Of a stretch of 64,000 bases of DNA, positions 1 through 64,000 are shown piece by piece; position 1 is the first letter of the stretch; each line of letters begins with the position of its first letter. The position numbers and the translations under genes are program-made. Under the pieces are notes generated by a model. That model had not been told where the DNA came from. It searched no databases and worked only from the letters and a program-made list of their open reading frames with translations. The stretch is from Reyranella soli (lineage in GTDB: Bacteria > Pseudomonadota > Alphaproteobacteria > Reyranellales > Reyranellaceae): the NCBI RefSeq assembly GCF_007992495.1, contig NZ_BKAJ01000075.1, positions 1 to 64,000 of the forward strand. Reading direction: 5' to 3'.

Positions 1-79
1 CCGGCCCCTGGGCCTGGGCCTGCGAGGCCAGGAGCAGGGCGGCGCTGAGCGCGGCAGCGATGGTCAGTGTGGATTTCAT
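1..79 (-). CDS. Secreted protein, N-terminal fragment (runs off window)
   Basis: Only the first 26 codons are inside the window. They start at an ATG (77-79) preceded by an AGGAG ribosome site (88-92) and encode a textbook signal peptide: MKST, a run of Ala/Leu, then a cleavage-like SQAQAQ. The product is therefore exported. The mature part lies outside the window, so no function can be given. It lies downstream of the flavoprotein gene on the same strand, about 120 bases away. Confidence 0.7.
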   Translation of the reverse strand, partial: MKSTLTIAAALSAALLLASQAQAQGP

Positions 80-199
80 GATGACGTCTCCTGAAGTGAG
101 TGTCCCTTTCGGGTGCAGGCACACTGCCGGGAGACCGCCCAGGACTGAAATATCGACTGCCTATTGGATCGATGCGCCGTTTCTATGCTCGTGACGTGT

Positions 200-1372
200 T
201 CAGGCGCTCGTCGTGAACAGCTCGGCCAGCGTCCTCACCGCCTGCTCGGCCTCGGCCCGGTCGGGCGCCTCGTTGGTGTCCCCGTAGCCCTGCCGCTCAC
301 CACCGGCGAATGACTGCACGACCAGCCCGTCACGCCGCGGCACGGTCAGCACATGGCGGTAGACCAGGCCATAGCGCACCTCGGGCTGCGGGATCAGCCG
401 CGCGATCTGCCCGCGCACCGGCACCAGGGTTTCGTCCTTCCACAGCGCCCGCGCGCCGTAGCCCGTGCAGTTGATCACCACTCTCTTGCCCAGGGCGGCG
501 ATCTGCGAGGGTGATCGGAAGTCGGCCCGCCGGAACTGGCCGCCGGCGATGAAGAAGTCGTTCATCAAGGTGTGGCCATAGTCGGCGATGTTGAACACCA
601 TGATCTCGCCGCGCGCGACCGACGTCCCCTTGAACGGCGTCGCATCGGCCGGCACGGAGCGCCATCGCGGTGTCAGGTCGCGGATCGAACGCGCGTAGCT
701 GGCGAACGCCAGCGCCGGTTCGATCGCATTGCTGCTGGCTGCGTCAGTGCTCTGGGTGATGCGCGGTGTGCCGCCGGAAACGGCGTACTGGTCGATCCAT
801 TCCACCGGCGTGCCCGGCAGGCCGAGATAGTCGCGATGCCTCTTGAAGGAGGCGCGCGCCATCTCTTCCCACACGGCGGCGAAGCCGGGTGCTGCGGCAT
901 TGACCAGGGCAATGCGCGAATCGGGCGTCCATTCGCCGGTCGCCCGAGCCGACGTCGTCTCCGGCAATTGATCGCGGGCGTAGATGGTGACGCGCGCACC
1001 GGCGCGCTGCGCCAGGGTCGCCGAGGTGAGTCCGAGCGCGCCGCAGCCGATCACCGCCACCTCTGTGGGGCTCGCCTGCATGGCGAGCTGCACCGCCCGC
1101 GTGCTCGATCCCCAGGACAGCGACCAGCCGCTCCCGCCATGGCCGTAATTGTGCACCACCAGCACGTCGCCCAGCCGCTCGGTCTCCACGCGCGGCCCGG
1201 CTGGACGGAAGGGACGCAGGCAGACGGCGATATCGAAGATGCGGTCGGTGCGCGCACGGATGGGCGCCAGTGCTGGCGCGGGCTCGAAGGACGTTGTCGA
1301 GCAGCCTGCCAGCGCAGCGGCCAACGACGTCTGCATCAATCCACGGCGGCCTACGCGCCATCTATCGTCCAA
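200..1372 (-). CDS. Tat-exported FAD-dependent D-amino-acid-oxidase-like oxidoreductase, circularly permuted
   Basis: Flavoprotein of the D-amino-acid oxidase (DAO) superfamily, predicted to oxidise an amine or D-amino acid outside the cytoplasm. The N terminus has a twin-arginine motif (RRGLMQ, about residues 9-14) and a lipobox-like ALAGC, so it may be a Tat-exported lipoprotein. The usual DAO C-terminal signature (HNYGHGGSGWSLSWG, about 74-88) comes BEFORE the FAD Rossmann motif (VIGCGALGL, about 107-115). The protein ends in the segment that normally precedes that signature (VPRRDGLVVQSFAGG...). This is a circular permutation of the fold. I chose the TTG at 1372 because GGAGG lies 7 bases upstream; a longer reading from a TTG at 1432 has no ribosome site. 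It sits downstream of a LysR gene on the same strand. Substrate unknown. Confidence 0.8.
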   Translation of the reverse strand: MDDRWRVGRRGLMQTSLAAALAGCSTTSFEPAPALAPIRARTDRIFDIAVCLRPFRPAGPRVETERLGDVLVVHNYGHGGSGWSLSWGSSTRAVQLAMQASPTEVAVIGCGALGLTSATLAQRAGARVTIYARDQLPETTSARATGEWTPDSRIALVNAAAPGFAAVWEEMARASFKRHRDYLGLPGTPVEWIDQYAVSGGTPRITQSTDAASSNAIEPALAFASYARSIRDLTPRWRSVPADATPFKGTSVARGEIMVFNIADYGHTLMNDFFIAGGQFRRADFRSPSQIAALGKRVVINCTGYGARALWKDETLVPVRGQIARLIPQPEVRYGLVYRHVLTVPRRDGLVVQSFAGGERQGYGDTNEAPDRAEAEQAVRTLAELFTTSA

Positions 1373-1439
1373 CGCTGTACCTCCACTCCGCTCGACCTGC
1401 CCGAGATTGGCCTGCACCGGAATGCAGTTCAAATACGAT

Positions 1440-2336
1440 TCAAGCCAGGTTGGCTTGCTCGATCAGCCACTTGTGCGCGTTGACCGTCGCCTGCCGGGCG
1501 CCCTTGCGAAGAGGGACCAGCCAGTAGGAGGTCGACGGCGACTTCGCCTCGCGCAACGGGGCGACGAGCCTGCCCGCGCGCACATGCTCCTCGGTGAGAA
1601 CGCTGCTTTCGAGGATGACGCCGACGCCTTTCACTGCCGCTTCGATCGCGACATAGGACGGATCGAGCTGAAGCGGGCGCACGTCGGACATGTCGTAGGC
1701 GACTCCCCGTTGACCGAACCACGACTCCCACGACAGGGCATTCTCCCGGCTCTGGATCAGCGGCTGGGCCAGGAGCTGGGTCGCGGTAAGAGATCTTCGG
1801 CCCCGGATGCGCTTGGGTGCGCAATAGGGCTGTATGATCTCCTTCAACAGCGGCCTGGCTTGTCCTTTCCATCGTGCGGCGTCGCCATAGCGGATCGTGA
1901 TGTCGAAGTCCTCGGCATTGCCGTCTGCGGTCCGTACCGCGAATACGCGCAAGTCGACGCCGGGATGTGCCTCGATGAACGCCGGCAGCCGCGGCGTCAG
2001 CCAGTGCGTTGCAAGCGACGGCGGCGTCATGATGCGGACGATGTTGGTCGACGGCGTGCTCCAACCGGGAGCCGCCACGTCGGCCGTTGCGCGGCGCATC
2101 CGCTCGAACAGCTTGTCCAGGACTTCGGCATACCTGGCGGCGTCCGGCGTGAGCCTGATGCCGCGGCTCACGCGCCTGAAGAGCTCGACGCCGAGCTCCT
2201 CTTCCAGCGCCCGGATCTGGTGGCTGACCGCCGAGGGCGACAGGTTGAGCTCGTTTGCCGCCGCCTTGAAGCTGCCAAGGCGGGCGACTGCCGCGAAGAC
2301 GGCAATACCTCGGAGCGGCAATCTCGACCGCGTCAT
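1440..2336 (-). CDS. LysR-family transcriptional regulator (GcvA-like)
   Basis: Typical 298-residue LysR activator. The winged helix-turn-helix lies at about residues 20-60 (GSFKAAANELNLSPSAVSHQ, then LEEELGVELFRR), followed by a periplasmic-binding-type effector domain. The start ATG at 2336 has a GAGGG ribosome site; an upstream in-frame ATG at 2447 would add 37 residues that do not belong to the family. It is divergent from the aminotransferase gene beginning at 2460 and lies upstream of the DAO-like gene on its own strand, so it probably controls one or both. The 120-base divergent gap is the likely operator region. Effector unknown. Confidence 0.9.
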   Translation of the reverse strand: MTRSRLPLRGIAVFAAVARLGSFKAAANELNLSPSAVSHQIRALEEELGVELFRRVSRGIRLTPDAARYAEVLDKLFERMRRATADVAAPGWSTPSTNIVRIMTPPSLATHWLTPRLPAFIEAHPGVDLRVFAVRTADGNAEDFDITIRYGDAARWKGQARPLLKEIIQPYCAPKRIRGRRSLTATQLLAQPLIQSRENALSWESWFGQRGVAYDMSDVRPLQLDPSYVAIEAAVKGVGVILESSVLTEEHVRAGRLVAPLREAKSPSTSYWLVPLRKGARQATVNAHKWLIEQANLA

Positions 2337-2459
2337 CCGGCCCTCACGAGTGAATGCTGGCCTAAGATGCAAAAATTTCACCTGACTGACAAATTCTTTG
2401 CGGTCGACCGGCCGGTCGCCCTGAAAGAAGCTTGCCACTGTCATCAACAGAGGTGTGCC

Positions 2460-3755
2460 GTGGCCGATATCAACGATGCGGGCAGCAGTTTCCAGTCACG
2501 CGCCGATCGGCATCTCCTTCGCTTTGGCTGCGACTTCGCGCGCTTCGTGCCGGTTCGGGCGAGCGGCTGCTATCTCTACGACGCGAGCGGCGCGCGGATG
2601 CTCGACTTCACGTCCGGCCAGATGAGCGCCATTCTCGGCCACTCCCATCCGGAAATCGTCGCCACCATCCGGCATGCATCCGGAACTCTCGACCATCTTT
2701 ATTCCGCGATGATCTCCGAGCCCGTCGTCGGGTTGGCGACGGAACTCGCCAAGCAGGCGCCGGACCTGTCGAAAGTCATGCTGCTGTCGACCGGCGGGGA
2801 GGCCAACGAAGCGGCCATCAAGCTCGCCAAGACCGTCACGGGAAAATGGGAGATCGTGACGTTCACGCGCTCCTACCACGGCGTGACGGCGGGATCAGCG
2901 GCCGCCACGTTCAAGGTCGGCCGAACCGGGGTCGGGCCGATGGCGCCAGGGTACTTCGCCATTCCCGCGCCCAACGCCTACCGGCCGCGCTTCGCCGGCG
3001 TCGACTGGCGGCGCGAGCTCGACGACGCTTTCGACCAGGTCGACGCACAGTGCACCGGCAACCTGGCGGCCTTCATCGCCGAGCCGATCCTGAGCAGCGG
3101 CGGCGTCATCGATCTTCCCCTGGGCTACCTCGCCGCCCTCAAGGCGCACTGCGAGGCGCGCGGGATGCTGCTCATCCTCGACGAGGCGCAGACCGGACTT
3201 GGCCGCACGGGCACGATGTTCGCCTTCCAGAGGGACGGCGTCTCGCCGGACATCCTTACCCTCTCGAAGACCCTCGGCGCGGGCATGGCGCTGTCGGCCG
3301 TCATGACGACCGAGAAAGTCTCGGCCGTCGCCGACGACCGCAAGTTCTTCTTCTACACCACGCATGTGAACGATCCCCTTCCTGCCGCGGTCGGCCTGAA
3401 AGTGCTCGAGATCGTGCAGCGCGACAGGCTGGCCGAGCGCGCCGTCGTGGCCGGCGAGCGTCTTGCGGCAGGGCTGCTGCGCCTCAAGCAGCGTCACGCC
3501 AGCATCGGCGACGTCCGCGGCCGCGGCCTGCTGCGCGGCATCGAATTCACCAATGTCGGTTCGCGCGATGCGACCAGCATCTCCAATGCGGTCACGGAGG
3601 CGGCGATGGACATTGGCCTCGCCGCCAATCTCGTGCGGTCGGGCACATCCGGCGGGACCATGCGGATTGCGCCGCCGCTCACCGTGACCGACGGCGAGCT
3701 CGACGAAGGCCTCGATCTTCTCGACCGCGCCATCGGCAGCGTCGTCGGCGCCTGA
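2460..3755 (+). CDS. Class III PLP aminotransferase, 2,2-dialkylglycine decarboxylase-like
   Basis: Fold-type I, class III PLP enzyme of 431 residues. The segment TSGQMSAILGHSHPE (about 51-65) is characteristic of 2,2-dialkylglycine decarboxylases, which couple oxidative decarboxylation of a dialkyl amino acid to transamination of pyruvate; the Gln of SGQM is an active-site residue in that family. STGGEANEAAIKLAK (about 110-124), DEAQTGLGRTG (241-251) and the PLP lysine in LSKTLGAGMA (K270) are all present. The start is a GTG at 2460 with AGAGG six bases upstream; the open frame extends much further upstream but only as a shadow of antisense genes. The GH88 gene begins 5 bases after the stop. 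Another amino-acid specificity cannot be excluded. Confidence 0.85.
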   Translation: MADINDAGSSFQSRADRHLLRFGCDFARFVPVRASGCYLYDASGARMLDFTSGQMSAILGHSHPEIVATIRHASGTLDHLYSAMISEPVVGLATELAKQAPDLSKVMLLSTGGEANEAAIKLAKTVTGKWEIVTFTRSYHGVTAGSAAATFKVGRTGVGPMAPGYFAIPAPNAYRPRFAGVDWRRELDDAFDQVDAQCTGNLAAFIAEPILSSGGVIDLPLGYLAALKAHCEARGMLLILDEAQTGLGRTGTMFAFQRDGVSPDILTLSKTLGAGMALSAVMTTEKVSAVADDRKFFFYTTHVNDPLPAAVGLKVLEIVQRDRLAERAVVAGERLAAGLLRLKQRHASIGDVRGRGLLRGIEFTNVGSRDATSISNAVTEAAMDIGLAANLVRSGTSGGTMRIAPPLTVTDGELDEGLDLLDRAIGSVVGA

Positions 3756-3760
3756 AGACG

Positions 3761-4927
3761 ATGGACGCGGACTACAGGCGAACGCTCGACCGCGCCGTCC
3801 GCCATCTCTGCAACGGTGCCGACGCGGTATGCGACGGCATGAAGGCCGGCGATCGCATCCCGCGCCTCAACTACATGACCGGCGGATACACCTGGGACGG
3901 CGACTACGTCTGGAACAGCTGGGCGGACTTCCAATGGGTCGGATTCCTGGCCGGCCGCCTCTGGCTGCTGCATCTGCTGACGCGTGAACAGCGCTACGCC
4001 GACGCCGCCCTGCAGCTCTGCCGGCGGATCGGTCCCGATCTCGCGCAGCATCCGACGGTGTTCTCGTCGACCGGCATCGACATGTACTACGCCCTGACGC
4101 TGGGCCATCAGATCACCGGGGACAGCGACCTGAAGAACTGGGCGTTGGCCGGTGGCGACAACTTCGCCAACATTTTCGATCGCAAGGCCCGCGCGTTCCT
4201 TCAGATCGCCGGGGCCGACCGCATCGTCATTGACACGGGCCTCAACCTTCCGTCGATGCTGTGGGCTTCCCAATGGGAGCCCGAGCGCGCCACCCTCGCC
4301 TATCGCCATCTCGATACGGTGCTGGAGATCGGGCTGATCCGCCCGGACGGCTCGAGCTGCCACGCGGCAGCGCTCGATCCCGAGACCCGTGCCGTGACCG
4401 GGCTGTTCAGCCTGCAGGGCTGGTCCAACGACAGCGTTTGGGCGCGCGGGCAAGCCTGGGCCATGTTGGGGTATGCCCACGCTTACGAGGCCAGCCGAAA
4501 GCCGCACTATCTGGAGGCGGCTCGTTCGGCGGCGGACTGGTACGTCGCCCACGCGCCGAAAGGGTGGGTTCCACGTTACGACTACGACGATCCCGACCGC
4601 GACAAGCTTCCCTACGATTCCTGCGCCGCCTGCATTGCCACCGCCGTCCTGATGCGCCTGGTGCGCTGGCTGCCCGACCGGGCGCAGCAGTACCGGGATG
4701 TCGCGCGCCAAACCCTCAAGGCACTCCTTGCCGACTTCCTGACACCGGGCGGCGTCGTGCTGCACGGCACGTGGGGCCGCATGAGACATGTCGAAGCCGG
4801 CAAGCCGCGGCTCGGCAGGTTTCCGCAGGAGGACGTGATGCCGTACGGCAACTACTGGATCGCCGAGTGCCTCTATCGCGAGCTATCGACGGACTGGTCG
4901 GCTCTCTCACTCGATGGGAAAGCCTGA
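3761..4927 (+). CDS. Glycoside hydrolase family 88-like protein (unsaturated glucuronyl hydrolase)
   Basis: 388-residue all-alpha protein resembling GH88 unsaturated glucuronyl hydrolases, which remove delta-4,5-unsaturated uronic acids from oligosaccharides made by polysaccharide lyases. Supporting segments are TGGYTWDGDYVWNSW (about 40-54), the SSTGIDMYYALTLGH region, the WARGQAWAMLGYAHAYE segment typical of the family, and PYDSCAACIATAVLMRL. No signal peptide is visible, so it acts in the cytoplasm on imported oligosaccharides. It follows the dialkylglycine-decarboxylase-like gene by 5 bases and is probably co-transcribed. No lyase or sugar transporter is nearby, so the true substrate is open. 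Confidence 0.8.
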   Translation: MDADYRRTLDRAVRHLCNGADAVCDGMKAGDRIPRLNYMTGGYTWDGDYVWNSWADFQWVGFLAGRLWLLHLLTREQRYADAALQLCRRIGPDLAQHPTVFSSTGIDMYYALTLGHQITGDSDLKNWALAGGDNFANIFDRKARAFLQIAGADRIVIDTGLNLPSMLWASQWEPERATLAYRHLDTVLEIGLIRPDGSSCHAAALDPETRAVTGLFSLQGWSNDSVWARGQAWAMLGYAHAYEASRKPHYLEAARSAADWYVAHAPKGWVPRYDYDDPDRDKLPYDSCAACIATAVLMRLVRWLPDRAQQYRDVARQTLKALLADFLTPGGVVLHGTWGRMRHVEAGKPRLGRFPQEDVMPYGNYWIAECLYRELSTDWSALSLDGKA

Positions 4928-4965
4928 CGCTGGTTTTCCACGCCCGCTTCCATCAAGATTTCAGG

Positions 4966-5403
4966 ATGCGTCGCTCTGACAAGCGCCTTGGGCCGACTTC
5001 AGCGTCCAGACTAATGCAAGGCTGGGCAACCGGGGATCCGCGCAAGCTACGGCTGCTACCGAAGCGCAAGCCGCTTCAGGCTGCCCACCAAGGCGATGAA
5101 GCTGTCGAAGCCATCTGCGACGTGATCCGCCGCATCCCTCGGGGCTGGGTGGCGACCTATGGCCAGGTCGCCACGATGGCCGGCATGCCGAGGCGTGCCC
5201 GCCTTGTCGGTCGCGTGCTTCAGCGCCTCGACCCGGCGATCAAGATCCCATGGCACCGTGTCGTCAACGCCAAAGGCGAGGTGTCCTACAGCCTGTCCCG
5301 CAACGGCGGCGACACCCTCCAGCGGCGCTTGCTGGAAAAGGAAGGGCTCAAATTCGACGCCAACGACCGCCTGGACTTGGATCGATGCCGGTGGCTCGAC
5401 TAG
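4966..5403 (+). CDS. Alkyltransferase-like (ATL) DNA repair protein
   Basis: Contains the DNA-binding domain of O6-alkylguanine-DNA alkyltransferase (about residues 45-145): IPRGWVATYGQVATMAGMPRRAR followed by KIPWHRVVNAKGEVS. The catalytic Cys of the PCHRV motif is Trp here (PWHRV, W96), the hallmark of ATL proteins. These bind O6-alkylguanine without repairing it and pass the lesion to nucleotide excision repair. The arginine-finger and helix-turn-helix region is intact. Start is uncertain: ATG 4966 (145 residues, Arg/Lys-rich extension) or ATG 5014 (129 residues); neither has a strong ribosome site. Same strand as, and 38 bases after, the GH88 gene. Confidence 0.85.
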   Translation: MRRSDKRLGPTSASRLMQGWATGDPRKLRLLPKRKPLQAAHQGDEAVEAICDVIRRIPRGWVATYGQVATMAGMPRRARLVGRVLQRLDPAIKIPWHRVVNAKGEVSYSLSRNGGDTLQRRLLEKEGLKFDANDRLDLDRCRWLD

Positions 5404-5412
5404 TCTGGCCGA

Positions 5413-5880
5413 ATGAAAAGAGCAGGTCTTGTGTTGCTGTCGATGGTCCTCGCGGGACAGGCGCACGGTCAGGCGGCCGGCACGCCGGCGCCGGCTTCGT
5501 TGACCTGCGGTGCCTTGAAGGGCGAGTCCTCGCGCACGGCCTCGACGTCACAGTGGACGATCTCCGGGCCTTCAGGGAAGACCACGGAGACCGGCGCCCT
5601 GCGCAGCGGGCCACGCTTCGAATGCATCGACGGCGCGATCCTGGTGATGGAGTTCACCTCGTCGGCAGGTCACTCCGTCTTCGAGGCTTATTTTCCGGAT
5701 GGCAGCAACATCACCTATGGACGCCAGCAGATCGACCGGCGCGGCGGCCGCATCGTCCTGCCCATCCAGGCCAAGGCGCGAATCGCGGCGCCCTATCGAG
5801 CCGCCTTCGACTATCACTGCAAGCTCAATATGCCGGCAGATCCCATTCAGCCGGCCGCTCGCGCCGACTGCATCTTCTAA
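5413..5880 (+). CDS. Small secreted protein of unknown function
   Basis: 155 residues with a clear signal peptide (MKRAGLVLLSMVLAGQAHGQ). I do not recognise the mature domain. It contains four cysteines (in LTCGAL, FECIDG, YHCKLN and DCIF) that could form two disulfides in the periplasm, and is otherwise a beta-rich-looking sequence. It begins 9 bases after the ATL stop codon and ends overlapping the stop codon of the convergent GNAT gene by a few bases (5877-5880). Confidence 0.75.
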   Translation: MKRAGLVLLSMVLAGQAHGQAAGTPAPASLTCGALKGESSRTASTSQWTISGPSGKTTETGALRSGPRFECIDGAILVMEFTSSAGHSVFEAYFPDGSNITYGRQQIDRRGGRIVLPIQAKARIAAPYRAAFDYHCKLNMPADPIQPAARADCIF

Positions 5881-6734
5881 TAGAGGACCGACGGCATGTA
5901 GGCGCCTTCGGGCTCGTTGTAGAGACCGGTGGTCATCAACGTCATCTGGTACACCAGCTTCAGGCCCATCCCCAGGCACCAGCTGAAGACCTCGTGATTG
6001 CGTGTCGGCACGAGGAAGCCGGGTCCGCCAAATTCAGGTGACGCGGCAATCAAGGCCATGAGGCCCCGGTTGGTTTCCGCGACGCTATGGCCAACGAAGG
6101 CGACGGCTGTCGTGTAGCCGACGACCTGCCCGAGATGCTCGACGACAGATGCCGTCCCTTCGGCGATCGCGTCGCGCAATTCGGCGTTGCGATCGAAACC
6201 ATGAACCTGGCGGCAAAGCCGGTTGCAGGCGGCCACATCGCCTGCGGTCGCGCGACGCACCTCATAGCCCGCGAACTTCCGCCCGACCGGCTTGCCCTGA
6301 AGGATCGACACGGGCTCGCGGGTATGGAAGCCGAGCTTGGTATAAAGACAAAGGGAGCGGTTATGGAAGCCAGCCTGCAGCAGGCGCACGCCTGCTGCCC
6401 GCCGCTCAGCCGCACGATCGAGGACATCCTGCATCAGGCGTCCACCGACCCCATGGTTCTGCCCCGTCGGATCGACGGTAATCGGCCCGACGCCCGCGAT
6501 ACATGCCCGCTCGTCAAGAAAGTTGCTGCCGACGATACGTCCATCCGCCTCGGCAACGACGGAATAGAATCCCGGATGCGAAAGCAGCATCGACATCAGC
6601 CCGCTCGCCGCATCAGGCGACGGGAAGTCGGGTGGGAAGTGGTGCGCCGTGCAGACCGACTTGAAGGCCTCGTAGCAGATGGCGCCGCAGGGGGCGGCAT
6701 CTGCCGGAGTTCCTCGGCGAAGAACGATGCTCAT
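5877..6734 (-). CDS. GNAT-family N-acetyltransferase with two-domain layout
   Basis: 285-residue protein. The N-terminal half is a GNAT domain: an acetyl-CoA loop (QNHGVGGRLMQDVLDRA) after the beta-strand IAGVGPITVDP, then NRSLCLYTKLGFHTREP, the usual GNAT end. The C-terminal half (about 150-285) is a second, diverged acetyltransferase-like domain (EVRRATAGDVAACNRLCRQVHGF...). Start chosen at MSIVLRRGTPADAAP (6734), since GNAT domains begin this way; an ATG three codons upstream is possible. Substrate unknown. The homospermidine synthase stop lies 27 bases upstream on the same strand, so it may be the last gene of that unit. Confidence 0.8.
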   Translation of the reverse strand: MSIVLRRGTPADAAPCGAICYEAFKSVCTAHHFPPDFPSPDAASGLMSMLLSHPGFYSVVAEADGRIVGSNFLDERACIAGVGPITVDPTGQNHGVGGRLMQDVLDRAAERRAAGVRLLQAGFHNRSLCLYTKLGFHTREPVSILQGKPVGRKFAGYEVRRATAGDVAACNRLCRQVHGFDRNAELRDAIAEGTASVVEHLGQVVGYTTAVAFVGHSVAETNRGLMALIAASPEFGGPGFLVPTRNHEVFSWCLGMGLKLVYQMTLMTTGLYNEPEGAYMPSVLY

Positions 6735-6761
6735 GCGAACCAATCCAGGCCCACTCGGACG

Positions 6762-8213
6762 TCACACCACCCGGAAGTTCTTGAACTGCCAAGGATCGTT
6801 GGTGTCGAGATCCTCGGGGAACAGCCCGCCGCGGTCCTTGAGCGGCGTCCAGTCGCTGTACTTGCCGACCACGGGTCCGAGATAGGGCATGCAGATCTCG
6901 AGATTGCGGTCGAAATCCATCTCGTCTGCCTCGACGATGCCGCGCTCGGGGTTCTCGAGCGCCCAGATGATGCCCGACAGCACCGGCGCGCAGACCTGGA
7001 TCGAGGTCGCGTTGTTGTAGGGCGTGAGCTCGCGCGCCTCGTGGATGTCGAGCTGCGAGCCATACCAGTAGGCGCCCTTGGCATGGCCCATCAGCAGCAC
7101 GCCGAGCTCGTCGCGGCCCTCGGTGATCTCGTCGACGATCAGGCGCTGGGTCTTCTGCTGGTGCAGATTCTTGCCCGCGCATTCGTGCATGGACATGATC
7201 GCCTGGTCGCACGGGTGATACGCGTAGTGCACGGTCGGCCGGTAGGTCGCGTTCTCACCCTGGCGCAGCGTGAAATAGTCCGCCATCGAGATCGATTCGT
7301 TGTGGGTGATGATGAAACCGTGGAACGGTCCCTCGAGCGGCGTCCAGGTGCGCACACGGGTGATCAGCCCCGGCCGGTTCAGGTAGATCGCCGCACCGCA
7401 GCCGAACTCGTGGCGTGCGCCGTCCGCCGGCAGGCCCTTCTCGTGCGTGCCCCAACCCATCTCGGCGGGCTGGCTGCCCTCCGACACGAAGCCGTCGATC
7501 GACCAGGTGTTGACGAACTCGCCGACCTTCTTGGGCTTCTTGGAGACCTGGGTATCGCGCTCGGCGATGTGGATCACCCTCACGCCGAGGTCGCGTGCCA
7601 GCTCGGCCCAGCCCTCGCGGGTGGTCGGCTTCACCGCGCCCATGCCGGTGTCCTTGGCGATGTTGACCAGCGCCTTCTTGACGAAGTGCGAGACCAGGCC
7701 CGGGTTGGCGCCATGGGCGATCACCGCCGTCGGCCCGCCGCGGTACTTGGGCGCGAGCTTCAGCATGTTCTCGCGCAGCGCGTAGTTGGAGCGCAGCGAG
7801 ACCGACAGGTTGGGATCGGTATAGCCGCCGGGCCACGGCTCGATGCAGGTGTCGATGTAGAGCGCGCCCTTCTCCTGGCAGAACTCGACCAGGGCCGTCG
7901 AGGCGACCTCGACCGACAGGTTGACCACGAAGTCGCCCTTGCCCACGCGCCTGTCGAGGGTCTGGCGCAGGTTGTCCTGGGTGATGCGCTTCCGGATGAA
8001 GGTGACGCCGAACTTCTTCAGCTCCTTCAGGCCGCCGCGGTCCTCGGCCGAGATGACCGTGATCTGCTCCGGCTTGATGTCGATGTGCCGGAAGATCAGC
8101 GGCATCACGCCCTGGCCGATCGAGCCGAAGCCGATCATGACCATGCGGCCGGAGAACGAGACGTACTTCTTAGAGAGCTTCTTCTTGCCCTTGCGCGCGA
8201 CTTTCTTCGCCAT
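6762..8213 (-). CDS. hss: Homospermidine synthase
   Basis: 483-residue NAD-dependent enzyme that makes sym-homospermidine from putrescine, the long polyamine of many alphaproteobacteria. The Rossmann motif GFGSIGQG (28-35) follows a Lys-rich leader; family segments include DTCIEPWPGGYTDP, HGANPGLVSHFVKKAL, WSIDGFVSEGSQPAEMGWGTHE and TPYNNATSIQVCAPVLSG. The start at MAKKVARKGK (8213) has an AGGGA ribosome site. The upstream gene on the same strand is an ornithine decarboxylase, which supplies putrescine, so the two make a complete ornithine-to-homospermidine route. Hairpins between them suggest separate or attenuated expression. Confidence 0.95.
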   Translation of the reverse strand: MAKKVARKGKKKLSKKYVSFSGRMVMIGFGSIGQGVMPLIFRHIDIKPEQITVISAEDRGGLKELKKFGVTFIRKRITQDNLRQTLDRRVGKGDFVVNLSVEVASTALVEFCQEKGALYIDTCIEPWPGGYTDPNLSVSLRSNYALRENMLKLAPKYRGGPTAVIAHGANPGLVSHFVKKALVNIAKDTGMGAVKPTTREGWAELARDLGVRVIHIAERDTQVSKKPKKVGEFVNTWSIDGFVSEGSQPAEMGWGTHEKGLPADGARHEFGCGAAIYLNRPGLITRVRTWTPLEGPFHGFIITHNESISMADYFTLRQGENATYRPTVHYAYHPCDQAIMSMHECAGKNLHQQKTQRLIVDEITEGRDELGVLLMGHAKGAYWYGSQLDIHEARELTPYNNATSIQVCAPVLSGIIWALENPERGIVEADEMDFDRNLEICMPYLGPVVGKYSDWTPLKDRGGLFPEDLDTNDPWQFKNFRVV

Positions 8214-8267
8214 TTCAGCGTCCCTGTCTGGCCTTCTGGCCTTGTCCAAGAGTGGTCGATAAACGTC

Positions 8268-8293
8268 AACGGGGCCTTTCTCAAGGCCCCGTT
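8268..8293 (-). terminator. Perfect 11-bp hairpin between ornithine decarboxylase and hss
   Basis: Arms AACGGGGCCTT (8268-8278) and its complement (8283-8293) with a TCTC loop make a very stable G/C-rich stem 28 bases after the decarboxylase stop. No long T-tract follows on the minus strand, so it may be a weak terminator, an attenuator that lowers hss expression, or an mRNA stabiliser. Confidence 0.6.
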
Positions 8294-8298
8294 AAAGT

Positions 8299-8315
8299 CG
8301 TTCTGTTACAGAACG
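8299..8315. other. Second small hairpin after ornithine decarboxylase
   Basis: CGTTCTG (8299-8305) and CAGAACG (8309-8315) form a perfect 7-bp stem with a TTA loop, placed between the decarboxylase stop codon and the larger hairpin at 8268-8293. It could act with it in termination or as an operator; only the symmetry is seen. Confidence 0.45.
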
Positions 8316-8320
8316 TAGGG

Positions 8321-9451
8321 CTAGATGCAGATCGCCTTGAGCGGCGCGAAGCCGTTGAAGGCGACCGACGAGTACGTGGTCGTATAGGCGCCGGTGGCCA
8401 GGATCTCGACCTTGTCGCCAGGCTTCAGCGACAGCGGCAACTTGTACTCGGTCTTTTCATAGAGGATGTCGGCCGAGTCGCAGGTCGGGCCGGCCAGCAC
8501 CACCGGTCCCACGCGCGTGCCGTCACGGCCGGTGCGCAGGCGGTACTTGATGCTCTCGCCCATGGTCTCGGCCAGGCCCGAGAACTTGCCGATGTCGAGA
8601 TAGACCCAGCGCTTGCGGTCGTTGGCCGCCTTGCGCGAGACCAGCACCACTTCGCTCTGGATCACGCCCGCGTCGCCCACCATGGAGCGGCCCGGCTCGA
8701 TGATCACCTCGGGCATGCGGTTGCCGAAGTGACGCACCAGCGCGCGGGTCACCGCCTCGCAGTAGGCCTCGATCGGGTTGACCTCGGCGCGATAGCGCGC
8801 CGGGAAGCCGCCGCCCAGGTTGACCATGCGCAGGTCGACGCCCTCTTCGGCGAGGGCGAAGAACATCTGCGAGACCTGGGCCAGCGCCTTGTCCCACTGC
8901 TCGAGGTCGGTCTGCTGGCTGCCGACATGGAAGGAGATGCCATAGGGGTCGAGGCCCCAGTCCTTGGCCTTGCGCAGCAGGTCCTTGGCCATCTCCGGCG
9001 CACAGCCGAACTTCTTGCTGAGCGGCCACTCGGCGCCACCGCAATCGACCAGCACGCGGCAGAACACGCGCGCGCCCGGCGCGACGCGGACGAGCTTCTG
9101 CAACTCGGCCTCGCTGTCGAAGGCGAACAGGCGCACGCCCTGCTGGTAGGCCCAGGCGATGTCCTTCTCCTTCTTGATGGTGTTGCCGAAGGAGACGCGG
9201 TCCATCGACACGCCGGTCGCCTGCACGAGCTCGATCTCGCCGCGGCTCGCGGTGTCGAACTTGGAGCCGAGGTTGGACAGGCGCGACAGGATCTGCGCAG
9301 CCGGGTTGGCCTTCACGGCGTAGAAGATGTGAGCCGCAGGCAGCAGCTCACGCATGCGCCGGAAGTTGTTCTCGACCACGTCGAGGTCGACCACCAAGCA
9401 CGGCGTCTCGGGCTGCTGCTCTCGGAGATAACGAAAAATACGCTCGGTCAT
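8321..9451 (-). CDS. odc: Ornithine decarboxylase (fold-III PLP, alanine-racemase type)
   Basis: 376 residues, the usual size for short alphaproteobacterial lysine/ornithine decarboxylases. The PLP lysine is in YAVKANP (K48); HVGSQQ (175-180), the glycine-rich phosphate loop GGGFP (213-217), EPGRSM (252-257) and the catalytic-cysteine motif GPTCDSAD (C324, D325) follow, with GAYTTTYSSVAFNGF at the C terminus. It turns ornithine into putrescine for the adjacent homospermidine synthase. The ATG at 9451 is chosen; a TTG seven codons upstream is possible. Some homologues also use lysine. It is preceded by a long leader with an upstream ORF (9539-9664), which suggests translation-coupled control. 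Confidence 0.93.
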   Translation of the reverse strand: MTERIFRYLREQQPETPCLVVDLDVVENNFRRMRELLPAAHIFYAVKANPAAQILSRLSNLGSKFDTASRGEIELVQATGVSMDRVSFGNTIKKEKDIAWAYQQGVRLFAFDSEAELQKLVRVAPGARVFCRVLVDCGGAEWPLSKKFGCAPEMAKDLLRKAKDWGLDPYGISFHVGSQQTDLEQWDKALAQVSQMFFALAEEGVDLRMVNLGGGFPARYRAEVNPIEAYCEAVTRALVRHFGNRMPEVIIEPGRSMVGDAGVIQSEVVLVSRKAANDRKRWVYLDIGKFSGLAETMGESIKYRLRTGRDGTRVGPVVLAGPTCDSADILYEKTEYKLPLSLKPGDKVEILATGAYTTTYSSVAFNGFAPLKAICI

Positions 9452-9700
9452 CGCTGGGGGGTTCCCCGTCAATTCAGGTCAAAGCTGGGTTCGGTGGAGA
9501 GTCGAACGGGACGTACGGCGCCAAACAGGCGGCGTGCGTCAGCCGATACTCGACGGGGTCTCGGTCCGCTGCTGGAGCGGAAGATCGAACGAAGCAGCCC
9601 AGTCGGAGATCACCGGGCAAATGACGGAATAGCGGGGAGCACGCCCCGCGCGGTAAGCAAACATATCAGAAGCTCCTTCCCGGACCCGGCTCGAAGCCGG
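9452..9700 (-). promoter_or_regulatory. Candidate regulatory leader of ornithine decarboxylase (speF-type position)
   Basis: On the minus strand a long untranslated leader precedes the decarboxylase. It contains a hairpin CCGGC/GCCGG with a TCGAA loop (9686-9700), a good ribosome site (9673-9678) and a 41-codon ORF (9539-9664). Inside that ORF is a GC stem (GCGGGG 9632-9637 with CCCCGC 9644-9649). Alphaproteobacterial ornithine decarboxylase genes are known to be preceded by a conserved RNA called the speF motif (Rfam). Position and structure fit, but I cannot confirm a match by eye. Confidence 0.5.
9539..9664 (-). CDS. Upstream ORF / leader peptide of ornithine decarboxylase (41 aa)
   Basis: A 41-codon ORF starting ATG at 9664 with a near-ideal AAGGAG (9673-9678) eight bases upstream. 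It ends 87 bases before the decarboxylase start. The peptide begins MFAYRAGRAPRYSV, is rich in Arg and Pro, and resembles no enzyme. A strong ribosome site on a short ORF directly before a polyamine biosynthesis gene suggests a sensing leader peptide, as in other bacterial ornithine decarboxylase operons where ribosome stalling controls the downstream gene. The open frame extends upstream to 9787, but this ATG is the only start with a ribosome site. Function is inferred from position. Confidence 0.55.
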   Translation of the reverse strand: MFAYRAGRAPRYSVICPVISDWAASFDLPLQQRTETPSSIG

Positions 9701-9873
9701 CGCTGCCAAAAAGAACACTTTCCGTCGTTGCGTAACCACTATGGGCCAGCGGCACGTGCGTTGGGCGTCTTGAATCCGTAAATACAACTAATCGACGCGG
9801 TTACAAGAAGATTCTGCCCCCGCTGGCAAATTTTTGTGTGTCTTGTGTTGGGAAGACCACACGAGGACTCGCA

Positions 9874-11097
9874 TCAGGTGCGCGGCAACGTCGAGCGCGG
9901 CAGACGGATCCACGCGGCGAGCACGGTGAAGGGCACGAGCAAGGCGGCCGAGAGGATCAGCGCGGCCTGCGTGCCGATCAGCGTGGCGATCTTGCCCCAC
10001 ATGAGAGAGCCCACGACCATCGAGCCGAAAAACACCATCTGGTGTACCGCCATGCCTCGCGCCCGCATGAAGTTGGGCAGGATCATCTGCACTGAGGTTC
10101 CGTTGTTGGCGATGACGGTGATCCAGCAGGCGCCCGAGAGCGCCACGCAGGCGCCGACGACGTAGGGCGTCATGACCAGTGCAGCGACCAATGTGGCGGC
10201 GGCGTGCACGCCCATTGCCCAGATGTTGGCACGATCGGGCCCGAGCAGGCGGTTGATCAGCGGCATCGCCATGGCGGCCGCCACGGCGCCGACGCCGAAC
10301 ACGCCGTAGAGGATGCCGAAGGCGAACTCGTCGAGGCCGAGCTCGAAGCGGCCGATCACCGGCAGCAGCGTGCCGATGGCGATGCCGGGCGTGAAGAAGC
10401 AGAGGCCACGGGCGAAAACGGCCTTGAGCTCGCCCGAGTTGCGCACGAAGGCGATGCCCGAGCGGGCGGCCTCCACGAAGCCCTCGCGACGCTGGCTGGC
10501 CCGCGCCTCGGCCGAGCGCTTCCAGCTCGACATGGCGAAGATGACGCCGATGTAGGTGGTGGCGTTGATGGCGAAAAGAAGGAAGACGCCGACCAGGCTC
10601 AGCAGGATCTGGCCGATCACCGGGCCGACGGTGCGGGCGAGGTTGAAGCCCGCGCTGTTGAGCGCGATGGCCGGCCGCAGCATCGGCCCCGACACGATCT
10701 CGGGCACCACGGCGTGCCACGCCGGGGCGTTCATGGCGTTGCCGAGCCCCATGCAGAAGACGAGACCGAGCAGGGTCCAGTGGTCGAGCAGGCCCAGGAA
10801 GGCCAGGACGGCCAGCGCCGCCGCCACGCCCATCATCCAGAACTGGCAGACGATGATGTAGAGCCGGCGGTCGAAGCGGTCGGCCAGCACGCCGGCCGGA
10901 AAGCAGAACAGGAACATCGGCAGCATGTTGGCGGACGCCAGCAGGGCCACGAAGATCGGCTCCGGCGTCAGGCTGGTCATTTCCCAGGCGGCGCCCGTGG
11001 TCGCCATCCAGCCGCCGGTGTTCGACAGGAGATTGGCAGTCCACAGGGCGAGGAAGGCGCGGTTGGCGAGCGGCGCGAACGCCGTGGGATGGCTCAC
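9874..11097 (-). CDS. MFS transporter (EntS/DUF894-type), last gene of the ceramide operon
   Basis: 407-residue major facilitator with about 12 membrane segments. It begins HPTAFAPLANRAFLALWTANLLSNTGGWM, typical of the MFS_3 (EntS-like) exporters, with the cytoplasmic loop motif GVLADRFDRR between TM2 and TM3. The start is a GTG at 11097 that overlaps the stop of the preceding GNAT gene (GTGA, 11094-11097), so it is translationally coupled to it. No substrate can be read from sequence. Its place at the end of the sphingolipid operon makes a lipid or lipid precursor a reasonable candidate, but EntS-type exporters also move siderophores and drugs. Confidence 0.85.
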   Translation of the reverse strand: MSHPTAFAPLANRAFLALWTANLLSNTGGWMATTGAAWEMTSLTPEPIFVALLASANMLPMFLFCFPAGVLADRFDRRLYIIVCQFWMMGVAAALAVLAFLGLLDHWTLLGLVFCMGLGNAMNAPAWHAVVPEIVSGPMLRPAIALNSAGFNLARTVGPVIGQILLSLVGVFLLFAINATTYIGVIFAMSSWKRSAEARASQRREGFVEAARSGIAFVRNSGELKAVFARGLCFFTPGIAIGTLLPVIGRFELGLDEFAFGILYGVFGVGAVAAAMAMPLINRLLGPDRANIWAMGVHAAATLVAALVMTPYVVGACVALSGACWITVIANNGTSVQMILPNFMRARGMAVHQMVFFGSMVVGSLMWGKIATLIGTQAALILSAALLVPFTVLAAWIRLPRSTLPRT

Positions 11098-12239
11098 AAG
11101 AGCTTCTCGTAGATCCGATGCGTCTTGTAGTGCACCCCGCCGACCGAGCGGATGATGTTGTTGGTCGCCTTGTTGTCCTCGAGTATCCAGCCCAGCTCGG
11201 CGCTGGTCTTGCCTATCCGCTTGCCGTTGGCCCTGAGGTGGTCGATCGCCATCATGGCGAGCCCCGCCCCCATCAGCGGATGATTGCGGAACTTCTTCTT
11301 CACACCCATCAGCGGCACGCGCGTGCTGCCGACGCCGGCGATCTTGAGCCGCCACAGGAGCTTCACGAGGTTGATCGGGTTCAGGCTGCCGTTGAACTCC
11401 GCGATCGCCTCGTTGAGGTTGGTCAGGGCCACGATGAAGGCCACCGCCTCGTCGTCGACCTCCACGAACACCGCGAGATCAGGGACGATGACCGGGCCGA
11501 ACGCCTTTGAGGCGTGGTCGATCTCGGCCTGGGTGAAGGGCACGAAGCCCCAGTTGTCGCTCCAGGCGTCGTTGAAGATGCCGACCAGCGTCCTGACCTC
11601 GGCATCGAACATCTTCATGTTGGCGGTGCGCACCTTGACCCGGCCGGCCATGCCGGCGCGCGCCATCAGCTTGGCGCCGATCGTCTCGGGCGCGTTCTGG
11701 ACGTCGTAGTCGTAGGAGAACAGATCCTTGATCTTGGCGTAGCCTTGGGCTTCGACGCGCGCGCCGGCGTACGGCGGGTCGTAGGGCACCAGCAGGACCG
11801 GGCGGCTGTCGAAGCCCCAGACCAGCAGCCCGACCTCCTCGTTGACCGAGAGGCTGAACGGCCCGGTCGCGCGCTTCAGCCCCTTGCCGCGCAGCCAGTT
11901 CTCGGCTGCCGCGAACAGGGCGGCGAAGATCGCGGGATCGTCCTCGGCGGCGAGGCAGCCGAAGTGGCCGGTGTCGTCGGCGTAGCGCTCGAGATAGGCG
12001 CGGTCGATCTGGGCGGCGATGCGGCCGACGACGCGGCGGCCGCGGCGGGCCAGGAAGAACTGCACCTCGACGTGGCCGAACAGCGGGTTCTTGCCAGGCG
12101 TGAAGGCCTCGCGCCGCTCGGAGTCGAGATGCGGGATGTAGCCCTTGTGGCCGGCATAGAGGCGCTTGGGCAGGTCGATGAAGGCTTTGAGGTCGGATTT
12201 GCCGGCGACCGGCGTCACGACGATATCGGAAGAGACCAT
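11094..12239 (-). CDS. GNAT-fold acyltransferase, candidate bacterial ceramide synthase (bCerS/CerS)
   Basis: 381-residue protein with two acetyltransferase-like halves: an N-terminal part (FIDLPKRLYAGHKGYIPHLDSERREAF, then HFGCLAAEDDPAIFAALFAAAENWL) and a C-terminal part ending in WILEDNKATNNIIRSVGGVHYKTHRIYEK, a GNAT-type final strand. It sits in one operon with serine palmitoyltransferase, ACP, acyl-ACP synthetase and a reductase-like SDR. In Caulobacter, the ceramide synthase that acylates the sphinganine amine is an acyl-CoA N-acyltransferase-fold protein encoded near the same genes. By context I propose that role. GNAT homologues in other settings may do something else, so the function is inference. 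Confidence 0.65.
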   Translation of the reverse strand: MVSSDIVVTPVAGKSDLKAFIDLPKRLYAGHKGYIPHLDSERREAFTPGKNPLFGHVEVQFFLARRGRRVVGRIAAQIDRAYLERYADDTGHFGCLAAEDDPAIFAALFAAAENWLRGKGLKRATGPFSLSVNEEVGLLVWGFDSRPVLLVPYDPPYAGARVEAQGYAKIKDLFSYDYDVQNAPETIGAKLMARAGMAGRVKVRTANMKMFDAEVRTLVGIFNDAWSDNWGFVPFTQAEIDHASKAFGPVIVPDLAVFVEVDDEAVAFIVALTNLNEAIAEFNGSLNPINLVKLLWRLKIAGVGSTRVPLMGVKKKFRNHPLMGAGLAMMAIDHLRANGKRIGKTSAELGWILEDNKATNNIIRSVGGVHYKTHRIYEKLL

Positions 12240-12245
12240 TGCTGC

Positions 12246-13178
12246 TCAGGCTACCATGGCCAGCGGCTGCCCACTGTGGAATGACAGCTTTCCGTCAGCT
12301 TCACAGCCCGTGCCGTCCTTGCTGAGGGCGCGCAACTCGACATCGAGCTGCCAGCCTGCCGCTTCACGCTCGATGCGAATGAGGTGATAGCGCGCGCGGC
12401 CGTATTTGCTGTCGGGCGCCGCCGAGGCCGAGGTGACGCCGATCACAGGGATCGGCCCCGCCGGCCCTACGATCCGTGCGACTTCGCTGCGATGATTGTG
12501 ACCGTGCAGGACGAGCTCGCAGCCGACGCGGCGGATCATCGCCTGGAAGGCGGCGGCGTCGGTCAGGCGCTTGAAGCGGCTCTCGGTGGTGAGCGGCGGA
12601 TGGTGGATCAGCACGACGCGGCACAGGCCCTCGCGACCGAGGTCGGCCAGCAGTTTCTCCGTCTTGGTGATCTGCGCCCCGCCCAGCGTGCCGGTGGCGA
12701 AGAAGGGAGGCTTGGGCACCCCGCTCGACAGGCCGACCAGCGCCACCCCCTCGCTGCCGTGGCCGCGTCGGCGCACGGTCGGGAAGATGTCGAAGGCGGT
12801 CGCCGGCGGCTGGCCGTCGCCCGCCATGTAGGCGCCCCACAGGCCGAGGCTCTTGGGCCAGGCGGTGGCGACATAGACGTCGTGGTTGCCGGGGATGACG
12901 GTGACGTCCTGCGGCCCGCCGAGCTCCTTCAGCCAATCGGCGGCGCGGCTGAACTCGCTGGGCAGCGAGATGTTTACAAGATCGCCGGTCAGCGCGATGT
13001 GGTCGGGCTTCTGCCGCTTGATGTCGGCGACGATGCCGGCTAGCGCCTGCGGTACATGGAGACGCGCGCGACGGCGCCACCAGTTCACGTAGCCCGTCGC
13101 CCGCTTGCCCAAGAGCTCGACGGCGCGCGCGGGCGGCATCGGCAGATGCGGATCGGAGAGATGCGCCAGCGTGAACAC
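12246..13178 (-). CDS. Calcineurin-like metallophosphoesterase
   Basis: 310-residue binuclear metallophosphoesterase with all five blocks of the fold: SDPHL (8-12), GDLVN (65-69), GNHD (97-100), LIHHPP (190-195) and HGHNH (225-229). The start is a GTG at 13178. No signal peptide or clear membrane helix, so probably cytosolic or peripheral on the inner membrane. It lies between serine palmitoyltransferase (27 bases) and the ceramide-synthase candidate (6 bases) in the same operon, so a lipid phosphate or nucleotide-lipid substrate is plausible (LpxH, for example, is a member of this superfamily). That link is inference. Confidence 0.85.
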   Translation of the reverse strand: MFTLAHLSDPHLPMPPARAVELLGKRATGYVNWWRRRARLHVPQALAGIVADIKRQKPDHIALTGDLVNISLPSEFSRAADWLKELGGPQDVTVIPGNHDVYVATAWPKSLGLWGAYMAGDGQPPATAFDIFPTVRRRGHGSEGVALVGLSSGVPKPPFFATGTLGGAQITKTEKLLADLGREGLCRVVLIHHPPLTTESRFKRLTDAAAFQAMIRRVGCELVLHGHNHRSEVARIVGPAGPIPVIGVTSASAAPDSKYGRARYHLIRIEREAAGWQLDVELRALSKDGTGCEADGKLSFHSGQPLAMVA

Positions 13179-13204
13179 GATCGTACCGTGACTGGCGCAA
13201 TGAC

Positions 13205-14428
13205 CTAGCGCGCGCCGGCGGCGCGCAGCTGCTTGTCGGGGAGGACGCCGAACTGGCGGCCGATGCCGGTCATCACCTCGACCATGTGGTCGAGCTGCTC
13301 CTTGGTGTGCACGGCGCAGAGCGAGCAGCGCAGCAGCGACACGCCGTTGGGCGTGGCCGGCGGCACGGCGACGTTCACATAGATGCCGGCATCGAGCATG
13401 GCGCGCCAGAAGCCGATGGCGGTCATGCGGTCGGGCAGGTGCACGCCCACGACGGGGCCATGCTCGGGGCCAAGCGTGAAGCCCTGCGCCTTCAGCCCGT
13501 CATAGAGGGTGGCGACGTTGTCCCAGAGCTGGGTACGCAGCTCGGGCCTGGCCTTCACCACGCGCAGCGCCTGGCGCACGGAGGCCACGATCGAAGGCGG
13601 CAGCGAGGCCGTGAACATGTAGGCCCGCACGGTGACGCGCAGGATGTCGAAGTCGGGATCGTCGGAGACGCAGTAGCCGCCGATCGCGCCCAGGGTCTTG
13701 GAGAAGGTACCGACGATGAAGTGGCAGTCGTCGATCACACCCGCCACCTCGCAGAGGCCGCGACCATGATCGCCCAGCGCGCCTAGCGAATGAGCCTCGT
13801 CGATCAGCACGTAGGCGCCATACTTCTTGCAGACATTGACGAAGTCGCCGAGCGGCGCCCTGTCGCCCAACATGGAATAGATGCCTTCGAGCACGACCAC
13901 GCGGTTGCCGGGCTTGTCGCCCAGCCGGCGCAGGCGGGCCTCCAGGCTCGACGGGTCGTTGTGCTTGAAGCGCACGACCTCGGCCTGGGTCATCTTGCAG
14001 GCATCGTAGATCGAGGCGTGGCTGTCGGCGTCGATCAGCAGGAAGTCGTCCGGCCCGGCCAGAGTCGAGATCACGCCGAGATTGGCCTGGTAGCCGGTCG
14101 TGAAGACCATGCAGTGCTTCTTGCCGTAGAACTCGGCGATCTCGCGCTCGAGGGCCACGTGCTCGGTGTAGCTGCCGTTGGCGATGCGCGAGCCGGTCGT
14201 GCCGGTACCCTCGGCTTCGATCGCCTCGATGGCGGCGTCCATGCACGAGCGATCGAAGGTCAGGCCGAAGTAGTTGTTGGTGCCGACCAGCAGGGTCTCG
14301 CGGCCGTTGATGATCGCCTTGGTCGGCGACAGCACCCGCTCCATGCGGATCTGGAACGGGTCGTAGCCGGTCGTGCGGACGTCGCGATACGCGTCGAGCA
14401 GGCCGGCGTGGCGGTCGAAAAGGCCCAT
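13205..14428 (-). CDS. spt: Serine palmitoyltransferase (alpha-oxoamine synthase)
   Basis: 407-residue PLP enzyme that condenses L-serine with an acyl thioester to 3-ketosphinganine, the first step of sphingolipid synthesis. Family features: NNYFGLTFD (51-59), TGTTGSRIANGSYTEH (75-90), DADSHASIYDACKM, LEGIYSMLGD (180-189), DEAHS (210-214) and the PLP lysine in GTFSKTLGAIGGY (K244). Alpha-oxoamine synthases include KBL, ALAS and AONS; the adjacent ACP, acyl-ACP synthetase and SDR genes point to the palmitoyltransferase as in Caulobacter. A GGGAGG ribosome site precedes the ATG. Cytoplasmic. Confidence 0.9.
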   Translation of the reverse strand: MGLFDRHAGLLDAYRDVRTTGYDPFQIRMERVLSPTKAIINGRETLLVGTNNYFGLTFDRSCMDAAIEAIEAEGTGTTGSRIANGSYTEHVALEREIAEFYGKKHCMVFTTGYQANLGVISTLAGPDDFLLIDADSHASIYDACKMTQAEVVRFKHNDPSSLEARLRRLGDKPGNRVVVLEGIYSMLGDRAPLGDFVNVCKKYGAYVLIDEAHSLGALGDHGRGLCEVAGVIDDCHFIVGTFSKTLGAIGGYCVSDDPDFDILRVTVRAYMFTASLPPSIVASVRQALRVVKARPELRTQLWDNVATLYDGLKAQGFTLGPEHGPVVGVHLPDRMTAIGFWRAMLDAGIYVNVAVPPATPNGVSLLRCSLCAVHTKEQLDHMVEVMTGIGRQFGVLPDKQLRAAGAR

Positions 14429-14470
14429 GCTATCCAGGCCTCCCTGTAGTTGAGATTACGCGCCTAAATC

Positions 14471-14821
14471 CTACGATTGGGCCCGCAGGTCCCGGATCGT
14501 GTCGGCGAGCTGGTCGACCGTATGGATCTCGGCGACGACGCTCATCGGAATCGAGACGTCGAAGCGGTCCTCCAGCTCCATGACCATGTCCATGATCGCG
14601 AGCGAATCGATGGTGAGGTCCTTGGCGATCACGGTGTCGCCGGCGATCGGCTTCTCACCGGTCTGGTAGGGTTCGAGATGGACGCAGATCTCCCGAATCA
14701 CCTCGGCGCGCGAAACGCCGCGCGTCAGGGTAAGGGTATCGGCGATGCCGTCGTTTTCGACGGTCAGTTCGTGGGCGGTGCGCAAAAGCGGCTCCAAAGG
14801 TCTCGGGGAAAGACAACGCAT
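14471..14821 (-). CDS. acpR: Dedicated acyl carrier protein of sphingolipid synthesis
   Basis: Acidic carrier protein with the phosphopantetheine attachment site in LTIDSLAIMDMVMELEDRF (Ser about 73 of 116). The C-terminal 80 residues are a four-helix ACP domain; the first 35 are a poorly conserved extension, so a later start is possible. It is not the housekeeping AcpP: it lies between serine palmitoyltransferase and the reductase-like SDR, as acpR does in Caulobacter, where it carries the acyl chain supplied by an acyl-ACP synthetase. Symbol assigned by synteny. Confidence 0.85.
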   Translation of the reverse strand: MRCLSPRPLEPLLRTAHELTVENDGIADTLTLTRGVSRAEVIREICVHLEPYQTGEKPIAGDTVIAKDLTIDSLAIMDMVMELEDRFDVSIPMSVVAEIHTVDQLADTIRDLRAQS

Positions 14822-14882
14822 GAGTGCCAGAAAGGGCGATTCCTTGTGAAATGACAATTTGTTACGCCGTATTTCACAAGCT

Positions 14883-15809
14883 CTAGAGCCATCCCTGCCG
14901 CCGGTACCACAAGATCGTCTCGCGAAAGCCCCCTGCCAGGTCATGCCCGGGATGGAACCCCAGGACCCCGGCCAGGCGCCGGTCGTGCACCGTCCAATCG
15001 GCGTGGAAGATTTCCTTCACCTTGTCGGGGGTCAGGATCTGCACGGAGCCGCCCAGCGAATTGTTCAGGGCGTTCACCCGCGCCAGCAGCGCCATCACCG
15101 GCCGTGGAATGGCAAGCGACAGAGCCCGTCGCCCGACCGCCTCGCCCGCCAGCCGCGCCATGTCGCGATAGGAGTAGCCGCCCTCCTTGCCGTCATCGAT
15201 TTCGTAGATCGAGGGCGGCGGCGGCTGGTTGAGGGCGAGCGCCAGCGCTTCGGCGAGGTCGGCGACGTGGATCAGCGACAGCCGGGCATCGGCCCCCTTG
15301 GGCCGCGGCGCCAATCCGCCGGCCACGCTGCGGAAGTAGGCCAGGGTCTCGCGGTCGCCGGGTCCGTAGACCGCCGGTGCACGCACCGTGAGCCAAGGTC
15401 CCGATCGGCCGGCAACGACCTCCTCCGCCGCGCGCTTGCTGGCGGCGTAGGGTGAGAGCTGCGGCTCGCGCGCCGCCAGCGATGACAGAAGAAGGAATCG
15501 GGCGTCGGGCGCCAGCGCCGACAGCAGCGCCGTGCCGTCGCGGTTCACAGTCAGGAAGTCGGCGGGCCGCCGCGCCTTTATAAGGCCGGCGGCGTGGACG
15601 ACGGCGTCGGCACCCGCGACCAGCCGCTTCAGCGCAGCCTCGTCTGAAAGATCACCCAGGACCATGTCGGCGGCGATGCCCTCGAGCGACGGCAAGGGCG
15701 ACCAGCGGCGCACCAGCAACCGGAGACGAAAACCGCGACGGGCAAGAGCGGCAACGAGATGAGGGCCGACGAAACCGGTAACCCCGGTAACTGCGACCAG
15801 TGTTGTCAC
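14883..15809 (-). CDS. cerR: NAD-dependent epimerase/dehydratase-like SDR, candidate 3-ketosphinganine (ceramide) reductase
   Basis: 308-residue extended short-chain dehydrogenase. The nucleotide-binding motif GVTGFVG is at 9-15; VHAAGLIKARR, the catalytic YxxxK (SPYAASKRAAEE) and VRAPAVYGPGD follow in order. In Caulobacter, cerR encodes this type of protein and reduces the 3-keto group in ceramide synthesis. The start is a GTG at 15809 that overlaps the stop of the acyl-ACP synthetase gene (15806-15809), so translation is coupled. A longer reading frame upstream only overlaps that gene. Function by homology type plus synteny. Confidence 0.82.
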   Translation of the reverse strand: MTTLVAVTGVTGFVGPHLVAALARRGFRLRLLVRRWSPLPSLEGIAADMVLGDLSDEAALKRLVAGADAVVHAAGLIKARRPADFLTVNRDGTALLSALAPDARFLLLSSLAAREPQLSPYAASKRAAEEVVAGRSGPWLTVRAPAVYGPGDRETLAYFRSVAGGLAPRPKGADARLSLIHVADLAEALALALNQPPPPSIYEIDDGKEGGYSYRDMARLAGEAVGRRALSLAIPRPVMALLARVNALNNSLGGSVQILTPDKVKEIFHADWTVHDRRLAGVLGFHPGHDLAGGFRETILWYRRQGWL

Positions 15810-17527
15810 GCCGCGGCGGTCTTGTCCGCGCCAGTAGAGGGCGCGTAGAGGCCGGCCAGGTAGTTGGCCTTGGCGCGCGCGCGAGACAGCTTGCCCGACG
15901 AGGTGGTCGGCAGGCCCATGGTCGGCGGCACCAGCACGACGTCGCAATCGACCGCAATCGCCTCGCGCACCGCCTGCGCCACGTCGCTGGCCAGCGTCTT
16001 GCGGCCTTCCTCGCCGGAGACGCGCGCCAGCACGGCGACAACGACGCGCTCGCCCCCTCCCTCGCCATCACCGCCGTCGACCGAGAAGGCCACCGAATCA
16101 CCGTTCTTCACGACGCGGCGTGTCTCGATCGCCCATTCGATGTCCTGCGGCCAGATGTTGCGGCCGTTGACGATGATCAGGTCCTTGGCGCGGCCGGTAA
16201 CGACGACTTCGCCGGCGAGCGTGTAGCCAAGGTCGCCGGTGTCGAGCCAACCGTCCAAAAGCACCTCTTGCGAGGCCTCGGGCTCGCCGAAGTAGCCCGG
16301 CATGATGCTGGGCCCGGCGACGAAAATCCGCCCGACCTCGCGGTCGCCCAACACCTTGCCGGCTTCGTCGCGCACCTCCAGGCGATGGCCCGGCAGCACC
16401 TTGCCGCACAGCACGAAGCGGCGCGTGCGGCGGCCGTCGTCGGTCGCCATCGTGTCGGTGCGCACGCCGGCGCCGTGCGGGCTGAAGGTGATGGCGAGGC
16501 ACACCTCGGCCATGCCGTAGCTCGGGATGAAGGCCTTGCGGTTGAAGCCGTTCTTGTCGAAGGCCTCGGCGAAGCGGTCGAGCACGTCGGGGCGGATCAT
16601 GTCGCCGCCGATGCCGGCATGGCGCCACGACGAGAGATCGAGATCCGCCGGCACCTGGCTGGCGGCACGGCGCGTGGCGAGGTCGTAGCCGAAGCTCGGG
16701 CTGTAGGCGATGGTGCCGCGATTCCGGGAGATCAGGTTCAGCCACTGCATCGGCCGGCGCGCGAAGTCGCGCGGCGTCAGATAGTCGAGCGAGATCTGGG
16801 TGCTGAGCGGCGCCATCAGGAAGCCGATCAGGCCCATGTCGTGATAGAGCGGCAGCCAGCTCACAGCGCGATCACCCGGCACGACTCCCAATCCGGCCGG
16901 CCCGGTGATGCCGCCGAGGTTGGCCATCAGCGCCGCCTGGGTGATCTGAACGCCATGCGGATGGCGCGTGCTGCCCGAGGAGAACTGGATGTAGCAAAGG
17001 TCGGACGGACCGAGCGGCCGAAGATCGACCGGCTTCTCCGGCAGCGCATCGATGACCGACATCCCGCCATGGAGCCGCACGGCCGGGAACTCAGCGGACG
17101 CATCGGCCAGGAACCCCGCGAGGTCCTCGATGCCGACGGCCGCCACCGCACCCGAGGCCGCGAGCTGGCGGCGCAGCTGGTCGAGGTAGGCATCCTTGCC
17201 GCCGATGCCGACCGGGACCGAGACGGGCACCGGCAGCAGCCCGGCATACTGGGCGCCAAAGAAGGCATCGAAGAAGCCCGGCCAGGTGTCCGCCGTAATA
17301 AGTATGCGCTCGCCGCGCGCGAACCCGGCGCCGATCAGACGGCGGGCGGTGACGTGGGCGCGGTCACGGATCTCGCGCCAGCTCGAGGCCGAGAGAATCT
17401 CGCCCCGGACACTATAAAAGGTGACCCCGGTCTCGCCCTGGGCCGCATAGTCGAGCATCTCCGGCACCGAGCCGAAGCCGGCGCGGCGCAAGACAAGCTG
17501 GGAATTGCGGGTGGGCAGAGGGTTCAT
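15806..17527 (-). CDS. aasR: Acyl-ACP synthetase / fatty acyl-AMP ligase-like enzyme
   Basis: 573-residue ANL-superfamily adenylating enzyme. Core motifs: the P-loop-like QFSSGSTRHPHGV, WLPLYHDMGLIGFLMAPL, the YGMAEVCLAITFSPHG block, GWLDTGDLGY, GRAKDLIIVNGRNIWPQDIEW, and a C-terminal TSSGKLSRARAKANYL whose Lys is the adenylation lysine. The HDMGLIG form and the FAAL-like layout point to acyl transfer onto an ACP rather than CoA. It is the first gene of the seven-gene sphingolipid operon and would load the adjacent ACP. ATG at 17527; a ribosome-like AGGAGA lies 11 bases upstream, rather far. Confidence 0.85.
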   Translation of the reverse strand: MNPLPTRNSQLVLRRAGFGSVPEMLDYAAQGETGVTFYSVRGEILSASSWREIRDRAHVTARRLIGAGFARGERILITADTWPGFFDAFFGAQYAGLLPVPVSVPVGIGGKDAYLDQLRRQLAASGAVAAVGIEDLAGFLADASAEFPAVRLHGGMSVIDALPEKPVDLRPLGPSDLCYIQFSSGSTRHPHGVQITQAALMANLGGITGPAGLGVVPGDRAVSWLPLYHDMGLIGFLMAPLSTQISLDYLTPRDFARRPMQWLNLISRNRGTIAYSPSFGYDLATRRAASQVPADLDLSSWRHAGIGGDMIRPDVLDRFAEAFDKNGFNRKAFIPSYGMAEVCLAITFSPHGAGVRTDTMATDDGRRTRRFVLCGKVLPGHRLEVRDEAGKVLGDREVGRIFVAGPSIMPGYFGEPEASQEVLLDGWLDTGDLGYTLAGEVVVTGRAKDLIIVNGRNIWPQDIEWAIETRRVVKNGDSVAFSVDGGDGEGGGERVVVAVLARVSGEEGRKTLASDVAQAVREAIAVDCDVVLVPPTMGLPTTSSGKLSRARAKANYLAGLYAPSTGADKTAAA

Positions 17528-17596
17528 GGAGAGGCGGGGTCTCCTAGCAGAGGGGTGGGGCACCCTCAAGACACGTACCGCAACCTGTGGGCCAAG

Positions 17597-17625
17597 TTGA
17601 CACACCCCGACCCGGATAAGATAGT
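17597..17625 (+). promoter_or_regulatory. Sigma70-type promoter for argD
   Basis: A perfect TTGACA -35 box (17597-17602) is followed after 17 bases by GATAGT (17620-17625), a 4-of-6 match to the -10 consensus. Transcription would start near 17632, some 70 bases before argD. It lies in the divergent gap between the sphingolipid operon and argD. Confidence 0.55.
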
Positions 17626-17704
17626 GCCCGACCCCGCTCAACCCCGGTAAATCCGTCCCGGAGCCGAGGTCGATGAGCGGGCTATTTATTTCATGGAGAA
17701 GCTC

Positions 17705-18898
17705 GTGATTACGGCTGTGATGCCGACGTACGGTCGCAAGGACGTCGTGTTCGAACGCGGAGAGGGCAACTATCTCTACGCGACGGACGGCCGACGTTAC
17801 TTGGACTTTACCTCGGGTATCGCCGTGAACGCGCTGGGCCACTGCCACCCTGCCCTGGTCAAGGCTCTGACCGAGCAGGGCCAGAAGCTGTGGCACACCT
17901 CCAACCTGTTCCGCATCGGCAATGGCGAGAAGCTGGCCAAGCGGCTCACCGAGGTGTCGTTCGCCGACACGATGTTCTTCTGCAACTCGGGCGCGGAGGC
18001 GATCGAGGGCGGCATCAAGCTGATACGCAAGTACCAGTTCATGAACGGCCAGCCCAAGCGCTACAAGATCATCTGCTTCCAGGCGGCGTTCCACGGCCGC
18101 CTCCTGAACGCGCTCGCCGCCACCGGCAACGAGAAGTACCTCGAAGGCTTCGGCCCGCCGGCGCCCGGCTACAAGCATGCGCCGCTCAACAACACCAACG
18201 TCGTGCGCGACATGGTCGATGACGAGACCGCCGGCATCCTGGTCGAACCGATCCAGGGTGAAGGCGGCATCCGCGCCACGACCACGCAGTTCCTCAAGGA
18301 TCTGCGCGCGATCTGCGACGAGTTCGGCCTGCTCTTGTTCTACGACGAGATCCACACGGGTTTCGGCCGTACCGGCAAGATGTGGGGCTATGACTGGTCG
18401 GGCGTGAAGCCCGATGTCGCGGCGATCGCCAAGGGCATGGGTGGCGGCTTCCCGATCGGCGCCTTCATGGCAACCGAGAAGGCGGCGGTCGGCATGGTGC
18501 CGGGCACGCACGGCTCGACCTACGGCGGCAATCCGCTGGCGACGGGCGTGGCCAACGCCGTGCTCGACGAGCTGCTCAAGCCCGGTTTCATCGATGCCGT
18601 GCGTGAGAAAGGCGAGTACCTCAAGGGCCAGCTCGAAGGCCTCGTGAAGAAGCATCCCAAGGTCTATGTCGAGCAGCGCGGCATGGGCTTCCTGCAGGGC
18701 ATCCAGTGCACCCCGGCCGTGCCGGCGGGCGACATGGTGAACCGCCTGCAGTCGCTCGGAATGCTGGTGCCGCCGGCGGGTGAGAACGTGGTCCGCATCT
18801 TCCCCGCCCTGATCGCCGACAAGGCGGCGATCGACGAGGGCATCGACATCCTGAGCAAGGCCGCGCAGTCGTTTGAGGCCGCCAAGGCCGCAGAGTAG
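17705..18898 (+). CDS. argD: Acetylornithine aminotransferase
   Basis: 397-residue class III PLP transaminase of arginine synthesis (N-acetylornithine/2-oxoglutarate); also able to serve as succinyldiaminopimelate aminotransferase in some bacteria. Conserved: RRYLDFTSGIAVNALGHCHP, FFCNSGAEAIEGGIKL, FHGRLLNALAATG, the PLP lysine in AIAKGMGGGFPIG (K243), and GSTYGGNPLA. The usual DEVQTG is DEIHTGFGRTG here, with His for Gln. I prefer the GTG at 17705 because GGAG (17695-17698) is correctly spaced; ATG 17693 would add MEKL. argF follows 3 bases after the stop, which supports the arginine assignment. Confidence 0.92.
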   Translation: MITAVMPTYGRKDVVFERGEGNYLYATDGRRYLDFTSGIAVNALGHCHPALVKALTEQGQKLWHTSNLFRIGNGEKLAKRLTEVSFADTMFFCNSGAEAIEGGIKLIRKYQFMNGQPKRYKIICFQAAFHGRLLNALAATGNEKYLEGFGPPAPGYKHAPLNNTNVVRDMVDDETAGILVEPIQGEGGIRATTTQFLKDLRAICDEFGLLLFYDEIHTGFGRTGKMWGYDWSGVKPDVAAIAKGMGGGFPIGAFMATEKAAVGMVPGTHGSTYGGNPLATGVANAVLDELLKPGFIDAVREKGEYLKGQLEGLVKKHPKVYVEQRGMGFLQGIQCTPAVPAGDMVNRLQSLGMLVPPAGENVVRIFPALIADKAAIDEGIDILSKAAQSFEAAKAAE

Positions 18899-18901
18899 GC
18901 C

Positions 18902-19828
18902 ATGGCAGCTCCCAAACATTTCCTCGACCTCGACCAGGTCGATCCGAAGACGCTTCGCCAGATCCTCGATCACGGCAAGGCGATGAAAAAGGCGCGCTCC
19001 AACGGCGGCCACGACAAGCCGTTGGGCGGCAAGACGCTCGCCATGATCTTCGAGAAGCCCTCGACACGCACCCGCGTGTCGTTCGAGGTCGGCATGCGCG
19101 AGCTCGGCGGCCAGACGATCATGCTGGGCCGCGGCGACACGCAGCTCGGCCGTGGCGAGACCATCGCCGACACCGCGCGCGTGCTCTCCCGCTACGTCGA
19201 CATCATCATGATGCGCACCACCGTCGAGGAGAAACTCCTCGAGATGGCGAAGTACGCGACCGTGCCGGTGATCAACGGCCTCACCGACAAGACGCATCCT
19301 TGCCAGCTCATGGCCGACGTCATGACCTTCGAGGAGCATCGCGGCAACATCCAGGGCAAGGCGATCGCCTGGTCGGGTGACGGCAACAACATGGCGACGA
19401 GCTGGATCCATGCCGCCGTGCAGTTCGACTTCGAGCTGCGCGTCGCCTGCCCGCCCGAGCTCAAGCCGCCGGCCGACGTGCTGGCGTGGGCCGAGCAGTC
19501 GAAGGGCCAGATCACCATCGGCCACGACCCTGAGGCGATCGTGCGCGGCGCGGACTGCGTCGTCACCGACACCTGGGTGTCGATGGGCGATGAGGATCCC
19601 GACAGCCCGGGCGCGGCGCGACGACACAACCTGCTGCGCGGCTACCAGGTCGACAAGCACCTGATGGCGCAGGCCAAGAAGGACGCCATCTTCATGCACT
19701 GCCTGCCGGCGCATCGCGGCGAGGAGGTCACGGTCGACGTGATCGACGGGCCGCAGTCGGTGGTGTTCGACGAGGCGGAGAACCGCCTGCACGCGCAGAA
19801 ATCCATCCTCGCCTGGTGTCTTTCCTGA
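18902..19828 (+). CDS. argF: Ornithine carbamoyltransferase
   Basis: 308 residues; makes citrulline from ornithine and carbamoyl phosphate in arginine synthesis. The carbamoyl-phosphate loop STRTR is at 54-58 ([14 protein letters not shown]), with HPCQLMAD (about 136-143) and the ornithine-loop signature [11 protein letters not shown] (about 266-276). It begins 3 bases after argD and its TGA overlaps the ATG of hslO, so the three genes form one operon. Confidence 0.96.
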
Positions 19829-20820
19829 TGGCCTCGTCGGAAGACCCTTCCTCTTCCGACGAACGGCCCGCGCAAGATGGGGCCCTGCCCTTCCAGCTCG
19901 ATGCGCTGGGCGTGCGCGGCCGGCTGGTTCGGCTCGGACCGTCATTGGACGCAGTGATCGAGCGCCACGGCTATCCCTTGGCCGTGGCGCGGCCGCTCGC
20001 CGAGGCGATGGTGCTGTGCGCGGCGCTGGCGACGTCGCTGAAATACGACGGCATCTTCACCTTGCAGATCTCGGGCGACGGACCGATCCGGCTCCTCGTC
20101 ACCGACCTCACCACCGATGGCGCGCTGCGCGGCTATGCGCAGTTCGATTCCTGGAAGCTCGCCGTGGCCTTGGGCGCCGGCCCCAATGGCATACCGCAGG
20201 GGGGCGACGCGCCCGAGGGCTATGTGCCGAAACTGTTCGGGCGCGGGCGGCTCGCCTTCACCGTCGACCAGGGGCAGCATACCCAGCGCTACCAGGGCGT
20301 GGTGCCGCTCGAGGGCGCGACCCTGGCCGACTGCGCCCACACCTATTTCCGCCAGTCCGAGCAGTTGCCGACCGGCATCAAGATCGAGGCGCGGCGCACG
20401 ACGGACAACGGCACGCACCACTGGCGCGCCGCGGCGCTGATGGTGCAGCAGATGCCGGAGTTCGACGCCGGCCGCATCGACGTCGACCGCGAGCAGCGCG
20501 AGGATGATTGGCGCAAGGCGGTGATCCTGATGGCCTCGGCGACCGAGGCCGAAATGCTCGATCCGAAGCTGCCGGCGATGACCCTGCTGCACCGGCTGTT
20601 CCACGCCGAGCAGCCGCGCCTGTTTGCCCGCCGGCCGTTCGTCGCGCGCTGCCGCTGCAGCCGCGAGCGCATCGACCGCGTGCTGCGCTCGATCAGGCGC
20701 GAGGAGCTCGACGACCTGCGCGACAAGAGCGGCCGCGTCGCCGTGAAGTGCGAGTTCTGCTCGACCGAATACACCTACGACGACCGCGATCTCGACCGGA
20801 TCTACGCCTCCGCTGCCTGA
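19828..20820 (+). CDS. hslO: Hsp33 redox-regulated chaperone
   Basis: 330-residue holdase activated by oxidation. The N-terminal Hsp33 domain (LVRLGPSLDAVIERHGYPLAVARPLAEAM) is followed by the helical linker and a C-terminal zinc site with CRC (in ARCRCSRERI) and CEFC, the four cysteines whose disulfides switch the chaperone on. Start at [12 protein letters not shown] (ATG 19828), whose A is the last base of the argF stop. The argF-hslO arrangement is common in alphaproteobacteria. Confidence 0.95.
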   Translation: MASSEDPSSSDERPAQDGALPFQLDALGVRGRLVRLGPSLDAVIERHGYPLAVARPLAEAMVLCAALATSLKYDGIFTLQISGDGPIRLLVTDLTTDGALRGYAQFDSWKLAVALGAGPNGIPQGGDAPEGYVPKLFGRGRLAFTVDQGQHTQRYQGVVPLEGATLADCAHTYFRQSEQLPTGIKIEARRTTDNGTHHWRAAALMVQQMPEFDAGRIDVDREQREDDWRKAVILMASATEAEMLDPKLPAMTLLHRLFHAEQPRLFARRPFVARCRCSRERIDRVLRSIRREELDDLRDKSGRVAVKCEFCSTEYTYDDRDLDRIYASAA

Positions 20821-21180
20821 AGAGGGCCGGCGTGAGGCGCTGCCCGGCGAGGGATTTCCGCATTTCCCGCATTTTGCGCTACCCCCTCCACGCCTCGCCG
20901 CGGACGATGATCCGTCGCCGACCAGGTGAATATCATTGGTGCCGTGAGGCGGTGACGCCGCGTGCATTCGTATTGGGAGCCTTTGTGGCGTCTCAGTGCT
21001 GGGCAATCGCAGCGCTGCGAGCGTTGCCGACACTATGTGGGTGGCGCCAATGACTGTCAATAACTAAAGTGCTTTTCAAACACCTAAGTTTTGATCGAAT
21101 ATTACATTATTGCGCGCCATATGGGCGCAGTATCCAATGCTGGCATTGCCAGCAACTCACTGCGACCGCGGCAGACTGGT
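20821..21180. other. Convergent intergenic gap after hslO
   Basis: This 360-base gap between hslO and the convergent Bug receptor shows no credible gene. Near the receptor stop are two small inverted repeats: GCGCC/GGCGC around ATATG (21114-21128) and TGCTGGC/GCCAGCA around ATT (21138-21154). The latter is a possible terminator for the minus-strand gene, without a T-tract. The part around 21060-21115 is AT-richer than its surroundings. Confidence 0.4.
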
Positions 21181-22176
21181 CTATTCGACGGTGATACCCG
21201 CCGTGCCGATCACCTTCTGCCACTTGGCGTGGTCGCGTTTGATGAATGCGGCGAATTCCGCCGGCGTATCGGTGACGATCACGGCGCCGATGTCCAACAT
21301 GCTCTTCACGAAGGCGGGATCGCTCGAGACTTTGCGAATGTCGTCTGCGATTCGCGCGACGATGACGTCGGGTGTGCCGGCCGGCGCCACTATGCCTTCC
21401 CATGAGGTCACCTCGAACTCGGGCAACCCCTTCGACAAGGCCGGCAGCTCGGGCGCGGCAGGCGTGGGCTCGGCGCTCACCACCCCCAAGGCGCGGAGCT
21501 TGCCTGCCTGAACGGCGCTCCAGATCGAGGGCATGGTGTCGAAGCTCATATCGACATGACCGCCCAGCAGCGCCGCCACTGCCGGCGCGCTGCCCGTGAA
21601 GGGCACGTGCAGGATGTCGGTGCCGGTGGCGATCCTGAACAGTTCGCCGGCGAGATGAAGCGGACTGCCATAGCCCGAACTCGCAAACGTATACTTGCCC
21701 AGGTTGGCCTTCAGGAGCGTCACCAGCTCGGCGAAATTTGCCGCCGGCAGGTCGGCCCGAACGACTAGAACGTTCGGGAAGGTGGCGACCAGCGATACCG
21801 GCGCGATGCTCTCGACCGGGTCGAACGGAAGCTTGGGCTTCAGCACCTTGAGGATCGACGTGTTGGTGCCGACGCCCGCCATCAGCGTGTAGCCATCCTT
21901 CGGCGCACGGGCGAGCTCGGCGGCGGCGATCGCGCCACTGGCGCCCGGCTTGTTGTCGACCACGACCGGCTGCTTCCATTGCTCGCTGAGCCGCGCCGCC
22001 AGGGCACGCGCCACGACGTCGACGGCGCCGCCGGCAGGGAACGGCACCAGCAGCCGAACGATCTTGTCGGGATACGACGCTGCGCCGTCGTTGGCCGAGG
22101 CCGGCTGCAGCACGGAAAGCAGGAGACCGAACACGGCGACCAGCCCGGACAGCTTTCTCATGGCCTTCGTCCTCAT
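21181..22176 (-). CDS. Bug-family (tripartite tricarboxylate transporter) substrate-binding protein
   Basis: 331-residue periplasmic receptor. After a signal peptide (FGLLLSVLQPASA) comes the Bug/TctC hallmark YPDKIVRLLVPFPAGGAVDVVARALA, then VVDNKPGASGAIAAAELARAPKDGYTLM and FASSGYGSPLHLAGELF. It should capture a carboxylate outside the inner membrane. No membrane subunits are adjacent, as is common for orphan Bug proteins. Its ATG overlaps the stop of the Rieske oxygenase (22173-22176), so the two are translationally coupled and the oxygenase substrate is a candidate ligand. Confidence 0.9.
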   Translation of the reverse strand: MRTKAMRKLSGLVAVFGLLLSVLQPASANDGAASYPDKIVRLLVPFPAGGAVDVVARALAARLSEQWKQPVVVDNKPGASGAIAAAELARAPKDGYTLMAGVGTNTSILKVLKPKLPFDPVESIAPVSLVATFPNVLVVRADLPAANFAELVTLLKANLGKYTFASSGYGSPLHLAGELFRIATGTDILHVPFTGSAPAVAALLGGHVDMSFDTMPSIWSAVQAGKLRALGVVSAEPTPAAPELPALSKGLPEFEVTSWEGIVAPAGTPDVIVARIADDIRKVSSDPAFVKSMLDIGAVIVTDTPAEFAAFIKRDHAKWQKVIGTAGITVE

Positions 22177-23381
22177 GCCGCCGTCGCGACAGCGCGATGG
22201 TTCGGCAGCAATGTCCGCCAGTGCGCACCTTGCGGCGCCGGCGCATCGATCGACGAGATCAGGCTTGTGTCGACATGCGCCCCGACCGGCGGCTCGCCGC
22301 GCTCGATGCGCGCCGCCGAGTCGAGCAACCGGCGGCGCAGCCGGGCGACAGCCAGGTCGGAGGCGATCAGATGCTCCTTCGTGCGATCCTGGATCGGCCC
22401 CATCGACGTGGCGATCACCGTGTCCTCGAAGGCGATGCCGTTCAGGCCGGACCAGTTGCGGTCCATGATGTCGCGACGCTGGCGATTGTAGTTGGCGCGC
22501 GTCAGCAGCAGTCGTTGCTGCTCCTGCGAGTAGACTTCGGGATCATCGAAGCCGGTTTCCCGCAGCCGGCTCTCCCGGCTGATCGGCGCGCCGCCGTAGC
22601 GCACCGTGTAAGTCGCCGTATGCTCGTCGTCGATCGGGATCTCGAAGGCGATGGTGTGGTTGCTGGCGCCCTGCAATGCGCCGCCCGGAATGATGCGGCC
22701 GCTTGGCATGATGAATGGGACGATGCGCACGTTGGACGGCTGGCCGGGACCGCCCTGGCGAAAGGCGGCGTAGTGATACCCGAACTCGGTATCCTCGACC
22801 TCGAGCACCGGACCGGTATCCTCGAAGGCGCCGACCTTCACCTCTGACGGGCCGTTCCAGCCCGGCCGCGCGGCATTCGAATGCAGGATGCCGACATGCG
22901 AGCTGTCGAGGCCACCCTCCAGCGACTGCACCCAGTTGTAGTTGCCATCGACGCGCAGCAGCACACGCTGGTTCTCGGGCAGGTTCATGAAGGCGAAATG
23001 CGGCGCCGGCGGCTGATGTTCCTTCGGGCCAAGATAGGTCCAGACGATGCCGCCCGCCTCGACGACCGGAAAGGACGGCGCCCGCACATTGGGCGGCCGC
23101 CTGTTCGCCGGAATGTTCATGACCTCGAGCAGCGCGCCGTCATTGCCGAACTTCCAGCCGTGATAGATGCAGCGGATGCCGCAGTCCTCGACGCGGCCCA
23201 GGCTGAGCGATGCGCCGCGATGCGGGCAGAGCTCGTCGAGGACGCCGACCCGGCCCTCGCCATTGCGGAAGACGACGAAGTTCTCGCCCAGCAGCCGCTC
23301 GAAACGCGGCGCCCCGCCCGGCACCGGCACGCGGTCGGAAGTGCAGATCGGCAGCCAGAAACGCCGGAACACCGCCCCCAT
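22173..23381 (-). CDS. Rieske non-heme iron oxygenase, alpha subunit (N terminus displaced by an apparent frameshift)
   Basis: Ring-hydroxylating oxygenase of the phthalate-dioxygenase type. The Rieske [2Fe-2S] ligands are in CPHRG and CIYHGW; the mononuclear iron site probably starts at LDSSHVGILH. The frame opens at MGAVFRRFWLP (ATG 23381), but family members begin about 18 residues earlier with a stretch like R-x-D-N-x-L-C-R-x-G-P-G-T-P. That stretch is present: MMSRADNDRLCR starts at 23436 with a strong GAGGGAG ribosome site, in another frame, and GPGTP is readable just before MGAV in this frame. One extra base at 23397-23400 separates them. Either a sequencing error or a real frameshift; the product may be reduced or absent. 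Coupled to a Bug receptor and divergent from a MarR gene. Confidence 0.85.
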   Translation of the reverse strand: MGAVFRRFWLPICTSDRVPVPGGAPRFERLLGENFVVFRNGEGRVGVLDELCPHRGASLSLGRVEDCGIRCIYHGWKFGNDGALLEVMNIPANRRPPNVRAPSFPVVEAGGIVWTYLGPKEHQPPAPHFAFMNLPENQRVLLRVDGNYNWVQSLEGGLDSSHVGILHSNAARPGWNGPSEVKVGAFEDTGPVLEVEDTEFGYHYAAFRQGGPGQPSNVRIVPFIMPSGRIIPGGALQGASNHTIAFEIPIDDEHTATYTVRYGGAPISRESRLRETGFDDPEVYSQEQQRLLLTRANYNRQRRDIMDRNWSGLNGIAFEDTVIATSMGPIQDRTKEHLIASDLAVARLRRRLLDSAARIERGEPPVGAHVDTSLISSIDAPAPQGAHWRTLLPNHRAVATAA

Positions 23382-23455
23382 GGGGGTTCCAGGCCCACAT
23401 CCGGCAGAGGCGGTCGTTGTCCGCTCGGCTCATCATGGCACTTGCTCCCTCAGCA

Positions 23456-23510
23456 AATACGTCTTACCGGGAAGACGAATGGCCTATTCGTCTTCCCGGT
23501 AAGGCGTATT
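23456..23510. promoter_or_regulatory. Long inverted repeat, probable MarR operator
   Basis: Two 25-base arms (23456-23480 and 23486-23510) separated by GGCCT match as an inverted repeat at 24 of 25 positions. Each arm contains the near-palindrome CTTACCGGGAAG or its complement. It lies between the oxygenase ribosome site and the MarR start, the right place for a shared operator controlling both divergent genes. Confidence 0.75.
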
Positions 23511-23570
23511 GTCAATCCTTTTGTGTCGCGTATAGTCCGACCACGTCCGAGAGCCCGAGCGTCAGCGTCC

Positions 23571-24119
23571 ATGGCAAGAACAGGCAAGACCATCACCAGC
23601 AGCCCCGCGCAGGACATCGCTGCCAGCTGGGCACGCGAACGGCCGGACCTCGACCCGCTCGACTACCTTCTGCCGATCTACCTGATCCGCATCGGCCGCA
23701 TCGTCGATCGCGTGGGCGACCGGAAATGGCAGCGGCTGTTCGGCTTGAGCGCCTCGGAGATCCGCATGCTGTTCGCCCTACGCCGGTCCGGCGGCGACTA
23801 TGCGCTGCGACCGACCGATCTCTTCCGGGCGCTGCTGATAACGTCGGGAGCGATCACCAAGAAAGTCGACCACCTGGCGGCTGCCGGCCTCGTCAAGCGT
23901 CGGCCCGACCCCGCGGACAAGGGCGGCTTCCTCATACACCTCACGGCGAAGGGAAAGCAGGTCGCCGATCGGGCACTCGAGAGTCTGGCGGACGATTCGA
24001 TCCTGGCGAAAAGCCAGACCTCGCTGACCCGTCAGGAGCGCAAGCTGATGACCAAACTCTGCGCGCGGCTTCTGCTCGACTTCGAGGCGAACCCCGAAAT
24101 GGACGGATCGTTCGAGTAG
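23571..24119 (+). CDS. MarR-family transcriptional regulator
   Basis: 182-residue winged-helix regulator. The DNA-binding core is YALRPTDLFRALLITSGAITKKVDHLAAAGLVKRRPDP followed by a wing (DKGGFLIHLTAKGKQ), inside dimerisation helices at both ends. The N terminus (PLDYLLPIYLIRIGRIVDRVGDR) is typical for MarR proteins controlling aromatic or acid catabolism. It is divergent from the Rieske oxygenase with a long inverted repeat between, so it most likely represses the oxygenase-receptor pair and itself. Ligand unknown, probably the oxygenase substrate. Confidence 0.9.
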   Translation: MARTGKTITSSPAQDIAASWARERPDLDPLDYLLPIYLIRIGRIVDRVGDRKWQRLFGLSASEIRMLFALRRSGGDYALRPTDLFRALLITSGAITKKVDHLAAAGLVKRRPDPADKGGFLIHLTAKGKQVADRALESLADDSILAKSQTSLTRQERKLMTKLCARLLLDFEANPEMDGSFE

Positions 24120-24156
24120 CCAACAAGCGGTTCTGGGCGCCGACTTGGCATAAGGC

Positions 24157-24184
24157 TTGCTGAAAGCGTTTTCAGACCTATAGT
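24157..24184 (+). promoter_or_regulatory. Promoter of the ABC importer operon
   Basis: TTGCTG (24157-24162) and TATAGT (24179-24184), spaced by 16 bases, make a plausible sigma70 promoter. The first LacI-type operator fills the spacer and the second lies just after the -10 box, so repressor binding would block RNA polymerase. Confidence 0.5.
24160..24175. promoter_or_regulatory. LacI-family operator 1
   Basis: CTGAAAGCGTTTTCAG matches the general LacI/GalR operator form TGAAAnCGnTTTCA with a central CG. A second identical copy lies 32 bases downstream. The lacI-type gene of the same cluster (27996-29057) is the obvious binder. Confidence 0.75.
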
Positions 24185-24191
24185 ACGCCGT

Positions 24192-24207
24192 CTGAAAGCG
24201 TTTTCAG
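24192..24207. promoter_or_regulatory. LacI-family operator 2
   Basis: A second exact copy of CTGAAAGCGTTTTCAG, 32 bases (about three helical turns) after the first and just downstream of the candidate -10 box. The same-face spacing would allow cooperative binding of two dimers. Confidence 0.75.
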
Positions 24208-24239
24208 GCCGTGCTAATGCGGTGAACCTGGGGATCGCA

Positions 24240-25322
24240 ATGCAACGTCGGCTGATCGCAATTGCTTTTGCTGCAACCTTGCTCGGTTTCTCTGCGGCGC
24301 AAGCCCAGCCGCTGAAGAAAGTCACGATCAGCGTTGGCACTTCGGTGCTCACGGTGGCCTATCCCATGGCCACCCTCCCGCTGAGCCTCGGCTACTGGAA
24401 GGACGAGGGTTATGACGTCGACGTCCAGCCCGTCGGTGCCTCGCTCCAGGCCGTCCAGCAAATGGTCAGCGGCAACTCAGATTTTGCGCAAATCGGCGCC
24501 GCAGCGGTCATTCAGTCGAACGTCATGAACAAACTGCCCGTCCGCATCGTGCTGGCAAACGGTGTCACGGACTGGTCCATCTCGGTTCTGTCGACATCGC
24601 CGATCAAGGGGCCTGAGGATCTGCGGGGCAAGACGATCGGCGTCTTCACGATCGCCACGAATGGCGTTCCCCTGCTCAAGAGCTACCTTCGCACCAAGGG
24701 GATGGATGTCGACCGCGATCGCATCAGCTTTCTGCCGCTGGGGATGGGAGCACCGCCGGTGGAAGCCCTGCGCACCGGCAAGGTCGATGCGCTCATCTAT
24801 TGGGCAGGCGCCACCGCGGGCTTTCGCAATGCCGGCCTTGATCTGAGGGAGATCATTCCACCCGACTGGCGTTCGTACCCCGACTACTCGCTGACCACGA
24901 TGCAGAAAACGATCGACAAGGCCTCCGACATGGTCGTGGCGATCGCGCGAGGCTCAGTGAAGGCGACCATCTACGCGATCGAGAATCCCGAGTGTGCCGT
25001 CCGGCTGCATTGGAAACGGTATCCCGATGCCAAGCCCAAGGGTGTCGACGAAGCGACCGCGCTGCGCTGGGACTTGAACGCCATCAGCCAGCAGCTGCTG
25101 ACGTTGCAGGACGGATTCAAGCTCAACGGCGGCAAGCAGTGGGGCTATGCCCAAGCCGACAACTTCGCGCGCCTGCAGAGCTTCCTTCAGGAGGCCGATC
25201 TCATCAAGGGTGGCATGCCGGCCAACACCTTTCTCACGAACCTTCCAGGCTTCTACGACCGTGTGAATGACTTCGACGCTGCCAAGGTCCGCGAAGCCGC
25301 CCGCAAGTGTGAGACGAACTGA
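24240..25322 (+). CDS. ABC importer substrate-binding protein (NMT1/SsuA/TauA type)
   Basis: 360-residue periplasmic binding protein. After a signal peptide (AFAATLLGFSAAQA) comes KKVTISVGTSVLTVAYPMATLPLSLGYWKDEGYDVDVQPV, characteristic of the NMT1/THI5-SsuA family that binds sulfonates, nitrate, pyrimidines or taurine. The start ATG 24240 follows a GGGG ribosome site; a GTG at 24222 is possible. First gene of an operon with ATPase, permease, 2OG oxygenase, LacI and deaminase; the stop overlaps the ATPase start by one base. The deaminase suggests a nucleoside/nucleobase-related ligand (inference). Confidence 0.88.
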   Translation: MQRRLIAIAFAATLLGFSAAQAQPLKKVTISVGTSVLTVAYPMATLPLSLGYWKDEGYDVDVQPVGASLQAVQQMVSGNSDFAQIGAAAVIQSNVMNKLPVRIVLANGVTDWSISVLSTSPIKGPEDLRGKTIGVFTIATNGVPLLKSYLRTKGMDVDRDRISFLPLGMGAPPVEALRTGKVDALIYWAGATAGFRNAGLDLREIIPPDWRSYPDYSLTTMQKTIDKASDMVVAIARGSVKATIYAIENPECAVRLHWKRYPDAKPKGVDEATALRWDLNAISQQLLTLQDGFKLNGGKQWGYAQADNFARLQSFLQEADLIKGGMPANTFLTNLPGFYDRVNDFDAAKVREAARKCETN

Positions 25323-26140
25323 TGCACGCGATCCAGCGTTCCGCTGTTGTGGCGCCGGTCGCGCGAGAAAAGAAGGCGCTCGTTACCATCTCAAGCCTCG
25401 AGAAGCGTTATCGCTCGCGCGATCGCGCCGACGTCCATGCGCTCTGCGACATCAACCTCGCGATCGAAGATGGGTCCTTCGTCACGATCGTGGGACCCAG
25501 CGGATGCGGCAAGAGCACACTCTTGCGCATCCTGGCCGGCATCCTCGCGCGTTCCTCCGGCAGCGTTCGCATGGGCCAGACCGAGATAGACGGCCCCAGT
25601 CGCCAGGTCGGGGTCGTCTTCCAGTCGCCCGTGCTCCTGCCGTGGCGAACCGTCGTCGACAACGTGATGGTGCCCTCAGAAGTTCAGCGCCTCGACCTCG
25701 GTGCCGCCCGCAAGCGCGCCCGCGAGCTGCTGGCGCTGGTTGGCCTGGCGGACTTCGAAGATCGCTATCCCGGCGAACTTTCCGGAGGCATGCAGCAGCG
25801 CGTCGGCATCTGCCGGGCCCTGGTTCACCAACCCTCGGTGCTCCTCATGGATGAGCCATTCGGCGCGCTCGATGCCATGACGCGCGAGACGATGAACGTC
25901 GAGTTGCTGCGCATTTGGCGCGAGCAGAACATCACGATCATCCTGGTGACCCACAGTATCCCCGAGGCCATCTTTCTGGCCGACCGTGTGGTGGTGATGA
26001 CACCGCGGCCAGGCCGCGTTGCCGAGGTGGTCGACGTGCATCTGCCACGCCCGCGCACTCTCGCGATGTTCAATACGCCGGACTTCGGCCGATATGTGAC
26101 GACGATCCGCAGACATTTTGGCAGCGTGGGGACCGAGTGA
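25322..26140 (+). CDS. ABC importer ATPase (NitT/TauT family)
   Basis: 272-residue ATP-binding subunit with Walker A GPSGCGKST, Q-loop FQSPVLLPW, signature LSGGMQQR, Walker B LLMDEPFGALD and switch THSIPEA, all in the NitT/TauT pattern. It has an N-terminal extension of about 20 residues. The ATG shares its A with the stop of the binding-protein gene, and its own stop overlaps the permease ATG, so all three are tightly coupled. Confidence 0.94.
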   Translation: MHAIQRSAVVAPVAREKKALVTISSLEKRYRSRDRADVHALCDINLAIEDGSFVTIVGPSGCGKSTLLRILAGILARSSGSVRMGQTEIDGPSRQVGVVFQSPVLLPWRTVVDNVMVPSEVQRLDLGAARKRARELLALVGLADFEDRYPGELSGGMQQRVGICRALVHQPSVLLMDEPFGALDAMTRETMNVELLRIWREQNITIILVTHSIPEAIFLADRVVVMTPRPGRVAEVVDVHLPRPRTLAMFNTPDFGRYVTTIRRHFGSVGTE

Positions 26141-26967
26141 TGAGCGTCCTTTCTTCTGTATCCGTAAGACGACCCAGTCGGCTGGATCGCGCCAAGGCCC
26201 AGGTCGGGTGGCTTTCCGCTCTCCTGCTCCTCGTCATCCTGGTCGTTTGGGAAGCGGCCGTCCGGATGCTTGATATTCCCGCCATCGTTCTGCCCACGCC
26301 AATTGCCGTCTTTGAGGCATTGGGCGAAGGATTGGGAACGGGAAGCTACCTGCCTCACATCGCCGTCACGTTCACGGAAATCATCTGCGGTTTCCTCGCG
26401 GGCGCGGGCCTCGGCATCGCGCTCGGGATCCTCATTGGCCAATCGCTGTTCCTGGAGCGCCTGCTCTATCCGTACGTTGTCGCCTTCCAGACGGTGCCAA
26501 AAGTCGCTATCGCGCCGATCATCGTCATCTGGTTCGGCTACGGCCTGTCTTCGAAGGTCATCATCACGGCGGCAATCGCATTCTTCCCCCTGCTCGCCAA
26601 CACGATCGTCGGTTTGCGCTCGGCGCCGACGGAGCAGATAGACATGCTGCGCGCGCACACTGCGACTGAGTGGCAGATCTTTCGGATGTCGCGACTGCCC
26701 CAGGCTCTTCCCTTCATTTTCGTCGGTCTTGACGTGGCGATCGTGCTGTCGGTGATCGGCGCCATCGTCGGCGAGTTCGTTGGCGCGAAGGAAGGACTCG
26801 GCTTCCTGATCCTTCAGAAGAACTTCAACTTCGACATGGCAGGAGTTTTTGCGATTCTGCTGGTTCTTTCGCTGATTGGCGTCGGGCTGCACCTGCTGAT
26901 GACGACCATCCAGCGCCGGGTGCTGTTCTGGGCGAACAGCAACCAGATACACGTAACCGGTCTCTAG
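26140..26967 (+). CDS. ABC importer permease (NitT/TauT family)
   Basis: 275-residue inner-membrane permease with about six helices, beginning with VGWLSALLLLVILVVWEAAV. The EAA-type coupling loop for the ATPase is at IDMLRAHTATEWQIFRMSRLPQALPFIFVGL. The SsuC/TauC family fits the binding protein and ATPase. The ATG at 26140 overlaps the ATPase stop (TGATG). Confidence 0.92.
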   Translation: MSVLSSVSVRRPSRLDRAKAQVGWLSALLLLVILVVWEAAVRMLDIPAIVLPTPIAVFEALGEGLGTGSYLPHIAVTFTEIICGFLAGAGLGIALGILIGQSLFLERLLYPYVVAFQTVPKVAIAPIIVIWFGYGLSSKVIITAAIAFFPLLANTIVGLRSAPTEQIDMLRAHTATEWQIFRMSRLPQALPFIFVGLDVAIVLSVIGAIVGEFVGAKEGLGFLILQKNFNFDMAGVFAILLVLSLIGVGLHLLMTTIQRRVLFWANSNQIHVTGL

Positions 26968-26996
26968 TCAGAGCTCGTCTTCAGGGAGGACATTCC

Positions 26997-27980
26997 ATGA
27001 CCCAACACGTCCGCGTCGCCAGCCACGATGAAGTGCCGATCCTCGACCTGTCACCCTTGCGCACGGACGGCCAGATCGATCCGCTTGCCGCGGAGCTCGA
27101 TCGTGCCTGCAGGGAGACAGGCTTCTTCTACATCGCCAATCACGGCGTCAGCGAGACCGCCCTGAACGCGGTCTTTGGCGCCACGCGACGTTACTTCGCC
27201 ATGCCGGAGGAGATCAGGCGTGGCCACGCCATGCATCCGTTCTACCGCCGCGGCTTCATGGCTCAAGGCGTCACGCGTCAGCCCGGGTACGCCGCCGATC
27301 TGAAGGAGAGCTATGAGGTCGGCGTCGATCTTCCTGCCGACGATCCGGCAGTCCTTTCCGGCCTGCCGCTGCACGCGCCGAACCAGTGGCCGGCCGAGAT
27401 GCCGTGGCTTCGCGAAGCAGCCGAGACCTACTTCGAGCAAGTGAAGTCCCTGGGCCTCGATCTGCTGCGCTTGATCGCCCGGGCGCTCGGGCTGCCGGAT
27501 GGGTTCTTCATCCAGTACACCCGCAAGCCCATGCTGCAGATGCGTCTGTTCCACTATCCACCCCAGACGCCCGACACCTCACTGAACGCCCACGGTGCCG
27601 CTCCCCACACCGATTTCGGCATGATCACGATACTGGCGCAAGATCCGATCGGCGGTCTCGAACTGCGCAAGCGGGATGGCGAATGGATCGCGGCGCCATA
27701 CATCGACGGAACGTTCGTGGTGAATATCGGCGACCTCTTCCAGCGATGGACCAATGACGTCTACGTCTCGAACTTTCATCGTGTGACGAATCGCACTGGG
27801 CGGGAACGCTACTCCATCCCGATGTTCTTCAACCTCGACTACGACGCCCCGGTCGTCTGCCTGCCGACGTGCTGCAGTGCCGAGTCGCCCCCAAAGCACG
27901 AGCCGATCAAATTCGGCGACTACATCGTCAGCCGGTTCAAGGCGGTGCAGAAGTTCGATCCCAACAGCCGAGTCGCCTGA
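26997..27980 (+). CDS. 2-oxoglutarate/Fe(II)-dependent dioxygenase (isopenicillin N synthase-like)
   Basis: 327-residue cytosolic oxygenase. The N-terminal DIOX_N domain (VPILDLSPL..., ETGFFYIANHGV) is followed by the double-stranded beta-helix with the iron ligands H204 and D206 (PHTDFG) and H261 (NFHRVTN). The 2OG-binding Arg-x-Ser is R271-x-S273 (RYSIPMFFN). A GGGAGG ribosome site precedes the ATG by 7 bases. It is 29 bases after the importer permease and likely hydroxylates or demethylates the imported compound. Substrate unknown; the deaminase downstream makes a modified nucleobase one possibility. Confidence 0.9.
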   Translation: MTQHVRVASHDEVPILDLSPLRTDGQIDPLAAELDRACRETGFFYIANHGVSETALNAVFGATRRYFAMPEEIRRGHAMHPFYRRGFMAQGVTRQPGYAADLKESYEVGVDLPADDPAVLSGLPLHAPNQWPAEMPWLREAAETYFEQVKSLGLDLLRLIARALGLPDGFFIQYTRKPMLQMRLFHYPPQTPDTSLNAHGAAPHTDFGMITILAQDPIGGLELRKRDGEWIAAPYIDGTFVVNIGDLFQRWTNDVYVSNFHRVTNRTGRERYSIPMFFNLDYDAPVVCLPTCCSAESPPKHEPIKFGDYIVSRFKAVQKFDPNSRVA

Positions 27981-27995
27981 GCCGGGTCTTCCAGA

Positions 27996-29057
27996 ATGAC
28001 CAAACCACGCACTCGAGCGCCCGAGCCTGACGCCGGCAGCCGGCCGGGCATCAACGACATCTCGCTTGTCGACGTCGCCAGGATGGCCGGCGTGTCGCCG
28101 GCGACGGTGTCGCGCGTCCTCAATCATCCGAAGCTGGTCCGCGAAAGCAAACGGCAGGCCGTGGAAGATGTGCTCGCCCGAGTTTCCTACATACGGAACA
28201 ACGCCGCGCGCGCTCTGATCAGCCGCAAATCCCTGACGGTCGGGCTCATCGTTCCAACTCTTGCCAACCCGTTGTTCGCCTCGGGCATCGAGGCGATCGA
28301 GCAGACCCTGCAGGCAGCCGGCTACGGGCTCCTTGTGGCTTGTTCCTACCGCGATCTAGACCGTGAGTTCGAACAGACCAAGGTGATGCTGGAGCGTGGT
28401 GTGGATGGGATGATCCTGACCGGCCCCGTTCACAAGGAGGAACTGTTCCAGCTCACCCACTCGCGTGGAGTCGCCGTCAGCCTCCAGGACTGCAATGCCG
28501 ATATCCTCGATCGCAGTGCCGTCGCCATGCGCGATGCCGATGCGATGGCGCTGGCAATCGACACTCTTGTGCAGCGCGGTCATCGCGACATCGCGATCCT
28601 GACCGGACCCACCGGCAACACGCCCCCTGTCGCGGACCGCCTGCGCGGGGCGCGGGAGCGGATGACGCACCATTTCGGGCAATGCGCCGACGACGACGTG
28701 GAAGAGACCGCCGACTACGACGCCGAAAGTGCCCGACTCGCGGTAAAGCGCCTGTTCGGTCGGAAACCCAGCTACACGGCGATCGCCTGCACGGGCGACA
28801 TTCTGGCGCTCGGCGCCGTCATGGAGCTCCGCCGCCGAAATCTGTCGGTGCCCGACGACGTTTCCATCATCGGCTGCGGCGACCAGGTCATGACCCAGTA
28901 CGTCGACCCGCCATTGACCACGGTCCATCTCCCCTTTCGTCAAATGGGCGAGAGAGCCGCCAGGCGCCTGCTCGATCAGCTGGCCGGCGCCCCGCCCTCC
29001 GGCCTCGAATACATGGACTTCCATCTGATCGAGCGCGTCTCCGTTCGGACGCTTTGA
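27996..29057 (+). CDS. LacI-family transcriptional regulator
   Basis: 353-residue repressor. The helix-turn-helix with minor-groove hinge helix is SLVDVARMAGVSPATVSRVL (23-42) then RNNAARALISRKS; the rest is a periplasmic-binding-type effector domain (VGLIVPTLANPLFASGIEAIEQ, ILTGPTGN, SIIGCGDQVMTQYVDPPLTTV). Two TGAAAGCGTTTTCA operators sit at the head of the operon (24160, 24192), and I infer it binds them. It lies between the oxygenase and the deaminase on the same strand and so would be autoregulated. Confidence 0.93.
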   Translation: MTKPRTRAPEPDAGSRPGINDISLVDVARMAGVSPATVSRVLNHPKLVRESKRQAVEDVLARVSYIRNNAARALISRKSLTVGLIVPTLANPLFASGIEAIEQTLQAAGYGLLVACSYRDLDREFEQTKVMLERGVDGMILTGPVHKEELFQLTHSRGVAVSLQDCNADILDRSAVAMRDADAMALAIDTLVQRGHRDIAILTGPTGNTPPVADRLRGARERMTHHFGQCADDDVEETADYDAESARLAVKRLFGRKPSYTAIACTGDILALGAVMELRRRNLSVPDDVSIIGCGDQVMTQYVDPPLTTVHLPFRQMGERAARRLLDQLAGAPPSGLEYMDFHLIERVSVRTL

Positions 29058-29081
29058 TCGATGCCTCGAAAGGACAGTGAC

Positions 29082-30107
29082 ATGGATCGTATGGAAGACT
29101 TCATCCGCGGCATTCCCAAGACGGAGCTGCACATGCATCTCGAGGGCAGCCTCGAGCCCGAATTGCTGATGCGCCTTGGTGAACGCAACAAGTGCCAGCT
29201 TCGCTGGAAGACCGCGGAAGAGCTCAGGAATGCCTATGAATTTTCGGACCTGCAGTCGTTCCTCGATCTCTACTACGAGGGCTGCCAGGTCCTGGTCGAA
29301 GAAGCCGACTTCTACGAGCTCGCGCGCGCCTATCTCCGCAAGGCGCACGCCGAGAATGTCGTTCGTGCCGAAGTGTTTCTCGGCCCCCAGAGCTTCACGA
29401 GCAAGGGCGTGGATATCGCGTCAGTGCTCAACGGCACGCTCAAGGCAATCGACGATGCCGAGCAGGAAGATGGCATCAGTTGCGGGCTGATCGTTACGGC
29501 ACAGCGTCATCGTACGGAGCAGGACGCGCTCGATCTTCTCGAACAGGTGCGTCCGTGGTTCAGCCGGATCCTGGGAATCGGAATGGGCGGCGCCGAGAAA
29601 GGCAATCCCCCGTCCAAGTTCCGGCACTTCTTCCGGGCCTGCCGGCGCGAGGGAATTCGGATCACGGCTCACGCGGGCGAAGAAGGTCCCGCTTCCTATG
29701 TTCGCGAAGCCGTCGAGCTGCTGGGTGTCGATCGCGTCGATCATGGCGTCTCATGCCTTGACGACCCGGCACTCGTGCGCGAGATGGCCGACATCAAGAT
29801 CCCTTTGACGGTCTGTCCGATTTCCAATCTGCGCCTGAAGGGCGTCCCGTCGCTGGAGGCTCATCCGCTCAAGAAGCTCATGGATGCGGGCCTTCACGTC
29901 ACGGTCAACTCTGACGACCCGTCCTACTTTCGCGGCTATGTCAGCGAAAACCTCGTCGAATGTCAGCGTGCGCTCGGCCTGACCGTCGAGGAGATCGTCT
30001 CGCTGGTGCGCAATGGCTTCACCGCCGCTTTCATCTCCCCGGCCGAGCGCGCGGCAGCGTTGGCAAGGGTCGACAAGTACGTGAGCGAGTTCAACTGGAG
30101 CCACTAG
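29082..30107 (+). CDS. Adenosine/adenine deaminase family protein
   Basis: 341-residue zinc amidohydrolase. Metal ligands are in TELHMHLEGS (H17, H19), ITAHAGEEGP, VDHGVS and NSDDPSYF, the order found in adenosine deaminases. The MGGAEKGNPPSKF and YFRGYVSENLVE segments match the group that includes bacterial adenine deaminases, so adenine or adenosine cannot be told apart by eye. The start at MDRMEDFIRG has an AAAGGA ribosome site; seven upstream codons are possible. It is the last gene of the LacI-regulated operon and may deaminate the imported or modified base. Confidence 0.9.
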   Translation: MDRMEDFIRGIPKTELHMHLEGSLEPELLMRLGERNKCQLRWKTAEELRNAYEFSDLQSFLDLYYEGCQVLVEEADFYELARAYLRKAHAENVVRAEVFLGPQSFTSKGVDIASVLNGTLKAIDDAEQEDGISCGLIVTAQRHRTEQDALDLLEQVRPWFSRILGIGMGGAEKGNPPSKFRHFFRACRREGIRITAHAGEEGPASYVREAVELLGVDRVDHGVSCLDDPALVREMADIKIPLTVCPISNLRLKGVPSLEAHPLKKLMDAGLHVTVNSDDPSYFRGYVSENLVECQRALGLTVEEIVSLVRNGFTAAFISPAERAAALARVDKYVSEFNWSH

Positions 30108-30174
30108 CCGGCCTCGGTGGCTTGGCACGATTTCATGGAGTGCCCGGCGTGGCCGGCCTCCGGAAGCGGGCTTG

Positions 30175-30203
30175 CTTTTAACGACCGATTGGTCCATATA
30201 TCT
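30175..30203. promoter_or_regulatory. TetR operator-like element, copy 1 (before tetR)
   Basis: CTTTTA-ACGACC-GATT-GGTCC-ATATATC directly upstream of the TetR start. The core GACC-GATT-GGTC is palindromic. Nearly the same sequence appears in reverse orientation at 30856-30882 before the hydrolase genes, so both are probably sites for this TetR protein and contain promoter parts. Confidence 0.65.
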
Positions 30204-30206
30204 AAA

Positions 30207-30821
30207 ATGGCACGACAGAGCCTACTGCGGATGCCGCGCGGCCGCCCCCGTGAGTTCGACACGGACGCAGCCATAGAGCGTGCCATGGGTGTCTTCTGGT
30301 CGTCCGGCTACAACGGCACATCGCTGCCCGATCTGCTCGAGGCGACGAAACTCTCGCGCGGAAGCCTCTATGCAGCCTTTGGCGATAAGCATGGCCTCTT
30401 TTTGCGCGCCTTGGACCGTTATATCGACGATTCGTTGACGCGCCTCGATACCGAGCTCGATCCGCGAAAGAATGCCTTGGCGGGCATACGGGTCTGTCTT
30501 GCCGGGTATGTCGAGCGGGCGAGTGGGGTTGGCGCCAGGCGCGGATGCCTTGTGGTGGCAACTGCCATGGAACTGGCCGGCCATGACACCGAGGTCGAAC
30601 AGCGTATCCGGCGCTTCTTCAAGGCGATGGAGACCCGGTTGACCTCGGCACTGACGCGCGCACGGGCCGAGGGCGAATTGGTCGATGGCGTCGAACCCGC
30701 GACCGTCGCCCGTTTGCTTGTCTGTCTGGTCGAAGGCATGCGCGTCGTCAGCAAGACAAGCTCGGACCGGAGCGCATCCCAAGCCGTCGTTCAGACCCTT
30801 ATCGACCGCTTCGCCAAATAG
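30207..30821 (+). CDS. TetR-family transcriptional regulator
   Basis: 204-residue repressor. The N-terminal helix-turn-helix (FWSSGYNGTSLPDLLEATKLSRGSLYAAFGDK) is followed by an all-helical ligand domain with the TetR_C features of AcrR-type regulators (ARRGCLVVATAMELAGHDTEV). The ATG at 30207 is directly after operator copy 1. The three downstream alpha/beta hydrolases share a similar operator, so it probably represses both itself and them until a substrate is present. Confidence 0.9.
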   Translation: MARQSLLRMPRGRPREFDTDAAIERAMGVFWSSGYNGTSLPDLLEATKLSRGSLYAAFGDKHGLFLRALDRYIDDSLTRLDTELDPRKNALAGIRVCLAGYVERASGVGARRGCLVVATAMELAGHDTEVEQRIRRFFKAMETRLTSALTRARAEGELVDGVEPATVARLLVCLVEGMRVVSKTSSDRSASQAVVQTLIDRFAK

Positions 30822-30855
30822 ACCATTTCATGTCCACATCGCCGCGTCGCACGTC

Positions 30856-30882
30856 GATATATAGACCGCCCGGTCGTAAAAG
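30856..30882. promoter_or_regulatory. TetR operator-like element, copy 2 (before hydrolase operon)
   Basis: Reverse complement resembles copy 1 closely: CTTTT-ACGACC-GGGC-GGTCTATATATC. The core GACCG-CC-CGGTC is a perfect 5+5 palindrome. It lies 52 bases before the first hydrolase start. Confidence 0.65.
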
Positions 30883-30933
30883 GAAATCAACGGCGGCCGC
30901 GTCACCTCGTTCGATCGATCAGGAAGTTCCGTA

Positions 30934-31860
30934 ATGCGCCAAATCTCCCCGACCACCAGCCTATTCGAAGGTTTCTCGGTGCTGGACTGCACGACCTCAC
31001 GCGTGCGCTTCGCCGGCGTGACAGGAGGAGATGGGCCGCCCGTGCTCTTGCTGCATGGCTATCCGCAAACTCATGCCACCTGGCACGCGGTCGCCCCAGC
31101 CTTGGCGGCGCGCTACTCCGTCGTCATTCCCGATCTGCCCGGCTATGGCAGAAGCCGCGTGCGTGATGCCGGGCCCTGGGACAAGCGGGCTGTCGCCGCC
31201 GAGCTTGTGGCCATGATGCAGGCCCTGGGACATGAACGCTTTGCCGTTGTCGGGCACGACCGTGGTGCCCGCGCCGGTTATCGGCTCGCTCTGGATCATC
31301 CGGACCGGGTGAGCGCCTATTGCTCTCTTGCCGTGGTGCCAACGCTCGACGTATGGCCCGCGGTGGACCGCGAATTCGCAAAATCGGCCTTCCACTGGTT
31401 TCTGTTCCTCCAGCCCAGTGATCTTCCCGAACGTCTGTTGGCAGCCGATCCCGATGCTTTCCTCGACACCACGCTGAACCACATGGCCGGCGGGATCGAG
31501 AAGCTCCATCCTGCCGCCGTGGCCGACTATCGCGACGCGTTCCGCAAGGACTCGGTGCGCGATGCGATTATCAAAGACTACCGAGCCGCCTATGGTCCAG
31601 ACGCCGATCATGATGCGGCTGATCGCGCCAGCGGACGAAAGATCGGCTGCCCGCTTCTGGTACTTTGGCCCAAACAGCGGCTGGTTGCCGCTGGGATGGA
31701 ATCCGGCACGCTGACCGCCACCGATGTGTGGCGTCGCTGGGCCGATGACGTGCGCGGCTTCGACATTTCCTGCGGCCATCTGGTGCCTGAACAAGCCCCT
31801 GGAGCCGTCATTGACGTGCTTGTCCCGTTTCTCGACGCGACGTCGAGAGGGGGAACCTGA
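30934..31860 (+). CDS. Alpha/beta hydrolase, haloacetate (fluoroacetate) dehalogenase-like
   Basis: 308 residues. Oxyanion loop LLHGYPQTH (39-47); nucleophile D109 in VGHDRGAR; R110 and R113, which in fluoroacetate dehalogenase bind the substrate carboxylate; HW pair at 154-155 (FHWFLF) equal in place to the halide-binding His-Trp; catalytic H282 in CGHLVPE. This whole set is seen in haloacetate dehalogenases, which hydrolyse haloacetate to glycolate and halide. The N-terminal 20 residues are extra. A ribosome site AGGAAG precedes the ATG. First of three tandem hydrolases. Confidence 0.85.
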   Translation: MRQISPTTSLFEGFSVLDCTTSRVRFAGVTGGDGPPVLLLHGYPQTHATWHAVAPALAARYSVVIPDLPGYGRSRVRDAGPWDKRAVAAELVAMMQALGHERFAVVGHDRGARAGYRLALDHPDRVSAYCSLAVVPTLDVWPAVDREFAKSAFHWFLFLQPSDLPERLLAADPDAFLDTTLNHMAGGIEKLHPAAVADYRDAFRKDSVRDAIIKDYRAAYGPDADHDAADRASGRKIGCPLLVLWPKQRLVAAGMESGTLTATDVWRRWADDVRGFDISCGHLVPEQAPGAVIDVLVPFLDATSRGGT

Positions 31861-32750
31861 TGGCCCAACAGCCCGAATACGAATCGCTGCGGGCCGCTGA
31901 TATTCGGTTTGCCTACCACCGTGCAGGCCATGGCGGATTCCCCATCGTCTTGCTCCATGGTTGGCCACAAACATCGCATGCGTGGCGTCGAGTGACGCCG
32001 CTTCTGAGCTCCCAATGCGATGTCGTGATTCCTGATTTGCCAGGCTTTGGCTACACGTCGAAACCAGACGGTGGCTTCGACAAGAAAACAATCTCTCGTC
32101 GCCTCCGGGATTTTGTCCGGGCGCTCGGCTTGTCGCGCATCGTCTTGGCCGGTCACGACCTCGGTGGGCACGTCGCCTATGCCTACGCAGCACAATGGCC
32201 AGAAGAGGTCAGCCACCTGATCTTCATCGAGAGCAGCCTTCCGGGCTTCGGCCAGGAAGAGTCAATGGATGTGTCGAAAGGGGGAAGCTGGCACTTCGGC
32301 TTCAATATGGCCGGCGACATCTCCGAAGAGCTGGTCCGCGGACGGGAGAAGCTGTTCGTCGACCATTTCATGCGGCGCGAGAAGGTCGGGCTCTTCGATC
32401 CGAATTCAGTGAGCGACGCCGACATTGAGCACTACGCCCGCGCGCTTCAGCGACCCGGCGCGTTGAGGTCCTCCTTCAGCTATTACCGCACGCTGCCCAT
32501 CGACCGCAGCGATAATTCGGTCTGGGGACAGACACCCCTAACAATGCCCGTCCTGGCGATTGGGACTGAGTGGGGATACGGACCCGCTTCCGAACGCACG
32601 ATTCGTCGGGTCGCGAAAGATGTCCAGGCGACGATCATCGAGCGCTGCGGACATTACCCGGCGGAGGAACGCCCGAGCGAGTTGGCTCGCGCGATCACTG
32701 ACTTTCTGGCGATGACACCATCAGGCATTCACCGAAAGGACCGACAATGA
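31860..32750 (+). CDS. Alpha/beta hydrolase with Asp nucleophile (dehalogenase / epoxide hydrolase-like)
   Basis: 296-residue paralogue of the flanking genes. LLHGWPQTSHAW oxyanion loop, nucleophile D100 in AGHDLGGHVAY, and catalytic H265 in CGHYPAEERP. The Asp nucleophile excludes ordinary esterases and fits epoxide hydrolases or dehalogenases. The Arg residues of the first enzyme after the nucleophile are replaced (DLGG), so the substrate should differ. The ATG overlaps the stop of the previous gene (TGATG). Confidence 0.85.
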   Translation: MAQQPEYESLRAADIRFAYHRAGHGGFPIVLLHGWPQTSHAWRRVTPLLSSQCDVVIPDLPGFGYTSKPDGGFDKKTISRRLRDFVRALGLSRIVLAGHDLGGHVAYAYAAQWPEEVSHLIFIESSLPGFGQEESMDVSKGGSWHFGFNMAGDISEELVRGREKLFVDHFMRREKVGLFDPNSVSDADIEHYARALQRPGALRSSFSYYRTLPIDRSDNSVWGQTPLTMPVLAIGTEWGYGPASERTIRRVAKDVQATIIERCGHYPAEERPSELARAITDFLAMTPSGIHRKDRQ

Positions 32751-33598
32751 GCTCCAAGCTGGACGACTTCCGTCACCAGATGCTGCGCGCCGGCGACGTC
32801 AAGATCCATGCTGTCGTCGGTGGCGACGGGCCGCCACTCGTTCTGCTGCATGGCTTTCCGCAAACCTGGTGGGAATGGCACAAGATCATGCCGGCGCTCG
32901 CCGAACGGCATACCGTGGTCGCCCTCGATTTGCGCGGAGCGGGTCATTCCGACTGCCCTCAGGGCGGCTACGACAAAGCAAGCCTTGCCGAAGACGTGCA
33001 CGGCGCGATGGCAGCGCTGGGTTTCGAGCGTTACGCCGTGTGCGGCCACGATATCGGAGCGATGGTCGCCCTGGCCTTGGCCTTCACGCACCGCGAGGCC
33101 GTGACGCGCGTTGCGATCCTGGATGCGCCGATGCCGGGCTGGAGCCAGTGGGAGGCCAATTTCATCGACCCGATGGTCTGGCATTTCGCGTTCCACATGA
33201 AGCGCGATCTGCCGGAGCGCCTCATCCAAGGTCGCGAGTATGACTACGTCTCGGCTTTCTTCTTCGATCGCACGTTCAACCATGGCGCGTTCCCGATCGA
33301 AGAAGTGGAAGTCTATGCGCGCGCCTTCGCTCAACCCGGGAACACCCGCGGCGGACTCGAGTGGTATCGCGCCTTCCCGGTGGACCACACAAACGCTCTC
33401 GGCTGGAAGCGCGATCCCTTGACGATACCCGTCCTCGCGTTGGGAGGAGAACACAGATGGGGCGCGAGGATCGTCGCCATGCTGGAAGAATTCGCCACCA
33501 ACGTCTCAGGTGGCAGCATTCCGGATTGCGGCCATTGGCTGGCAGAGGAGCGGCCGGCGGAGACGACTGAGGCCCTCCTCAAGTTTTTCGCGCCATAG
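32747..33598 (+). CDS. Alpha/beta hydrolase with Asp nucleophile, third of tandem array
   Basis: 283 residues. LLHGFPQTWWEWHK, nucleophile D102 in CGHDIGAMVAL, cap with MVWHFAFHMKRDLPERLIQGRE, and catalytic H263 in CGHWLAEERP. Closest in pattern to soluble epoxide hydrolases and the second gene of the array. ATG overlaps the previous stop by four bases (ATGA, 32747-32750), so all three are translated as a coupled unit. It converges on the MmgE/PrpD gene with a 16-base gap. Confidence 0.85.
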   Translation: MSSKLDDFRHQMLRAGDVKIHAVVGGDGPPLVLLHGFPQTWWEWHKIMPALAERHTVVALDLRGAGHSDCPQGGYDKASLAEDVHGAMAALGFERYAVCGHDIGAMVALALAFTHREAVTRVAILDAPMPGWSQWEANFIDPMVWHFAFHMKRDLPERLIQGREYDYVSAFFFDRTFNHGAFPIEEVEVYARAFAQPGNTRGGLEWYRAFPVDHTNALGWKRDPLTIPVLALGGEHRWGARIVAMLEEFATNVSGGSIPDCGHWLAEERPAETTEALLKFFAP

Positions 33599-33614
33599 TG
33601 CTATGGGGAGCAGG

Positions 33615-34964
33615 TCATGCCGCATGCTGCCGCAACGGCTCGATCAGCTCCGCCATCGTCTGCCACTCTTCGCAGCGATCAACCGCCGCTTCGATCGCAT
33701 CCATCCCCGCCGGCGTCAGATGCCCCGCCGCCAGTTCGCGAAACTTCGCGCGAACCTGCGGCTCGGGATCCGGCTTCAGCGTGTCGCGCACGGAATTCTC
33801 CCGCGCTGCCGTGGCGCTGCGCCCGTCCTTCAGCGTCAGCGTGACACGGGCGGGCCGGAGCGTCGGCGTGCTGCGCGCCGTCATGGCCGGATCCGCCGCG
33901 ATCCGCACCAGCGGTCGCAGCGTGGCGATGACCGGATCCTCGAGCGCGCTGTCGTCGATATCGGCAAAGCTGAGGCCGCCGCGCGTGATCAGGACCGCCG
34001 CCGCATGCGGCAGCGAATATTTCGACGCGAAGTAGTTGGTTGGCGCCGGATTGCGCATGACCGAGGCGAAGTCGAAGGTCTGCACGTCGACCAGCGCGAC
34101 CTCCTCCGGCTTGGGCTTCAGCACGGCCAGCGTCTCGGCCAGGCTGTCCAGCGCGGCATGGATCGGATTGCAGCAGGCGTAGAAGCGGAAATAGTTCTCC
34201 AAAATCTCCCACCGCCGCCCCATGTCGTCGGGCAGCTTCGCGGAGTCGAAGCCCGCGCCCACCATGACGCCGAGCGCCTCCTCGATCGCACCCTCCTGCG
34301 CCGCGAAGCCGCTCGCCGCCATCTCCGGCGCCAGCGTTCCCGCCACGGCGCCCAGCCCCGCCGGCAGGTTGAGCGTGGTGCCGCCGGCGACGGTGTTGTT
34401 GTAGCTCGGCGTCATCAGCATGGTGGTGGCGACGCGCATCGCCAGGCTGACGCCCGCCCCGTCCAGCCCGTGGAGCCGTGCGCCGGCCGCCGCCGCGCCA
34501 AGCAGCGAGAGCTGTCCATTGGGATGCGAGAAAGCGCGCGGCGTGTAACCGCGGTTCAACCGCCCCGCCACTTCGTAGCCCAGGACGAAGGCGCCCAGCA
34601 TGGCGCGCCCGCCCAGGCCGCGCTGCTCGGCGATCGCCAGCACGCCCGGCAGGATGTGCGGCGACGGCTGAAGGCCGCGCGAGCCCTCGCACAGTTCCAC
34701 CGCCCGCGCGGCGATGCCGTTCAGCAGCGCGGCGGTGCGGGTGTCGGCCTGGGGCAATCCGGCTGCGAGGACCGTCGCGCCGCCACCCGCACCCGCCAGC
34801 AGCCGCTCGCTTAAGCCCATCACCTCGGGGCGCGCGGCGCCGGCCAACGTCACGCCGATCGTGTCCAGCAGGACGAGCTTGGCGCGGCGGTGTACCGCCT
34901 CCGGCATGTCGTCCCAGCCGGTGCGCGCGACGAACCGCGCGAGCTCTTCGATCTGTTCGCCCAC
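33615..34964 (-). CDS. MmgE/PrpD family protein
   Basis: 449-residue member of the 2-methylcitrate dehydratase/cis-aconitate decarboxylase family. Segments: LARFVARTGWDDMPEAVHRRAKLVLLDTIGVTLAG, ALLNGIAARAVELCEGSRGLQPSPHILPGVLAIAE, and YFRFYACCNPIHAALDSL. In many MmgE/PrpD proteins the first of these helices carries a conserved Asp-His pair (D-D-x-H); here it reads E-L-C-E-G, so activity on methylcitrate is doubtful. It follows a Bug receptor gene on the same strand by 27 bases, a frequent pairing in proteobacteria. True substrate unknown. Confidence 0.85.
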   Translation of the reverse strand: MGEQIEELARFVARTGWDDMPEAVHRRAKLVLLDTIGVTLAGAARPEVMGLSERLLAGAGGGATVLAAGLPQADTRTAALLNGIAARAVELCEGSRGLQPSPHILPGVLAIAEQRGLGGRAMLGAFVLGYEVAGRLNRGYTPRAFSHPNGQLSLLGAAAAGARLHGLDGAGVSLAMRVATTMLMTPSYNNTVAGGTTLNLPAGLGAVAGTLAPEMAASGFAAQEGAIEEALGVMVGAGFDSAKLPDDMGRRWEILENYFRFYACCNPIHAALDSLAETLAVLKPKPEEVALVDVQTFDFASVMRNPAPTNYFASKYSLPHAAAVLITRGGLSFADIDDSALEDPVIATLRPLVRIAADPAMTARSTPTLRPARVTLTLKDGRSATAARENSVRDTLKPDPEPQVRAKFRELAAGHLTPAGMDAIEAAVDRCEEWQTMAELIEPLRQHAA

Positions 34965-34991
34965 GGTCAGGCCTTTCAGCTTGGTTTGAGA

Positions 34992-35957
34992 TCAGCTCGG
35001 CTTGAGATTGAGGCGCGCGACGATCGGCGTCCACCGCGCGATCTCCGAGCGCAGCAGCGTCTCGGCCGCGGCGGGTGAAGCGTCGGGCCAGGTCTCGAAG
35101 CCCGCGGCCGCGAGACGCTCGCGCACGGCGGGATCGGCCACGGCGCGCGCCGCGGCGGCACGCAACGAAGCCAGCGCCGGCTCGGGCGTGCCGGGACGGA
35201 CGAAGATCATCGTCCAGGCGGCATTGTCGTAGTCCGGGACGCCCGCCTCCTGCAGCCCCGGCAGTCCGGGCAACAGGGTGGAACCGCCGGCCATCGTCAC
35301 CGCGAGCGCGCGCAGCTTGCCCTGGCGGACCAGCGGCATCAGCAGGCTCGGGCTGTCGATGCTGAAGTCGAGCCGCCCCTCGCCCAGATCCTGCGCCGAA
35401 GCGGCGGCGGCGCGGTAGGGAACGATGGTGAAGTCCACGCCGGCGCGCAGGCGAAACAGCTCGGCCGCCATGTAGTTGACCGCCCCCGGCGCGGCGGTGC
35501 CGCAATTGGCCGCCGTGCCGCGCTGGCGCAGCCAGGCGACGAACTCCGGCACGGTTTGCGCCGGCACCGAGGTGTGCACGGCAAGCACGAAGGGCTGACG
35601 CGAGACGAGCGCGACGGCCACGAAATCCGCCGCCGGGTCGTAGGCGAACTGCGGATAGATCAGCTTCATCAGCGCGTGGTTGTTGGTGGGGACGTAGATC
35701 GTCTGCCCATCCGGAGGCGTCTGCTGGAAGGCGTTGGCGCCCAGCGTGCTGCCAGCGCCCGCGATGTTCTCCGCGACGATTGGACGGCCCAGCAGCGGCG
35801 TCATCGCATCCGCCATGATGCGGGCCACGATGTCGGACGCGCCGGCGGCGGCGACGGGCACGATCATGCGGATCGGCCGGTCGCCGAACAGCGACTGCGC
35901 CCCCGCCGCGAATGGTGCAGCGAGGAGCGGTGCGGCAAGCAGGCGGCGACGGTACAT
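34992..35957 (-). CDS. Bug-family (tripartite tricarboxylate transporter) substrate-binding protein
   Basis: 321-residue periplasmic receptor; signal peptide ends near FAAGAQ. Hallmarks: RPIRMIVPVAAAGASDIVARIMADAM, VAENIAGAGSTLGANAFQQTPPDGQTIYV, and VNYMAAELFRLRAG. Upstream of the MmgE/PrpD gene and divergent from a MarR gene. No membrane subunits nearby. Probably recognises the carboxylate handled by the MmgE/PrpD protein (inference from pairing). Confidence 0.88.
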   Translation of the reverse strand: MYRRRLLAAPLLAAPFAAGAQSLFGDRPIRMIVPVAAAGASDIVARIMADAMTPLLGRPIVAENIAGAGSTLGANAFQQTPPDGQTIYVPTNNHALMKLIYPQFAYDPAADFVAVALVSRQPFVLAVHTSVPAQTVPEFVAWLRQRGTAANCGTAAPGAVNYMAAELFRLRAGVDFTIVPYRAAAASAQDLGEGRLDFSIDSPSLLMPLVRQGKLRALAVTMAGGSTLLPGLPGLQEAGVPDYDNAAWTMIFVRPGTPEPALASLRAAAARAVADPAVRERLAAAGFETWPDASPAAAETLLRSEIARWTPIVARLNLKPS

Positions 35958-36083
35958 GGTGCGGGTCCTGGCGGTTCAGCGACAAGACAATGCAAGCAAA
36001 AAGCCCACCGATCAAAGACTGAGCCTTTGATCCGGCGAGCTCCCGTTTGTTGCGCGGCCAGCAGCCACTGGCCACCCACGGCC

Positions 36084-36536
36084 ATGCCGCGGTATGCCGA
36101 TGTCATGAGCACGCCGACCGATGACCAGCTTGCCAGCCTCGGCGCTGCGTTCGACGCTTTCGCACGCCGGTACAAGCTGCCGGATGAGCTTGGCTCGGAA
36201 ACGCAGCTGAATGAGCTCGACAAGCAGACACTCATTTACGTGGCGGATCACCCGGGATGCGGGCCCACCGACATCGCGCGCTTCCTGGCCGTGCCGAACA
36301 CCACGATCTCCTCGGCGACCGACCGTCTCGCCAAGCGCGGCCTTCTGGAGCGGCACCGCCCAGAGGGAGATCGCCGGGCCGTGGCGCTGCAGCTGTCAGC
36401 GGACGGCAAGGCGCGCGCCGACGCCATTGTGGCGGCATATCGCGACATTTGCCGACGGATGCTCGAACCGCTCTCCCCTGCCGAGCGCAAGAATTTTATC
36501 CGCATGATCACGAAAATCGTACATCACGAGGATTGA
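36084..36536 (+). CDS. MarR-family transcriptional regulator
   Basis: 150-residue winged-helix protein. DNA-binding core GCGPTDIARFLAVPNTTISSATDRLAKRGLLERHRPEGDRRAVALQLSADG, with helices on both sides. Starts at ATG 36084 or at ATG 36105 (MSTPTDD); no good ribosome site for either. It stands just upstream of the molybdenum hydroxylase operon on the same strand and is divergent from the Bug receptor, so either could be its target. A small palindrome (36542-36552) follows its stop. Confidence 0.88.
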   Translation: MPRYADVMSTPTDDQLASLGAAFDAFARRYKLPDELGSETQLNELDKQTLIYVADHPGCGPTDIARFLAVPNTTISSATDRLAKRGLLERHRPEGDRRAVALQLSADGKARADAIVAAYRDICRRMLEPLSPAERKNFIRMITKIVHHED

Positions 36537-36541
36537 ATAGT

Positions 36542-36552
36542 ACGAACTTCGT
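36542..36552. promoter_or_regulatory. Small palindrome upstream of the molybdenum hydroxylase operon
   Basis: ACGAACTTCGT is a perfect inverted repeat about a central C, 58 bases before the iron-sulfur subunit start and directly after the MarR stop. It could be a MarR operator; it is short enough to occur by chance. Confidence 0.3.
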
Positions 36553-36609
36553 TTTAACTTCTGGATGAGCGCGGTTGACGCGTTTTTGGCCTGCTCTCGG
36601 AGGACGACG

Positions 36610-37113
36610 ATGGCGATCAGGATCAACGGCACCGATGTTGCTGTGCCCGACGATGCGCGCGTTTCCCTGCTCGATCTGCTGCGCGAGCGGCTTCATCTGA
36701 CGGGTAGCAAGGTCGGCTGCAATCAAGGCGCCTGCGGCGCATGCACCATCCTTGTCGACGGGGAGCGGGCGCTGTCCTGCCTGACGCTGGCCGTTCAGAT
36801 GGACGGACGATCGGTGACGACCATCGAAGGATTGGGCAGTGCCGAAGACCCGCATGCGCTGCAAACCGCCTTCATCGAGCATGACGGCTTCCAGTGCGGT
36901 TACTGCACGCCGGGCCAAATCTGCGCCGCGGCGGCGATGCTGCGCGAGATCGAAGCGGGTGTGCCGAGCTACGTCACGCCCGACCTGACGGCGCCTGTCC
37001 TTGTTTCGCGAGAGGAGGTGCGCGAGCGGATGAGCGGCAATCTGTGCCGGTGCGGCGCGCACAACGGCATCGTCGATGCGATCCTTCAGGTCGCGGCGGA
37101 GCGCGCGGCATGA
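36610..37113 (+). CDS. Molybdenum hydroxylase [2Fe-2S] subunit
   Basis: 167-residue small subunit of a xanthine-oxidase-family dehydrogenase. The N-terminal plant-ferredoxin cluster is CNQGACGACTILVDGERALSC and the second cluster is CGYCTPGQIC ... NLCRCGAHNGI. No Tat signal, unlike E. coli PaoA, so it is cytoplasmic. Start ATG 36610 has GGAGG upstream. Its stop overlaps the FAD-subunit start (ATGA). Electrons pass from the Mo site through these clusters to FAD. Confidence 0.93.
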   Translation: MAIRINGTDVAVPDDARVSLLDLLRERLHLTGSKVGCNQGACGACTILVDGERALSCLTLAVQMDGRSVTTIEGLGSAEDPHALQTAFIEHDGFQCGYCTPGQICAAAAMLREIEAGVPSYVTPDLTAPVLVSREEVRERMSGNLCRCGAHNGIVDAILQVAAERAA

Positions 37114-38093
37114 ATCCGGTCAGTTACCAACGCGCTTCCTCGATCGATCAGGCGATCCAAATGGCGGCTGGCGGCCGGGGCCGCCTGCTCGGCGGCGGTA
37201 CCAACCTCGTCGATCTGATGCGGAAGGGCGTGGAGCGGCCATCCAGTCTGGTGGACGTGACGACCTTGTCGGACGCGATCGAGGAGACGAGCGAGGGAGG
37301 CCTCCTGATCGGCGCGGCCGCACGCAACAGCGCCGTCGCCGCGCATCTGCAGATTCGCTCGCGCTACCCGATGCTGGCTCGGTCCATTCTGGCGGGCGCG
37401 TCGGCGCAGATCCGCAACATGGCGACCGTCGGCGGGAACCTGATGCAACGAACCCGCTGCCTCTACTTCCAGGATGTTGCTGGCGCCCGTTGCAACAGGC
37501 GCGCGCCGGGGAGCGGCTGCGACGCCGCAGGCGGGTTCAACCGCTATCACGCGATCATCGGCGCCTCGCCCGCTTGCATCGCCACGCACCCCTCGGACAT
37601 GTGTGTGGCCCTGGCGGCGCTCGATGCCCGCATCCAGGTTGCCGGGACGCGCGGCGCGCGAACCATCCCCATCGTCGACTTCCACCGGCTGCCCGGCGAG
37701 CGGCCCGATCTGGAGACCGAGATCGAGCCTGGCGAGCTGATCGTCGCCGTCGAGATTCCGCCGCCCCGCTTCGCCCGATCGACATATCGGAAGGTGCGCG
37801 ATCGGGCGAGCTATGCCTTTGCGCTGGTTTCGGTCGCGGCCGGGCTGACGGTGCGCGCAGGCAGGATCGAGGAGATCGGCATCGCGTTCGGCGGCGTTGC
37901 CCCGAAACCCTGGCGTGCGTTCAAGGCTGAGACGGCGCTGCGCGGCGGCCCGGCTACCTCGCAGGCATTCGAGGCTGCACTGGCGGACGAACTGGCCGAC
38001 GCCACGCCGCTACCCGGCAATGCCTTCAAGATCGAGCTGGCGCAGCGCACGCTGAGCGCCGTCCTCACCGAATTGAGCGGGAGCGACCGATGA
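37110..38093 (+). CDS. Molybdenum hydroxylase FAD subunit
   Basis: 327-residue medium subunit. FAD-binding motifs: LLGGGTNLVDLMRKGV, and QIRNMATVGGNLMQRTRCLYF with a downstream Cys-containing segment (GARCNRRAPGSGC). That insertion, between RCLYFQD and GFNRYHAI, is typical of PaoB/YagS-type subunits, where it can hold an extra [4Fe-4S] cluster. The CO-dehydrogenase flavoprotein C-terminal domain follows (STYRKVRDRASYAFALVSVAAGL). Coupled by ATGA overlaps on both sides. Confidence 0.92.
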   Translation: MNPVSYQRASSIDQAIQMAAGGRGRLLGGGTNLVDLMRKGVERPSSLVDVTTLSDAIEETSEGGLLIGAAARNSAVAAHLQIRSRYPMLARSILAGASAQIRNMATVGGNLMQRTRCLYFQDVAGARCNRRAPGSGCDAAGGFNRYHAIIGASPACIATHPSDMCVALAALDARIQVAGTRGARTIPIVDFHRLPGERPDLETEIEPGELIVAVEIPPPRFARSTYRKVRDRASYAFALVSVAAGLTVRAGRIEEIGIAFGGVAPKPWRAFKAETALRGGPATSQAFEAALADELADATPLPGNAFKIELAQRTLSAVLTELSGSDR

Positions 38094-40402
38094 GCAGGAT
38101 GCAGAATGCCGTCGTCGAATCGGTCAAGACCGTGCTGGGATGGGTTCCGGCGCAATGGCTGCCGGGCGGCACGCCCGATCCGTTGATACTGCGTCGTGCG
38201 GCGATCGGACGGCAGGCTTCCCGGTTGGACGGTCCCGAGAAGGTCAGGGGACAGGCGCGCTTCGCCGCTGAGGTTGCGATGGATCGGCTATGCTACGCCA
38301 GCCTGGTCCATAGCACCGTGACGCTCGGGCGGATCACGCGCCTCGATACCGCCAATGCGGAGGCGGCGCCGGGAGTGATCCTGGTGATGACGCACCGAAA
38401 CATGCCCAGGATCGGAACCCTTGCGCTCATCGGCTTGACCGACCTGTCGGCCGTGGGCAACAGCAGCCTGCCCATCATGCAGGAACCGGCGGTGCGGTAT
38501 AACGGCCAGGTGGTTGCGGCCGTTGTCGCCGAGACGCAGGAAGAGGCGGATCATGCCGCCTCGCTCATCGAGATCGACTATGCGGTCGATACCGCCAAGA
38601 CCCGCTTCGACGACGCCAAGGACAAAGCGCGCACCCCGGCGTCGATCCTGATCGAGAAGAACCACGTCTCCGTCGGCAACGCCGAACGAGAGCTGGGGCG
38701 CGCGCCGCATCGCGTCGACAACATCTATCGGACGCCGGGCCACAACCACAACGCCATCGAGCTCCATGGCGTCACGGTCGCGTGGCAAGGCGGGTCGCTG
38801 GTGGTGCACGACGCAACACAGATGATCGCGCCAAGCGCCAACGCCCTCGCCAAGCTCTTCGGCCTCAAGAAGGAACAGGTTCGCGTCCTTTCACCATTCG
38901 TCGGCGGCGGATTCGGAGGCAAGGGCCTGTGGGACCATCAGGTCGTGGCAGTTGCCGCGGCCAGGCTCGTCGACCGTCCCGTGCGCCTGATGCTGAGCCG
39001 CGACAGCGTCTACCGCATGATAGGCGGGCGCAGCCCGACGGAGCAGCGTGTGGCGATCGGCGCGGACGCTGATGGCCAGTTCACCGCGCTGGTGCATACC
39101 GGTTACTCGATCATGCCGCCCTACGGCGCCTGTCCCGAGCAATATACGCTGGGCACACGCGCGCTCTATCGCTCGAAGAGCTTCGAGATCGTCCAGCGCC
39201 ATGTCGATCTCGACGTCGTGCCGAACACCTTCATGCGCGCGCCCGGCGAGGCGATCGGCACTTTCGCGGTCGAATGCGCCATCGACGAGCTCGCCCATGC
39301 GATCGGTATCGATCCGATCGAGTTGCGCCGGCGCAATGAGCCCGACCGGCACCCGATCAGCGACGCTCCTTTCTCGCAGCGCGCGCTGACGCAGGCCTAT
39401 GCAGACGGCGCGAAGCGCTTCGGCTGGGAGCGCCGCCTCGCAGAGCCGGGCGCACGGCACGACGGCGAGTGGCGCATCGGCATGGGCTGCGCGAGCGGCA
39501 GCTTCCCCTATGCCCGGATGCCGGGCGCCAATGTCCGCATCACGCTTCGTCGCGACGGCTCTGCGACCGTCTCGTGCTCGGCCCAGGAGATGGGCATGGG
39601 AACCGCGACGGTGCAGGTCCAGCACGCGGCGGATCGCCTGGGCCTGCCGGTCGAGGCGATCACGTTCGAGATGGGCGATTCCGCCTTGCCGGCCGGGCCG
39701 ATGGCCGGCGGGTCGTCACAAACCGTGTCGGTCGCGGGAGCGATCATGGCGGCTACGGAAAAGCTGACAGGCGAACTACTGCGCCTCGCCGGCAACGACA
39801 GTCCGATCGCCGGCCTGCGCGCCGGCGACGTCCGTCTTGTCGATGGAGGCATCGCCGGCATCAACGATCCGTCGCGGCGTGAGAGCTACCGGTCGATCCT
39901 GGCGCGTGCGGCGCGTGACGAGGTCACGGTCAGCGCAGCGGGAAGCGCGCCGCTCGAGATGCTGAAATTCGCGATGCACAGCTCTTCGGCCATCTTCTGC
40001 GAGCTGCGCGTGAGCAAGGTGACGGGCGAGGTCCGCGTGGACCGGTTGCTGGGCTCCTTCGATTGCGGGACGATCCTCAATCCGAAGACTGCGGCCAGCC
40101 AGTTCAAGGGGGGGATGATCATGGGCCTGGGGCTGGCGCTCACCGAGGAGACGTTGTTCGATGAGCGAAGCGGGCGGATCATGAACGCGACGCTTGCCGA
40201 CTATCACATTCCTTCCCATCTCGACGTGCCCGAGATAGACGTGATGTGGACCGGCATCGCCGATCCACGGTCGCCGTTGGGCGCGCGCGGGATCGGCGAG
40301 ATCGGTATCACGGGCGTCGCGGCAGCCGTGGCCAACGCGGTCTTCAACGCAACCGGCAAGCGGATCCGCGACTTGCCCGTCACCTTGGACAAGCTGCTCT
40401 AG
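38090..40402 (+). CDS. Molybdenum hydroxylase large (Mo-cofactor) subunit, PaoC/aldehyde-oxidase-like
   Basis: 770-residue molybdopterin subunit. LDGPEKVRGQARFAAEV begins the a/b hammerhead domain; Mo-site motifs include FVGGGFGGKG (after RVLSP), MRAPGEA, and a C-terminal GARGIGEIGITGVAAAVANAV in which GIGE holds the catalytic Glu. The three-subunit order Fe-S / FAD / Mo and the sequence type match periplasmic aldehyde oxidase PaoABC and its relatives; substrate (aldehyde or N-heterocycle) is open. No XdhC-type maturation factor is seen in the window. Confidence 0.92.
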   Translation: MSRMQNAVVESVKTVLGWVPAQWLPGGTPDPLILRRAAIGRQASRLDGPEKVRGQARFAAEVAMDRLCYASLVHSTVTLGRITRLDTANAEAAPGVILVMTHRNMPRIGTLALIGLTDLSAVGNSSLPIMQEPAVRYNGQVVAAVVAETQEEADHAASLIEIDYAVDTAKTRFDDAKDKARTPASILIEKNHVSVGNAERELGRAPHRVDNIYRTPGHNHNAIELHGVTVAWQGGSLVVHDATQMIAPSANALAKLFGLKKEQVRVLSPFVGGGFGGKGLWDHQVVAVAAARLVDRPVRLMLSRDSVYRMIGGRSPTEQRVAIGADADGQFTALVHTGYSIMPPYGACPEQYTLGTRALYRSKSFEIVQRHVDLDVVPNTFMRAPGEAIGTFAVECAIDELAHAIGIDPIELRRRNEPDRHPISDAPFSQRALTQAYADGAKRFGWERRLAEPGARHDGEWRIGMGCASGSFPYARMPGANVRITLRRDGSATVSCSAQEMGMGTATVQVQHAADRLGLPVEAITFEMGDSALPAGPMAGGSSQTVSVAGAIMAATEKLTGELLRLAGNDSPIAGLRAGDVRLVDGGIAGINDPSRRESYRSILARAARDEVTVSAAGSAPLEMLKFAMHSSSAIFCELRVSKVTGEVRVDRLLGSFDCGTILNPKTAASQFKGGMIMGLGLALTEETLFDERSGRIMNATLADYHIPSHLDVPEIDVMWTGIADPRSPLGARGIGEIGITGVAAAVANAVFNATGKRIRDLPVTLDKLL

Positions 40403-40454
40403 CGGATCGCGGTAAAGTCCTGCTCGACCGAGTACACCTACGAAGGATTATCCT

Positions 40455-41507
40455 GTGCAAGTTGCCATTCTTGGAGCGGGCGCGATCGCCTATGGAAACG
40501 CCGCCCTCCTGTGCCGTGATGGGCACGACGTCGCCCTGTGGTCCCCCTCCGGTCGGCGCACCGCGACGCTCGCCGCGGGAGCGCCGCTGGTTGCGACCGG
40601 TGCCGTCGTCGGCCGCTTTCAGCCGCGCGTAGCGGCAAGCTGCGCCGACGCGTTAGCGGGCGCAGAGGCTGTGGTGGTGGCGGTGCCGGGCTACGGACAT
40701 CGTCCCGTGCTCGACGCCGCGGCGCCGTTCCTGCGCAGCGAGCAGGTGGTGGTGTTCAGCTCGCATATGTCGCTGGCGGCCCTCTATCTGGCGAGCCTGC
40801 TGCACAAGCGAGGCGTCGCCACGCCGATCGCGGCCCTCGGCACGACCGTCACCACCGGACGGCAGACCGCACCCGATGCGGTGACCGTCAGCTCCGTCCG
40901 TGCCCGCCTCGACGTCGCCGTCCTGCCGGACTCCGCGGCCAAGAGGGGCATCGAGGTCTGCCGCGCGCTGTTCGGCGACCGCTTCGTGGCGCGTGACGGG
41001 CTGCTGGCGATCGCTCTCAGCAATCTCAACCCGCAGAACCACCTGGCGATTGCGCTGTGCAACCTCACCCGCATGGAGCTGGGCGAGGCCTGGGGGCAGA
41101 ACCGCCACATCACGCCGGCGGTCGCGCGGCTGATCGAGACACTCGACGCCGAGCGCCTGGCAATCGCTGCCGCGTTTGGCCTCACGGTGCGCACCATCCA
41201 CGAGCATTTCCATCTGTCGTTCGACGTACCGATGGGCCCGCTCGCCGAGATGACCCACGCGCTGGCGCAGCGCCCCACGGACGTGAACGGCCCGACCACG
41301 CTCGACAGCCGCTACGTCACCGAAGACGTGCCGTTCGGCCTGGTGCCGACGATCCGGCTCGCGGCACTCGCCGGCGTGCCGGTGCCGCTGCACGAAAGCG
41401 GCGTGCGGCTGATGTCGGCGCTCTATGGCCGCGACTTCGCCGCCGAGAACGACATCCTGCCGCGCCTCGGGCCGCTGTCGCGCGAGATGCTGGGCGCGCC
41501 GGGCTGA
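40455..41507 (+). CDS. Opine (octopine/nopaline) dehydrogenase family protein
   Basis: 350-residue NAD(P)-dependent enzyme. The N-terminal Rossmann motif is GAGAIAYGNAALL (7-19); the C-terminal helical octopine-dehydrogenase domain carries LSNLNPQNHLAIALCNL and SRYVTEDVPFGLVPTIRLAALAGV, both typical, with His-Asp pairing expected for hydride transfer. Such enzymes oxidise or make N-(carboxyalkyl) amino acids. The convergent neighbours are a flavin monooxygenase and a peptide/opine-type ABC importer, with an OccR/NocR-like LysR regulator, which fits opine catabolism. It has its own ribosome site and is 52 bases after the Mo subunit. Confidence 0.85.
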   Translation: MQVAILGAGAIAYGNAALLCRDGHDVALWSPSGRRTATLAAGAPLVATGAVVGRFQPRVAASCADALAGAEAVVVAVPGYGHRPVLDAAAPFLRSEQVVVFSSHMSLAALYLASLLHKRGVATPIAALGTTVTTGRQTAPDAVTVSSVRARLDVAVLPDSAAKRGIEVCRALFGDRFVARDGLLAIALSNLNPQNHLAIALCNLTRMELGEAWGQNRHITPAVARLIETLDAERLAIAAAFGLTVRTIHEHFHLSFDVPMGPLAEMTHALAQRPTDVNGPTTLDSRYVTEDVPFGLVPTIRLAALAGVPVPLHESGVRLMSALYGRDFAAENDILPRLGPLSREMLGAPG

Positions 41508-41517
41508 TTTAGGTCGA

Positions 41518-41644
41518 TCCGTCGTCCCGACCGGAGCGCGAAGCGCGGAGTGGAGGGACCTTCTCTCGACGATAAGCGGATTGTCGTGGAGAGAAGGTCC
41601 CTCCGCTGCGCGTCGCTGCGCTCGGCTCCGGTCGGGACGACGGA
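41518..41644. repeat. Long interrupted palindrome between convergent genes (REP-like / bidirectional terminator)
   Basis: Outer arms of 20 bases (41518-41537 and 41625-41644) are perfect complements; inner arms of 16 bases (41552-41567 and 41589-41604, GGAGGGACCTTCTCTC) also pair perfectly. The unpaired parts between the arms contain GCGC-rich runs. It fills the whole gap between two convergent stops, so it may end transcription from both sides. Its modular form resembles extragenic palindromic repeats that occur in many copies per genome, but no second copy is in this window. Confidence 0.75.
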
Positions 41645-41647
41645 GTT

Positions 41648-43003
41648 CTAATCGCTCGCAAGCGCCGTGCGCTGGCGACCCGCGGTGTGGCGGTTGACGT
41701 ACTCCGGCAGGCCGAGATTGCCACGCAGCGTGGTGCTCTCGTATTCGCTGCGGAAGCGGCCGCGCCGGCGCAGTTCGGGCACGACCAGCTCGACGAAATC
41801 CTCCGCGCCGTGCGGCAGGTGGGTCGGCGTGAGGTTGAAGCCGTCGGCCGCCTCCTCGTCGATCCACTGCTCCATCACGTCGGCGACGTCCTCGGCCGTG
41901 CCTTTCAGCAGGAGGCCGCCGCTGCCGGCCGACTTCTTCTGATAGAACTGGCGGATGGTGAGGTTCTCGCGCTGGGCGAGGTTCCACATGTTGTAGGCGA
42001 TGCTGCGCACCTTGGCGTTGACCGGTTCCGGCACCGGCCCGTCCAGCGGATGGCCGGAAAGATCGCCGAATGCATTGAACAGGCTGGCGAGACCGACCAG
42101 CGGATCGATCAGCTCCTGCAGCTGGTCGAACTTGGCCTGCGCCTCCGCCCGCGTGCGGCCGACGATGGTGGTGACGGCGGGCATCACCTTCAGGAGATCC
42201 GGTGCGCGGCCGTACTTGGCCATGCGCGCCTTCAAGCCGGCGTAGTAGGCCTTGGCGCCGGCGAGATCGACCTGGGCGGCGTAGACGACATCGGCATTGG
42301 CCGCGGCGATCTCCTGGCCCTGCTCGGCCGCGCCCGCCTGCACCAGGATCGGCCGTCCTTGCGGAGTCGGCGGCGCATTGAGCGGGCCGCGCACGGAGAA
42401 ATGCTTGCCGCGGTGATTGAGCACGTGGAGCTTGGCGGGGTCGTAGAACTGGCCCGACGCCTTGTCGTGGACGAAGGCGTCCGCTTCCCACGAATCCCAC
42501 AGGCCGGTGACGACGTCGACGAACTCCTTCGCGCGGTCGTAGCGCGTGTCGTAGTCGAGATGCGCGTCGCGGCTGAAGTTCCAGGCTTCCTGCTCCGACC
42601 ACGAGGTGACGATGTTCCAGCCCGCCCGGCCGCCGCTGATATTGTCGAGCGAGGCGAACTTGCGGGCGATGTGGAACGGCTCGTTGTAGGTGGTCGAGGC
42701 GGTCGAGACGAGCCCGATATGGCTGGTCGAGGCCGCCAGCGCCGACAACAGCGTCAGCGGCTCGAGCTCGGCATTGCGGTTGCTGCGCGCCAGCGATCCC
42801 GGCGGATTGTCGTCGGCGCGGATGCCGATGCCGTCGGCGAAGAACACCATGTCGAACTTGCCGCGCTCGGCGATGCGGGCGCTGTTGAGGAAATACTTGA
42901 AGTCGGTCGCGCCGCCGGGCGGCACCTCGGGATGACGCCAGGCGGCGTCGTGGTAGCCGAGGTAACGCATCGAGAGTCCGAGCTTCATTTGCGTCTTACG
43001 CAT
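41648..43003 (-). CDS. LLM-class flavin-dependent monooxygenase (NtaA/SnaA/DszA family)
   Basis: 451-residue luciferase-like monooxygenase. MKLGLSMRYLGYHDAAWRHP, FDMVFFADGIG, EPLTLLSALAASTSHIGLVSTASTTYNEPFHIARKFASLDNISGGRAGWNIVTS and GRPILVQAGAAEQGQE are the standard blocks. FMNH2 comes from a separate reductase, not found here. The family cleaves C-S or C-N bonds (nitrilotriacetate, dibenzothiophene sulfone). Start chosen at the ATG at 43003, which has AAGGAG 8 bases upstream overlapping the binding-protein stop. Last gene of the importer operon. Confidence 0.9.
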   Translation of the reverse strand: MRKTQMKLGLSMRYLGYHDAAWRHPEVPPGGATDFKYFLNSARIAERGKFDMVFFADGIGIRADDNPPGSLARSNRNAELEPLTLLSALAASTSHIGLVSTASTTYNEPFHIARKFASLDNISGGRAGWNIVTSWSEQEAWNFSRDAHLDYDTRYDRAKEFVDVVTGLWDSWEADAFVHDKASGQFYDPAKLHVLNHRGKHFSVRGPLNAPPTPQGRPILVQAGAAEQGQEIAAANADVVYAAQVDLAGAKAYYAGLKARMAKYGRAPDLLKVMPAVTTIVGRTRAEAQAKFDQLQELIDPLVGLASLFNAFGDLSGHPLDGPVPEPVNAKVRSIAYNMWNLAQRENLTIRQFYQKKSAGSGGLLLKGTAEDVADVMEQWIDEEAADGFNLTPTHLPHGAEDFVELVVPELRRRGRFRSEYESTTLRGNLGLPEYVNRHTAGRQRTALASD

Positions 43004-43016
43004 CGAACGCACTCCT

Positions 43017-44765
43017 TCAGTAAACGTAGCCGGCCTTTTCCATGTACTTGCGCGCCAGATCGAGGTCGTAGGCGATCGGCTTCAGGAGATCGTGGTCGTA
43101 TTCCGGCGCCGACCAGGCCATCGGCACGGTGCCGGGATTGCCGTAGCCGCCGGCGATTTCCTTGACGATCTGCTCGCGCGGCATGGCGTGGCTGATGGCC
43201 TGGCGGATGTAGGCGGCGGCTTCCGCCGCCCGCGACGGGTCGCTCTTGCCGAGCGGGGTCTCGATGCCCAGGCCGAACACCGGATGCTTGAGGTTGTAGC
43301 AAATGTGCTGCCACTTGTAGGAATCGAAGGTCAGGACCTTGCCCCACTTGGGATCGATCGTGCTGACGACGGGGCCGATGTCGTACATCGGGTCGTGCGC
43401 GTCGATCTCGCCGGCCTTCAGCGCGCTCAGCACCGAATCGGTGCCGTTGATGTTGACGACATAGAACGTCTTGACGTTGCCGGTATGCGGCTTCCAGTAG
43501 GCCTCGTTGCGCTTGAAGCCATAGGCCTTGCGTGCCGGGTCGAAGCCCATCGGGATCCACGGCCCGGTACCGACGGCGCCGCGGGCCGTGAAGCTCTTGC
43601 CATCCGAGGTCTTGACCGTGTAGCTGCCGAGCCAGGTGCTGGCGACGTGGCTGCGCAGTGCCTCGGGCTTGATGTCCTTGTAGGCGTGCGCCGGCATGAT
43701 GGCGAAGGCGCCCATCAGCGTGTTGAGGAAGTCGATACTGTAAGTTGGCAGGTCGACGGTGATCTCGTGCTTGCCGGTGACCTTGTAGGCGCTGGTGTCG
43801 CCGAAGACGCGGGCGCAGACCGCCTGCAGCTGCGAGCCGTACGCCTTGTTCATCATGGTGTCCCAGGTGAACTTCACGTCTTCCGCCGTGAACTCCTCGC
43901 CGGAATGCCACTTCACGCCCTGACGCAGCGTCACCACCCAATGCTTGCCGTCGGCGGACATGGTGTGGCCGGTGGCGAGCGCGGGAACGAGCGTCTTGTC
44001 TTCCCAGCTCTTGTATTCGTAGAGGCGGTTGTAGGCCGGGCCGAAGACGTTCGAATCGCTGTAGCCGATGGAGTACATCGGGATGAGCGAGCTCGGCGGC
44101 TGCCAGGAGGCGAAGGCCGCCGTGGCATCGGCCCCGGCGCCTTCGATCGTCCAGCGCTCGGGCTGCGGATAGAAGGTCGGCGTGTAGGTGGTGGCGTCGA
44201 AGCCCTTGAGCTTCGGGTTCACCGCGACCACGTCCTGCGGGTAGAACAGGATCGTCATCGGCTGGATGTCGTACCAGCGCTTCTCGAAGTCGTGGTAGGC
44301 CTTCAGCCGGTCGGCTTCGTTCAGGCTGCTGTCGACGGCGCGCAGCGAGCGGTCGATCTCCTTGTCATCGACGTAGTAGAAATTCTGGCCGTTGGGCGGC
44401 ATCTCGGTGCTGCCGAACAAGGCGTAGGGCGACGGCTTGATCGACGAATAAAGGTATCGCTCGAGATAGCAGTCCCAGCCGCCATCGACGTGGGTCTTGC
44501 CGTCGCCCTTCGCGCGCCGCGGCCCGATCACCGTGAACGGCGCGAAGCTCGACACCACGTCGATGCCGATGCGCGACATCTGCGCCGCCGCCAGCGTGCC
44601 CCACACCATGCGGGCCGGCTGGTTGTTGGGGATCATCATGTAGAGCTTGAAGAACGGCGTCGCTGCCCTGCCCGGCCCCGCCACCGCGGTGAGCGCGCTG
44701 GCGAGCGAGGCCTGCAGGACGGTGCGACGGCTCGGCGTGACGTTCGAGGAAGACCTGGTGCTCAT
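43017..44765 (-). CDS. Family 5 (dipeptide/opine) ABC substrate-binding protein, circularly permuted
   Basis: 582-residue exported protein with an RR-containing signal (PSRRTVLQASLASALTAVAG). It is built from ordinary family 5 segments in swapped order. Residues 40-208 (LYMMIPNNQPARMVW, then IPPNG-like MPPNGQNFYYVDDKEIDRSL and PERWTI) are what normally forms the C-terminal part. Residues 225-582 begin with the usual N-terminal block (NRLYEYKSWEDKTLVPALA, TLRQGVKWHSGEEFTAEDV) and end at ARKYMEKAGYVY, where a normal protein would go on into the segment now at the N terminus. A contiguous fold is expected. First-hand sequence evidence; ligand unknown, context suggests an opine-like or sulfur-containing compound. 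Confidence 0.85.
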   Translation of the reverse strand: MSTRSSSNVTPSRRTVLQASLASALTAVAGPGRAATPFFKLYMMIPNNQPARMVWGTLAAAQMSRIGIDVVSSFAPFTVIGPRRAKGDGKTHVDGGWDCYLERYLYSSIKPSPYALFGSTEMPPNGQNFYYVDDKEIDRSLRAVDSSLNEADRLKAYHDFEKRWYDIQPMTILFYPQDVVAVNPKLKGFDATTYTPTFYPQPERWTIEGAGADATAAFASWQPPSSLIPMYSIGYSDSNVFGPAYNRLYEYKSWEDKTLVPALATGHTMSADGKHWVVTLRQGVKWHSGEEFTAEDVKFTWDTMMNKAYGSQLQAVCARVFGDTSAYKVTGKHEITVDLPTYSIDFLNTLMGAFAIMPAHAYKDIKPEALRSHVASTWLGSYTVKTSDGKSFTARGAVGTGPWIPMGFDPARKAYGFKRNEAYWKPHTGNVKTFYVVNINGTDSVLSALKAGEIDAHDPMYDIGPVVSTIDPKWGKVLTFDSYKWQHICYNLKHPVFGLGIETPLGKSDPSRAAEAAAYIRQAISHAMPREQIVKEIAGGYGNPGTVPMAWSAPEYDHDLLKPIAYDLDLARKYMEKAGYVY

Positions 44766-44782
44766 GGGCAAACTCCAATCGA

Positions 44783-45775
44783 TCATGCAGGGTTGTGGCA
44801 GGCGGCCTGGGTATTCGGTCCCATCGGCTGCAGCACAGGGACCTGCTCGCGACAGATCGGCAGGGCGGCGGCACAGCGGGGATGGAAGGGGCATCCGGCG
44901 GGGCGGTTCATGGCGCTCGGCACCTCGCCGCGCAGATGCACGCGCTGGTCGACGGCGCCGGGACTCGGCACCGGAATGGCGCTGATGAGGGCCGCGGTAT
45001 AGTGATGGCGCGGCCGCGCGAAGATCTCGTCGACGGCGCCGATCTCGACGATGCGGCCGAGATACATCACCGCCACATGGGTCGAGATGAAGCGCACCGA
45101 GCTCAGGTCGTGCGAGATGTACAGGTAGGCGACGCTGAGCTGGTCCTGCAGGGCCGCCAGCAGGTTCAGGATCTGCGACCGCACGGAGATGTCGAGCGAC
45201 GACACCGGCTCGTCCAGCAGCACCACGTCCGGCTCCACCGCGAGCGCGCGGGCGATGCCGACGCGCTGGCGCTGGCCACCACTGAATTCGTGCGGGTAGC
45301 GCACGCCGTTGCGCGGCTCGAGCCCCACCCTCTCCAGCAGGGTGGCGATGCGGTCGCCCCAGTCGCGCTGGTGCTGCGGCGCGTGCACCCGAAGCGGCTC
45401 GCGCAGCGCCTCGTTGATCGTCCAGCGCGGATTGAGCGAGAGGTACGGATCCTGGAACACGTACTGCATGCGCCGGCGCACAGCGAGCATGGCGGCGCGG
45501 TCGGTTCCCGCCAGGACCGGCCGGACATCCTGCCCATCGAGGCGGACTTCGCCGGCGTCGGCGCGCACGAGATCGAGAATGCTGCGGGCGGTCGTCGTCT
45601 TGCCGCAGCCGCTCTCGCCCACCAGGCCGAGCGTCTGGCCCGCCTGCAGCACGAAGGAGACGTCGTCCACCGCGCGCACGGTGCCGGTCTGCTGCCGCGC
45701 GAACAGGCGCCTGAGGCCGCGTCTGACAGCACGGTAATGCTTGCGCAGTCCACGAACCTCGAGCAGCGCCGTCAT
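44783..45775 (-). CDS. ABC importer ATPase, DppF/OppF type
   Basis: 330-residue ATPase. Walker A GESGCGKTT, Q-loop VFQDPYLSLNPRWTI, signature FSGGQRQR, Walker B VVLLDEPVSSLD, switch YISHDLS, and the C-terminal oligopeptide extension with cysteines (CPFHPRCAAALPICREQVPVL) that in DppF/OppF can bind an iron-sulfur cluster. Start ATG 45775 overlaps the stop of the DppD-type gene (ATGA). The binding-protein gene follows after 17 bases. Confidence 0.94.
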   Translation of the reverse strand: MTALLEVRGLRKHYRAVRRGLRRLFARQQTGTVRAVDDVSFVLQAGQTLGLVGESGCGKTTTARSILDLVRADAGEVRLDGQDVRPVLAGTDRAAMLAVRRRMQYVFQDPYLSLNPRWTINEALREPLRVHAPQHQRDWGDRIATLLERVGLEPRNGVRYPHEFSGGQRQRVGIARALAVEPDVVLLDEPVSSLDISVRSQILNLLAALQDQLSVAYLYISHDLSSVRFISTHVAVMYLGRIVEIGAVDEIFARPRHHYTAALISAIPVPSPGAVDQRVHLRGEVPSAMNRPAGCPFHPRCAAALPICREQVPVLQPMGPNTQAACHNPA

Positions 45776-46821
45776 GGCGTTTCCTCGCCCGGCGAGCCGC
45801 GGCGCAGGCAGCTGACACTGTGGCCCGGCGCTACGAGATGCTCGCGCGGCATGGTGCGGCGGCATTCGGGTGCGGCTTCCGGGCAGCGGTCGTGGAAGCG
45901 GCAGCCCGGCGGCGCATGCAGCAGGTCCGGCGGCCGCCCGGCGATGCTCGGCAGCACGCGCCGCGCGCCGCTGTAGCTGTGGTCGATGCGCGGCACGCTC
46001 TCCAGCAGGGCCCGCGTGTAGGGATGCTGGGGCGCGTTGAAGATCGTGTCGGCGTCTGCGGTCTCGCAGACGCGGCCGGCGTACATCACCGTGATACGGT
46101 CGGCCATGCGCGCGACCACGCCCATGTCGTGCGTCACCAGCACCATCGACATCGAGAGCCGCTGGCGCAGATCGGCCAGCAGGTCGAGGATCTGCGCCTG
46201 GATGGTGACGTCGAGCGCCGTCGTCGGCTCGTCCGCCAGCAGCAGTGCCGGCTCGCACAGGAGCGCACGGGCGATGCCGACGCGCTGCTTCATGCCGCCG
46301 CTGAGCTCATGCGGATACTGCCGCAGCCGCGCTGCCGGATCGCTGATGCCCACCAGCGTCAGGAGCTCGGCCGCGCGATCGAGCGCGGCCTGGCGCGACA
46401 CGCCGGTGTGCCAGCGCAGGATCTCTGTCAGCTGCTGGCCGACGCTGAGGATGGGATTGAGCGAGGTCGCCGGGTTCTGGAAGATCATCGCCATCCGCCG
46501 TCCACGGATCTCTGCCAGCCGCTTGTCGGGCTGCAGCAGCAGGTTCTCGCCCTCGAACACGACGCGGCCGGCGACGATGCGCGCCGGCGGCGGCGCCAGC
46601 CGCAGCAGCGTCAGGCTGGCGACGGTCTTGCCGCTGCCGGATTCACCGACGATACCCAGCGTCTGCCCGGTGCCGACCTGGAAATCGACGCCGTCGACCG
46701 CCCGCACCACGCCGTCGCGCGTGTGGAAGTGCACCTTCAGGCCTTCGACCGCCAGCAGCGGCCCAGGCTGGCCCGCCTTCGCGGGCGACGGGTCAGGCGC
46801 GGACACGGGGATTGAACGCAT
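45772..46821 (-). CDS. ABC importer ATPase, DppD/OppD type
   Basis: 349-residue ATPase. Walker A GESGSGKTV, Q-loop IFQNPATSLNPILSV, signature LSGGMKQR, Walker B LLLADEPTTALD, switch VTHDMGV, with the cysteine-bearing oligopeptide extension CRFHDRCPEAAPECRR. Start at the ATG of MRSIPVSAP (46821) overlaps the permease gene by 29 bases; a GTG at 46806 is an alternative. Works as a heterodimer with the DppF-type subunit. Confidence 0.94.
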   Translation of the reverse strand: MRSIPVSAPDPSPAKAGQPGPLLAVEGLKVHFHTRDGVVRAVDGVDFQVGTGQTLGIVGESGSGKTVASLTLLRLAPPPARIVAGRVVFEGENLLLQPDKRLAEIRGRRMAMIFQNPATSLNPILSVGQQLTEILRWHTGVSRQAALDRAAELLTLVGISDPAARLRQYPHELSGGMKQRVGIARALLCEPALLLADEPTTALDVTIQAQILDLLADLRQRLSMSMVLVTHDMGVVARMADRITVMYAGRVCETADADTIFNAPQHPYTRALLESVPRIDHSYSGARRVLPSIAGRPPDLLHAPPGCRFHDRCPEAAPECRRTMPREHLVAPGHSVSCLRRGSPGEETP

Positions 46822-47737
46822 CGGTCAGGCCATCGGCCAGGAGGTTGAAACCAAGGACGGTCACGAAGATCGCGGTGCCGGGCGCCAGGCAGGCCCAAGG
46901 CGCCACCTTCAGGGACTGGTAGTTGAAGAACAGGATCTGGCCCCAGGAGATCGACTTCGGATCGCCGAAGCCCAGGAAGCTCACCATCGCCTCGGCCAGG
47001 ATGGCGCCGCCGATCCCCAGCGCCACCAGCACGATCAACGGCGGCAGCGCGTTGGGCAGGATGTGGCGGAACAGGATCTCGCGCGGCGTGGTGCCGATGC
47101 AGCGCGCCGCCTCGACGAACTCGGCGTGGCGCAGCCGCAGGAATTCGGCGCGCGTCATGCGCGCGATCTGGGGCCACGAAAACAGGCCCAGCAGCAGGAT
47201 GATGGTCATCAGGTTGAAGTTGGGAATGCGCTCCAGCGGCGTTCCCACCACGATGATGCCGAACAGCCGCACCACCGCCAGGATCACCACGAACACCGGC
47301 ACGACCATGAAGAACTCGGCGCCGCGCATCAGCGCCTCGTCGGTGAAGCCGCCGACGTAGCCGGCGACGCCGCCGACCAGCACTCCAATGAGCGAGGCGA
47401 TCAGCATCGCGCCCAGCCCGACCGCCAGCGCCGTCGGGGCGCCGTAGATGGTGCGGCTGAGCACGTCGTAGCCGTTGCGGTCGGTGCCGAGCCAGTTGCG
47501 CGCGCTGGGAGCGGCGTTGGAGGCGCCGCGCAGCATGGCGGCGTTATCGTTGGGATCGTAGGGCGCGACGAACGGCCCGATGATCGCTGTCAGCACCACC
47601 AGGGTCACGAGCACCAGGCCGATCATGCCGGCGCGGTTGCGACGAAAGCGGTGCCAGGCTTGCCGCCAGACACCAGCGGGCGGGCGCTGCAGCGTGGCGA
47701 GGACGCTGACCGGGGAGGAGGCGAAGTCGGCGTCCAT
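46793..47737 (-). CDS. ABC importer permease, DppC type
   Basis: 314-residue inner-membrane protein. The N-terminal FRRNRAGMIGLVLVTLVVLTAIIGPFVAPYDPND is the usual OppC_N helix; the coupling loop is ARMTRAEFLRLRHAEFVEAARCIGTTPREILFRHILPN. About six helices. The start ATG 47737 follows the DppB stop by one base gap. One half of the permease pair. Confidence 0.94.
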   Translation of the reverse strand: MDADFASSPVSVLATLQRPPAGVWRQAWHRFRRNRAGMIGLVLVTLVVLTAIIGPFVAPYDPNDNAAMLRGASNAAPSARNWLGTDRNGYDVLSRTIYGAPTALAVGLGAMLIASLIGVLVGGVAGYVGGFTDEALMRGAEFFMVVPVFVVILAVVRLFGIIVVGTPLERIPNFNLMTIILLLGLFSWPQIARMTRAEFLRLRHAEFVEAARCIGTTPREILFRHILPNALPPLIVLVALGIGGAILAEAMVSFLGFGDPKSISWGQILFFNYQSLKVAPWACLAPGTAIFVTVLGFNLLADGLTDAFNPRVRA

Positions 47738-47738
47738 G

Positions 47739-48707
47739 TCAGCCCAACCGGATGCGCGGATCGATCACGACATAGGCGATGTCGGTGAGCAGGGTGGCCA
47801 CCACGAGCATGACCGTGATGACCATGGTCACTCCCATGATCACGGGATAATCCAGCTGGTGGATCGCGGTGATGTAGAGCGCGCCGAGGCCGGGCCAGGT
47901 GAACACCGTCTCGGTCACCGGGGCGGTGCCGAGCATCAGCCCGAACAGCGTGCCGAGATAGGTCAGCTGCGGGATGAAGGCGTTGCGCAGCGCATGGTGC
48001 AGGACCACGCGGCGGGCCGGCAGGCCGGACGCCCAGGCGGCGGTGATGTAGTCCTGGCGCAAGACGTCGACCAGCGAGGACCGCATCAGGAGCGTGAGCG
48101 TGGCGGTGTTGAACACCGTCAGCATCGCCACTGGCAGCACCATGTGCCACAGCCCGTCGATGACCATGCTGCCCATCATCAGGTTGCGCGTGGAATAGGC
48201 GCCGTAGGAGGGCAGCACGCCCAGCCAGTAGGAAAAGATCAGGATCAGCACGATGCCGACCAGGAAGCCGGGCAGCGAATGGCCGAGCATGGCCGACGAG
48301 ACGATGCTGAAATCCGCCCAGCCGTGCTGCCGCATCGCCGCGATCACGCCCGCAGCCGTCGCGATCAGGGTCGACAGCAGGATCGCGGGCAGCTGGAGCT
48401 TCAGCGTTTCCAGCCCGTACACTTCGAGCAGCTCGCCGACCGGCTGGTTGTAGATGATGCTGGTGCCGAAATCGAAGTGCACGATCGACCACAGCCATGC
48501 GCCGTAGCGGTCGATGAAGTTGCCGTCGAGGCCGTAGTACCGGCTGAGGGTGGCGATCATCTCCTCGGATACGCCGGGCGTTTCCGACAGCAGGATCTGG
48601 ATCGGGTTGCCGATGGCGTTGATCAGGGCGAAGAGAATGAAGCTGACGCCGAGGATGAGGGCGGCGGAGAAGGCCAGGCGGCGCAGGAGGAAGCGCAACG
48701 CGCCCAA
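47739..48707 (-). CDS. ABC importer permease, DppB type
   Basis: 322-residue inner-membrane protein starting FLLRRLAFSAALILGVSFILFALI, the typical DppB start; coupling loop RSSLVDVLRQDYITAAWASGLPARRVVLHHALRNAFIPQLTYLG. Start codon is TTG at 48707, the only reasonable option at the conserved N terminus. First gene of the five-gene importer plus monooxygenase operon and divergent from the LysR gene, 120 bases away. Confidence 0.92.
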   Translation of the reverse strand: MGALRFLLRRLAFSAALILGVSFILFALINAIGNPIQILLSETPGVSEEMIATLSRYYGLDGNFIDRYGAWLWSIVHFDFGTSIIYNQPVGELLEVYGLETLKLQLPAILLSTLIATAAGVIAAMRQHGWADFSIVSSAMLGHSLPGFLVGIVLILIFSYWLGVLPSYGAYSTRNLMMGSMVIDGLWHMVLPVAMLTVFNTATLTLLMRSSLVDVLRQDYITAAWASGLPARRVVLHHALRNAFIPQLTYLGTLFGLMLGTAPVTETVFTWPGLGALYITAIHQLDYPVIMGVTMVITVMLVVATLLTDIAYVVIDPRIRLG

Positions 48708-48801
48708 TTACGGCGTCCTGTGAAACGGGGCGATCCGGCTCATTCCGGCAGCATGGGTGCCCGAAAAGAGCTAGGGAAATGCTTTATATTTCACATACCA
48801 T

Positions 48802-48822
48802 AACATTCTATTATAGGATGTT
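48802..48822. promoter_or_regulatory. LysR-type operator candidate
   Basis: AACATTC-TATTATA-GGATGTT, an inverted repeat matching at 6 of 7 positions, sits in an AT-rich stretch right before the LysR gene start and in the divergent promoter region of the importer. Position and form suit a LysR recognition site controlling both directions. Confidence 0.5.
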
Positions 48823-48827
48823 TTCCT

Positions 48828-49736
48828 GTGAAAATACGCCAGCTAGAGGCTTTTCGGGCGGTCATGCTCTGCCAGACCGTCACGCTCGCCAGCGAGATGC
48901 TGCATATCTCGCAGCCGGCGACGACGCGGCTTCTCGCTGACCTCGAGAGGTCGCTCCGGTTCAAGCTGTTCGATCGGGTCAAGGGCCGGCTTTATCCGAC
49001 AGTGGAAGCGCGTGCGCTCTATGAGGAGGTCCAGCGCTCGCTGGTCGGCGTCGATCGCATCTCCCGGGCCGCGGACGAGATCAGGGATCTACGCCGCGGC
49101 ACCTTGCTGATCGCGGCGGCGCCGGCGATCGCCCTCTCCTTCCTGCCGCACGCGATCGCGGATTACCTGAAGACGCGGCCCGAAGCGCATGTGTCGCTCG
49201 CCATGCATTCGTCCCGCACTGTCGTGGACATGGTGCTGGGCCAGCGCTGCGACGTCGGCTTCTCGATGCTGTCGATCAACCACGCCGGCGCGCATGGCGA
49301 GCGCCTGATCTCGACGCGGATGGTCTGTGCCTTGCCGGCGGGACATCGGCTCTGCGCGCGCGATACGGTCAAGCCGACCGACCTTGCCGGAGAGCGTTTC
49401 GTCGCCCACCCGCACAGCGTCGAGTCGCGCCTGCGGATCGACGCGTTGTTTGCCGCTCATGGCGTCGAGCTGAAACTGCAGATGGAAAGCCAAGTGTCCC
49501 ACGCGGTCTGCTCGTTCGTCGAGGCGGGAGCCGGTGTCTCCTTGATCGATGCGATCAGCGCCTGGGGCTATCGGGGAACGGGTGTCGTCTTCAAGCCTTT
49601 CGAACCATTGCTCACCGCCGACTTCGCCTTGCTGACGCCCACCCAACGGCCGACGCCGTTGTTGCTGAAGTCATTCGTCTCTCACGTGCGGGAGTTCGCT
49701 GTGGCGGAGCTCGGCCCGAGTGTCGTAGCCTCCTGA
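48828..49736 (+). CDS. LysR-family regulator, OccR/NocR-like
   Basis: 302 residues; HTH in MKIRQLEAFRAVMLCQTVTLASEMLHISQPATTRLLADLERSLRFKLFDR, followed by the effector domain. The KIRQLEAFRAVML opening resembles the regulators OccR and NocR of octopine and nopaline catabolism. It is divergent from the dipeptide/opine-type importer and lies near the opine-dehydrogenase family gene, so it likely senses the imported compound. Start codon is GTG at 48828; an AGGATG-type ribosome site is weak. A palindromic site lies just before it. Confidence 0.88.
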   Translation: MKIRQLEAFRAVMLCQTVTLASEMLHISQPATTRLLADLERSLRFKLFDRVKGRLYPTVEARALYEEVQRSLVGVDRISRAADEIRDLRRGTLLIAAAPAIALSFLPHAIADYLKTRPEAHVSLAMHSSRTVVDMVLGQRCDVGFSMLSINHAGAHGERLISTRMVCALPAGHRLCARDTVKPTDLAGERFVAHPHSVESRLRIDALFAAHGVELKLQMESQVSHAVCSFVEAGAGVSLIDAISAWGYRGTGVVFKPFEPLLTADFALLTPTQRPTPLLLKSFVSHVREFAVAELGPSVVAS

Positions 49737-49753
49737 AAGGGGGTGAGGCGCCC

Positions 49754-50089
49754 ATGCCCGATATCCCGAAGCGACTGAAACGGCTGCTGCGCGAATACGC
49801 CGCGCGGGCTCATGAGGCCGAGCTTCATCAAGCCCTGGTTCCGCTGGCCGAGGCCTTCAAGCGATGGGAGCGTGGCGAACTCGACAGCTTCGAGCTCAAC
49901 GACCTCATCCATCGATTTCACCAGGGCGACTCGCGCGAGGTCTATGTCCGGTACATCAGCCGAGATCATGAACCCGCGTTGGCCCACGCCATCGCGACCG
50001 GACTGATCGACCGGACGGCCATGCCGGGCGGACTGTTGGACCACCTCGCCCGTCTGATCGAACTTTTCGAGCAGACCGAGAGATCTTAA
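49754..50089 (+). CDS. Small helical protein of unknown function
   Basis: 111 residues, charged and helical (PKRLKRLLREYAARAHEAELHQALVPLAEAFKRWERGELDSFELND). No signal peptide, no membrane segment, no motif I recognise. A GGGGGTGAGG-type ribosome site precedes the ATG. It lies 17 bases after the LysR gene. Codon use looks like its neighbours. Confidence 0.65.
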   Translation: MPDIPKRLKRLLREYAARAHEAELHQALVPLAEAFKRWERGELDSFELNDLIHRFHQGDSREVYVRYISRDHEPALAHAIATGLIDRTAMPGGLLDHLARLIELFEQTERS

Positions 50090-50178
50090 GCCGCTTCCAA
50101 CACGGCACTTCCGGCGGACGCAGCGCGTCTATATCGTCTCCTGGTTGCTGCCCCGCCACTCGATCGCCAGAGGCCGTG

Positions 50179-51564
50179 ATGTCACTCACCAACGCACCCG
50201 ATCCCGCCATCCGCGAAGCCGTCGTGCAGCAGGACCTGAAGAACGTCCTGCATCCCATCGTCCAGCACAAGGCGCTGGAGGCCAAGCAGATCGTGGTGAC
50301 GGGCGCCGAAGGCTCGACGATCTACGATGCCGACGGAACCGCCTATCTCGACGCCATGGCCGGACTGTGGTGCGTCAACATCGGCTACGGCCGCGCCGAA
50401 CTGGCCGGAGTGGCGGCGGAGCAGCTGCGGCAGCTTGCGTATTTCCCGCATACCGCGATGAACGTGCCGGCCGCGGCGCTGGCCGAGAAGATCAACGAGC
50501 TGATGGGCGGCGGCTATCACACCTACTTCGTCAACTCGGGCTCCGAGGCCAACGAGGCCGGCTTCAAGATCGCCCGCCAGTACATGAAGCACGAGCATCC
50601 CGGGCACTATCGCTTCAAGACCATCAGCCGCTACTTCTCCTATCACGGCACCACTCTTGCGACCCTGGACGCCGGCGGCATGGGCGAGCGCAAGGCGAAG
50701 TTCGAACCGTACTCGGGCGACTTCGTGCATGTCGCCCATCCCCATTGCTATCGCTGCCCGTTCGGCCTCGAGTATCCGAGCTGCGGCTTGGCCTGCGTCA
50801 AGAACATGGAGACCGCCATCCTGGGCGAAGGCCCCGAGTCGGTCGCCGAAGTGCTGGTCGAGCCGATCATGAGCGGCGTCGGCGTCGCCGTGCCGCCCGA
50901 CGAATACCTGCCCGAGGTCGAGAAGCTTTGCCGCAAGTACGGCATCCTTCTGCACGTCGACGAGGTGATCAACGGCTTCGGCCGCACCGGCAGAATGTTC
51001 GCCCACCAGCACTATGACGTCGCGCCCGACATCGTCGCGATCGCCAAGGGCATCTCGAGCGCCTACCTGCCGATCGCCGCGACCGTGGTGAAGAACAGCG
51101 TGTTCGACAGCTTCTACGGCGAGGCCTCGGAAAACCGGCAGGTCGGGCAGGTCAACACCTACGGCGGGCACCCGGTCTCGGCCGCGGTCGCCGTGCGCAA
51201 CATCGAGATCCTGGAGGCCGAGAAACTCGCCGAACGCGCCGCCGACGTGGGCGCCTATCTGCAGGACGGGCTGCGCACCTTGATGAAGAAGCACAAGGTC
51301 GTCGGCGACGTCCGCGGCAAGGGCCTGCTGATCGGCGTCGAGCTGGTCAAGGACCGCACCAGCAAGGAGCCGGTCAGCCCGCAGTCCATCACCGCCGTTC
51401 ACGAGTTCTGCCGCGACAACGGCCTTCTGATCGGCCGGTCGGTCGGCGGGCGGCGCTACGGCAATACGATCACCATGTCGCCGCCGCTGGTGATCACCCG
51501 TGCCGAGTGCGACCGGATCGTCGAAACGCTGGATCGCGCGTTGTCGACCGTGGACTTCAGCTGA
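50179..51564 (+). CDS. Class III omega-aminotransferase (taurine-pyruvate aminotransferase-like)
   Basis: 461-residue PLP enzyme. LDAMAGLWCVNIGYGRAEL, FVNSGSEANEAGFKIARQY, FSYHGTTLATLDAGGMGE, DEVINGFGRTGRMFA and the PLP lysine in AIAKGISSAYLPI are typical. The cysteine-bearing HPHCYRCPFGLEYPSCGLAC segment occurs in the taurine-pyruvate and related omega-aminotransferases, which use pyruvate as acceptor. I prefer the ATG at 50179 with AGAGG upstream. No sulfoacetaldehyde-handling gene is nearby, so taurine is only one option among omega-amines. Confidence 0.85.
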   Translation: MSLTNAPDPAIREAVVQQDLKNVLHPIVQHKALEAKQIVVTGAEGSTIYDADGTAYLDAMAGLWCVNIGYGRAELAGVAAEQLRQLAYFPHTAMNVPAAALAEKINELMGGGYHTYFVNSGSEANEAGFKIARQYMKHEHPGHYRFKTISRYFSYHGTTLATLDAGGMGERKAKFEPYSGDFVHVAHPHCYRCPFGLEYPSCGLACVKNMETAILGEGPESVAEVLVEPIMSGVGVAVPPDEYLPEVEKLCRKYGILLHVDEVINGFGRTGRMFAHQHYDVAPDIVAIAKGISSAYLPIAATVVKNSVFDSFYGEASENRQVGQVNTYGGHPVSAAVAVRNIEILEAEKLAERAADVGAYLQDGLRTLMKKHKVVGDVRGKGLLIGVELVKDRTSKEPVSPQSITAVHEFCRDNGLLIGRSVGGRRYGNTITMSPPLVITRAECDRIVETLDRALSTVDFS

Positions 51565-51959
51565 AAGCGGTCAACCGAAATACGCGCCGCGCTTCTTGGC
51601 AATCATCCTGGACAGCCGGCTATCCATCCTCGCGGCCGACAAGAACGGACCCGCGCGACGATGGCCGAGGATGTCAGCCAACGCGGCACGCTCCCGAAGA
51701 ACCTCGATGGACTCGGTCAGATCGCGTATACTTTACGGTGATACCCAGTCGTACTCCCCGTCAAGAATTAAGAGCCGTATCCGTCGTCAACGACAGATGA
51801 GTTCTGAGCTTGCTGCACCGAGTGTTTGGCTCTTTGACCCGACCCAACTTCACATCGTAATCGACGCGTTCATGCCCGCGGGAGCGGACATAGGTGGGCA
51901 TGACGTCGTCCTTTCAATGCCTTGTCGGTTCACGGCCCTTGAGCGCGCGGTAGCGTCGC
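51565..51959. other. Gene-poor, apparently decayed stretch
   Basis: About 400 bases after the aminotransferase with no convincing gene. A 76-codon frame starts at 51797 but has no ribosome site and no recognisable features. Base composition is locally less GC-rich around 51725-51860 than in neighbouring genes. It leads directly into an SDR fragment, so it is probably the remains of lost genes. Confidence 0.45.
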
Positions 51960-52085
51960 GTGAGGCCCGACCGGAAGCGATACTTGGAATCGGGCGCCGC
52001 CGTCGGGATGGTTCGACGCGGCGATGATGCCGACTGGGTGACAGGACAGGTACTCGCCGTCGATGGCGGGCTCAGCGTCACGTGA
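51960..52085 (+). pseudogene. C-terminal remnant of a short-chain dehydrogenase (SDR)
   Basis: Frame ending TGA at 52083-52085 encodes DDADWVTGQVLAVDGGLSVT, the standard C-terminal end of a classical SDR (family pattern: W-V-T-G-Q-x-L-x-V-D-G-G). Before it, KRYLESGAAVG resembles the region upstream in such proteins but with material missing between, and no start codon, Rossmann motif or catalytic Tyr-x-x-x-Lys is present. Hence a truncated, internally deleted relic. Confidence 0.7.
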
Positions 52086-52166
52086 GGGCGACCAATACCT
52101 TGGCACAGGGTGCCTTCGGCCTTCAGCCAGTCGATCCGATCAGCGTGGCGGGCCTAGTTTCAGCCG

Positions 52167-52607
52167 ATGGACGAATCCCTAATTCCTGTCCTATCCGCGC
52201 TGGCCGGATCGGCGATCGGTGCCCTGGCGTCGTTCGTCTCGACCTGGATCACCCAGATCTCGCAGGCGCGGGCGGCGCGACGCATGCACGACCGCGCTCG
52301 CCGCGAGGAACTCTATGGCGAGTTCATCAGCGAAGCCTCGCGGCTGTTCGTCGATGCCTTCGAGCATGAGCTGGAGGACCCGGCGAAGCTCGTCCATCTC
52401 TATGCCATCGTCAGCACGATCCGCCTGTTCGGAAGTCCCGCGACCCTGCTCGAGGCGGAAAAGGTCATGACCCAGATCGGCGCGACCTACTTTGCGCCCA
52501 ACAAGGACGTCCGGCTGTTCGCGGAAATCGCCCCCGCCGGCGACCTCGATCCGCTGTTCGCCTTCAGCAAGGCCTGCCGCGACGAGCTCAAGATCGCGCG
52601 GTCCTAG
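52167..52607 (+). CDS. Small membrane-anchored protein of unknown function
   Basis: 146 residues with one N-terminal membrane segment (LIPVLSALAGSAIGALASFVSTWI) followed by a charged helical stretch (QARAARRMHDRARREELYGEFISEASRLFVDAFEHELED). Function unknown. It would be an inner-membrane protein with a cytoplasmic helical domain. It ends 126 bases before the dehydratase gene, with GGCC-GAAA-GGCC just after the stop. Confidence 0.65.
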   Translation: MDESLIPVLSALAGSAIGALASFVSTWITQISQARAARRMHDRARREELYGEFISEASRLFVDAFEHELEDPAKLVHLYAIVSTIRLFGSPATLLEAEKVMTQIGATYFAPNKDVRLFAEIAPAGDLDPLFAFSKACRDELKIARS

Positions 52608-52733
52608 GCCGAAAGGCCCGCCCAGCGGTATTTTGGGCCCTCCCGGCCGGCCATTTTGACCGGTTGCAGGTCCAGGCCGGCTGGCGCATTTTCCCGCCCC
52701 GACCTCAGCCTCACCATGCCAAGGGCCTTTGCC

Positions 52734-54599
52734 ATGACCTCGCGCACCGTCCTCATCGACCGCCATCCCGGCCGCAGCTCGCAGTCGATCGGCGTCGCGC
52801 GCGCGCTGGGCACCGATATCGACCTGATCCACGAGCCGTCGGTCGGCGTCGTCGGCACCAAGGGCGACAGCCAGTGCTACCTCGGGGTCATGTCGAAGGT
52901 CGACGCCATCCATAACGAGCTCAAGGGCCGCGTCGGCACCGGACAGGGCCAGCTCAAGCTCCGGCTGGTCCAGCCCGAATACACGATCGCCACCTCCGAC
53001 GGCATCCGCAACGGCACGCGCGAGATGCGCTACTCGCTGATCGGCCGCGAGGTCACCAACGACGCGCTGTGCGAGCATCTCAGCGCCACCGGCCTCGCCG
53101 GCACCATCGCCGTCGTCGCCTGCGACAAGCCGCCGGTCGGCACGCTGGCCGCGTTGCTCGAGCACAACCGGCCGGCCATCATCATGTCGGACGGCTCGAT
53201 CCACCCCGGCACCGACCCCAAGACGGGCGAGCCGATCGACCTCGTGACCGCCTATCAGGTCGCGGGCCATCCCGACGCCGAGTTTCGCCATCACATCGCC
53301 TGCCATGCCTGCCCCGGCATCGGCAGCTGCGGCGGCATCTTCACCTACAACACCATGCAGACCTTCATCGGCGTGGTCGGCATGCAGCCTCTGCACATGG
53401 TGGCGCCGCCGTCCGACGATCCGCGCCGGGTGAACGAGTTCCCCAAGGAGCTGGTCGGCCATCTCGAGAACCTGATGGCCAAGGACCTCAAGCCGCGCGA
53501 CATCGTCGTGCGCGACTCGCTGCGCAACGCCACGATCGTGGCGATGGCGATCGGCGGCTCGACCAACGTGACCTTGCACGCGCCGGAGATCGCGCGCGCC
53601 GCGGGCTATGCCGACTTCTGGAAGGACATCATCACGCCGGAGGAGTTCAACTACCTCTCCCAGCACGTCGTGCCCGTGCTGACCGACGCGCGCCCCTACG
53701 GCAAGTATTCGATGGTCGACATCGACAATGTGGGCGGCATCCAGGTGATCGTGCGCGAGTTCCTGGACGCCGGCCTGCTCAACGGCGACGTGATGACCTG
53801 CACCGGCGAGACGCTGGCGGCCCAGGTCAAGCGGCTGGGCGCCAAGCATGCCGACGGCAAGGTGATCTACACCGTCGACAAGCCTTACAAGCCGACGGGC
53901 GGCTTGCGCGTGCTGGGCGGCAACCTGTCGCCGGACTTCTCCGCCATCCTGAAGCTCGCGGGCGTCGAGGGCGGCCTGGAGAACAACACCTTCCGCGGCA
54001 AGGCCCGCGTCTTCGAGGGCGAGCAGGACCTGCTCGACGCCCTCGACCAGGCGCCCGGGCAGTTCCAGAACCACGACATGGTCATCGTGCGCTACGAGGG
54101 GCCGAGCGGCGCGCCGGGCATGCCGGAGATGCTCGACCCGACGTCGCGCATCACGACGCTCTGCCGCGAGCGCGGCATCGTCGTCGGCCTGATGACGGAT
54201 GCCCGCTTCTCGGGCGGCTCGGTCGGCCTGGTGATCGGCCATGTCGGCCCCGAAGCCGCGCTGGGCGGCCCGATCGCCTTCATCGAGAACGGCGACGAGA
54301 TCGTCGTCGATCTCAACACCAACGAGCTGAACTGCCCGGCGCTCGCCGACCCGACCACCCTCGCCAAGCGCAAGGCGGCCTGGGAGAAGATCGTCGCCGG
54401 CAACGGCGGCATCCATCCCAACTGCGGCGCGGCCGACACCCGCCTGCTCCACCGCGCGCGCAGCACCGCCGTGCCCGCCACGCGCGGCGGCGGGTTGCAT
54501 CCCAACCGCGAGATCTGGGTGCGCGATCCGCGCAAGGCGGAGCGCTCGGGCTTCAAGCTCAGCAACAGGCACCGGCCGCAGGCAAACAAGGTGTTCTAG
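52734..54599 (+). CDS. IlvD/Edd family dehydratase
   Basis: 621-residue iron-sulfur dehydratase (dihydroxy-acid dehydratase, phosphogluconate or sugar-acid dehydratases). The cluster and metal motifs are recognisable: CDKPPVGTL, HACPGIGSCGGIFTYNTMQ, IGGSTNVTLHAPEIAR and SGGSVGLVIGHVGPEA. The first Gly-rich part shows the substituted pattern VVGTKGDSQCYLG, and the second Cys motif carries extra Cys residues compared with E. coli IlvD, so it belongs to a side branch, perhaps acting on sugar acids. Start ATG 52734 (AAGGG upstream) or ATG 52716. Not obviously in an operon with ilv genes. Confidence 0.85.
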   Translation: MTSRTVLIDRHPGRSSQSIGVARALGTDIDLIHEPSVGVVGTKGDSQCYLGVMSKVDAIHNELKGRVGTGQGQLKLRLVQPEYTIATSDGIRNGTREMRYSLIGREVTNDALCEHLSATGLAGTIAVVACDKPPVGTLAALLEHNRPAIIMSDGSIHPGTDPKTGEPIDLVTAYQVAGHPDAEFRHHIACHACPGIGSCGGIFTYNTMQTFIGVVGMQPLHMVAPPSDDPRRVNEFPKELVGHLENLMAKDLKPRDIVVRDSLRNATIVAMAIGGSTNVTLHAPEIARAAGYADFWKDIITPEEFNYLSQHVVPVLTDARPYGKYSMVDIDNVGGIQVIVREFLDAGLLNGDVMTCTGETLAAQVKRLGAKHADGKVIYTVDKPYKPTGGLRVLGGNLSPDFSAILKLAGVEGGLENNTFRGKARVFEGEQDLLDALDQAPGQFQNHDMVIVRYEGPSGAPGMPEMLDPTSRITTLCRERGIVVGLMTDARFSGGSVGLVIGHVGPEAALGGPIAFIENGDEIVVDLNTNELNCPALADPTTLAKRKAAWEKIVAGNGGIHPNCGAADTRLLHRARSTAVPATRGGGLHPNREIWVRDPRKAERSGFKLSNRHRPQANKVF

Positions 54600-54603
54600 T
54601 CTA

Positions 54604-54639
54604 GTGACCGACCGGAGCTGAGATCACCGGTCGGTTCAC
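54604..54639. terminator. Bidirectional hairpin terminator between convergent dehydratase and PHA synthase genes
   Basis: GTGACCGACCGG (54604-54615) and its complement (54627-54639, with one bulged T) form a 12-bp stem around an 11-base loop, in the gap between the stops of both genes. No clear T-tract on either side. Confidence 0.6.
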
Positions 54640-56448
54640 TCAGTCCTGCAGCACATAGATCCCTGGCGCATCACAGAGCGGTGCAAGGCCGCGTGACGGG
54701 CTGCCCATCGGCGGAGGATGGACCAAGCCGTCGGAATGCGCCTTGATCCAGGCACCGTAAGTCGGCCACCACGATCCATCGTGCCGCGGCGCGATGGCCA
54801 GCCAAGTTTCGGGATCGACGTAGCGATCTTCAGCCTTCTTGGTCATGACCTGATAGTGGCGCCCGGCATGGCCGACTTCCGATACGATGCCGGCATTATG
54901 GCCGCCGTTGGTCAGCAGGTAGGTGACCTCGGTATCGGCCAATAGATGGATCTTGTAGGTCGAGCGCCAGGGCGCCACGTGATCCCAGGCCGTGCCGACG
55001 GCAAATACCGGCGCTCTGATGTCGGTCAGCGCAACAGGACGCCCATCGACCATGTACCTGCCTTCGGCGAGATCGTTGTCGAGGAACAAGCGGCGCAGGT
55101 ACTCGGAATGCATGCGATAGGGCAGGCGCGTGGCGTCGGCGTTCCAGGCCATGAGGTCGCTGAGAGGCTCGCGTTCGCCCATCAGGTAGCGCCGCAATGC
55201 CAGCGACCATAGAAGGTCGTTGGAGCGCAACATCTGAAAAGCTCCTGCCATTTGCTTGGCGTCCAGGAAACCCTGCTCCCACATCATGTCCTCGAGGAAG
55301 GCGATCTGGCTTTCGTCGATGAACAACATCAGTTCCCCGGCTTCGCTGAAGTCGGTCTGCGCCGCGAGCAGGGTCATGGTCCTGAGTCGAGTATCGCCGT
55401 CGCGCGCCATTGCGGCCGCCGCGATCGCAAGCAGCGTCCCGCCCAGGCAGTAGCCCATGGCGTGCACCTGTCGCTCGGGAGCGATCGATGCAATGGCGTT
55501 GAGCGCCGCCATCACCCCGAGGCGACGATAGTCCTCCATGCTGAGATCGCGGTCTTCGGCATCGGGGTTCTTCCAGGAGATCATGAACACCGTGAAACCC
55601 TGGCCGGTGAGATATCGCACCAGGGAATTCTGCGCCGACAGGTCGAGAATGTAGTACTTCATGATCCAAGCCGGTACGATCAGCACCGGCTCGGCATGGA
55701 CCTGCTCGGTTGCCGGCTCGTACTGGATGAGCTCGATCAGCCTATTGCGAAAGACGACCTTGCCCGGAGTCGCGGCGATGCTGCGGCCGATCTCGTAGGC
55801 TTGGCTGCCGACCGGCTTCTTACCGCTGATCGCCCTTTCCCAATCCTCGAACAGGTGCTGCCAGCCGAGAAGGAAGTTCTGGCCGCCGCTCTGCAAGGTC
55901 CGCTGCAGAAGCTCGGGATTTGTCGGCAAGAAGTTCGAGGGTGAGAACATGTCGAGGAGCTGGCGACCGCCGAAGTTGACGATATCCTCATGATGGCGCG
56001 TCACACCGCGTATGTCCGAAGTGGCGTTGTGCCACCATTGCTGCTGCAGCAGGAAGCCCTGATAGAAGAGGTTGAACGGCGGGTGCTGCCAGACGTCGGC
56101 CGCGAAGCGACGATCCTGAGGCAACGGCTCGATGACGGCTGCGGCCTTGCCCGGCTGCAGCGCCTGCTGCGCGGCGAAGGCGGCAAAGCGCATCGACTTG
56201 CGCGCCATCTTGTCGGCCAATTGAAGGCGTTTCCCGGGTGCTGCGATCAGATGGACCAGCCAATCGAGATAGGCTGCGGAGATGGCTGCCGGCGACAGGC
56301 CCAGGGTGAACCGTGCCAGCGCGGCATGTAGCGATCGGTCGGTGATGTCCGACAGGGCGGTGACGACGTCGGAGTCTCGGGCGGCGGGCACCGGAGCGGC
56401 CGACGGGGGATCGTGCGGGATATTCTGACGCAAGCTGTGGTCGCTCAT
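54640..56448 (-). CDS. phaC: Polyhydroxyalkanoate synthase, class I-type
   Basis: 602-residue PHA synthase polymerising 3-hydroxyacyl-CoA on storage granules. The lipase-like box GYCLGG holds the catalytic Cys (C334); the Asp is in GTAWDHVAPW and the His in TNGGHNAGIVSE. N-terminal PhaC_N domain: DRRFAADVWQHPPFNLFYQGFLLQQQWW. Start at MSDHSLRQN (56448) with GGAGAGGC just upstream; the frame extends 36 codons further. Neighbours are an efflux system and a PPDK-like protein rather than phaA/phaB; a similar block of phaC with these genes is an inferred stress/redox-type module. Confidence 0.9.
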   Translation of the reverse strand: MSDHSLRQNIPHDPPSAAPVPAARDSDVVTALSDITDRSLHAALARFTLGLSPAAISAAYLDWLVHLIAAPGKRLQLADKMARKSMRFAAFAAQQALQPGKAAAVIEPLPQDRRFAADVWQHPPFNLFYQGFLLQQQWWHNATSDIRGVTRHHEDIVNFGGRQLLDMFSPSNFLPTNPELLQRTLQSGGQNFLLGWQHLFEDWERAISGKKPVGSQAYEIGRSIAATPGKVVFRNRLIELIQYEPATEQVHAEPVLIVPAWIMKYYILDLSAQNSLVRYLTGQGFTVFMISWKNPDAEDRDLSMEDYRRLGVMAALNAIASIAPERQVHAMGYCLGGTLLAIAAAAMARDGDTRLRTMTLLAAQTDFSEAGELMLFIDESQIAFLEDMMWEQGFLDAKQMAGAFQMLRSNDLLWSLALRRYLMGEREPLSDLMAWNADATRLPYRMHSEYLRRLFLDNDLAEGRYMVDGRPVALTDIRAPVFAVGTAWDHVAPWRSTYKIHLLADTEVTYLLTNGGHNAGIVSEVGHAGRHYQVMTKKAEDRYVDPETWLAIAPRHDGSWWPTYGAWIKAHSDGLVHPPPMGSPSRGLAPLCDAPGIYVLQD

Positions 56449-56561
56449 AGCTGCCTCTCCTCTATCGCGCAAAACTCGCGCGGATACGGCCGCTGGAGCA
56501 TGATCTGGCACAACACTTCTCCCGAGTTCTGGCATATTCAGCCGGCAACGTTGCAATTCCG

Positions 56562-57692
56562 CTAACTCTGGACGGCGACGCTGCGGAAGCGCAGCAGTGC
56601 CAGGCCGAGAAACAGGCAGCCCATTGCAGCAACCGCCAGGTACTCCGGCCAGATCACATCGAACCCGGCCCCGCGATAGAGAATGGCCTGGGCAAACGAC
56701 ACGAAGTGGGTCGAGGGTGAGGTCTGCATGATCGCGCGCAGGAAGGGCGGCATGCTTTCAAGCGGCGTGTTGCTGCCCGACAGCATGTTCAAGGGGATCG
56801 CCACCAGCAGGAACAACAAGCCCAGTTGCGGCATGGTGCGGGCGATGGTCGCCAGGAATATTCCGACGGCCGTGGCGAAGAACAGGTAGAGCACAACACC
56901 GGCCATGAACAGTGGCACGGATCCGGCGAGGGGAACGGCCAGCAGCCGGCTGACGACGAGGTAGAGCGACAGGCCCACCGCGACGGTGATGACCAGGCCG
57001 TTGGCGAGGATTTTCGACATGGCGATTTCGAAGGGGCTGACCGGCATGGCCAGCAAGTGATCCATGGTGCCGTGCTCGCGCTCGCGCACCACGGCCGCTC
57101 CCGCCAGGATGATCGCCAGCATCGTCACGCTGTTGAGAATGCCCATGACGCTGGCGAACCAGGCGGTGGCGACATTGGGATTGAAGGCGATGCGCGTCGC
57201 GAGGTTGACGGGCGGTGGCCGCGAGTCGACGCTGCGGGAGACGAAATCGTCGATTTCCGTTTGGATGATCCGCTGCATATAGCCTGCGCCGATGCCCGCC
57301 TGCATCACGGCCGTCGCATCGACGGCGACCTGCAGCGCGGGCCTGCGGCCGCTCAGTACATCGCGTTCGAAGTGTGCCGGAATGTCGACGATGAAGGTGA
57401 AGCGACCGTTGTTCATCAGGTGATCGACTTCTGCGAGCTCGACCGGCTGTGCCGTCTTGAAGTACGGCGGCATGAACACCCGCGTGATACGGCGTGAGAG
57501 CTCGGAACGATCCTCGTCGACGATGCCGATCGAGGCATGGTGCAGCTCCTGCGTATTGCCCTGGGCCTGGGCGATGATGGCCAGGGAGAACGAGTAGATG
57601 ACCAGCCCGAATAGGACCCAGTCACGAAAGAAGCTGCGCAGCTCCTTGGTGGCCAGCCAGAAGATCGTGGACAGGGTGCGCACGGCGATCAC
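56562..57692 (-). CDS. ABC-2 type permease (YhhJ-like)
   Basis: 376-residue inner-membrane protein with one N-terminal helix, a large periplasmic loop (about 50-170) and about five C-terminal helices, with VVREREHGTMDHLLAMPVSPFEIAMSKI, the ABC-2 signature. In E. coli, yhhJ follows rbbA (yhiH) and a HlyD-type gene (yhiI), exactly the set found here. GTG start at 57692 overlaps the stop of the fused ATPase (GTGA). Confidence 0.9.
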   Translation of the reverse strand: MIAVRTLSTIFWLATKELRSFFRDWVLFGLVIYSFSLAIIAQAQGNTQELHHASIGIVDEDRSELSRRITRVFMPPYFKTAQPVELAEVDHLMNNGRFTFIVDIPAHFERDVLSGRRPALQVAVDATAVMQAGIGAGYMQRIIQTEIDDFVSRSVDSRPPPVNLATRIAFNPNVATAWFASVMGILNSVTMLAIILAGAAVVREREHGTMDHLLAMPVSPFEIAMSKILANGLVITVAVGLSLYLVVSRLLAVPLAGSVPLFMAGVVLYLFFATAVGIFLATIARTMPQLGLLFLLVAIPLNMLSGSNTPLESMPPFLRAIMQTSPSTHFVSFAQAILYRGAGFDVIWPEYLAVAAMGCLFLGLALLRFRSVAVQS

Positions 57693-60436
57693 TTCTCCTG
57701 GCCGCGCAGCAGCACGAGACTGAGCAGCGTGAACGCCGGCACGAACGCCGCGAGAGCGAGCAGCTGGCCGGAAAGGTCGACGAAGCCCAGCCCCTTGGTG
57801 AAGGTCCCGACGCTCAGAGGCAGGAAATAGGTCATCGGGAACAGGTGTCCGAGGACGGCGCCGAAGCCGGTGATGGAAGAGACCGGGACCAGCATGCCGG
57901 CGAACATCGTCGCCGGCAGCACGGTGAGGATCGCAGTGCCGAACAGCGCCGCGATCTGGGTGCCAGTGAAAGCCGAGATCACCTGCCCGTAGGCGGTCGT
58001 CGTTGTGACATAGACCAGCGCGCCCAGTGCGAGCAGCAGGAAGCTGCCCTTCAGCGGCACGTCGAAGACGAAGAGTGCCATCAGGAAGAGCATCGCGAAA
58101 CTGATCATCGCGACCGCAATGTAGGGAAGCTGCTTGCCCACCAGGAATTCGAGGCGGGTAACCGGCGTGACGTAGAGATTGACGATCGATCCCAGCTCCT
58201 TCTCCCGAACGACGGCGAGCGCCATGAGAATGGCGGGAATGAACGCGAGCTGAAAAGCGATCATCGCAGGCACCATGGCGTAGACGCTGTCGAAGTCCTG
58301 GTTGTAGCGGAACCTGACTTCGATGCTGGCCGCCGAGGTGCCTTTGGCATTCGCCGCATGACCCCGGATCGCACGGTCGGCGAGATACTGCTGATGAAGA
58401 CCCTGGACGTATCCCCGGATGGTCTCGGCGCGAAACGGCATGGCCCCGTCGATCCAGACACCGACCTCGGTCTGTCGCAGCCGCTTCACGTCACGGCCGA
58501 AGCCCGGCGGGATCTCGACGGTGGCGGTGACCTCGCCTCTCTTGAGGCGATCCTGCAGATCGGCCGCGTCCTTGAGCGGCGGTTGTTCCCGGAAATAGGC
58601 CGATCCGCGCAGCTCTTCGACATAGGCGCGGCTTTCGTAGGTGTTGTCGCGATCGAGCACAGCAAAGGTGAGCGAGTCGACATCCGTGGTGATGCCGAAT
58701 CCGAACACCAGCATGAGAAAGGCCGTGCCGCCGAGCGCGAACGCCAGTCGGATCGGGTCACGGAGGAGCTCCAGGGATTCGCGAACCGTGAAGGCCAGCA
58801 TCCGGCGCACGCTGAACAGCCGTGACGGGTTCGCGGCAGATGGCGCCGCGAGGCGCGGCCGCTCGACCAAGGGAGATTCGCCCGGTGTCGTCGCCCGCGC
58901 TTGCGCCGCCTCCTCGAGATAGCCCACGAACGCGTCCTCGAGGTCCTCGGCGTCGCGCTGCCGCACCAGGGTCGCCGGGGCGCCGGTGGCCAGCACACGG
59001 CCCGCATCCATCAGCGAGATCCTGTCGCAACGCGACGCCTCGTTCATGAAATGTGTGGACACGAAGATCGTGACGCCCTGGTTGCGCGACAGATCGATCA
59101 GGAGCTCCCAGAAGGCATCGCGGGCGATCGGGTCGACACCCGACGTCGGCTCGTCGAGGATCAGCAGATCCGGTTGATGAACGATCGCTACGGCGAGCGA
59201 TAGGCGCTGGCGGATTCCCAGCGGCAGGGTCGAGGTAAGCTGCCCGACATACTCGCCAAGCCCGAAGCGCCGGATCAGCTCTTCAATGCGACGCCGCGCC
59301 GGCTTCGCCGGCAGATGGAAAAGACGGGCGTGCAGGTCGAGGTTCTGCTGGACCGTGAGCTCGGTGTAGAGCGAGAAGGACTGCGACATGTAGCCGACGC
59401 GAGCCCGCAAGCCCAGGTCGGTTGCATCGATGGATCGTCCGAACAGCGCCGCGGTGCCGTCGCTTGCCGGCAAGAGACCGGTCAGCATCTTCATGGTCGT
59501 GGTCTTGCCGCAACCGTTGGAGCCCAGGAAGCCGAAGATCTCGCCGCGCTCGATGTCGAAATCGACATGGTCGACGGCGACGAAGTCGCCGAAGCGGCGC
59601 GTCAAACCATGCGCGACGATGACGCGTTCATGATCGAAGGCGCCCCGCGGTGGAATCTTCAATTCGCGATGGGCGTCCCTTAGCCCGTCGGGCAGCAGGC
59701 GAATGAAGGCCTCCTCGATCGTGGCCGCACCGGTTTCTGCCTTGAGCTGTGTAGGCGCGCCGCTCGCCAACACGCGGCCGGCATTCATGGCGATGAGCCA
59801 ATCGAAGCTTTCCGCTTCCTCCATGTAGGCCGTCGCCACGAGAATGGTCATGCCGGGCCGGCGCGCGCGCATGCGCTGGACCAGTTGCCAGAACTGCCGG
59901 CGCGACAACGGATCGACACCCGTGGTGGGCTCGTCGAGGATAAGCAGGTCGGGATCGTGCATCAGGGCGCAGCACAGGCCGAGCTTCTGGCGCATGCCCC
60001 CCGAGAGCTGCCGTGCTAGGCGGTCTCGGAAATCGGCCAGCCCCGTGGCGCCCAGCAGCTCGTCGATCCGTGCAGCGCGCTCGTGACGATCCTGGCCAAA
60101 CAGGCGACCGAAGAAGTCGATGTTCTCGCGCACGCTGAGCTCGGGATAGAGGTTTTTGCCCAGGCCTTGCGGCATGTAGGCAATGCGCGGGCAAATCGCG
60201 CGGCGATGGCGGACGCTCGCCATATCGCCGCCCAGCACCTCGACGCGGCCCTGCTGGATGCGCTTGGCGCCGGCGACGAGGCCCAGCAGCGACGACTTGC
60301 CCACGCCGTCCGGCCCGATCAGCCCGGTGACGAGCCCGGCGGGGATGTCGAGCGTGACGCCGTCGAGTGCCGCCACGCTGTTGTAATGGTGGCTGACGCC
60401 GTCGATGCGGACGGTGAAGGCGCCGGGGGCGGACAT
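57689..60436 (-). CDS. rbbA: RbbA-like ABC-ABC-permease fusion (YhiH)
   Basis: 915-residue protein with two ATPase domains and a permease: first Walker A GPDGVGKSS (41-49), signature QLSGGMRQKLGL, Walker B LLILDEPTTGVDP; second Walker A GSNGCGKTT, with a degenerate signature (TLPLGIRQRLSLA) and Walker B LLILDEPTSGVDP. From about 560 an ABC-2 permease follows with about six helices (MLAFTVRESLELLRDP, VVREKELGSIVNLYVTPVTRLEFLVGKQLPYIAVAM). Same architecture as E. coli RbbA, reported as a ribosome-associated ATPase; here it forms an exporter with HlyD and the YhhJ-like permease. Start MSAPGAFT (60436), 2 bases after the HlyD stop. Confidence 0.9.
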   Translation of the reverse strand: MSAPGAFTVRIDGVSHHYNSVAALDGVTLDIPAGLVTGLIGPDGVGKSSLLGLVAGAKRIQQGRVEVLGGDMASVRHRRAICPRIAYMPQGLGKNLYPELSVRENIDFFGRLFGQDRHERAARIDELLGATGLADFRDRLARQLSGGMRQKLGLCCALMHDPDLLILDEPTTGVDPLSRRQFWQLVQRMRARRPGMTILVATAYMEEAESFDWLIAMNAGRVLASGAPTQLKAETGAATIEEAFIRLLPDGLRDAHRELKIPPRGAFDHERVIVAHGLTRRFGDFVAVDHVDFDIERGEIFGFLGSNGCGKTTTMKMLTGLLPASDGTAALFGRSIDATDLGLRARVGYMSQSFSLYTELTVQQNLDLHARLFHLPAKPARRRIEELIRRFGLGEYVGQLTSTLPLGIRQRLSLAVAIVHQPDLLILDEPTSGVDPIARDAFWELLIDLSRNQGVTIFVSTHFMNEASRCDRISLMDAGRVLATGAPATLVRQRDAEDLEDAFVGYLEEAAQARATTPGESPLVERPRLAAPSAANPSRLFSVRRMLAFTVRESLELLRDPIRLAFALGGTAFLMLVFGFGITTDVDSLTFAVLDRDNTYESRAYVEELRGSAYFREQPPLKDAADLQDRLKRGEVTATVEIPPGFGRDVKRLRQTEVGVWIDGAMPFRAETIRGYVQGLHQQYLADRAIRGHAANAKGTSAASIEVRFRYNQDFDSVYAMVPAMIAFQLAFIPAILMALAVVREKELGSIVNLYVTPVTRLEFLVGKQLPYIAVAMISFAMLFLMALFVFDVPLKGSFLLLALGALVYVTTTTAYGQVISAFTGTQIAALFGTAILTVLPATMFAGMLVPVSSITGFGAVLGHLFPMTYFLPLSVGTFTKGLGFVDLSGQLLALAAFVPAFTLLSLVLLRGQEK

Positions 60437-60438
60437 CC

Positions 60439-61548
60439 CTACGGCCTCCCTTGCAGGCGCTCCGGCCACTCCACCTTGTCGTCGAACCTGACATAGGCCA
60501 CGCCCGGCAACCCGCTGTGCACGGCGTCGGCGTGGGCGCGCGACAGGCTCTGGTCGATGCGCACCCGCACGCGGAACATCAGTTTGTCGCGTTCGGTCTT
60601 GGTCTCAACCATCTTGGGTGTGAACTGCGCCTGCGAGGCGATGAAGCTCACTTTCGCCGGGATGGGCCGGTCGGCCCGGGCGTCGAGCACGATGCGCGCG
60701 TCGTTGCCGACATGGACTTGGCCGACCATCGCGGTCGGCAGGTAGATGTCCATGTAGACGTAGCCGACATCGAGCATCGTGAAGACCTTGCCGCCGGCGG
60801 GCAGGACTTCGCCGACATTGGCGATGCGATATTCGATGCGCCCATTCTTGGGGGCCATCAGCGTATTATCGGCGATGTTGACCTTGTAGAGCTCGACGTC
60901 GTGTTGGGCGGCATTGAGCACGGCTTCGGCGGCGAGCACCCGGGCATTGGCTGCCAGCTCGGCCGCCCGCGCGCCTTCGAGCTGCTGACGGCGCTGGTCG
61001 AACAGCTCGCGGGTGATCCAACCGTTCTTCAGCAGGGTCTCGGCGCGCTCCATTTGCTGCTGGGCCAGCACCACCTGCGTATGCATCTGGGCGACGTTTG
61101 CATTGGCTTCGGCGATCGCTTTGTTGGCCTGTTCGACCTGCGCCTCGGCCTTCTTGAGCGAGGCGTCGAGGTCTCTGGTATCCATGATGGCGAGGACTTG
61201 GCCCGCCTTCGCCATGTCCCCTTCCTCGACGCGCAGCTCCAGGATGCGACCGGCGAACTTGGTGGCAATATCGATCGGATCGGCTTCCAGCCGGCCATTG
61301 CCGTAGGCGATTCCGGCCGGCAGCGGGGGCGCCCGGTGCAGCCACCAGTAGGTTCCTCCGACCGCCGCGAGGGCCGCGACGAGCAGACCGAGGAGCAACC
61401 GTCGCAACCAACGCCCGACGTCCGCAGCGGCGGGCCTGGCGATCGCACGCTGCGGCGTCGGCGCGAGAACCAATGCTGCACCTGGCACTTGATCCTGACG
61501 GACGGGTTGCGCGACCGACGCCGCGCCGATGTCGCGGAGATCGTTCAT
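60439..61548 (-). CDS. HlyD-family periplasmic adaptor (YhiI-like)
   Basis: 369-residue membrane fusion protein. N-terminal cytoplasmic tail of about 50 residues, one membrane helix (LLLGLLVAALAAVGGTYWWL), a lipoyl-like domain (GRILELRVEEGDMAKAGQVLAIMDTRDLDASLKKAEAQ), coiled coil about 115-190, and MAPKNGRIEYRIANVGEVLPAGG. It should link the RbbA/YhhJ exporter to an outer-membrane channel, which is not in the window. First gene of the three-gene exporter unit. Confidence 0.92.
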   Translation of the reverse strand: MNDLRDIGAASVAQPVRQDQVPGAALVLAPTPQRAIARPAAADVGRWLRRLLLGLLVAALAAVGGTYWWLHRAPPLPAGIAYGNGRLEADPIDIATKFAGRILELRVEEGDMAKAGQVLAIMDTRDLDASLKKAEAQVEQANKAIAEANANVAQMHTQVVLAQQQMERAETLLKNGWITRELFDQRRQQLEGARAAELAANARVLAAEAVLNAAQHDVELYKVNIADNTLMAPKNGRIEYRIANVGEVLPAGGKVFTMLDVGYVYMDIYLPTAMVGQVHVGNDARIVLDARADRPIPAKVSFIASQAQFTPKMVETKTERDKLMFRVRVRIDQSLSRAHADAVHSGLPGVAYVRFDDKVEWPERLQGRP

Positions 61549-61591
61549 GAGGCCACACCGCGATGGAACTACGGACGAAGACGCAACGACG

Positions 61592-62071
61592 CTACTTCAC
61601 ATAACGCAAGTCGACTTCGCCGATGCCGGCCGCGACGTTGAGGCCGATGCTGCCCTCCACGCTCACGGGCTGCAGGGAGATCTGCTTGTTGCTGCCGCCT
61701 ACCAGCACATTGGCGCCGGCGCCCACTCCCACCGTGGCCGACGCAGTTCCGCCGGCATAGGAGCCGGTCAGGGCGCCGGTCCCGACATTGCCGGGAGCCA
61801 AGACGAGCCAGACCATCTGCGCTTCCTTGGTGAAGCCGATGTCGACGCCGAACTTCTTGATCGTACCGACGTAGCGCTCGGCAACGCCATTGCTTCGACT
61901 GAACAGGCAGGTGAGCTCCTTGGAGGAGCCGAATACGAAGCCGACGCCGCCTGCAACGGTACAAGTGAGGGAGCCGAGATTCACCCCCGACTTTGATTGC
62001 GCGGAGGCCGACGTTGCCGCGGCCGCCAACAGCACCAATCCCGCAGAGCCCCTGAGAATACGCTTAAACAT
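61592..62071 (-). CDS. Secreted DUF992-like protein
   Basis: 159 residues. Signal peptide LRGSAGLVLLAAAATSASA, then a mature domain with VNLGSLTCTVAGGVGFVFGSSKELTCLF, ERYVGTIKKFGVDIGFT, ALTGSYAGGTASATVGVGAGANVLVGG and IGLNVAAGIGEVDLRYV, the pattern of DUF992, a family of secreted alphaproteobacterial proteins. Two Cys may form a disulfide. Function unknown. The start ATG is 62071; the frame goes further upstream but the signal peptide decides the start. Confidence 0.85.
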   Translation of the reverse strand: MFKRILRGSAGLVLLAAAATSASAQSKSGVNLGSLTCTVAGGVGFVFGSSKELTCLFSRSNGVAERYVGTIKKFGVDIGFTKEAQMVWLVLAPGNVGTGALTGSYAGGTASATVGVGAGANVLVGGSNKQISLQPVSVEGSIGLNVAAGIGEVDLRYVK

Positions 62072-62176
62072 GGTCCAAACTCCTATCTGGGGGAACGGAT
62101 ATCCATCACCCGTCTCTACTGTGCCTGAAGCGCAGAGCCGGCGTTTGAGGCAGGTCAAGCGCCGCTGGTGGTCTTC

Positions 62177-63793
62177 TCAGTTGCCTCCGCATGCCGCTGC
62201 CGGCGACATTCCGGCGGTGCTGCGCCAGCGCTCGACCTCGGCCAATTCTTCCGGCGGCCGAGAGACGATGTTGCGCTTGCCCAACACGACGGTGCCGACG
62301 TCGCCATCGAGCGACAGCCAATCCCCTTCGCGAAGGGGCGTACCAGCGATCGTCGCTTCGGCGCGCGTCTCGTCGATGGCCAGCGCCCGGCAGCCGACCA
62401 GGCAGACCTTGCCGAGCTGACGCGCCACCACGGCGGCATGAGCGGTACGTCCGCCCACCGTCGTCAGGATGCCGCTGGCGACGGCGAAGCCCGCGACATC
62501 TTCGGTCGAGGTGTCGGGACGCACCAGGATCACGGGAGCGCCATCCTGGGCCAGCTCCTTGGCTCGCGCCGAACTGAAGGCGACGCGGCCGCTTGCCACG
62601 CCGGGCGCCGCCGAAATCGCCTCGGCGGCTGGCGCCGCGTTGTCAGCGAAGCGCGACACGGCGAGCGCCGACAGGTCGAACGCGGCCAGCCGCGCCAATG
62701 CCGTGGGCCGGTCGATCAGGCCCTCGTGTACCATCGCGACCGCCAGGCTCAGCGCCGCAAGCGGCGTACGCTTGGCGCTGCGCGTCTGCAGGAAATAGAG
62801 ATGTCCCTCCTCGACAGTGAACTCGACATCCTGTGCGTCGTGGCGCGTGCGTTCGATCAGCTTCACGCCGTCGATAAGCCGGCGTGCGACTTCAGGCAGG
62901 CGGGCCTGCAGGCGGCTCGCATCGACCGGCGTGCGCCGGCCCGAGACCACATCCTCACCTTGCGCGTCGAACAGGAAGTCGAGATAGGGCTCGTCCGCGC
63001 CGGTAGCAGGGTTGCGGCTGAAGATCACACCGGCGCCCGATCTCGGTCCGGAATTCCCGAACACCATGGCCTGCACCGTGATCGCGGTACCGCCGTCGTC
63101 GGAGATCCGGTTGAGCCGGCGATACTCGACGGCACGCGGCGACTGCCAGGACTGGAAGACGGCGCGCGCCGCCTGGGCGAGCTGCCGGCGGGGATCGTCG
63201 GGCACGGCGTGGCCCGCGCGCAGGGCAAGGTCGCGATAGGCCGTGGCGAGCCGCTCCAAGGCCTCGGAATCGAGCTCGGCCTCGCCCTCAACCTGCTCGC
63301 CCTTGACCATCTCAGCCAGCGCCTGGTCAAAGCGCGCGGCAGGCAGGCCGCCCACCACCTCGGCATGGGACTGGATCAGACGGCGCCAGGAATCGAAGGC
63401 GAGTCGTGGATTGCCGTTCAACCGAATGAGACCGTGCACGCTCTCTTCGTTGAGGCCAATGTCGAGCACTGTCTGCAGCATGCCGGGCATGGAGACGGCC
63501 GCCCCTGAGCGCGCGGAGACCAGAAGCGGCGCACGGCTGTCGCCGAAACGCCGCCCGGTGCGCTCCTCCAGCCAGGCGATGCCCTTGGCGAGGGCATTTT
63601 CCACGGCCGCGAGCGCTGCGCCCTCCCCCGCATTCGCACCGGCGCAGAGGGTGGTGGGCAGCACGAAGGCCGGCGGCACGTCGAGTCCGAGCTTCGCCAT
63701 GTGCCAAAGCTCGGTGGCCTTGGAGCCGGCCAGCTCAGGCGTGACGGCCGGAGATGAAAAACCACTGGCGATAAAAAGGGGTTCTCGGGTCAT
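62177..63793 (-). CDS. PPDK-like protein lacking the C-terminal TIM barrel
   Basis: 538-residue protein with the nucleotide-binding and phosphohistidine parts of pyruvate phosphate dikinase: LLVSARSGAAVSMPGMLQTVLDIGLNEESV, GNSGPRSGAGVIFSRNPATGADEPYLDFLFDAQGEDVVSGRRTP, and the catalytic His in GGRTAHAAVVARQLGKVC (H452). Normal PPDK is about 870-900 residues, the remainder being the PEP/pyruvate TIM barrel, which is absent here. The protein ends naturally after the mobile domain, with a stop codon and no sign of disruption, so it is probably a distinct shorter class that phosphorylates another partner. ATG overlaps the stop of the upstream gene. Confidence 0.88.
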   Translation of the reverse strand: MTREPLFIASGFSSPAVTPELAGSKATELWHMAKLGLDVPPAFVLPTTLCAGANAGEGAALAAVENALAKGIAWLEERTGRRFGDSRAPLLVSARSGAAVSMPGMLQTVLDIGLNEESVHGLIRLNGNPRLAFDSWRRLIQSHAEVVGGLPAARFDQALAEMVKGEQVEGEAELDSEALERLATAYRDLALRAGHAVPDDPRRQLAQAARAVFQSWQSPRAVEYRRLNRISDDGGTAITVQAMVFGNSGPRSGAGVIFSRNPATGADEPYLDFLFDAQGEDVVSGRRTPVDASRLQARLPEVARRLIDGVKLIERTRHDAQDVEFTVEEGHLYFLQTRSAKRTPLAALSLAVAMVHEGLIDRPTALARLAAFDLSALAVSRFADNAAPAAEAISAAPGVASGRVAFSSARAKELAQDGAPVILVRPDTSTEDVAGFAVASGILTTVGGRTAHAAVVARQLGKVCLVGCRALAIDETRAEATIAGTPLREGDWLSLDGDVGTVVLGKRNIVSRPPEELAEVERWRSTAGMSPAAACGGN

Positions 63794-64000
63794 CGCGACA
63801 GCTCCTCGAGCACACGGTCACGCAAAGAAAGAGCGGCGTGCGCAAGATGATCCGTTGCGCCCTCGAGCGCGCGCGCAAGCTCGAGGCCCAGCACCAGCGA
63901 CCGGGCGTCGGCCGCGGGCATGCTCATCAGAGCGCCGATCGCGGTGCGCTCCGCCGCATCGGCGCGTCGTTCGGCCAGCGTAACGGCATCGATCGCCTGC
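63790..64000 (-). CDS. Helical protein, C-terminal end only (runs off window)
   Basis: The last about 69 codons of a minus-strand gene, ending TGA at 63790-63792 and overlapping the PPDK-like start (ATGA). The sequence (ERRADAAERTAIGALMSMPAADARSL, then LEGATDHLAHAALSLRDRVLEEL) is all-helical and resembles the ends of PhoU-like/DUF47 proteins, but is too short to be sure. It is translationally coupled to the PPDK-like gene. Confidence 0.6.
   Translation of the reverse strand, partial: QAIDAVTLAERRADAAERTAIGALMSMPAADARSLVLGLELARALEGATDHLAHAALSLRDRVLEELSR

Follow-up and report, generated by a model that had tools for sequence, protein, structure and literature searches.

Cluster C substrate-binding proteins (AppA, DppA, OppA, NikA and NikZ; PF00496) are the closest described relatives of P0001, the protein analysed here, which is homologous to them across both of its sequence blocks. 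Their chain order is the standard one, whereas that of P0001 is permuted. A works-like model for the operon around P0001 is found in Chelativorans sp. BNC1, whose EDTA-binding receptor EppA works together with EppBCD and with EmoA, an FMN monooxygenase (PMC7312458). The likeness lies in the combination of a cluster C receptor, an ABC importer and an FMN-dependent C-N-bond monooxygenase; EppA has the standard order, unlike P0001 (PMC7312458). Like the EppA-EmoA aminopolycarboxylate pathway, the operon around P0001 has an NtaA/DmoA-family gene beside the importer; that its monooxygenase acts on aminopolycarboxylates would be a guess.

Circularly permuted binding proteins have been engineered as biosensors, and these show that the fold can survive moved chain ends. 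Such proteins are laboratory-made, whereas the P0001 family is natural. A search of the open-licence literature for a natural permuted family-5 receptor found no description of one and returned engineered permutations and unrelated papers only. We consider it highly probable (about 0.88) that P0001 serves an Opp/Dpp-type ABC importer as a working receptor, with a chain circularly permuted from the usual family-5 order. The group to which it belongs is apparently old, working and undescribed.

Block order of the receptor

The window (the whole stretch of DNA analysed, 64,000 nucleotides of Reyranella soli) encodes P0001 with the following parts:

43017..44765 (-): permuted family-5 (SBP_bac_5) substrate-binding protein P0001, 582 aa, ATG to TGA
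44664..44765 (-): probable signal peptide of the twin-arginine type (SRRTVLQ), residues 1-34, with the cleavage site placed by eye
44187..44657 (-): first block, residues 37-193, equivalent to the C-terminal part of standard proteins (AppA about 359-504)
44118..44186 (-): joint, residues 194-216, including ERWTIEGAG, leading from the old C-terminus to the old N-terminus with a net -1 residue
43026..44117 (-): second block, residues 217-580, ending in KAGY, equivalent to the N-terminal two thirds of standard proteins (AppA about 23-344)

The reading frame is open, with no internal stop. Pfam SBP_bac_5 recognises P0001 at 184.7 bits (curated cut-off 32.4), aligning residues 258-580 with profile positions 1-278 of 368; the match stops at the chain end, and the missing end of the profile is found at the N-terminus. 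Using phmmer with P0001 against AppA (1xoc), residues 234-365 aligned with 38-167, 519-580 with 282-344 and 99-190 with 414-503. A 15-sequence profile of the family aligned residues 213-578 with AppA 23-344 (i-E 5.5e-49) and 36-189 with 359-504 (i-E 4.1e-16); on the DppA chain 8z1z, 204-577 aligned with 21-367 (1.2e-37) and 47-188 with 386-520 (8.4e-10). Both blocks are thus significant singly and stand in swapped order on AppA and DppA. P0001 departs from the standard I-IIa-III-IIb order and reads IIIb-IIb-I-IIa-IIIa (domain names after PMC7312458). By block order, as read from the sequence, P0001 is circularly permuted.

The first-pass annotation had described the protein in these terms, with a chain end at KAGYVY exactly where the displaced segment would normally begin. 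As a description of block order this was right: the family-profile matches to AppA and DppA and the doubled profile described below place the last third first. The exact cut did not stand. The chain ends two residues past AGY, and about 14 AppA residues at the cut (345-358) have no match in the profile alignment.

EppA is divided into domains I (27-256), IIa (257-302), III (303-530) and IIb (531-563) in PMC7312458. By analogy with this layout, and from its position two thirds along the chain, we infer that the cut lies inside domain III. The original termini, where domain I starts and domain IIb stops, would then be fused and the new ends would fall within domain III, so that domain III would be assembled from both chain ends and domain I and the hinge would become internal. 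The fold and its venus-flytrap closing would presumably be retained.

Structure prediction did not add to the question of order. AlphaFold, run with 7 aligned close sequences, gave poor models of the whole chain (mean pLDDT 47.1, pTM 0.44) and the mature chain (44.1, 0.41); neither showed standard topology, and both are too poor for topology to be judged. A Foldseek search with the first of them gave 157 matches at E <=0.001, with family-5 proteins among the best 50. Most of these 50 covered about 210-260 aligned columns at TM about 0.2-0.3, chiefly in the well-modelled lobe and with no bearing on order, and a few reached 374-397 columns with an rmsd near 16. In sequence searches of solved structures, AppA was the best match of the permuted profile (E 1.2e-66; best 60 of 110 solved sequences). 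None of the solved chains crossed the joint in its best stretch, among the best 60 of 110 and the best 60 of 108, where a permuted chain would be expected to rank high.

The permuted group

Eight further genes (L032-L039), 55-89% identical to P0001, have the same permuted order. The closest, L032 (89%), comes from a second genome of the same genus; other hosts of near relatives are Paracraurococcus ruber, two Acetobacteraceae metagenome-assembled genomes, Salipiger marinus and Microvirga vignae, and two near relatives lie on complete plasmids of Salipiger sp. CCB-MM3 and Neorhizobium sp. NCHU2750. The dN/dS of P0001 is 0.15 against L032 and 0.32 against L033; the gene is under purifying selection.

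More distant members were found in Alphaproteobacteria and Haloarchaea. Six aligned proteins (L040-L045) are collinear with P0001 from end to end and have the same cut at only 21-23% identity, and therefore the permutation is not local. Haloarchaeal genera with this cut, among those read, are Haladaptatus, Natrinema, Halobaculum, Halalkalicoccus, Natrononativus, Halorussus, Natrialba and Haloarcula. A tblastn search of plasmid records with P0001 found 12 in which a single place covers >=80% of the query, while the distant member L041 gave 51 and the haloarchaeal L044 gave 19; the plasmid hosts read, all permuted at the same point, include Neorhizobium, Nitratireductor (two genes), Microvirga ossetica, Ketogulonicigenium, Roseomonas and Maritalea. 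When 99 substrate-binding protein ORFs were classed, 33 were permuted (32 distinct genes, L028 being a copy of L052 that was dropped as a duplicate row), 59 were standard and 7, mostly partial, were left unclassed. One partial match, L097, has the standard order. The survey of relatives that the first-pass annotation proposed thus revealed an old, spread subfamily rather than a local curiosity.

Within the genomes surveyed the permuted group is sparse. Near relatives of P0001 were found in 2 of 75 genomes of the window's family at E 1e-60, and among 386 genomes of its class P0001 at E 1e-30 found the window genome only. A search with the A1 profile (E 1e-60) was positive in 6 of 191 genomes of the class, with 7 places that start at profile 3-19 and extend to 579-580, and in one of 249 genomes of the phylum, again the window genome. 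These counts of permuted genes are lower bounds because few candidates were scored per genome. Scanned viral contigs gave no relative.

Few transport proteins are as common as family-5 receptors, and the window genome has a very large set, with 92 PF00496 (SBP_bac_5) loci in 9.8 Mb. With permuted and standard receptors in one genome, one can ask directly whether chain connection matters for folding, lobe closure and importer docking; the permutation may alter docking, as the first-pass annotation suggested. It also exposes a practical fault, in that SBP_bac_5 models are cut short on permuted proteins: the matches to P0001 (C75:43023) and L052 (C59:8326) end at profile positions 279 and 287 of 368, and all others end at >=326. 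Ten named records, nine of them selected because they carry a permuted gene, gave 26 PF00496 matches, of which 10 stop at 285-298. Permuted receptors are therefore filed as ordinary or partial substrate-binding proteins, and their public annotation reads 'ABC transporter substrate-binding protein'.

L052 (G000:C59:8326-9948, minus strand) is the window genome's second permuted family-5 receptor and belongs to another branch of the permuted group. It adjoins an OppB-type permease gene and, upstream, an NtaA-type monooxygenase gene whose product is 49% identical to that of the window. A separate contig of the same genome, C176, carries a pair of adjacent family-5 genes in opposite orientation (L022, L068 and L082), whose open frames are 835 and 826 codons long; in one of them the receptor part starts at residue 269 of 781, after a long N-terminal part.

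Block order was also measured against a standard profile of 486 positions, built from 25 standard paralogues of the window genome, and a doubled version consisting of two copies end to end. The single profile gave P0001 two blocks of 31.3 and 107.6 bits. On the doubled profile, residues 18-377 matched positions 310-652 in one stretch across the joint at 486, with 148.7 bits, and the remainder (393-457 and 520-580) matched more weakly, in two pieces that could belong to either copy. The match was a single unbroken one in each of L040-L045 and L028, spanning about 470-490 positions, nearly a full cycle (L040: 345-813). One continuous match to a doubled reference had been expected at the outset; the distant members provide it over nearly the whole cycle and P0001 over 18-377 only. 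Full-sequence scores rose from 185.3 to 190.9 bits for P0001 and from 255.5 to 266.5 for L040; the gain is modest because the single profile already adds up both blocks. Among the standard proteins used to build the profile, 24 of 25 kept to one copy, some starting up to 6 positions early, and L030 followed a hybrid path (5-971) without gain, scoring 486.4 bits either way. In the larger set, two of the 59 standard ORFs were flagged across the joint, L072 (453-953, a slightly early start) and L102 (two overlapping pieces); both crossings are taken as copy ambiguity.

The joint has no added linker. Its net linker ranges from -4 to +3 residues with a median of -1 in the 33 permuted ORFs, the block limits being unsure in L094 and L095. 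In all but one of the 33 the last block stops at profile 325-338; the exception is L094, at 303. The AGY motif is invariant in all 15 aligned sequences (P0001, its near relatives and L040-L045), and the near relatives, like P0001, end two residues beyond it; haloarchaeal members have a tail there that can reach about 40 residues. The W-T of the joint was considered as a mark of single origin and rejected: it is invariant in the first 15 sequences but lost in others, for example L050, L051 and L088.

Origin of the permuted order

For the trees, permuted sequences were rotated to the standard order, giving 31 permuted and 59 standard rows (90); L095, with only 296 columns filled, was left out. 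In the first tree two changes of order were needed, since L002-L005, which are standard paralogues, separated the 9 rows of the window's clade from the remaining 22 permuted rows. Taken at face value, this tree would mean that the permutation arose more than once, with the window's clade standing apart from the other permuted proteins, and the blast identity of only 19-25% between the two sets fits such a history. However, the joins of L002-L005 were flagged as a meeting of long branches, and a tree in which the 31 permuted rows were kept as one group was better by 25 log units (p-AU 0.726). When L002-L005 were removed, the permuted rows formed one side of a branch with support 91; removal of the columns near the joint and cut gave the permuted clade support of 86. 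We therefore regard more than one origin as unlikely, though still to be reckoned with, and a single origin is favoured by these sequence comparisons rather than proven because no support for it reaches 95.

The permuted receptor would likely have arisen by tandem duplication followed by in-frame fusion and trimming; no intermediates were seen. The same order could also come about by shuffling: a standard protein would have lost its C-terminal third and acquired, at its N-terminus, the corresponding segment of a different family-5 protein. Sequence alone cannot fully separate this from duplication of one gene, and the blocks of the window's clade match the standard profile unequally (31 versus 108 bits). 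The joint, however, has no added linker, the cut is the same in all classed members except L094, in which the last block ends earlier, and the distant members cover a near-complete cycle. On this evidence shuffling is improbable.

We lean, with some reserve, towards permutation as one ancient event that would have founded the whole receptor subfamily, which may later have spread between Haloarchaea and Alphaproteobacteria. In the first tree the Halalkalicoccus protein L090 groups with three alphaproteobacterial proteins with support 95, a placement that weakly suggests transfer between the domains; the signal is weak because L090, L091, L093 and L094 have unusual composition. Haloarchaeal permuted sequences have a Cys after the signal. 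As the N-terminus would lie in domain III, we propose that lipid-anchored members are held by the lobe opposite to that of their standard cousins. Such tethering, which we include in the same cautiously preferred scheme, would turn round the presentation of the receptor to an OppBC channel of otherwise ordinary kind.

Gene neighbourhood, importer and ligand

The genes around P0001 are as follows:

44783..45775 (-): OppF-type ATPase, Pfam ABC_tran and oligo_HPY
45772..46821 (-): OppD-type ATPase, Pfam ABC_tran and oligo_HPY
46793..47737 (-): OppC-type permease, Pfam BPD_transp_1 and OppC_N
47739..48707 (-): OppB-type permease, Pfam BPD_transp_1, relatives matching from residue 20-22
41648..43003 (-): NtaA/DmoA-family FMN-dependent (LLM) monooxygenase, directly downstream of P0001, NCBIfam TIGR03860
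40455..41507 (+): octopine/nopaline-dehydrogenase-like protein, convergent neighbour, Pfam Octopine_DH 1.8e-35, recurring near permuted genes
48828..49736 (+): LysR-type regulator, divergent from the operon, recurring near permuted genes

The OppB-, OppC-, OppD- and OppF-type genes thus follow one another from 48707 to 44783, ahead of P0001 and then the monooxygenase, which matches TIGR03860 at 1.8e-164 (547.5 bits, cut-off 279.7). Judged by its relatives, the true start of OppB is probably a little downstream of the one at the 48707 end. A count of Shine-Dalgarno patterns was uninformative.

Permease and ATPase genes adjoin the permuted gene in all nine near relatives, the window included; they are divergent at L035 and reordered at L039. 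The same holds for 13 of 14 annotated distant loci (L041, L043-L045, L088-L096 and L098). At the exception, L098 (Haladaptatus pallidirubidus), the neighbours are arylsulfotransferase-family and PAP2 phosphatase genes. Identities of receptor and OppB to those of the window covary (r 0.97, 8 loci). P0001 might alternatively be a transport receptor no longer, having become a sensor or the binding protein of another process, and L098, permuted and without importer genes alongside, could be read in that sense; against the importer genes at the other loci and the divergence of receptor and permease in step, we judge this very improbable. A sequencing or assembly artefact, in which the order would come from a misjoined contig, was named by the first-pass annotation as what would undo its claim and can be dismissed: no support for it was found in the window genome assembly of 409 contigs, whereas the order recurs in independent genomes (the second genome of the genus, isolates), the frame is open with low dN/dS, and misassembly is excluded because eight further genes keep the order, two of them on complete plasmids.

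As a working receptor, P0001 would hand its ligand to the adjacent OppBCDF-type importer. An NtaA-type gene adjoins the permuted gene in six of the nine near relatives (window, L032, L033, L036, L038 and L039) and an opine-dehydrogenase-like gene is present in the locus of five (window, L032, L033, L035 and L037). One or both are found in eight of the nine; in the ninth, L034, the sequence ends 369 bases past the gene. In the near relatives the imported compound may thus be processed by the NtaA-type FMN monooxygenase, the opine-dehydrogenase-like enzyme or both. By analogy with EppA and EmoA, an opine-like or aminopolycarboxylate-like ligand could be suggested for the window's clade, as a tentative guess. 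In peptide receptors an acidic residue, Asp in DppA and OppA, holds the peptide N-terminus. In the alignment, read by eye, this site would fall on Ser107 in P0001 and on Ser or Asn in all nine near relatives; the aligned DppA chain carries Arg there, so that the placement of the site is tentative.

Six distant loci (L041, L088, L089, L090, L093 and L094) also contain M28/M20 peptidase, hydantoinase/oxoprolinase, creatininase or TldD genes. The ligands therefore differ between branches, and a role in uptake of peptides or cyclic amides is possible for this one.

The first-pass annotation had drawn attention to export signals in the window. P0001 does carry one, judged by eye from an N-terminal RR motif and a hydrophobic stretch. 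As a special feature it did not survive comparison: among permuted proteins the twin-arginine pattern occurs in 7 of the 9 near relatives and in 13 of the other 23, but it is also present in 22 of 44 standard paralogues of the window genome and 9 of 15 other standard proteins, which rules it out as a mark of the permuted group. A permuted DAO-like protein had been reported in the same window, and this was borne out by block order on solved D-amino-acid oxidases, the C-terminal segment coming first. The protein (200-1432, minus strand, 410 aa) matches Pfam DAO over residues 125-406 (profile 2-297 of 353), and on the D-amino-acid oxidase 7ct4 its residues 121-347 align with chain positions 22-243 and residues 67-120 with 322-375.
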